22,942 bases of DNA from Methylocystaceae bacterium (GTDB lineage Bacteria; Pseudomonadota; Alphaproteobacteria; Rhizobiales; Beijerinckiaceae): the NCBI GenBank assembly GCA_003152255.1, contig PLZT01000629.1, positions 1-22,942 on the forward strand, given 5' to 3'. Each line of letters begins with the position of its first letter. The stretch's first letter is position 1. The notes below the pieces were generated by a model. That model was not told the origin of the DNA, did not search any database, and saw nothing but the letters and a program-made list of their open reading frames with translations. A program made the position numbers and the translations under genes. Shown here in pieces: positions 1 to 22,942 of this stretch.

Positions 1-2
1 TA

Positions 3-284
3 ATGGACGTCCCTACCGCGAACGATATCTGGCGATACTACATTCGCGTGGCGTCGCCCGAAATCGCGGATCGCATCGTGCGTGAAATCGCGTCAAGCGC
101 CGAGCGGTTGGGTCAAAACCCGCTGCCGGGGCGTGACCGCGACGAACTTCGCCCGGATTTGCGATCCCTGCTCGTCCATCCGCACACGCTTTTCTACCGA
201 ATCGAAGCCAATACGGCGCAAGTCGTGCGCGTCCTGCATGAACGGCGAGATTTTTTGACCTTGTTCGCCGCGGATGAGGAGTGA
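3..284 (+). CDS. ParE/RelE-type toxin, C-terminal part (runs off left edge)
   Basis: This looks like a toxin of the ParE/RelE superfamily from a type II toxin-antitoxin system. ParE members act on DNA gyrase and RelE members cleave mRNA; the sequence does not decide which. Visible signs are the DIWRYY segment at the N-terminal end, then GRDRDELRPDLRSL, HTLFYRIE and VRVLHERRDF, the usual order of conserved blocks in ParE proteins. Family members normally have about ten more residues before the DIWxY block, and the frame is open at the window edge. The ATG at position 3 is therefore probably internal and the real start lies outside the window. A cognate antitoxin would be expected just upstream and cannot be seen. 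The gene ends 12 bases from the convergent dnaB stop codon. Confidence 0.75.
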   Translation: MDVPTANDIWRYYIRVASPEIADRIVREIASSAERLGQNPLPGRDRDELRPDLRSLLVHPHTLFYRIEANTAQVVRVLHERRDFLTLFAADEE

Positions 285-296
285 TCGCGCGCATTC

Positions 297-1802
<1,506 letters not shown>

Positions 1803-1820
1803 TGGCTCTCTGGTTTTGAA

Positions 1821-1835
1821 TTAACTGTCCGTTAA
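1821..1835 (-). promoter_or_regulatory. Candidate CtrA binding box upstream of dnaB
   Basis: On the minus strand the sequence reads TTAA-CGGACAG-TTAA, a perfect match to the TTAA-N7-TTAA core recognised by the alphaproteobacterial cell-cycle regulator CtrA. The box ends 19 bases before the dnaB ATG, so it would overlap the promoter or the 5' leader. The motif match is seen directly. Binding and its sign are inferred. Confidence 0.45.
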
Positions 1836-2041
1836 ACCTACAAACGCGACGCGGAGGCCTTTCCAGGACGCCCGACTGTCGCATGCTCTCGGGCGCGCGG
1901 GCAATGGCCGAGGCGGCCTTATGACGACATGACGACGTCCGTTTTCGGCTTATGAGTCTTATTCACATGACAGAAAAATTATATCGCGCAAAGGAACTAA
2001 AATTTCTTGCCTTCGGCGCCGAATCGGCTGCTAGCGCGATT

Positions 2042-3442
2042 CTACTCCAGCCGGCCCAGTCGGCTATGCCGCCGCCCATATAAAAAATAAACGATGAGTC
2101 CCAGGGCCAGCCACACCACGAAGCGCTCCCAGGCGACGGTGGGCAATTTCGACAGCAGCCACAGCGAAAATCCGATTCCGATCAAGGGCGTGAACGGCAC
2201 GAACGGAGTCTTGAACCAGCGCTCGGCGTCCGGGCGCGCGCGGCGCAGGGCGATCACCGCGAGACAAATCACCACGAAGGCCGACAAGGTGCCGATGTTC
2301 ACGAGTTCCGCGACTTCGCGAATCGGATAGAACCCCGCGACCAGGGCGCAAAGCGCGCCGGCGACCAAGGTCGGGCGATAGGGCGTGGCGAAACGCGGGT
2401 GTGGGACGGCGAACCAGGCCGGCAGCAGACCGTCGCGGCTCATTGCGAACCAGATGCGCGCGCAAGCCAGCAAAAAGGCCAGCATCACGCTCAAAATCCC
2501 GGCCACCGCCGCCAGCGATACGATTAGCGTCACCCAGGGCATGCCGATTTGCGCGAAGGCGTTGGCGACCGGCGCCGCGTTGTTCAGCGTGTCGTAACGC
2601 ACGATGCCGGTGAGCGCCAACGACATCGCGATATAAAGCGTCAGCGAGATGGCGAGGGAGAGCAGCACCGCGCGCGGCAGATCGCGTTGCGGATCGCGTG
2701 ATTCCTCGGCCGCCGTGGTAAGCGTGTCGTAGCCGAACACCGCGAAGAACACCACCGCGGCGCCCTCCACGACGCCGCCGAAGCCGAAGGGCATGAAGGG
2801 GTGAAAATTGGCGGGGTCGATATGCGGCGCCGCGGCGGCGATCACCAGCAGCACCGCCCCGACCTTGATCAATACGATCGCGGTGTTGAAACGCGCGCCC
2901 CATTCGATGCGCAGCGTCAACAGGCCGGCGACGCCCAGACTGCCGAGCATCGCGAAAAGATCGACGCGAAACCCTTCGCCAGCGCCCGGAGCCCCTTGCG
3001 CCCAGACGGGAAGCTCGACTCCGAACAGCCGCAGCAGCGCCTGGAGATAACCGGACCAGCCGATCGACACGACCGCGACGACCAGCGCATATTCGAGCAG
3101 CAAATCCCAGCCGATGATCCAGGCGACGAGTTCGCCAAGCACCGCGTAAGCATAGGTGTAGGCGCTGCCGGCGACCGGAATCATCGAGGCGAATTCGGCA
3201 TAGCACAGGGCGGCCGCGCCGCTGGCGACGCCGGCGATGACAAAGGACAGCGACACGGCGGGCCCCGCCTGCGTCGCCGCCACGACGCCGGTGAGCACGA
3301 AAATGCCGACGCCGATCAGGCCGCCGAGCCCGATGCTGGAGAGCTGCCATAGACCAAGCACGCGGCGTAATTGCCCGGGCCTTCCCGTTTCGGTCTGGAG
3401 GGCTTCGATTGATTTCGTGCGCAGCAGATTCTTGAGGGTCAT
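2042..3442 (-). CDS. APC-family amino acid permease (cationic amino acid transporter-like)
   Basis: This is a 466-residue inner-membrane amino acid transporter of the APC superfamily, nearest in style to the cationic amino acid transporter (CAT, YfnA-like) branch. Evidence: the GLIGVGIFVLTG helix-1 motif at about residues 41-52, the CYAEFASMIPVAGSAYTYAY block at about 80-99 typical of CAT proteins, GWDLLLEYAL at 111-120, and roughly twelve hydrophobic segments through to a short basic C-terminus. The mid-protein segment FAVFGYDTLTTAAEESRDPQ is the conserved helix 6 and following loop. The substrate cannot be read from sequence. The ATG at 3442 has a weak GGA six bases upstream. It lies 58 bases downstream of the unknown membrane protein gene on the same strand, so cotranscription is possible. 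Confidence 0.9.
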   Translation of the reverse strand: MTLKNLLRTKSIEALQTETGRPGQLRRVLGLWQLSSIGLGGLIGVGIFVLTGVVAATQAGPAVSLSFVIAGVASGAAALCYAEFASMIPVAGSAYTYAYAVLGELVAWIIGWDLLLEYALVVAVVSIGWSGYLQALLRLFGVELPVWAQGAPGAGEGFRVDLFAMLGSLGVAGLLTLRIEWGARFNTAIVLIKVGAVLLVIAAAAPHIDPANFHPFMPFGFGGVVEGAAVVFFAVFGYDTLTTAAEESRDPQRDLPRAVLLSLAISLTLYIAMSLALTGIVRYDTLNNAAPVANAFAQIGMPWVTLIVSLAAVAGILSVMLAFLLACARIWFAMSRDGLLPAWFAVPHPRFATPYRPTLVAGALCALVAGFYPIREVAELVNIGTLSAFVVICLAVIALRRARPDAERWFKTPFVPFTPLIGIGFSLWLLSKLPTVAWERFVVWLALGLIVYFLYGRRHSRLGRLE

Positions 3443-3500
3443 GGCGTGTCCAGCGTCGAAAGCCGCATGTTATGCGCCCCCGCTTCTTCGGCGCGCGCCC

Positions 3501-4862
3501 TTAATGCCCCGTCATCAGGGATGAAAGTCGAACAGGGATCCGCCGCAAGTCCTTGGCGATGCGGGCGGTGAAGGAATTGACCGCGCGCCCCACAACGGCA
3601 AGCGGGTCGGCCGGGTCTCGTTTACCGCCGTGAACCGACCGCCCGCCTTGGCCTGTGCGTGATGAAACGGTTTTGACCACGACGCATTTCTTCTTTTGAA
3701 GAATTTCGCTTTGTTTCCCCGGCTTGGCTTCGGCGGCGGAGAATGCCTCCGGCGCCCCTGGCGCCGCCGCGACCTCCCCCGGAAGCGCTGGCTTCGTCTC
3801 GACGATCGCGGGAGGCGTCTCGTCGACCGTAGGAGTCGCCCGAGGAAGCCGCTCGGAAGCTTCGCTTGCATCGCCAAAACGGACCGGCGTTATGGGCGTT
3901 AGAGCGGCGAGACCCAAGGCGTGGCCAAGAGGAACGACAGAGCCCGGAGCTTTTTCTGGCGAGAACCCCGCCGAAGCGGTTCGCGCGCTGATCGTTGGCG
4001 TCCTCGGCGATGCCGAGATCGCACCCCAAAAAGCGTAACCCGCCGTCAAACCGGTAACGCCGATTATCAGTGAGGCGGCAACGCCAGAAGCAAAAAACTC
4101 CCGCTTCACCCTGGTCAGATTCGTGGGGGCGTCCACGAGAATAGGAGCGCTCGCGCGAAGCGGGCTCGTCGCGAGGGCACGGTTGGCGTTGGCGACCGAA
4201 AGCGTCATCGCGGAGATGGCGTCGCGCATCATGGCGCGGCGCGCCATTTCGGCCTCTGGAGGCCAAAAGACTTCGGGCGCGGGTTTGAGTTCGCCAAATA
4301 GCTCTTGGGCGACGCGGACGCGCCAAACCGTAATTCCGTCTTGCGGAGTTCCAAAAAAATCGGACGATTTGCTATAAAGGTCGAGGCTCACTTGATTGCA
4401 AATCGCTTCAGGAGTCAGTTCGTCATCTTCATCTATTAACTCACCGCATTCCACAAATAATGTCGAGGAAAGTTGAATCCGTAGATTGTATTTCTTGGTA
4501 TGTCTATTTTCACTGGCGTTAATTTGCACTTTAACCCCAAGGAAAAACGCGCGTATTAACGCTCTGGTTTCAATTTCTCCAAGTTCGATGGGGGGCTCTT
4601 GAAAATCTAAATCACAAAGTTCACATCTGAAACGCAATGGAAATTTCTTGAGTGGAAATTTGTTGTCGCCAACATAAGCTTCGTCGAGCTCAATGATGAA
4701 TCGAATGCATTCAGCGTCTGTCAGGCTATAATAAGTATGCTTTTGATGTTCCTCCGGGCTTTCGACATCGCGAATGAGCGGCGGCAACATAAAGTTGTCT
4801 CCCGCCGTCTTATAGATCGCGCGACAAGCTTCAAAAAGTTCGTCCCGAGCGAGGGTCGACAT
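3501..4862 (-). CDS. Unrecognised single-pass membrane protein with Pro/Ala-rich outer region
   Basis: I do not recognise the family. The 453-residue product has a soluble N-terminal region (about 1-250) holding a CxxC pair (C80, C83, in RFRCELCDLDF) and conserved-looking acidic segments. One strong membrane helix follows at about 257-283. The remaining ~170 residues are rich in Pro, Ala, Thr and Glu and end in a basic segment. With the positive charges just before the helix, a cytoplasmic N-domain and exported C-region is the natural inference. I chose the ATG at 4862 because GGGAG lies seven bases upstream; the frame stays open to an ATG at 5048, but those 62 residues lack domain-like features. 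The 5' half is AT-rich (47 G/C of 120 bases at 4441-4560) while the 3' half is GC-rich, suggesting foreign or composite origin. Confidence 0.7.
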   Translation of the reverse strand: MSTLARDELFEACRAIYKTAGDNFMLPPLIRDVESPEEHQKHTYYSLTDAECIRFIIELDEAYVGDNKFPLKKFPLRFRCELCDLDFQEPPIELGEIETRALIRAFFLGVKVQINASENRHTKKYNLRIQLSSTLFVECGELIDEDDELTPEAICNQVSLDLYSKSSDFFGTPQDGITVWRVRVAQELFGELKPAPEVFWPPEAEMARRAMMRDAISAMTLSVANANRALATSPLRASAPILVDAPTNLTRVKREFFASGVAASLIIGVTGLTAGYAFWGAISASPRTPTISARTASAGFSPEKAPGSVVPLGHALGLAALTPITPVRFGDASEASERLPRATPTVDETPPAIVETKPALPGEVAAAPGAPEAFSAAEAKPGKQSEILQKKKCVVVKTVSSRTGQGGRSVHGGKRDPADPLAVVGRAVNSFTARIAKDLRRIPVRLSSLMTGH

Positions 4863-5351
4863 ATTCACTCTCCCGCATTCGATCGGGTCGCGCGTTTCGA
4901 CAAGTCTGAGAACGCGACGCCGCCACCATGAAGTCGGCGCGAAATTGTCCACGAAGGCGCTCCCTCGAACGCTTTCGGGCGTCGTATAACCGCGGGATAA
5001 GGAGTTACGCTGCGGGTCATGGTCGCCTGCATGCTCATCTACTCGCATGTGACCAACCGCCGGCGGCGCATCGGTCGGAAAATCTTCTCAACTCACTCTT
5101 GTTACGCAGAGTTCCGAAAGTCCACTCCCTATTTCCGGCAAAAAACTAGACGTCGCGTCGACATTGAACAACCATTAGGGTTGGATAACATTAAGATAAT
5201 TGTGGACAACTCGCTTGGGCGGCGAATATTTCACGATCCGCGGCGAAACGACCGGAGCTTTTCGCCGCCGCGGCGCAAAGAGGTCGGCGCGCCATCAAGC
5301 CGTCATTCGCCCTCTATAGTCCAGAAAGGCTCAATCTGGAAGAACGTGCAT
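4863..5351. other. 489-base divergent intergenic region
   Basis: No convincing gene is visible between the unknown membrane protein (minus) and the carbonic anhydrase (plus). Open frames cross it on both strands as upstream extensions of the two neighbours, but they lack ribosome binding sites and recognisable domains. The stretch around 5140-5215 is more AT-rich than its surroundings and is the likeliest place for promoters. Confidence 0.6.
5164..5191 (+). promoter_or_regulatory. Possible sigma70-type promoter for carbonic anhydrase
   Basis: TTGAAC (5164-5169) and TAACAT (5186-5191) are separated by 16 bases in the AT-richer part of the gap and point towards the carbonic anhydrase gene. A GATAAT at 5195-5200 is an alternative -10 element without a well-spaced -35. 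This is a pattern match only and would imply a leader of about 150 bases. Confidence 0.25.
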
Positions 5352-6062
5352 ATGCATGACGCCGCCAGCCGAACCGCGCTGCTTCCCGAGGCTCTCGTTG
5401 AAGGCTACGAGGGTTTTCTTACCGGGAAATTTCCGCGCGAGCGGCAAAGGTTTCAGGATTTGGCCACGATCGGCCAGCATCCGCACACTCTAATAATCGG
5501 CTGTTGCGATTCCCGCGTCACGCCGGAAGAGATTTTCAACGTCGAACCAGGCGAACTGTTCGATGTTCGCAATGTCGCCAATTTGGTTCCGCCGTGCTCC
5601 GCCGATAATTATCATCACGGCTCCTGGGCGGCGATCGATTACGCGGTCACGGCGCTGCGGGTGAAGCATATCGTCGTGCTCGGCCACGCCAAATGTGGAG
5701 GCGTGCGCGCCTTTGTGGAGCGCCACGCGGGCGTCGCGGAGCCGGCTTTGGAGAACGACGACTATCTCGGCGACTGGATCAGATTGATCGCGCCGGCCGC
5801 GCGGCGTCTTGGGCCAACTCCGGCGGCCTTCGACGCCTCCTACGCTCGGCGTCTCGGCCTTGAATCGGTCAAACAGGGCTTGCGCAATCTGCGCACATTT
5901 CCCAAGGTCGCCGCTTTGGAGCGGGTCGAAGCCCTCAAACTGCATGGCGCCTTCTTCGAGATCGAGGATGCGCGCCTGCTCGCGCTGGACGAAGCGCGCG
6001 ACGAATTTGTCCAAATCGCGGCGCCCGCGCATGAAGCGACAATAGCGCAAGCGCGGTTTTGA
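5352..6062 (+). CDS. Beta-class carbonic anhydrase
   Basis: This enzyme interconverts CO2 and bicarbonate in the cytoplasm, supplying bicarbonate for carboxylations and helping pH balance. The 236-residue product carries the complete beta-class zinc site: C51 and D53 with R55 in GCCDSRV, and H112 with C115 in LGHAKCGG. The PxxSADNYHHGSWAAIDYAV region matches the plant-type branch. The frame is open from 5019, but I chose ATG 5352 because GGAAG (5338-5342) lies nine bases upstream and the conserved fold starts soon after; the 111 residues before it look like translated intergenic DNA. An in-frame GTG at 5346 would sit too close to that binding site. No cyanase or SulP bicarbonate transporter gene is adjacent, so a cyn or transport role is not supported. 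It converges with the M48 peptidase gene. Confidence 0.93.
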   Translation: MHDAASRTALLPEALVEGYEGFLTGKFPRERQRFQDLATIGQHPHTLIIGCCDSRVTPEEIFNVEPGELFDVRNVANLVPPCSADNYHHGSWAAIDYAVTALRVKHIVVLGHAKCGGVRAFVERHAGVAEPALENDDYLGDWIRLIAPAARRLGPTPAAFDASYARRLGLESVKQGLRNLRTFPKVAALERVEALKLHGAFFEIEDARLLALDEARDEFVQIAAPAHEATIAQARF

Positions 6063-6090
6063 CCCGCCGCCGCGACGAGTTCACGCACGT

Positions 6091-7167
6091 CTAATCGCAA
6101 ATCGTTTTCAGAGCCGCCCATTCCTCGTCGCCGAGCAGCGCGGGCCCAGTCGCGCGTTTGTCCCGCGCGGCGAGATAGTCGAGTCGCTCCTGACTCAAGG
6201 GATGGTCGTGCAAAATGGCGGTCGCGCCATTGGCTTCAGGGCCAGTGACGCGGAGCAGCAGTTCTCCCATTGGCTTGGCCGGGCGCCCTAGCTTCGCCAG
6301 CGTCGCGGCGGCGAAAGCGTCGGCGGCCGCCTCCGACTCGCGCGAATGGGCGGCGAACAGCAGCGTCTTGCTGGCGTAGATGAGCGCGCCGCCCCCCGTC
6401 ACATACAGGCCGATCAGATAGGCGCCACCGCCGTCGGCGATCATGCGGCGCAGATGGTCGCGATGCTGCAAATGTCCCAATTCATGCGCGAGCACGCCGA
6501 TTATCTCGTCCTGATTCTCGGCTTTTGCGAGTAGGCCCGAAAACAGATAGACCTTGCCGCCCGGCAGCGCGAAGGCGTTGGGCGTTTTCGACGCCAGGAC
6601 GACGATTGTCGCGGGCAAGCGCAAATCCGACGCGCTCTGAAGCTGCTCGGATAATTTCGCCAAGGCCGCGGCGCCCGCTGGCGCGGCGCATTGTTTGGTC
6701 CCGAAAGCAGCGCGCGCCTGATTGTTGGCGGCCTCGCCGAGCCTGCGCTCCATCGAGATTGGCACGCGCGCCGCGATGCGGTCGGCGGCGTAGGGGATGC
6801 CGACCCAGATCGCTCCGACCATCGCCGCGACGCTCGCGATCGACCAGCCGATCGCCGACGACTTCGCGGCGTCCCGCGCGCCTTCTCCGGCGAGCAAACG
6901 ACAGCGAGCGGCGATTTGCGCCTGCAAGGCCGGATCGCGCGCTTCGAGACGCGCCAGCTCCGGAGCGGCCAAGGCATGGAGAATCCAAACGCCTTCGCCG
7001 GCGCTCGCGCGGCGCACGTCCGCATAAGGCCACGCGGTCAGAAAAACGCCGCTTTCGGCGATCTCCAGCGCTGGCCCGAAGCGGAGCGTGACCAGCCGGC
7101 CTCTCTTGACGCGGCCGTCGAAATAGACCGCTTCCCATGCGCCTGCGTCCGTCGCGGGCTCGGTCAT
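6091..7167 (-). CDS. M48-family membrane-associated zinc metallopeptidase
   Basis: This is a 358-residue gluzincin of peptidase family M48 (HtpX/Ste24/BepA relatives), which degrade or process misfolded membrane or envelope proteins. The zinc motif HELGH is at 228-232, and the downstream SRxxE motif (S275-E279) followed by AD gives the third ligand, E279. The PNAFALPGGKVYLFSGLL block at about 196-213 is typical of the family. A hydrophobic helix at about 103-126 anchors the protein. The first ~100 residues form a small domain often seen before this type of M48 peptidase; I cannot name it with certainty. The ATG at 7167 is preceded by AGGGA at a spacing of six bases. It has no obvious operon partners. 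Confidence 0.9.
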   Translation of the reverse strand: MTEPATDAGAWEAVYFDGRVKRGRLVTLRFGPALEIAESGVFLTAWPYADVRRASAGEGVWILHALAAPELARLEARDPALQAQIAARCRLLAGEGARDAAKSSAIGWSIASVAAMVGAIWVGIPYAADRIAARVPISMERRLGEAANNQARAAFGTKQCAAPAGAAALAKLSEQLQSASDLRLPATIVVLASKTPNAFALPGGKVYLFSGLLAKAENQDEIIGVLAHELGHLQHRDHLRRMIADGGGAYLIGLYVTGGGALIYASKTLLFAAHSRESEAAADAFAAATLAKLGRPAKPMGELLLRVTGPEANGATAILHDHPLSQERLDYLAARDKRATGPALLGDEEWAALKTICD

Positions 7168-7351
7168 CGCGCGTCCCTGTCAAAAAGAGAGGCCCAGAAT
7201 GGCGAGACTATCGACTAGACCTTCGCGCGGCGCAATCGTCGCAAGATTGAAACACGGATCGCGCCGGCGTTAACGGGCTTGGAGTCAAGCGGGAGTCCGA
7301 TTAAGTTGATTTCACGTTTCGCGCCGTGTGCGCGAGAGAGCGGAAGGCGCC

Positions 7352-7816
7352 ATGAAGATGTGGTTCGAAAATCAGCGGCATGGTCGCGCGCGGACAAGAA
7401 GAGACATTTCAATGCGACGTGCGATATCGGCGATGGTCTTCGCCATTTGCGCTTTCTGGTGCTGTCCGTCATGGGCCGCGACCGTCTCGGCGGAAGCCAA
7501 GCTCCGCGCCGGGCCGAGCGTTCATGCGCGCGTGCTCGGCGTGCTCGCCGAGGGTGTGGAAGTTATTGTAGAAAGCGTCCGTCAAGGCGCGCGCCATGAC
7601 TGGACTTTCGTCACGGTCGCCGGGCTGCGCGGCTACGTCGCCACCGCCGAGCTGGCGCCTCAGCCCTATGCGTCCACGCTCGCGGCTGAGAATCCGCATT
7701 GCGATCTCGGCTATCCTTACTCCGGCAGCAGCGTCTATTTCACCGGGCTCACGGAATTGCGCACCTCGGAGCCGCTCGGCGCCTTGCTTGGATACCATGT
7801 CCAGCGGCCCTGTTGA
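7352..7816 (+). CDS. Small exported protein with bacterial SH3 domain
   Basis: This is a small protein with an SH3_3-type (SH3b) domain, a fold often found in exported proteins that bind peptidoglycan or other envelope partners. Numbering from ATG 7352 (154 residues), residues 22-42 form a signal-peptide core (AISAMVFAICAFW, then a cleavage-like SWA-A). The SH3-like domain spans about 45-103, with the characteristic LRAGPSVHARVLGVL and GLRGYVATAEL blocks. A short tail ends in Cys. Two starts are credible: ATG 7352 has a strong GGAAGG four bases upstream but gives a long basic N-region, while ATG 7412 (134 residues) has a weaker AGAAGAG and gives a standard signal peptide. The partner is unknown. 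Confidence 0.75.
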   Translation: MKMWFENQRHGRARTRRDISMRRAISAMVFAICAFWCCPSWAATVSAEAKLRAGPSVHARVLGVLAEGVEVIVESVRQGARHDWTFVTVAGLRGYVATAELAPQPYASTLAAENPHCDLGYPYSGSSVYFTGLTELRTSEPLGALLGYHVQRPC

Positions 7817-7844
7817 TTTTGATTCGCGTGTGATTTCCTTTGTA

Positions 7845-7864
7845 GGCGACTTGACTCAGTCGCC
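7845..7864 (+). terminator. Weak hairpin after the SH3-protein gene
   Basis: GGCGACT (7845-7851) pairs with AGTCGCC (7858-7864) over a six-base loop, 29 bases after the stop codon. No T-tract follows, so intrinsic termination is doubtful. It may still mark a transcript 3' end. Confidence 0.25.
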
Positions 7865-8041
7865 GTCTTGGCAGCGCTAAAGTCCTGCGACAAATTCGCG
7901 CGATAACGCGCTCTCGAATGTCGCAAAGCGCCGTGATCGAACAATGAGCGCACATAAATCCGAGCTATTTCGGGCGATAGGCGTGACATTCTTTTGCGCG
8001 ATGTGACACTTGCGCGCAGCGCGGCCTCTAGGGCCAGCTCG

Positions 8042-8055
8042 TTGATCATTGTCAA
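8042..8055 (+). promoter_or_regulatory. FNR/FixK (Anr-type) box of the cco operon
   Basis: TTGATCATTGTCAA matches the FNR/FixK consensus TTGAT-N4-ATCAA at 9 of 10 specified bases and the TTGA-N6-TCAA core fully. It lies 133 bases before the ccoN start and its centre (8048.5) is about 41.5 bases from the start site predicted from the TACAAT element, the activating class II position. Induction under low oxygen by an FNR, FixK or Anr-type regulator is inferred from family knowledge of ccoN/fixN promoters. Confidence 0.8.
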
Positions 8056-8077
8056 ATAATTGTCGGGTTGTGCATCG

Positions 8078-8083
8078 TACAAT
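8078..8083 (+). promoter_or_regulatory. -10 element of the predicted ccoN promoter
   Basis: TACAAT is five of six bases of TATAAT. It places transcription start near 8089-8090, so the FNR box sits at -41.5 in place of a -35 hexamer. The spacing agreement is the main support. Confidence 0.6.
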
Positions 8084-8187
8084 TCTTTCGAAAACCCCGA
8101 AGACGTCTCGCAGGGATACGGCGGTTTTTCCAACGTATTCCCCGCATCTCGCATATGCGCCCGAAAAATCCACGAGGACGTGACATC

Positions 8188-9843
8188 ATGGAGCGACTGC
8201 CTCTTATTCCGAAACGACGGACCTTTGGCGAAATATCGCTTTCTGCGATCCTTGTGTTGCTCGCGATCGCCACCGCCTTCATCGCGACGCAGGCCTACAC
8301 GCCGGCTTACGCCTTTCACATGGTGTTGTTTTCGCTCTGCTCCGTCCTCGCCGTGGTCGCGATCAACATGCGCTTCGACGCGCGGCCGATCGCGTCGACG
8401 CCGCTCGTCATCGACGGCAAACCCAATTACAACTACGGCCCGATCAAATTCGCGTCGCTGGCCGCGCTGTTCTGGGGAACGGCGGGATTCGTCGTCGGGC
8501 TGTATCTGGCGCTCGAACTCTCATTTCCGATACTCAACTTCGATCTTCCCTGGATCAATTTCGGGCGATTACGGCCGCTGCACACCTCGGCGGTGATCTT
8601 CGCCTTCGGCGGCAACGTTCTGTTGGCCACTTCCTTCTATGTCGTGCAGCGCACCTCGCGCGCGCGCATCGCGGGGGAGCTCGCGCCGTGGTTCGTGGTT
8701 TTGGGCTACAACTTCTTCATTCTGATCGCCGGCACCGGCTATCTGCTCGGCATTACGCGCAGCCATGAATATGCCGAGCCGGAATGGTATGCGACCCTGT
8801 GGCTGGTGGTTGTCTGGGTCACTTATCTGCTCATCTATCTGGTGACGCTGGCCCGGCGCACGGAGCCGCATATTTACGTCGCCAACTGGTTCTATCTCGC
8901 CTTTATCGTGACGATCGCCGTGCTGGTGCTCGGCAACAACACGGAAATCCCGATTTCGGTGTTCTCGCCGCAATCGGTGATCGTCTGGTCCGGCGTGCAG
9001 GACGCGATGATTCAGTGGTGGTACGGGCATAACGCCGTGGGCTTCTTCCTGACGGCGGGCTTTCTGGGCATCGTTTACTATTTCGTGCCCAAGCGCGCCG
9101 AGCGGCCGATCTATTCCTATCGCCTGTCGATCGTGCACTTTTGGGCGCTGATCTTCCTCTATATCTGGGCCGGCCCGCATCATCTGCACTACACCGCCTT
9201 GCCCGATTGGGCGCAGACGCTCGGCATGGTGTTCTCGGTGATGTTGTGGATGCCGTCCTGGGGCGGCATGATCAACGGCCTCATGACTCTTTCCGGCGCC
9301 TGGGACAAGCTGCGCACCGATCCCGTACTGCGCATGCTGGTCGTGTCGGTCGCCTTCTACGGCATGTCGACCTTCGAAGGCCCGCTAATGTCGGTGAAGT
9401 CGGTCAATTCGCTGAGCCATTACACCGATTGGGGCATCGGCCATGTGCATTCGGGCAGTCTCGGCTGGGTCGGCTTCGTCTCCTTCGGCGCGCTCTATTG
9501 CCTGATCCCGTGGATCTGGAACAAGAAGCTTTACTCGCTGAAGCTGGTTAACTGGCACTTCTGGATCTCGACCATCGGCATCGTCTTCTACATCTCGGCG
9601 ATGTGGGTCGCGGGCATCATGCAGGGCCTTATGTGGCGCGCATACACCCCGCAGGGCTTCCTCGAATATTCATTCGTCGAGACGACGGAAGCGCTGCATC
9701 CGGAATATCTCATCCGCGCGGCTGGCGGCGGCCTCTTCGTGGCCGGCATGCTGATCATGCTGGTGAATATCTACAAAACCATCGCCGCGCCCAGGGCCGA
9801 AGAAGTCTTCGAGGCCGTCGCCTCGCCCATCCCGGCAGAGTGA
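8188..9843 (+). CDS. ccoN: Cytochrome cbb3 oxidase catalytic subunit I (CcoN/FixN)
   Basis: CcoN is the membrane-embedded catalytic subunit of the high-affinity cbb3-type terminal oxidase, holding heme b, heme b3 and CuB where O2 is reduced. All ligands are visible in the 551-residue product: H132 (low-spin heme), H281, H331 and H332 (CuB), H419 (heme b3) and H421 (low-spin heme). Y325 is 44 residues after H281, where the C-family cross-linked Tyr belongs. About 70 extra N-terminal residues, with an additional hydrophobic segment, distinguish it from the short Pseudomonas form and are usual in rhizobial FixN. I chose ATG 8188 because GAGGA lies about nine bases upstream; the frame extends upstream without conserved sequence. 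First gene of the ccoNOQP unit, under the FNR box at 8042. Confidence 0.98.
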
Positions 9844-9854
9844 GGACGAGTGAA

Positions 9855-10607
9855 ATGTCGAATTCGACCCAACATGCTCCCGCCTCGGGCCTGGGAAAGC
9901 TGCTCGAGACCAACTCGATCCTCCTGCTGCTCGGCATTCTGCTGATGATTTCAGTCGGCGGCCTCGTCGAGATCGTGCCCTTGTTCTATCTCAAGAGCAC
10001 GATCGAGCAGGTCGAGGGCGTGCGGCCCTATACGCCGCTCGAACTCGTCGGCTTCAACATCTATGTGCGCGAGGGCTGCTACACTTGCCATTCGCAGATG
10101 ATCCGGCCGCTACGCGACGAGGTGGAGCGCTACGGCCATTACTCGCTCGCGGCCGAGAGCATGTATGACCATCCGCATCAATGGGGCTCGAAGCGCAACG
10201 GCCCAGACCTCGCGCGCGTCGGCGGCAAATATTCGAACGACTGGCAGCGCGATCATTTGCGCGATCCGCGCGCGGTGGTGCCGTCCTCGATCATGCCGGG
10301 CTACGCCTTCCTGTCGAAGGCGCCCGTCAACGGCGCCCATCTCGCCGAGCAGATGCGCCTGTTGCGCGTGGTCGGCGTGCCTTACAGCGACGAGCAGATC
10401 GACAATGCGACGGCCGATCTTGCCGCGCAGGCGGCCTCCGACGACGCGGGCGGCACGGATTTGCAGAAGCGCTATCCCAACGCCGTGCTCGGCGACGTAG
10501 CCGGCAAGTCTTCCATCACCGAGGAAGACGCGCTGATCGCCTATCTACAGCATCTCGGCGTCTCCGTGGACTTCAAGCTGTACGACGACAAGGCCAACAT
10601 CAGGTGA
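9855..10607 (+). CDS. ccoO: Cytochrome cbb3 oxidase monoheme subunit II (CcoO/FixO)
   Basis: CcoO is the membrane-anchored monoheme cytochrome c that passes electrons from CcoP to CcoN. The 250-residue product has an N-terminal anchor helix (about 22-45), one heme c site CYTCH (C75, C78, H79) and a probable axial methionine M147 in SSIMPGY. The REGCYTCHSQMIRPLRDE context is diagnostic of CcoO. I chose ATG 9855 because it directly follows the ccoN stop by 11 bases with GAGGACGAG upstream; the longer open frame back to 9603 overlaps ccoN and is not conserved. A hairpin separates it from ccoQ. Confidence 0.97.
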   Translation: MSNSTQHAPASGLGKLLETNSILLLLGILLMISVGGLVEIVPLFYLKSTIEQVEGVRPYTPLELVGFNIYVREGCYTCHSQMIRPLRDEVERYGHYSLAAESMYDHPHQWGSKRNGPDLARVGGKYSNDWQRDHLRDPRAVVPSSIMPGYAFLSKAPVNGAHLAEQMRLLRVVGVPYSDEQIDNATADLAAQAASDDAGGTDLQKRYPNAVLGDVAGKSSITEEDALIAYLQHLGVSVDFKLYDDKANIR

Positions 10608-10615
10608 ATCTCATA

Positions 10616-10635
10616 GGGCGTCAGGCAAGACGCCC
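10616..10635 (+). repeat. Intercistronic hairpin between ccoO and ccoQ
   Basis: GGGCGTC (10616-10622) pairs perfectly with GACGCCC (10629-10635) over a six-base loop. It begins nine bases after the ccoO stop and ends just before the ccoQ ribosome binding site (GGAGG at 10643). No T-tract follows. A role in RNA processing or in tuning ccoQP translation is inferred. Confidence 0.5.
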
Positions 10636-10652
10636 GTCCGACGGAGGAAACC

Positions 10653-10820
10653 ATGACGACCGGAGACGTTTCCACTTTCGAGGCGTGGCGGGATTTCGCC
10701 GCGTCCTGGGGCTTCGCCTATTTCGCCCTAATCTTCATCGGCGCGCTCGCCTATGTGTTGCGGCCTTCCCGCCGTGAATACTTCGACGAGGCCGGCAAAA
10801 TTCCGCTGCGGGAGGACTGA
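10653..10820 (+). CDS. ccoQ: Cytochrome cbb3 oxidase small subunit IV (CcoQ/FixQ)
   Basis: This is a 55-residue small membrane subunit that stabilises CcoP association with the CcoNO core. It has one membrane helix (about 19-36, including FAYFALIFIGALAYVL) followed by RPSRREYFDEAG, close to the classic CcoQ pattern of a helix and a short polar tail with RP and a following acidic segment. A strong GGAGGAAA lies three to four bases from ATG 10653. The gene is flanked by ccoO and ccoP, two bases before the latter, whose binding site (GGGAGG) lies inside the end of ccoQ, indicating translational coupling. Confidence 0.93.
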   Translation: MTTGDVSTFEAWRDFAASWGFAYFALIFIGALAYVLRPSRREYFDEAGKIPLRED

Positions 10821-10822
10821 GA

Positions 10823-11713
10823 ATGTCCGTGGACAATCTGCACGACAGCAAAATTCGCATCGACGAGCATAGCGGCACGCCCACAACCGGGCATGAATGG
10901 GACGGTATAGAGGAACTCAATACGCCGCTGCCGCGCTGGTGGGTGTGGACCTTCTACGCGACCGTGATTTGGTCGCTCGCCTATTGCGTTGTTTATCCGG
11001 CCTGGCCGCTGCTGCATGGCGCGACCGAGGGCGTCCTCGGATGGCACTCGCGCGCGGCGGTGGTCCAGGATATCGCCGATCTGCAAGCGACCCGCGCGCC
11101 GATTCTCGCCAAGATCAAGGACGCGCCGCTGGAGTCCATCGAGCAAAATCCGGAACTGCTCGCCGCGGCGCGCACTGTCGGCCGGGTGGCCTTCCTCAAC
11201 AATTGCGCCGCTTGCCATGGCGCCGGCGCGCAGGGGGCGAAGGGATATCCCAATCTCAACACCGACGCCTGGATCTGGGGCGGCAAGCTCGCCGACATCA
11301 AGTCCACGATCGAGCACGGCGTGCGTTGGGACGCCGACAAGCAAACCCGTGTTTCGTCCATGCCGGCCTTTGGGCGCGACGGCATTCTGACGCCAGGGCA
11401 GGTCTCCGACGTGGCGGATTATGTGCGCACCATGGCCGATCTGCCCGACGCGATCGCGCCCGAGCCGAAGGGCGAAAAGCTCTTCAATGAGAATTGCGCG
11501 GCTTGCCACGGGGTTAACGGCGAGGGCAATCGTGAGGTCGGCGCGCCCAATCTGTTCGACGCGGTCTGGCTCTATGGCTCCGATAAGGCGGTCGTTATGA
11601 CTCGCGTCAATCAGGGCGGCGGCGGCGTGATGCCGGCCTGGAAAGGCCGCCTCGACGACACCACGATCAAGGCGCTTACTGTTTACGTCCACTCGCTCGG
11701 CGGCGGTCAGTAA
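10823..11713 (+). CDS. ccoP: Cytochrome cbb3 oxidase diheme subunit III (CcoP/FixP)
   Basis: CcoP is the diheme cytochrome c subunit that accepts electrons from soluble or membrane cytochromes and hands them to CcoO. The 296-residue product has an N-terminal soluble segment with the DGIEELNTPLPRWW signature, a membrane helix at about 40-62, and two CAACH heme c motifs (C128/C131/H132 and C225/C228/H229). M180 and M270 are likely axial ligands. Length and domain order are those of standard FixP. ATG 10823 follows ccoQ by two bases. A 15-bp hairpin follows the stop codon and probably marks the end of the most abundant transcript segment. Confidence 0.98.
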   Translation: MSVDNLHDSKIRIDEHSGTPTTGHEWDGIEELNTPLPRWWVWTFYATVIWSLAYCVVYPAWPLLHGATEGVLGWHSRAAVVQDIADLQATRAPILAKIKDAPLESIEQNPELLAAARTVGRVAFLNNCAACHGAGAQGAKGYPNLNTDAWIWGGKLADIKSTIEHGVRWDADKQTRVSSMPAFGRDGILTPGQVSDVADYVRTMADLPDAIAPEPKGEKLFNENCAACHGVNGEGNREVGAPNLFDAVWLYGSDKAVVMTRVNQGGGGVMPAWKGRLDDTTIKALTVYVHSLGGGQ

Positions 11714-11716
11714 GCA

Positions 11717-11749
11717 CGCGCGCCGGCCTCACGCTGAGGCCGGCGCGCG
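11717..11749 (+). repeat. Strong 15-bp hairpin between ccoP and ccoG
   Basis: A perfect inverted repeat (11717-11731 with 11735-11749) forms a 15-bp, GC-rich stem with a three-base loop, starting three bases after the ccoP stop. No T-run follows, so it is not a textbook intrinsic terminator. It could protect the ccoNOQP mRNA 3' end, attenuate read-through into ccoGHIS, or act as a processing site. The structure is seen; the role is inferred. Confidence 0.75.
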
Positions 11750-11764
11750 GCTCCGCTCAAACTC

Positions 11765-11774
11765 AAGGAAGGGG
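11765..11774 (+). promoter_or_regulatory. Ribosome binding site supporting the TTG start of ccoG
   Basis: AAGGAAGGGG lies six bases before TTG 11781. No ATG or GTG of the same frame is as well placed, so this site decides the start of ccoG. Confidence 0.65.
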
Positions 11775-11780
11775 CCTAGC

Positions 11781-13235
11781 TTGTCCAGTTCAGAGACCGC
11801 GTCCCACGGCAATGCCGACGGCGCTCTCTACGCGCCCGCGCGCAAGATCTACCCCAAGAAGGTCGATGGCGAGTTTCGCCGGATCAAATGGGGCATTCAA
11901 CTGTTCACGCTGGCGATTTACTATCTGCTGCCCTTCGTGCGTTGGCATCGCGGCGCGGGCGAGCCGTCGCAGGCGGTGCTGGTGGATCTGGAACACCGCC
12001 GCTTCTATTTCTTCTTCATCGAGATTTGGCCGCAGGAGGTCTATTACGCCACCGGCCTGTTGATCGTCGCCGCGCTGACGCTGTTCCTTATGAACGCCGT
12101 CGCCGGCCGCATCTGGTGCGGCTACATGTGTCCGCAGACGGTCTGGACCGATTTGTTCCAGATGACCGAACGCTGGATCGAGGGCGACGCGCGCGAACGC
12201 ATGCGCAAGGACGCCGGCCGCTGGACCTTGCAACGAATTCGCGAGAAACTCGCCAAGCACGCGCTGTGGCTGCTGATCGCCTGGTGGACCGGCGGCGCAT
12301 GGGTGCTTTATTTCGCCGACGCGCCGACGCTCGTCCACGAGCTCGCCACTTTCGCGCCGGGCTGCGGCCAGGCCTATATGTGGATCGGCATTTTCACCTT
12401 CACGACCTATGTGCTCGCGGGGGTCATGCGTGAGCAGACGTGCCTTTATATGTGTCCCTGGCCGCGCATCCAGGCGGCGCTGACCGACGAATACGCGCTC
12501 AACGTCACCTACCGCTACGATCGCGGCGAACCGCGCGAATCGCTGAAACACGCGACGCTGCTGCGGGCGCAGGGGAAGCCGGCGGGGGATTGCGTCGACT
12601 GCGGCCAATGCATCGCCGTTTGTCCGACCGGCGTCGATATTCGCCACGGCGCCTCGCTCGGCTGCATCCAATGCGGATTATGCATCGACGCATGCGACAG
12701 CGTCATGGAGAAGATCGGCCGGCCGACGCGGCTGATCGCCTACGACACCGAGATGAACATCAAGCGCCGCCAATGCGGCGAACCGTCGATCTATAAGCCG
12801 ATCCGCGCGCGGACCATCATTTACGCCGCGCTGATCGTCGCCATCGGTGGGTTCATGATGTTCACCCTGGCGACGCGCGGCGATATGCGGCTCAACGTGC
12901 TGCACGACCGCAACCCTCTGACGGTGACGTTGAAGGATGGAAGCGTGCGCAACGCCTATACGATCCGCATCTCGAACATGAAGGCGGCGACTCGCCGGTT
13001 CACGCTGGAGATCGCGGGCGCGGCGGGCGCGCAGATTGATCTCGTGGGCGAGACGGCCGATACACAGGGCCACCTCATCGTCGAGGTCGGTGTCGACCAG
13101 ACGCGCGAGGCGCGCGTGCTGGTGACAATGCGTGGCGCGCATGGGGCGGATACGCCGCTTCCGCTGACCTTCACCGCGCGCGAAATCGGCGGCGGCGCCA
13201 GCATATCCGCGAAGGACGTATTCCTTTGGCGTTAG
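11781..13235 (+). CDS. ccoG: Cytochrome oxidase assembly ferredoxin-like protein CcoG/FixG
   Basis: CcoG is a polytopic membrane iron-sulfur protein needed for cbb3 biogenesis and reported to act as a cupric reductase. The 484-residue product begins with LYAPARKIYPKKVDGEF, a CcoG hallmark, and has the membrane region with GRIWCGYMCPQTVWTD (C113, C117) and CLYMCPWPRIQ (C221, C225). Two 4Fe-4S clusters follow (C271, C274, C277, C281 and C295, C298, C301, C305). A last helix at about 343-365 precedes a C-terminal Ig-like domain. Translation appears to start at TTG, supported by AAGGAAGGGG six bases upstream. It opens the ccoGHIS assembly half of the locus, 67 bases after ccoP. Confidence 0.96.
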   Translation: MSSSETASHGNADGALYAPARKIYPKKVDGEFRRIKWGIQLFTLAIYYLLPFVRWHRGAGEPSQAVLVDLEHRRFYFFFIEIWPQEVYYATGLLIVAALTLFLMNAVAGRIWCGYMCPQTVWTDLFQMTERWIEGDARERMRKDAGRWTLQRIREKLAKHALWLLIAWWTGGAWVLYFADAPTLVHELATFAPGCGQAYMWIGIFTFTTYVLAGVMREQTCLYMCPWPRIQAALTDEYALNVTYRYDRGEPRESLKHATLLRAQGKPAGDCVDCGQCIAVCPTGVDIRHGASLGCIQCGLCIDACDSVMEKIGRPTRLIAYDTEMNIKRRQCGEPSIYKPIRARTIIYAALIVAIGGFMMFTLATRGDMRLNVLHDRNPLTVTLKDGSVRNAYTIRISNMKAATRRFTLEIAGAAGAQIDLVGETADTQGHLIVEVGVDQTREARVLVTMRGAHGADTPLPLTFTAREIGGGASISAKDVFLWR

Positions 13236-13275
13236 CGCCGTCGCGCAATGACGCCTTTCGAGCAGGAGAACTCCG

Positions 13276-13797
13276 ATGTCGTCTTACGATCTCGTTCCAG
13301 GCAAGACTGGCGCCGACAAGGGAAGGCCGCTCACCGGCTGGATGGTGCTGGCCATGCTGCTGGCGTTTTTCGGCGTGATCGGCTCCGTCAACGCGGTCAT
13401 GGTCTATTCCGCGCTGTCCACATTCAGCGGCGAGGTCGAGGCGCATCCTTATGAACGTGGAATAGCCTACAACCGCGAGATCGCCAGCGCGCGCGAACAG
13501 GCGGCCCGTGGCTGGAAGGTCGACGCGTCGCTGGAGCGTCTTTCCTCGGGCGAGACGCGGATCGCGGTCGTGGCGCGCGACGCCAGCGGCGCCGATATTT
13601 CCGGCGTGGAACTCGCCGCCAATCTGGCCTCTCCCACCGATAAAAAGCAGGATGTGCCGGCGAAACTGCTGGAGATCGCGCCGGGGCGGTTCGAGGCCCG
13701 CGTCGTCGTGGCGCCCGGCGCGCGCGATCTCGTGCTGACGGCTTCACAGGGCGGCCGCGAGGTCTTCCGCTCCCGCAACCGCCTGCAAATCGATTGA
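13276..13797 (+). CDS. ccoH: Cytochrome cbb3 assembly protein CcoH/FixH
   Basis: CcoH is a small single-pass membrane protein that associates with the oxidase and is required for its assembly or stability. The 173-residue product has a membrane helix at about 22-45 preceded by the conserved LTGWMVLAML stretch, the NAVMVYSAL motif in the second half of the helix, and a beta-rich periplasmic domain (about 60-170), with YNREIASAREQAARGWK typical of FixH. ATG 13276 has AGGAGA about eight bases upstream. It lies 40 bases after ccoG and seven before ccoI, consistent with one operon. Confidence 0.94.
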   Translation: MSSYDLVPGKTGADKGRPLTGWMVLAMLLAFFGVIGSVNAVMVYSALSTFSGEVEAHPYERGIAYNREIASAREQAARGWKVDASLERLSSGETRIAVVARDASGADISGVELAANLASPTDKKQDVPAKLLEIAPGRFEARVVVAPGARDLVLTASQGGREVFRSRNRLQID

Positions 13798-13804
13798 GCT
13801 CGCC

Positions 13805-16012
13805 ATGAGCGCGCCCGCTCTCGATTTCGAGGCGCTTGTCACGCGCGGCAAGGACGGTTCGTTTCGCTTGGAGGCGGCGATCGAGGGGATGACCTGCGCC
13901 GCCTGCATCGGCGATATCGAATCCGCCCTGCGCAATCTTCCCGGCCTCATCGCCGCGCGCGTTAACTACACCAATCGGCGGCTGTCGCTGGAGTGGCGCG
14001 AAAGCGCGTTCGAACTGGCGGGCGTTTTCGAGCGTCTGCGCCGCATGGGTTATCGCCTGCACCCGTTCGAACTCGCCAGCGGCGAGCGCGTGGAAGAGGA
14101 GGCCTCGAAACGACTGTTGCGCTGTCTCGCCATCGCCGCCTTCGCGGCGATGAACATCATGCTGCTGTCCGCGGCCGTGTGGATCGGCGAGGACACGGAC
14201 ATCGATCCGGCGACGCGCGATATGTTCCACGGCCTCTCGGCGTTGATCGCATTGCCGGCGGCGGCTTTCGCGGGCCAGCCCTTCTTCGAGAGCGCCTTCA
14301 ACGCGCTGCGCGCGCGCCGGCTCAACATGGACGTTCCGATCTCGCTCGGCGTCGTGCTCGCCTTGGCCATGTCGGTCTATGAGACGCTTACTCATGCGCA
14401 GCGCGCTTATTTCGACAGCGCGATCATGCTGCTCGCCTTTCTCCTGCTCGGGCGCTATCTCGACGCCGCGATGCGCCGCAAGACGCGGGGCGTCGCCGCC
14501 AATCTCGCCGCGTTGCGCGCGCCGCTCGCCTGCCGCCTCGGCGCGGACGGCCGCGAGACGATGGTCGCGGCGGCGGCGCTGCGGCGTGGCGATCGCGTGC
14601 TCGCGCGTCCGGGCGAAGTTCTGCCAGCCGATGGCGTCGTGATCGCCGGCGCCTCGACGCTCGACGAGGGCATCGTCACCGGCGAAACCGCGCGCCGTCC
14701 CGTCGCCCGCGGCGAGCGGGTTTACGCCGGCAGCCTGAACCATGACGGCGCGCTGACGCTGGAAGTCGAGGCGGCCGGGGCCGGCACGCTGCTTGGCGAG
14801 ATCGAGCGCCTGCTGGAGAAGGCGACGAGCGCGCGCTCGCGCTATGTGCGGCTCGCCGATCGCGTCTCGCGATTTTACGCGCCCGTGGTGCATCTGGCCG
14901 CGCTGGCGACCGCGCTGTTCTGGTTGTGGCGCGGCGCGTCGATCCACGACGCGCTGGTGACGGCCATCTCCGTGCTGATCGTCACCTGTCCTTGCGCGCT
15001 CGCGCTCGCCGTGCCGGCGGTGCAGGTGGTCGCCAGCGGCGCCTTGTTCCGCGGGGGCGTATTGCTCAACGCCGCCGACGCGCTCGAACGCTTCGCGCAA
15101 ATCGACACGGTGGTGTTCGACAAAACGGGCACGCTGACCTCGCCTCATCCTTGCGTCGTCAACGCGCGAGACTTCGACTCGGAGATTGTCGAACACGCGG
15201 CGGGTCTCGCGCGCGCCAGCAGCCATCCGCTGGCCCAGGCCGTGGCGCGCGCGCGGCCCGACGCGCCTTTGCTCGCCGATGCGACGGAAGAGCGCGGGCA
15301 GGGGGTGCGCGCGCTGATCGATGGCGCCGAGGCGCGGCTGGGCTCGCCCGGTTTTTGTGGGCTTGAGGAGGAAGTCGCGGATCTTGGCGCGCTGGCGCCG
15401 GACGTCTCGCTGGTCGCCTTCCGCCACGGCCCGCGTCACGCGCTGTTCCAGTTGCGCCAGACCTTGCGGAGCGACGCGGCCCAAACCCTCGCGGCGCTGG
15501 CGCGGCGCGGGCTCGCCATAGAAATCCTCTCGGGCGACCGCGCCGAGGCGGTGGAGTCCGTCGCCAAGGCGCTCGATGTCGCCAATTGGCGGGGTGGGCT
15601 GAAGCCGGCCGAAAAGGTTGCGCGGATCGAGGCGTTGCGGGCGGCGGGCCGCAAGGTTCTGATGGTCGGCGACGGGCTGAACGACGCGCCGGCCCTCGCC
15701 AGCGCTCACGCCTCCATGTCGCCGATCGACGCGACGCAGGTCACGCAGGCGGCGGCCGACGCGGTGTTTTTGGGCGATCGGCTCGCGCCCGTGCTGGCGA
15801 CGGTCGAGACAAGCGTGGAGGCGCAGTGGGTCATGCGCCAAAACCTCGCGCTTTCGGTGATCTACAATCTGTTCGCCACGCCGCTCGCCATGCTCGGGCT
15901 GTTGACGCCGCTGATCGCCGCCGCGGCCATGTCGGGCTCGTCGCTCCTGGTGACGTTGAACGCCCTGCGCACGGGCAAGCAGGTGCGCGGACTCGGCGAG
16001 GGCGCGCCATGA
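13805..16012 (+). CDS. ccoI: Copper-translocating P1B-type ATPase CcoI/FixI
   Basis: CcoI is a copper-exporting P-type ATPase that moves Cu(I) across the inner membrane for insertion into the CuB site of CcoN. The 735-residue product has an N-terminal heavy-metal-associated domain with GMTCAAC (C31, C34), the transmembrane metal motif CPC at 395-397, the phosphorylation site DKTGT (D439), the SHPLA block around 473 typical of copper ATPases, and GDGLNDAP at 622-629. The actuator motif reads TGET (usual TGES), a mild variation. The start lies seven bases after ccoH with only a weak binding site, suggesting coupling. The stop overlaps the ccoS start (ATGA). A long open frame opposite it is a shadow of its GC-rich codons. 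Confidence 0.97.
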   Translation: MSAPALDFEALVTRGKDGSFRLEAAIEGMTCAACIGDIESALRNLPGLIAARVNYTNRRLSLEWRESAFELAGVFERLRRMGYRLHPFELASGERVEEEASKRLLRCLAIAAFAAMNIMLLSAAVWIGEDTDIDPATRDMFHGLSALIALPAAAFAGQPFFESAFNALRARRLNMDVPISLGVVLALAMSVYETLTHAQRAYFDSAIMLLAFLLLGRYLDAAMRRKTRGVAANLAALRAPLACRLGADGRETMVAAAALRRGDRVLARPGEVLPADGVVIAGASTLDEGIVTGETARRPVARGERVYAGSLNHDGALTLEVEAAGAGTLLGEIERLLEKATSARSRYVRLADRVSRFYAPVVHLAALATALFWLWRGASIHDALVTAISVLIVTCPCALALAVPAVQVVASGALFRGGVLLNAADALERFAQIDTVVFDKTGTLTSPHPCVVNARDFDSEIVEHAAGLARASSHPLAQAVARARPDAPLLADATEERGQGVRALIDGAEARLGSPGFCGLEEEVADLGALAPDVSLVAFRHGPRHALFQLRQTLRSDAAQTLAALARRGLAIEILSGDRAEAVESVAKALDVANWRGGLKPAEKVARIEALRAAGRKVLMVGDGLNDAPALASAHASMSPIDATQVTQAAADAVFLGDRLAPVLATVETSVEAQWVMRQNLALSVIYNLFATPLAMLGLLTPLIAAAAMSGSSLLVTLNALRTGKQVRGLGEGAP

Positions 16013-16167
16013 CCGTATTGCTGTTTCTCGTGCCGCTGGCGCTCGCCCTGGGCTTTGTTGGCCTGATGAGCTTTCTCTGGTCCCTGAAATCGGGCCAATA
16101 CGACGATCTCGACGGCGCGGCGCAACGCGTGCTGTCGGACGACGACATCGAGGAGGAGCGGCGGTGA
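16009..16167 (+). CDS. ccoS: Cytochrome cbb3 maturation protein CcoS/FixS
   Basis: CcoS is a very small membrane protein required for incorporation of heme and copper cofactors into CcoN. The 52-residue product has one helix (about 3-24) followed by SLKSGQYDDLDGAA, the signature of the family, and an acidic tail. Its ATG overlaps the ccoI stop by the ATGA arrangement, and its own stop overlaps the GTG start of the following transporter gene, so all three are probably translationally coupled. Confidence 0.95.
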   Translation: MTVLLFLVPLALALGFVGLMSFLWSLKSGQYDDLDGAAQRVLSDDDIEEERR

Positions 16168-17264
16168 GCGTCGACGATCTGAGAATGCGTCCGGGCGAAC
16201 TGGCCTGTGTCTGCGGCTCGTCCGAAGGCGGTGACGACGCGCTCGACGCGCATGATCTCGGCCGCCTCGCCGCCGGCTTTGGTCTCTCGGCGCTGGCGCA
16301 GGCTCTGGTGCTCTCGACCTTGCCCGAGGCAAGCCGTCTTCTCGCGCCGACGCTCGATCGGCTTGGCTGGCCCTATGCGCTGCTGCTGGTCGGCGCGGCG
16401 CTCGCGACCTTTCCGGCCGCGTTTTTGATCGACGCCTTCGGGCGGCGCTCCGCCTTCGCGCTGGGCGCAAGTCTTGGCGTCGCGGGCGGATTGCTGACCG
16501 CCTTCGCGGCGTCGCGCGGAAATTTTTCAGCGCTGTGCCTTGGCGCCTTCTGGCTTGGGCTCGCTCAGGGTTTCGCCCTGTTTTATCGCCACATAGCGGC
16601 GCGCGGCTCGGCGCTGGCGACGCGCGCGGGTCTCGTGGTTCTGGCCGGCGGGGCGTTGGCGGCGGCCGGAGCGCCGGCGTTGATCCGCTTCGGCGCGCTG
16701 TTCGGCGAGGGCGTCGGACCACTGCTGATCATCGCCGCGGCGCTGCACGCGCTCGCCTTGTGGGCAGCGACCCGCCTGCCGCACGCGATAGCGCCGATAA
16801 GATTGGAGGCGCGTCCCGCCGCCGCCTCGTCGTGGCGTTTTGTCGCCGCGACGCTCGGCGGCGCGCTAGGCTGGTTCCTGATGGCGGCCGGGATGTTGCA
16901 TGGACCGTTGCAACTCTCGCTATGCCAGGCGTCGCGCGGCTTTATCGGCGCTGCGATGGCGTGGCATCTGCTCGCCATGTATGGGCCGGCGGCGCTCGCC
17001 GCGCGCTGGCCGAAGCTGGCGCCGCCCGCCCTGTCCATGCTCTCCGGGCTGGCGGCGATGCTTGTGGCGCTGGGCGCCGTGCGCGCCGGGGCGAGCGTTT
17101 TCAGCGTGACGGCGGCGATGATGGTCATCGGCGCGGGATGGTCGCTGGTCAATGTCGGCGCCATGCGCCTGCTGCATGACAAGGGCCGCCCGCCGCGGTT
17201 GGCGCTGGCGCTGCACGATCTTTGTCTGCTGAGCGCGGCGGCGGCGGGGGCGTTGGCGTTTTAG
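16164..17264 (+). CDS. MFS transporter, CcoA-like copper importer candidate
   Basis: This is a 366-residue transporter of the major facilitator superfamily with about eleven hydrophobic segments. Helix 7 carries MxxxM (M240, M244) and helix 8 carries HxxxM (H268, M272), separated by exactly the spacing I recall for the Rhodobacter capsulatus copper importer CcoA (M233, M237, H261, M265). C254 sits where I recall a functional Cys (C247), while the position matching M269 is Ala (A276). CcoA imports copper for cbb3 oxidase, so the context fits. The GTG start at 16164 overlaps the ccoS stop. The protein ends right after a segment that looks like helix 11, so the last helix expected of a 12-helix MFS protein appears missing. 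The substrate is inferred; a general MFS drug or metabolite transporter is the alternative. Confidence 0.75.
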   Translation: MSVDDLRMRPGELACVCGSSEGGDDALDAHDLGRLAAGFGLSALAQALVLSTLPEASRLLAPTLDRLGWPYALLLVGAALATFPAAFLIDAFGRRSAFALGASLGVAGGLLTAFAASRGNFSALCLGAFWLGLAQGFALFYRHIAARGSALATRAGLVVLAGGALAAAGAPALIRFGALFGEGVGPLLIIAAALHALALWAATRLPHAIAPIRLEARPAAASSWRFVAATLGGALGWFLMAAGMLHGPLQLSLCQASRGFIGAAMAWHLLAMYGPAALAARWPKLAPPALSMLSGLAAMLVALGAVRAGASVFSVTAAMMVIGAGWSLVNVGAMRLLHDKGRPPRLALALHDLCLLSAAAAGALAF

Positions 17265-17333
17265 GCGGTGGTCGGCCGCGCCGTCGAGGCGAGGAATCGC
17301 GACCGCGAGCGGAGCCGAGGCTTATCCAGCGAA

Positions 17334-18191
17334 TTATTCGATGCCGAGGAACTTCTTGGCCGGAACAAGATTGTCCCCGAATTCTTTGAGAAAACGAACA
17401 ACTTGGGCGCGTTCCGTCACCGACAGGCCGACATCCGCTGCGCGGGAAAAGGCGATGTTGGAGGCGTCCAATTTGGCGAATGTTCCCGACGCCAGCGCGG
17501 GAAATTCAATTTCGACGCCGCCGCCCGACAGGAGCCGCGCGCGGGTCTTTCCACCTTTCTTTTCCCCGTGCGCATCGACAAATCCATACCAGAACGGGAA
17601 ATCGGCGGGCGGTTTGCCGTGCTTGAGATTGACGACCGCTAACTGATCGGCGTGTTCTTCCGTCAGATCGAGCCATCGCCCGACTGATTGAGCCGAGCCG
17701 ACATCGGGCGAGATTACGTGCACGATCGTCAGGCGATAACCCTCCGCCTCGATGGCGGCCATGAAGCCATCAAGAGACGCGCCTTCATCGATAATCCGCG
17801 TCAGATCGCCGAGAAGACCGCCGGCGAGGTCGTGAACGCAAAGAGCCTCGCGAGACGCCATGCAATCCAACACCATGTTGCGTTCGCCCTCGACGCGACC
17901 CTGATAATAGCCAACGCCCTCGACCGCGCATTGTTCGTCGATGAGATCGCCGCTGGCGTCGCGCAAGCCGAGGACGCGGAGCGTCGCGCCGATGCCTCCA
18001 TCGGCGTCATATGCCGCGATCCGCGATCCGTTCGACCGGAGGAAATCGATCAGCGTACGCGTGAATACGGACTTGCCAACGCCGCCCTTTTCAGAGGCGA
18101 CGAGGACGAGACGACGAGGAAGCGGAGGGATCGCGCGGGTGCGAAATCTCGGAGCGTCGGACATTCTTCCAACTACCGCTGGTTTTATCAT
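17334..18191 (-). CDS. ParA/MinD-like P-loop ATPase, StbB/TraL-like
   Basis: This is a 285-residue ATPase of the ParA/MinD/ArsA superfamily. The deviant Walker A motif EKGGVGKS is at 34-41, with both the signature Lys (K35) and the P-loop Lys (K40). AYDADGG at about 60-66 is the Walker A' region and VHDLAGG (D121) the likely Walker B. Its overall shape resembles StbB/TraL proteins of conjugative plasmids, which help position or transfer plasmid DNA, rather than chromosomal ParA. This assignment is from memory of family style. ATG 18191 has AGAGG six bases upstream; an in-frame ATG at 18164 is less well placed. It lies 62 bases downstream of a helix-turn-helix gene on the same strand, the order expected of an stbA-stbB pair. 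Confidence 0.7.
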   Translation of the reverse strand: MIKPAVVGRMSDAPRFRTRAIPPLPRRLVLVASEKGGVGKSVFTRTLIDFLRSNGSRIAAYDADGGIGATLRVLGLRDASGDLIDEQCAVEGVGYYQGRVEGERNMVLDCMASREALCVHDLAGGLLGDLTRIIDEGASLDGFMAAIEAEGYRLTIVHVISPDVGSAQSVGRWLDLTEEHADQLAVVNLKHGKPPADFPFWYGFVDAHGEKKGGKTRARLLSGGGVEIEFPALASGTFAKLDASNIAFSRAADVGLSVTERAQVVRFLKEFGDNLVPAKKFLGIE

Positions 18192-18253
18192 GGCCTGCCT
18201 CTGGTGTGCCTCGCGCGAAGCGAGACGGTATCGTGGATGACGTGCCGGGAAAA

Positions 18254-18715
18254 TCAGACGTCTCGGTCAGAGAGACGTGTTTTGAGCGCGGCAGCGATGA
18301 TCGCGGTTCTTTGCAATGTTGGCACTTGCGGCGCGCGAGCCCGTTTGATGCCGTCATCCGTGATCACGGGAGCAACGCGAGCGAGCGGAGCGGCGGCTCG
18401 CTGCGTTGGTGATCGGGCATCGAGAGGCTTTTCCGTCGCACGTTCCGTCGGCGTTGCTTCCATGGGCGCGGCCTTGGCTTCGTTAATATAATTTTTTAGC
18501 GTGCTAGCGGCAATTTTAAGGCCTTTGGCGGAAAACATGTCAGCAATGTCGCGATGTGAATAGCCATGCGCGCGGAGGCGCAAAAGATCCGGCAACATCT
18601 CGACTACAAGCGCGCGGACACCGCCAGAGCGGCGATGAGGCGGCCTCTTGGGAGGCGCCGCGAGCGCGGCGCGGACGGCGGCGCGCACTTTGGCTTTCTT
18701 ATTGCCAAACTCCAT
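18254..18715 (-). CDS. Small helix-turn-helix protein, StbA-like
   Basis: This 153-residue basic protein has a helix-turn-helix at about 46-77: LRLRAHGYSHRDIADMF, a turn, then a recognition-type helix including STLKNYINEA. Such modules occur in plasmid-borne DNA-binding proteins (StbA/TraD/MobC-like) encoded next to a P-loop ATPase. The C-terminal half is low complexity (Ala, Pro, Arg, Thr rich). I chose ATG 18715 because AAGGGG lies seven bases upstream; an ATG at 18793 in the same frame lacks a good site. A possible promoter upstream on the minus strand is TTGCGC (18793-18788) and TATATG (18771-18766) with 16-base spacing. Self-regulation of the pair by this protein would be typical. The family is not certain. 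Confidence 0.65.
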   Translation of the reverse strand: MEFGNKKAKVRAAVRAALAAPPKRPPHRRSGGVRALVVEMLPDLLRLRAHGYSHRDIADMFSAKGLKIAASTLKNYINEAKAAPMEATPTERATEKPLDARSPTQRAAAPLARVAPVITDDGIKRARAPQVPTLQRTAIIAAALKTRLSDRDV

Positions 18716-18944
18716 TAAAAAGCCCCTTCGGCTACGCCACTCGTATGACCTAGCCTGAGACAAAGCATATATCGAATCTTTCAAGCCGCGCAACCGATTA
18801 TGTGATTGTCGGGTCTCAAAAAAATGTCGGTTTGACGTGGCGCGAGCAGCATGTTTTCCCGATGGTTTTTAGTTCAGGCCGCATCGCTGTCGCGTGGCCG
18901 GCGCGGGTTTCCGTCGTGCGACAATCCTCAAACCGCCCGACCCC

Positions 18945-21239
18945 TCACGGCCCCTTCGCCACCACCGCCGCATGCGCCAGCTCCATTTGCGGCTCCCGCG
19001 TAAGAAAGTCGCCGAACTTGGCGCGGTAGACGACGAAGTTCTCCATCACGCGCTGGACATAGTTCCGCGTCTCCTGGATCGGGATGCGTTCGACCCAATC
19101 GACGGGATCGACATCGGCGTGGCGCGGGTCGCCATAGGCGTCGAGCCATTCCTTCACGCGGTGTCCGCCGGCGTTATAGGCGGCGAAGGTCAGGAGGTAG
19201 GAGCCCTTGAGCTCGCCGAGCAAGAGTCCAAGATGCGCGGCGCCGAGCTGCGCATTATAGGCGGGTTCGTCCAGCATTCTGCGGAGATCGAAGCCGACGC
19301 CGACGTGGACGGCGGTTTGACGCGCGGTCGATTCGATCATCTGCATCAGGCCCATCGCATGAGCGCCGGAGATCGCGCGCGGATCGAAGGCGCTTTCCTG
19401 CCGCGCGATGGCGTAGACGATCGAACGCGACGCCGAACCGGGAAGGCTCGTGAAGCGCGGCACGCCGTAGGCCGGGAAGGCGAGATCGTCGAGCGCGACG
19501 CCGCGATGCGAGGCGAGCTTGCCGAGGGCGAGAGAAATCCTGGCGTCGTGGGTTTGCGCGACCACCTCGCCCAGCGCGGCGACTTGCGATTCATCGGTCA
19601 GATGCTTCACGGCGTCGGCGGCGAGTGGGCCGGCCGAGTCCTTTTCTCCCGACGCGAGCAGCAACTCCACGACCCGCACGGAATCGTCGCGCGCGTCGCC
19701 TTGAGCGGGCGTCGGCGCGGGGCGCAAGGGCGAAGCGGCGGAACCGAGCTTCGCTAGCGCCAACTGGCCGTAAAACGTGGTAGAATGCGTCGCCGCTTCG
19801 GCGTAATAGTCGTGGGCGTTGGCGTTTTCCTCAGGCGTATGTCGCGTCTCGGCCGTTCGCGCCAGCCAATAGGCCGCGCGCGATTTTTGGATCGGTGTTT
19901 CCGCGATTTGCGCCAGAAGTTCGAAATGTCGCTCGGCGCCGGGGAGGTCGTTGAGGAAGCGCAGGGCTATCCAGCCGGCGTGGAATTCCGCGTCGACCCT
20001 CGCATTGACGCCATGCGCGGAATGCTGCGCGCAGATCGCATAGGCGCCTTGCGCGTCGCCGAGGTCGAGCAGTTTTCTGGCGACAAGGCGGCGCTCGACC
20101 CACCAGGCGTCGCCGTCGATCACGCGCTCGGGCTCGCGCGGGGCGTTGCGCAGCAGCGCGGCGGCTTCGGCGATTTTCTGCTTCTTGCGCAGGAGGTGCA
20201 CGCGCGCGTAGATCAGGCCGGGATCGTTCTGGAGCGACGCCGGGACCGTGGCGAAGAGCTTTTCGCTGCCATAATCGCTATTGGCGGCGGCGCGCACCCG
20301 GGCCAAAGCCACGACGTCCTTGCCGGCGAGTTCCGCGGCGCGCATGGCCGCCGCGTGTTTCTCGGCGTAGAGCAGGCGGTCGGCGCGGTATTTGTGATCG
20401 GCGACGGTCAGGAAATCGGAGAACTCCTTGCGCAGCACGGCTTCGATTGTTTCGTTGAAGTCTTCCTCGCGCCATAGCTGGCGGGCCAGCGCGCCGGCGG
20501 CGTCGAACTCGCCGTCGCGGGCGAGAACCCGCGCCAGCGCGATTTTTCCGGCGGGCGTCGATGGCTTTTCCTCGGCGAAGAATGATTTAACGGTCGAGTC
20601 GGGGTTGTGGTCGCCAAACAGCGCCTCCTCGGCGTGGCGGCGCAGCCAATCCCGGGCCGGCCAATTCGGCTGGTCGAACATGAACCGCGACAAGCGCGAG
20701 AACCCAGCCTCGCGCGGATGCAGGCGCAGTCCCGCCCATCGCGCCGCGAGGGCCGGAAGCGGCGCCCGCAACTCGGCGGCGGCGAAGTCGCCGGCGGCGA
20801 AGTCGGCCGCTTTATAGGCCGCCAGCGCCCGCGCGAAGGCGGGGGCGTCGTCGCCAAGGAGAAGCGCCGGATCGGGCAGGGAGGACGCGTTCGCGGCGTC
20901 GTCCTGATCGCGTCGCGGTTTGCTAGCTTCATAGGAAAGCAGCGCCGAGTCCGGCAGCGCGAAAAGCGCATTTTCGCGCATCAACGGACCATTCGGGAGC
21001 GCGCGGCGCGCATTCTCGCGCATCGTCTCCCCCGGTGGGGTGGGCGCGTATCGCCATTCGCCATTTCGGATCGTCGCCGCGATCGCATCGTCAAGGCTAG
21101 TGTCGACTTTTGCCGAGGGTTTGGTCAGCCGCTCGCGCAGGGTCGGCGCATAAAACGCCACTCCGCCTCCGACCAGTAGCCAAAGCCCGAGCCGCGCGGC
21201 GCCGCGCGTCGTGATGTGGAAGGGCCGGAGACTTTTCAT
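18945..21239 (-). CDS. Soluble lytic murein transglycosylase (Slt-type)
   Basis: This periplasmic enzyme cleaves the MurNAc-GlcNAc bond of peptidoglycan with formation of 1,6-anhydro-muramic acid. The 764-residue product has an N-terminal signal or anchor helix (about 15-30), a long alpha-helical superhelical region, and a C-terminal SLT domain. The catalytic Glu is about E615 in ARQESAFDPRAISGAHAMG, with GLMQMIESTA and LTFAAYNAGG downstream, all diagnostic. I chose ATG 21239 because it precedes the export segment and AGGGAG lies about nine bases upstream; the frame stays open to 21767 but that part has no conserved sequence and overlaps dapA. An imperfect 14-residue tandem repeat lies in the N-terminal region. 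The gene is divergent from dapA. Confidence 0.93.
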   Translation of the reverse strand: MKSLRPFHITTRGAARLGLWLLVGGGVAFYAPTLRERLTKPSAKVDTSLDDAIAATIRNGEWRYAPTPPGETMRENARRALPNGPLMRENALFALPDSALLSYEASKPRRDQDDAANASSLPDPALLLGDDAPAFARALAAYKAADFAAGDFAAAELRAPLPALAARWAGLRLHPREAGFSRLSRFMFDQPNWPARDWLRRHAEEALFGDHNPDSTVKSFFAEEKPSTPAGKIALARVLARDGEFDAAGALARQLWREEDFNETIEAVLRKEFSDFLTVADHKYRADRLLYAEKHAAAMRAAELAGKDVVALARVRAAANSDYGSEKLFATVPASLQNDPGLIYARVHLLRKKQKIAEAAALLRNAPREPERVIDGDAWWVERRLVARKLLDLGDAQGAYAICAQHSAHGVNARVDAEFHAGWIALRFLNDLPGAERHFELLAQIAETPIQKSRAAYWLARTAETRHTPEENANAHDYYAEAATHSTTFYGQLALAKLGSAASPLRPAPTPAQGDARDDSVRVVELLLASGEKDSAGPLAADAVKHLTDESQVAALGEVVAQTHDARISLALGKLASHRGVALDDLAFPAYGVPRFTSLPGSASRSIVYAIARQESAFDPRAISGAHAMGLMQMIESTARQTAVHVGVGFDLRRMLDEPAYNAQLGAAHLGLLLGELKGSYLLTFAAYNAGGHRVKEWLDAYGDPRHADVDPVDWVERIPIQETRNYVQRVMENFVVYRAKFGDFLTREPQMELAHAAVVAKGP
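20940..21023 (-). repeat. 42-bp imperfect tandem duplication inside the transglycosylase gene
   Basis: Two adjacent 42-base units (21023-20982 and 20981-20940) encode MRENARRALPNGPL and MRENALFALPDSAL. The repeat keeps the reading frame and lies in the poorly conserved region between the anchor helix and the helical superstructure. Confidence 0.8.
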
Positions 21240-21283
21240 TAGCCTGCTCTCCCTAGCCAAAAGGCGACCTTGCCTCCATATCG

Positions 21284-21298
21284 TTAACGAATCGTCAA
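21284..21298 (-). promoter_or_regulatory. Near-match CtrA box upstream of the transglycosylase gene
   Basis: On the minus strand the sequence is TTGA-CGATTCG-TTAA followed by C, one mismatch from TTAA-N7-TTAAC. It ends 45 bases before the transglycosylase ATG. Single mismatched sites occur by chance, so this is weak. Confidence 0.25.
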
Positions 21299-21510
21299 CC
21301 ATGACGACTCCCCACGCGCGGCCTCGGCCGATTCCAAAGGATTCGCGAGCGACGCATAGTAAACCCTGACCGACGCGCCGCGTTCCGCCCCCGCCAATAT
21401 GAAACCGCCCGAAGGCCTTTCCTGAATGGCTGTCAGCGGCTATGACAGCGGGAACGGATGTTGACGGGCGAATACGGCGTCTGTGAGGCGCTAAGGAAAG
21501 TCTTGATCTT

Positions 21511-22404
21511 ATGAGCAAAATGGCAATTTTCCATGGATCGGTCACCGCGTTGGTGACGCCCTTCGAGGGCGGCATGGTCGATTTCGAGCGGTTGCGGGCC
21601 CTGGTCGATTGGCAAATCGAGAGCGGCACGCATGGGCTGGTTCCGGTCGGCACGACCGGCGAAAGCCCCACGCTTTCCCATGAAGAACATGGCGCCGTCA
21701 TCACCGCGACCATCAAGGCCGCGCGCGGGCGCATCCCGGTCATCGCGGGGGCGGGGTCGAACAACACGCGCGAAGCGGTCGCCCTAGCCGGCCACGCCGA
21801 ACGCGCCGGGGCAGACGGCCTGCTGGTCGTAACGCCCTATTACAACAAGCCGAATCAGGAAGGGCTTTATCTCCACTTCAAGGCGATCAATGATTCGGTG
21901 TCGATTCCGATCATCATTTACAATATTCCGCCGCGCTCGGTGATCGACATGAGCGTCGAAACCATGAAGCGTTTATCGGAATTGAAGAATATCGTCGGGG
22001 TCAAGGACGCGACCGGCAATATCGCGCGCATCTCGCTACAGCGCGACGCGATGGGGCCGGACTTCATCCAGTTTTCCGGCGACGACATCACCGCGCTGGC
22101 CTGCATGGCGGCGGGAGCGTGCGGTTGTATTTCGGTCGTCGCGAATATCGCGCCGAGGCTTTGCGCCGATCTGCAAAACGCCGCGCTCGCCGGGGACTTC
22201 AAGACGGCCCTTGCGATACAGGACAAGCTCGTGCCGCTTCAGGTCGCCACCTTCCTGGAAGCGGGCGTCACCGGCGCGAAATATGGACTTTCGCTCCTTG
22301 GAAAAGTCGGCGAGGAGGTGCGGCTTCCGCTCGTTCCCTCGACGCAGGCGACCAAGGACCGCATCCGCGCCGCCATGGTCTTCGCCGGCCTGTTGGAGGC
22401 ATAA
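21511..22404 (+). CDS. dapA: 4-hydroxy-tetrahydrodipicolinate synthase
   Basis: DapA condenses pyruvate with aspartate semialdehyde, the first committed step of lysine and meso-diaminopimelate synthesis, supplying peptidoglycan precursors. The 297-residue product shows GTTGESPTL (T48, T49), the tyrosine of TPYYNKP (Y111), IIYNIPPRS (Y137, R142) and the Schiff-base lysine K165 in GVKDATGN. Length and motifs are standard for the bacterial enzyme rather than for related N-acetylneuraminate lyases. AAGGAAAG lies about ten bases before ATG 21511; a second in-frame ATG at 21520 would remove only three residues. smpB follows after nine bases, so they are probably cotranscribed, an arrangement common in Rhizobiales. 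Confidence 0.97.
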
Positions 22405-22413
22405 GGACGGTCC

Positions 22414-22890
22414 GTGGCCCAAAAAGCAGATCCAAATTTCAAGGTTGTCTCCGAAAACCGCAAGGCCCGCTATAATTACGAGATCGGCGAGACCTTCGAG
22501 GCGGGTCTGGAACTGACGGGAACCGAGGTCAAATCGCTGCGCACCGGCAAGGCGACCATCGCCGAGAGCTACGCCCATGTCGACCGCAAGGGCGAGGCGT
22601 GGCTGGTGAACGCCACCATCCCCGAATATATGGCCGGCAATCGCTTCAATCACGAGCCCAAGCGGCTGCGCAAGCTGCTGCTGAAACACCGCGAACTCGT
22701 GAAGCTGTCGCAGGCGGTCGAGCGCGAGGGCATGTCCATCGTGCCGCTGCGGCTTTATTTCAACCCGCGCGGGCGGGCCAAGATCCAGATCGCGCTGGGA
22801 CGCGGCAAGAAACTGCACGACAAGCGCGAGGTCGAGAAAAAACGCGACTGGAACCGCGAAAAGAGCCGGCTGATGCGCGACAAGGGGTGA
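22414..22890 (+). CDS. smpB: SsrA-binding protein SmpB
   Basis: SmpB binds tmRNA (SsrA) and brings it to stalled ribosomes for trans-translation. The 158-residue product has the beta-barrel RNA-binding core, with [20 protein letters not shown] and [12 protein letters not shown], then YNPH-type [12 protein letters not shown], followed by [24 protein letters not shown], all diagnostic. The basic C-terminal tail ([18 protein letters not shown]) inserts in the mRNA channel of the ribosome. It starts with GTG at 22414, supported by AAGGACGG five bases upstream. It follows dapA by nine bases. No tmRNA gene is visible in the window, and the last 52 bases hold nothing I can assign. Confidence 0.97.
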
Positions 22891-22942
22891 GTCGCGGGGA
22901 ATAGCGGGCGCCATTTATCCCTAGGGCCTGTCATCAATTGAG

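Follow-up and report, generated by a model that had tools for sequence, protein, structure and literature searches.

The window, a stretch of 22,942 nucleotides from a Methylocystaceae bacterium, carries a complete cbb3 oxidase operon on its forward strand, in which ccoN, ccoO, a probable ccoQ, ccoP, ccoG, ccoH, ccoI and ccoS are followed by a gene for a transporter of the major facilitator superfamily (MFS), referred to as calT in the rest of the text (Table 1). The ccoN reading frame is listed from a TTG at position 8068, and its likely start is the ATG at 8188. A search against NCBIfam returned no match for the probable ccoQ. About 130 bases upstream of the likely ccoN start lies an FNR/FixK-like box. 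A scan for such boxes yielded 8 matches with at most 2 mismatches compared to a chance expectation of 4.8, and at least 8 matches were obtained in 15 of 100 shuffles; the box upstream of ccoN is the sole one of the 8 with a single mismatch. An Rfam scan of the whole window gave no match.

The open reading frame of calT codes for 366 aa and starts with GTG. As originally predicted, the last three genes of the operon overlap: the ATG of ccoS (16009) overlaps the stop codon of ccoI, and the GTG of calT (16164-16166), with the sequence AGGAGGAG upstream, overlaps the stop codon of ccoS (16165-16167) as GTGA. The first gene past calT, on the opposite strand (17334-18191), codes for a ParA/MinD-like P-loop ATPase of 285 aa. 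On the same strand as the latter, a 940-aa reading frame (18945-21767) contains a lytic transglycosylase domain towards its C-terminal end and overlaps, as listed, dapA on the forward strand (21511-22404); its actual start is therefore probably internal to the listed frame. A gene coding for an M48-type metallopeptidase (6091-7167, reverse strand) lies upstream of the cbb3 operon and diverges from it.

Table 1. Features of the cbb3 operon and of its last gene in the window.
Feature	Coordinates	Strand	Remarks
FNR/FixK-like box TTGATCATTGTCAA	8042..8055	+	1 mismatch to TTGAT-N4-ATCAA; putative role, from position
ccoN, cbb3 oxidase subunit I	8188..9843	+	TIGR00780, 689 bits
ccoO, cbb3 subunit II	9855..10607	+	TIGR00781, 324 bits; likely ATG start
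Probable ccoQ, 55 aa	10653..10820	+	Position only
ccoP, cbb3 subunit III	10823..11713	+	TIGR00782, 369 bits
ccoG, Cu reductase / assembly protein	11781..13235	+	TIGR02745, 515 bits
ccoH (FixH)	13276..13797	+	PF05751, 107 bits
ccoI, Cu P1B ATPase (FixI type)	13805..16012	+	TIGR01511 and HMA domain
Intact CxxC (C31-C34) in the N-terminal metal-binding domain of CcoI	13895..13906	+	
ccoS	16009..16167	+	TIGR00847, 82 bits
calT, cbb3-linked 11-helix type (cluster 11B)	16164..17264	+	
Cytosolic tail motif R9-x-G-x3-C15-x-C17 of CalT	16188..16214	+	
M240xxxM244, TM7, putative Cu site by homology	16881..16895	+	118/118 homologues (from the best 120 of 263 matches); helix 224-253
C254, TM7-TM8 loop, counterpart of R. 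capsulatus C247	16923..16925	+	118/118 homologues (from the best 120 of 263 matches); alignment
H268xxxM272, TM8, putative Cu site by homology	16965..16979	+	118/118 homologues (from the best 120 of 263 matches); helix 258-281

Family membership of the calT product

The calT product had been predicted to be a CcoA-like copper importer from residues spaced as in R. capsulatus CcoA, which belongs to the Copper Uptake Porter family of TCDB. M240, M244, C254, H268 and M272 were all found where the prediction placed them, at a constant offset of 7 from M233, M237, C247, H261 and M265 of R. capsulatus CcoA, numbers that match the accessible text of PMC8406296; the spacing of the TM7 and TM8 Met/His motifs and of the loop Cys is thus identical in the two proteins. 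Of the periplasmic C49, C247 and C367 of Rhodobacterales CcoA (cluster 1), the alignment covered C247, for which it gave C254 as the counterpart. The third Met named in the prediction, M269, found no support: it occurs 0 times in the accessible text of PMC8406296, and its counterpart is a Ser in a Rhodobacteraceae-type CcoA. R. capsulatus CcoA itself, sought by means of 16 published residues, was not found; the best candidate was a Rhodobacteraceae-type CcoA (L164) with 12 of the 16, which, unlike the window CalT, has no N-terminal CxC.

Upon 2000 composition shuffles of the protein, MxxxM alone appeared 468 times, HxxxM 411 times and the pair at the observed spacing 0 times. Each of M240, M244, C254, H268 and M272 is present in 118 of 118 aligned homologues, which are the 118 of 121 proteins with at least 335 aa (the 3 shorter ones were dropped), the homologue search having listed the best 120 of 263 matches. 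A chance match of the motifs was rejected, the residue conservation being the stronger evidence. The same spacing of the Met/His motifs was observed in 49 of 51 12-helix CcoA-like transporters (CalT), and is one residue longer in the remaining 2.

A profile built from 14 sequences of 12-helix CalT (A2) scored 110 bits (E = 1.4e-31) on the counterpart from the nearest genome, which is 96% identical to the calT product, compared to at most 66 bits for the matches that scored under this window-like protein and that we took as other MFS transporters. In the same search of 143 genomes, full-length CalT reached at least 255 bits, and a gene split in two pieces (G530) gave 242 and 169 bits. Comparison of profile against profile using hhalign returned a probability of 99.9% (E = 2.7e-36, 339 columns). 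By profile scores, CalT rather than other MFS proteins are therefore its nearer relatives. The profile searches of genomes scored the best first-look candidates, 6 per genome for the order and 13 per genome for both the 143-genome search and the 149-genome family sample, and weak members may be missed; the set A3 was assembled without L240, which holds X, and without L217, which is close to L216. In a 90-row tree of CalT, a branch with an SH-aLRT support of 100 separates the 30 window-like proteins from the rest; this tree was computed by a quick method from CalT rows alone, mostly every second one, with one long row among the 30. Judging from its sequence, the calT product is a true CcoA-like transporter, as originally predicted. 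A simple drug or sugar MFS transporter was rejected given the CalT profile score and the place in the tree. Near homologues that carry names come from Methylocystis and Methylocystaceae, and a PDB sequence search gave GLUT3 matches only, all weak (E of at least 0.34).

The AlphaFold model of the calT product (mean pLDDT 81.6, pTM 0.82) adopts the MFS fold and places M240 and M244 in helix 7 and H268 and M272 in helix 8. CalT are characterized by 12 TM helices, the number given for R. capsulatus CcoA in the accessible text of PMC8406296, compared to 11 in our model. In eight 12-helix CalT the chain continues for another 38-43 residues, which include a hydrophobic stretch; the calT product is thus a CalT without helix 12. 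The original prediction was silent on this absent helix and on the N-terminal CxC.

By analogy with CcoA, we infer that copper is imported through the Met/His site. A protein that binds copper but exports it, or that transports something else, for instance a metabolite or a drug, as many MFS proteins do, seems to us highly improbable: generic databases label the protein only as a sugar or MFS transporter, but its CalT profile score and its place in the tree are clear, the Cu-site residues are invariant among the homologues from the best 120 of 263 matches, the linkage to cbb3 genes is strict (see below), and, according to the accessible text of PMC6362234, Cu import in E. coli was observed for three CalT from other clusters. 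In that same text, the RfnT-like CalT of O. anthropi, R. palustris and A. tumefaciens, which share family and motifs with the window CalT, import Cu in E. coli; RfnT-like CalT did not restore cbb3 in R. capsulatus without ccoA, and the single one measured in R. capsulatus accumulated no Cu either.

Linkage of calT to ccoS

Within the genus, ccoS was found in 11 of 25 genomes; 10 of these 11 carry calT, adjoining ccoS in all ten, and none of the 14 genomes without ccoS, some of which are incomplete, carries it. Match scores across 149 genomes of the family form two groups: 47 matches exceed 270 bits, and 97 stay below 145 bits. Each of the 47 strong matches immediately follows ccoS on the same strand, which supports calT as a built-in member of the cco operon, and 0 of the 97 weaker matches lie within 20 kb of ccoS on their own contig. 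The 47 copies occur in 46 of the 97 ccoS-bearing genomes of this sample, one genome having a calT copy behind each of its two ccoS genes. Among 297 genomes of the order (6 candidates scored per genome), strong matches were detected in 6, and the three from outside the family are also located behind ccoS. The start of the gene is covered in 72 of 74 named loci (L229 and L255 are cut before the N-terminus), with ccoS just upstream in 72 of 72; named linked loci include Methylocystis, Methylosinus, Rhodoblastus, Methylocella, Bosea, Ancylobacter and Methylobrevis. These data establish both the membership of the protein in the CalT family and the linkage of its gene to ccoS. R. capsulatus CcoA serves cbb3, and the window CalT is linked to cbb3 by the position of its gene; unlike calT, R. 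capsulatus ccoA is presumably located outside the cco cluster. In a MAG of Rhizobium sp. Q54, the second Met of MxxxM is an Ile in one of the two linked CalT copies (L238:3738-4871, forward strand), and both Met are kept in the other (L231).

The suggestion that this gene order is under-described found no support. In the accessible text of Khalfaoui-Hassani 2018 (mBio, PMC5829832), CcoA-like proteins of Rhizobiales with both motifs and without helix 12 are reported, with genes right downstream of ccoNOQP and ccoGHIS, Methylocystaceae are named among the families in which CcoA and cbb3 co-occur or are both absent, and a missing-helix exception to the 12 TM is allowed for the Rhizobiales group. 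The accessible text of Zhang 2019 (Sci Rep, PMC6362234) likewise reports the gene order and names the truncated Rhizobiales CalT 'cluster 11B'. The window CalT shares with cluster 11B the gene order, MxxxM and HxxxM and the absent C-terminal helix, that is, a C-terminal truncation together with a gene adjoining ccoGHIS in Rhizobiales, and the two almost certainly represent the same group. No functional test of a cluster 11B protein was found in the accessible text of either paper.

A CxC tail on linked CalT and the N-terminal site of CcoI

The first 34 residues of CalT vary freely (mean entropy of 2.35 bits per column) except for R9, C15 and C17. R9 is found in 118 of 118 and C15 and C17 in 117 of 118 aligned homologues from the best 120 of 263 matches, the sole exception (P0010) having a different start. 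An artefact of start choice was rejected, as P0003 and P0004 have an ATG at the same place and R9, C15 and C17 are kept upstream of TM1. All 53 cbb3-linked CalT of one set (56 minus 3 duplicates) carry the motif R-x-[GS]-x3-C-x-C, as do 72 of 72 named linked loci readable at the N-terminus; 31 proteins are common to these two sets, which together hold 95 distinct ones. It also occurs in the 3 linked CalT from outside the family and in 8 linked loci of later CcoI searches, some of them repeats. At the tail position, CxC was found in 0 of 51 unlinked 12-helix CalT, and no tail was found in any of the 125 unlinked CalT rows (119 distinct), where the only CxC string ahead of TM1 (L118) lies upstream of the likely start and was not counted. 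Six unlinked 12-helix CalT (L012, L113, L120, L125 and L128 from one family, L014 from another) carry FCNGAC or FCHGAC at or near their start, suggesting that N-terminal Cys elements may have multiple origins in CalT. MFS N-termini are cytosolic, and the loop D90-x2-G93-R94-R95 fits this orientation; the tail is thus on the cytosolic side. In the AlphaFold model it is disordered (pLDDT 32-36).

CcoI takes up cytosolic copper via an N-terminal HMA domain containing CxxC. In R. capsulatus, mutation of either N-terminal site of CcoI lowers cbb3 activity by about 75%, and one of the sites is also described as regulatory (accessible text of PMC8475189). In the 149-genome sample, CxxC is present in 50 of 50 readable CcoI from 57 unlinked clusters; among the 47 linked clusters, 46 CcoI were readable, of which 29 contain CxxC and 17 lack it. 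Within these 104 ccoS regions, no CcoI reading frame was found in L284 (linked) or in L351, L353, L360 and L361 (unlinked), L259 and L279 (unlinked) are cut, and the N-domain of L344 was unreadable. In a wider set of distinct genes, which includes the window and is enlarged by 90 loci drawn from the order and from two further families (L436 without a CcoI reading frame; L395, L404, L421 and L422 dropped for too little downstream DNA, along with 2 identical rows), CxxC is kept in 126 of 126 readable unlinked CcoI and in 35 of 52 linked ones, and is thus lost in 17 of 52 linked clusters compared to 0 of 126 unlinked ones. We scored CxxC alone and dropped the requirement for MxCxxC, since the Met is absent in unlinked CcoI as well. 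The CcoI of the window retains its CxxC. One genome (G158) contains two cbb3 assembly clusters (L294 and L329), each with calT and each with a CcoI devoid of CxxC. L344, an unlinked cluster at a contig end, codes for a CcoI whose N-domain does not resemble HMA, through either a frameshift or a real change; it was set aside, and, if real, would be a counterexample to the restriction of CxxC loss to linked clusters.

In a CcoI tree of 180 rows computed without the HMA columns (178 distinct genes, as L363 is identical to L272 and L364 to L285), the 17 site-less rows fall in four clades, corresponding to 4 separate losses, and the strongly supported branches of a 97-row tree, likewise without HMA columns, force at least 3 changes. 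Linked lineages make up 28% of the branch length, so that the occurrence of 4 of 4 losses there has a p of about 0.007, or about 0.02 for three of three, by a crude branch-length test. These values, the 10 of 17 site-less rows that belong to one clade and the small number of losses, 4 in all, would fit neutral drift, in a few lineages, of a site that is needed only in part, the coincidence with linked CalT arising from shared ancestry. We consider this explanation unlikely, because 0 of 126 unlinked rows, from several families, lost CxxC, and because drift would erode the domain. The site-less N-domain instead keeps a conserved backbone and an HMA-like predicted fold: it is still recognized as HMA by a sequence profile (28 rows, 14 with CxxC), and the model of one such domain (mean pLDDT 75, pTM 0.58) matches CopZ and Cu-ATPase domains with a target-normalised TM score of up to 0.90. 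The remainder of the pump is preserved as well, CPC, DKTGT, TGE and HP being kept in 17 of 17 site-less CcoI.

A proposed relay from importer to CcoI

Given the loss of activity in the R. capsulatus site mutants, CcoI proteins that naturally lack CxxC would need another copper donor. We infer that the tail binds Cu(I) and transfers it to CcoI. In the proposed relay, the product of calT, the last gene of a ccoNOQP-GHIS-calT operon, would be an MFS importer of the CalT type without helix 12 that draws periplasmic copper in by way of the Met/His site in helices 7 and 8, as presumed from CcoA. At the cytosolic side, its R-x-G-x3-C-x-C tail would accept Cu(I) and pass it to CcoI, which would export it for CuB of CcoN, an export role known from R. 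capsulatus. Copper would probably be reduced by CcoG ahead of its capture by the tail, a reduction of the type described for R. capsulatus in the accessible text of PMC8475189. The importer would thereby carry its own docking or chaperone element, and with a tailed importer present the N-terminal CxxC of CcoI could become dispensable while the pump is retained.

We lean towards this explanation, in which an importer with its own Cu(I) acceptor tail hands copper to CcoI and spares the N-terminal site of the latter. A stricter version, in which the CxC tail loads CcoI directly in a chaperone-free, membrane-bound import-export pair and has repeatedly replaced the N-terminal site, is conceivable and we advance it tentatively. 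Since 35 of the 52 linked CcoI, including that of the window, have CxxC, the tail would not always be a replacement. Against replacement stand the fact that only 4 losses are seen and the presence of soluble HMA (CopZ-like) reading frames in some genomes with lost CxxC; in a survey of CopZ as a possible cause of the loss, covering 15 of the 16 lost-CxxC genomes and 13 others, short HMA reading frames were found in some lost-CxxC genomes, and for others none was listed. The disorder of the tail in the model makes its contact with CcoI a proposal.

The tail could alternatively sense or gate, C15 and C17 closing a cbb3-dedicated importer at copper sufficiency through Cu(I) or redox, with another cause for the loss in CcoI. 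The tail is short, disordered and variable except for R9, C15 and C17, and the regulatory role ascribed to one CcoI N-terminal site (PMC8475189, accessible text) points in the same direction, but such a function does not predict that the loss of CxxC is confined to linked clusters, and we find it rather doubtful.

A eukaryotic analogue of the proposed handover from tail to CcoI would be Ctr1, in which the C-terminal tail lies in the cytosol and binds both Cu(I) and the chaperone Ccs (accessible text of PMC6647829). Both would be importers passing Cu(I) by way of a metal-binding cytosolic tail; Ctr1 differs in its unrelated fold and in the use of the opposite terminus, and the two share no kinship. 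Relative to the accessible main texts of PMC5829832 and PMC6362234, the conserved CxC tail and the loss of the CcoI N-terminal CxxC are additions: no mention of either was found there, and the term CXC is absent from the main texts of these two papers and of PMC8406296. A literature term search retrieved no paper in which CcoA, N-terminal and CXC motif occur together. The tail and the repeated loss of the CcoI site in its presence are the observations worth following up.

The question addressed by these observations is how imported copper is routed to the cbb3 oxidase instead of to other proteins. Although they import copper in E. coli, related CalT do not support cbb3 in R. capsulatus, where the one measured accumulated no copper either (PMC6362234, accessible text). 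A tail seen here only on cbb3-linked importers, together with a lost receiver site, provides a concrete candidate for a routing element, which bears on methanotrophs, whose lives depend on copper. If the proposal is true, a tailed importer may explain how copper reaches the right enzyme.
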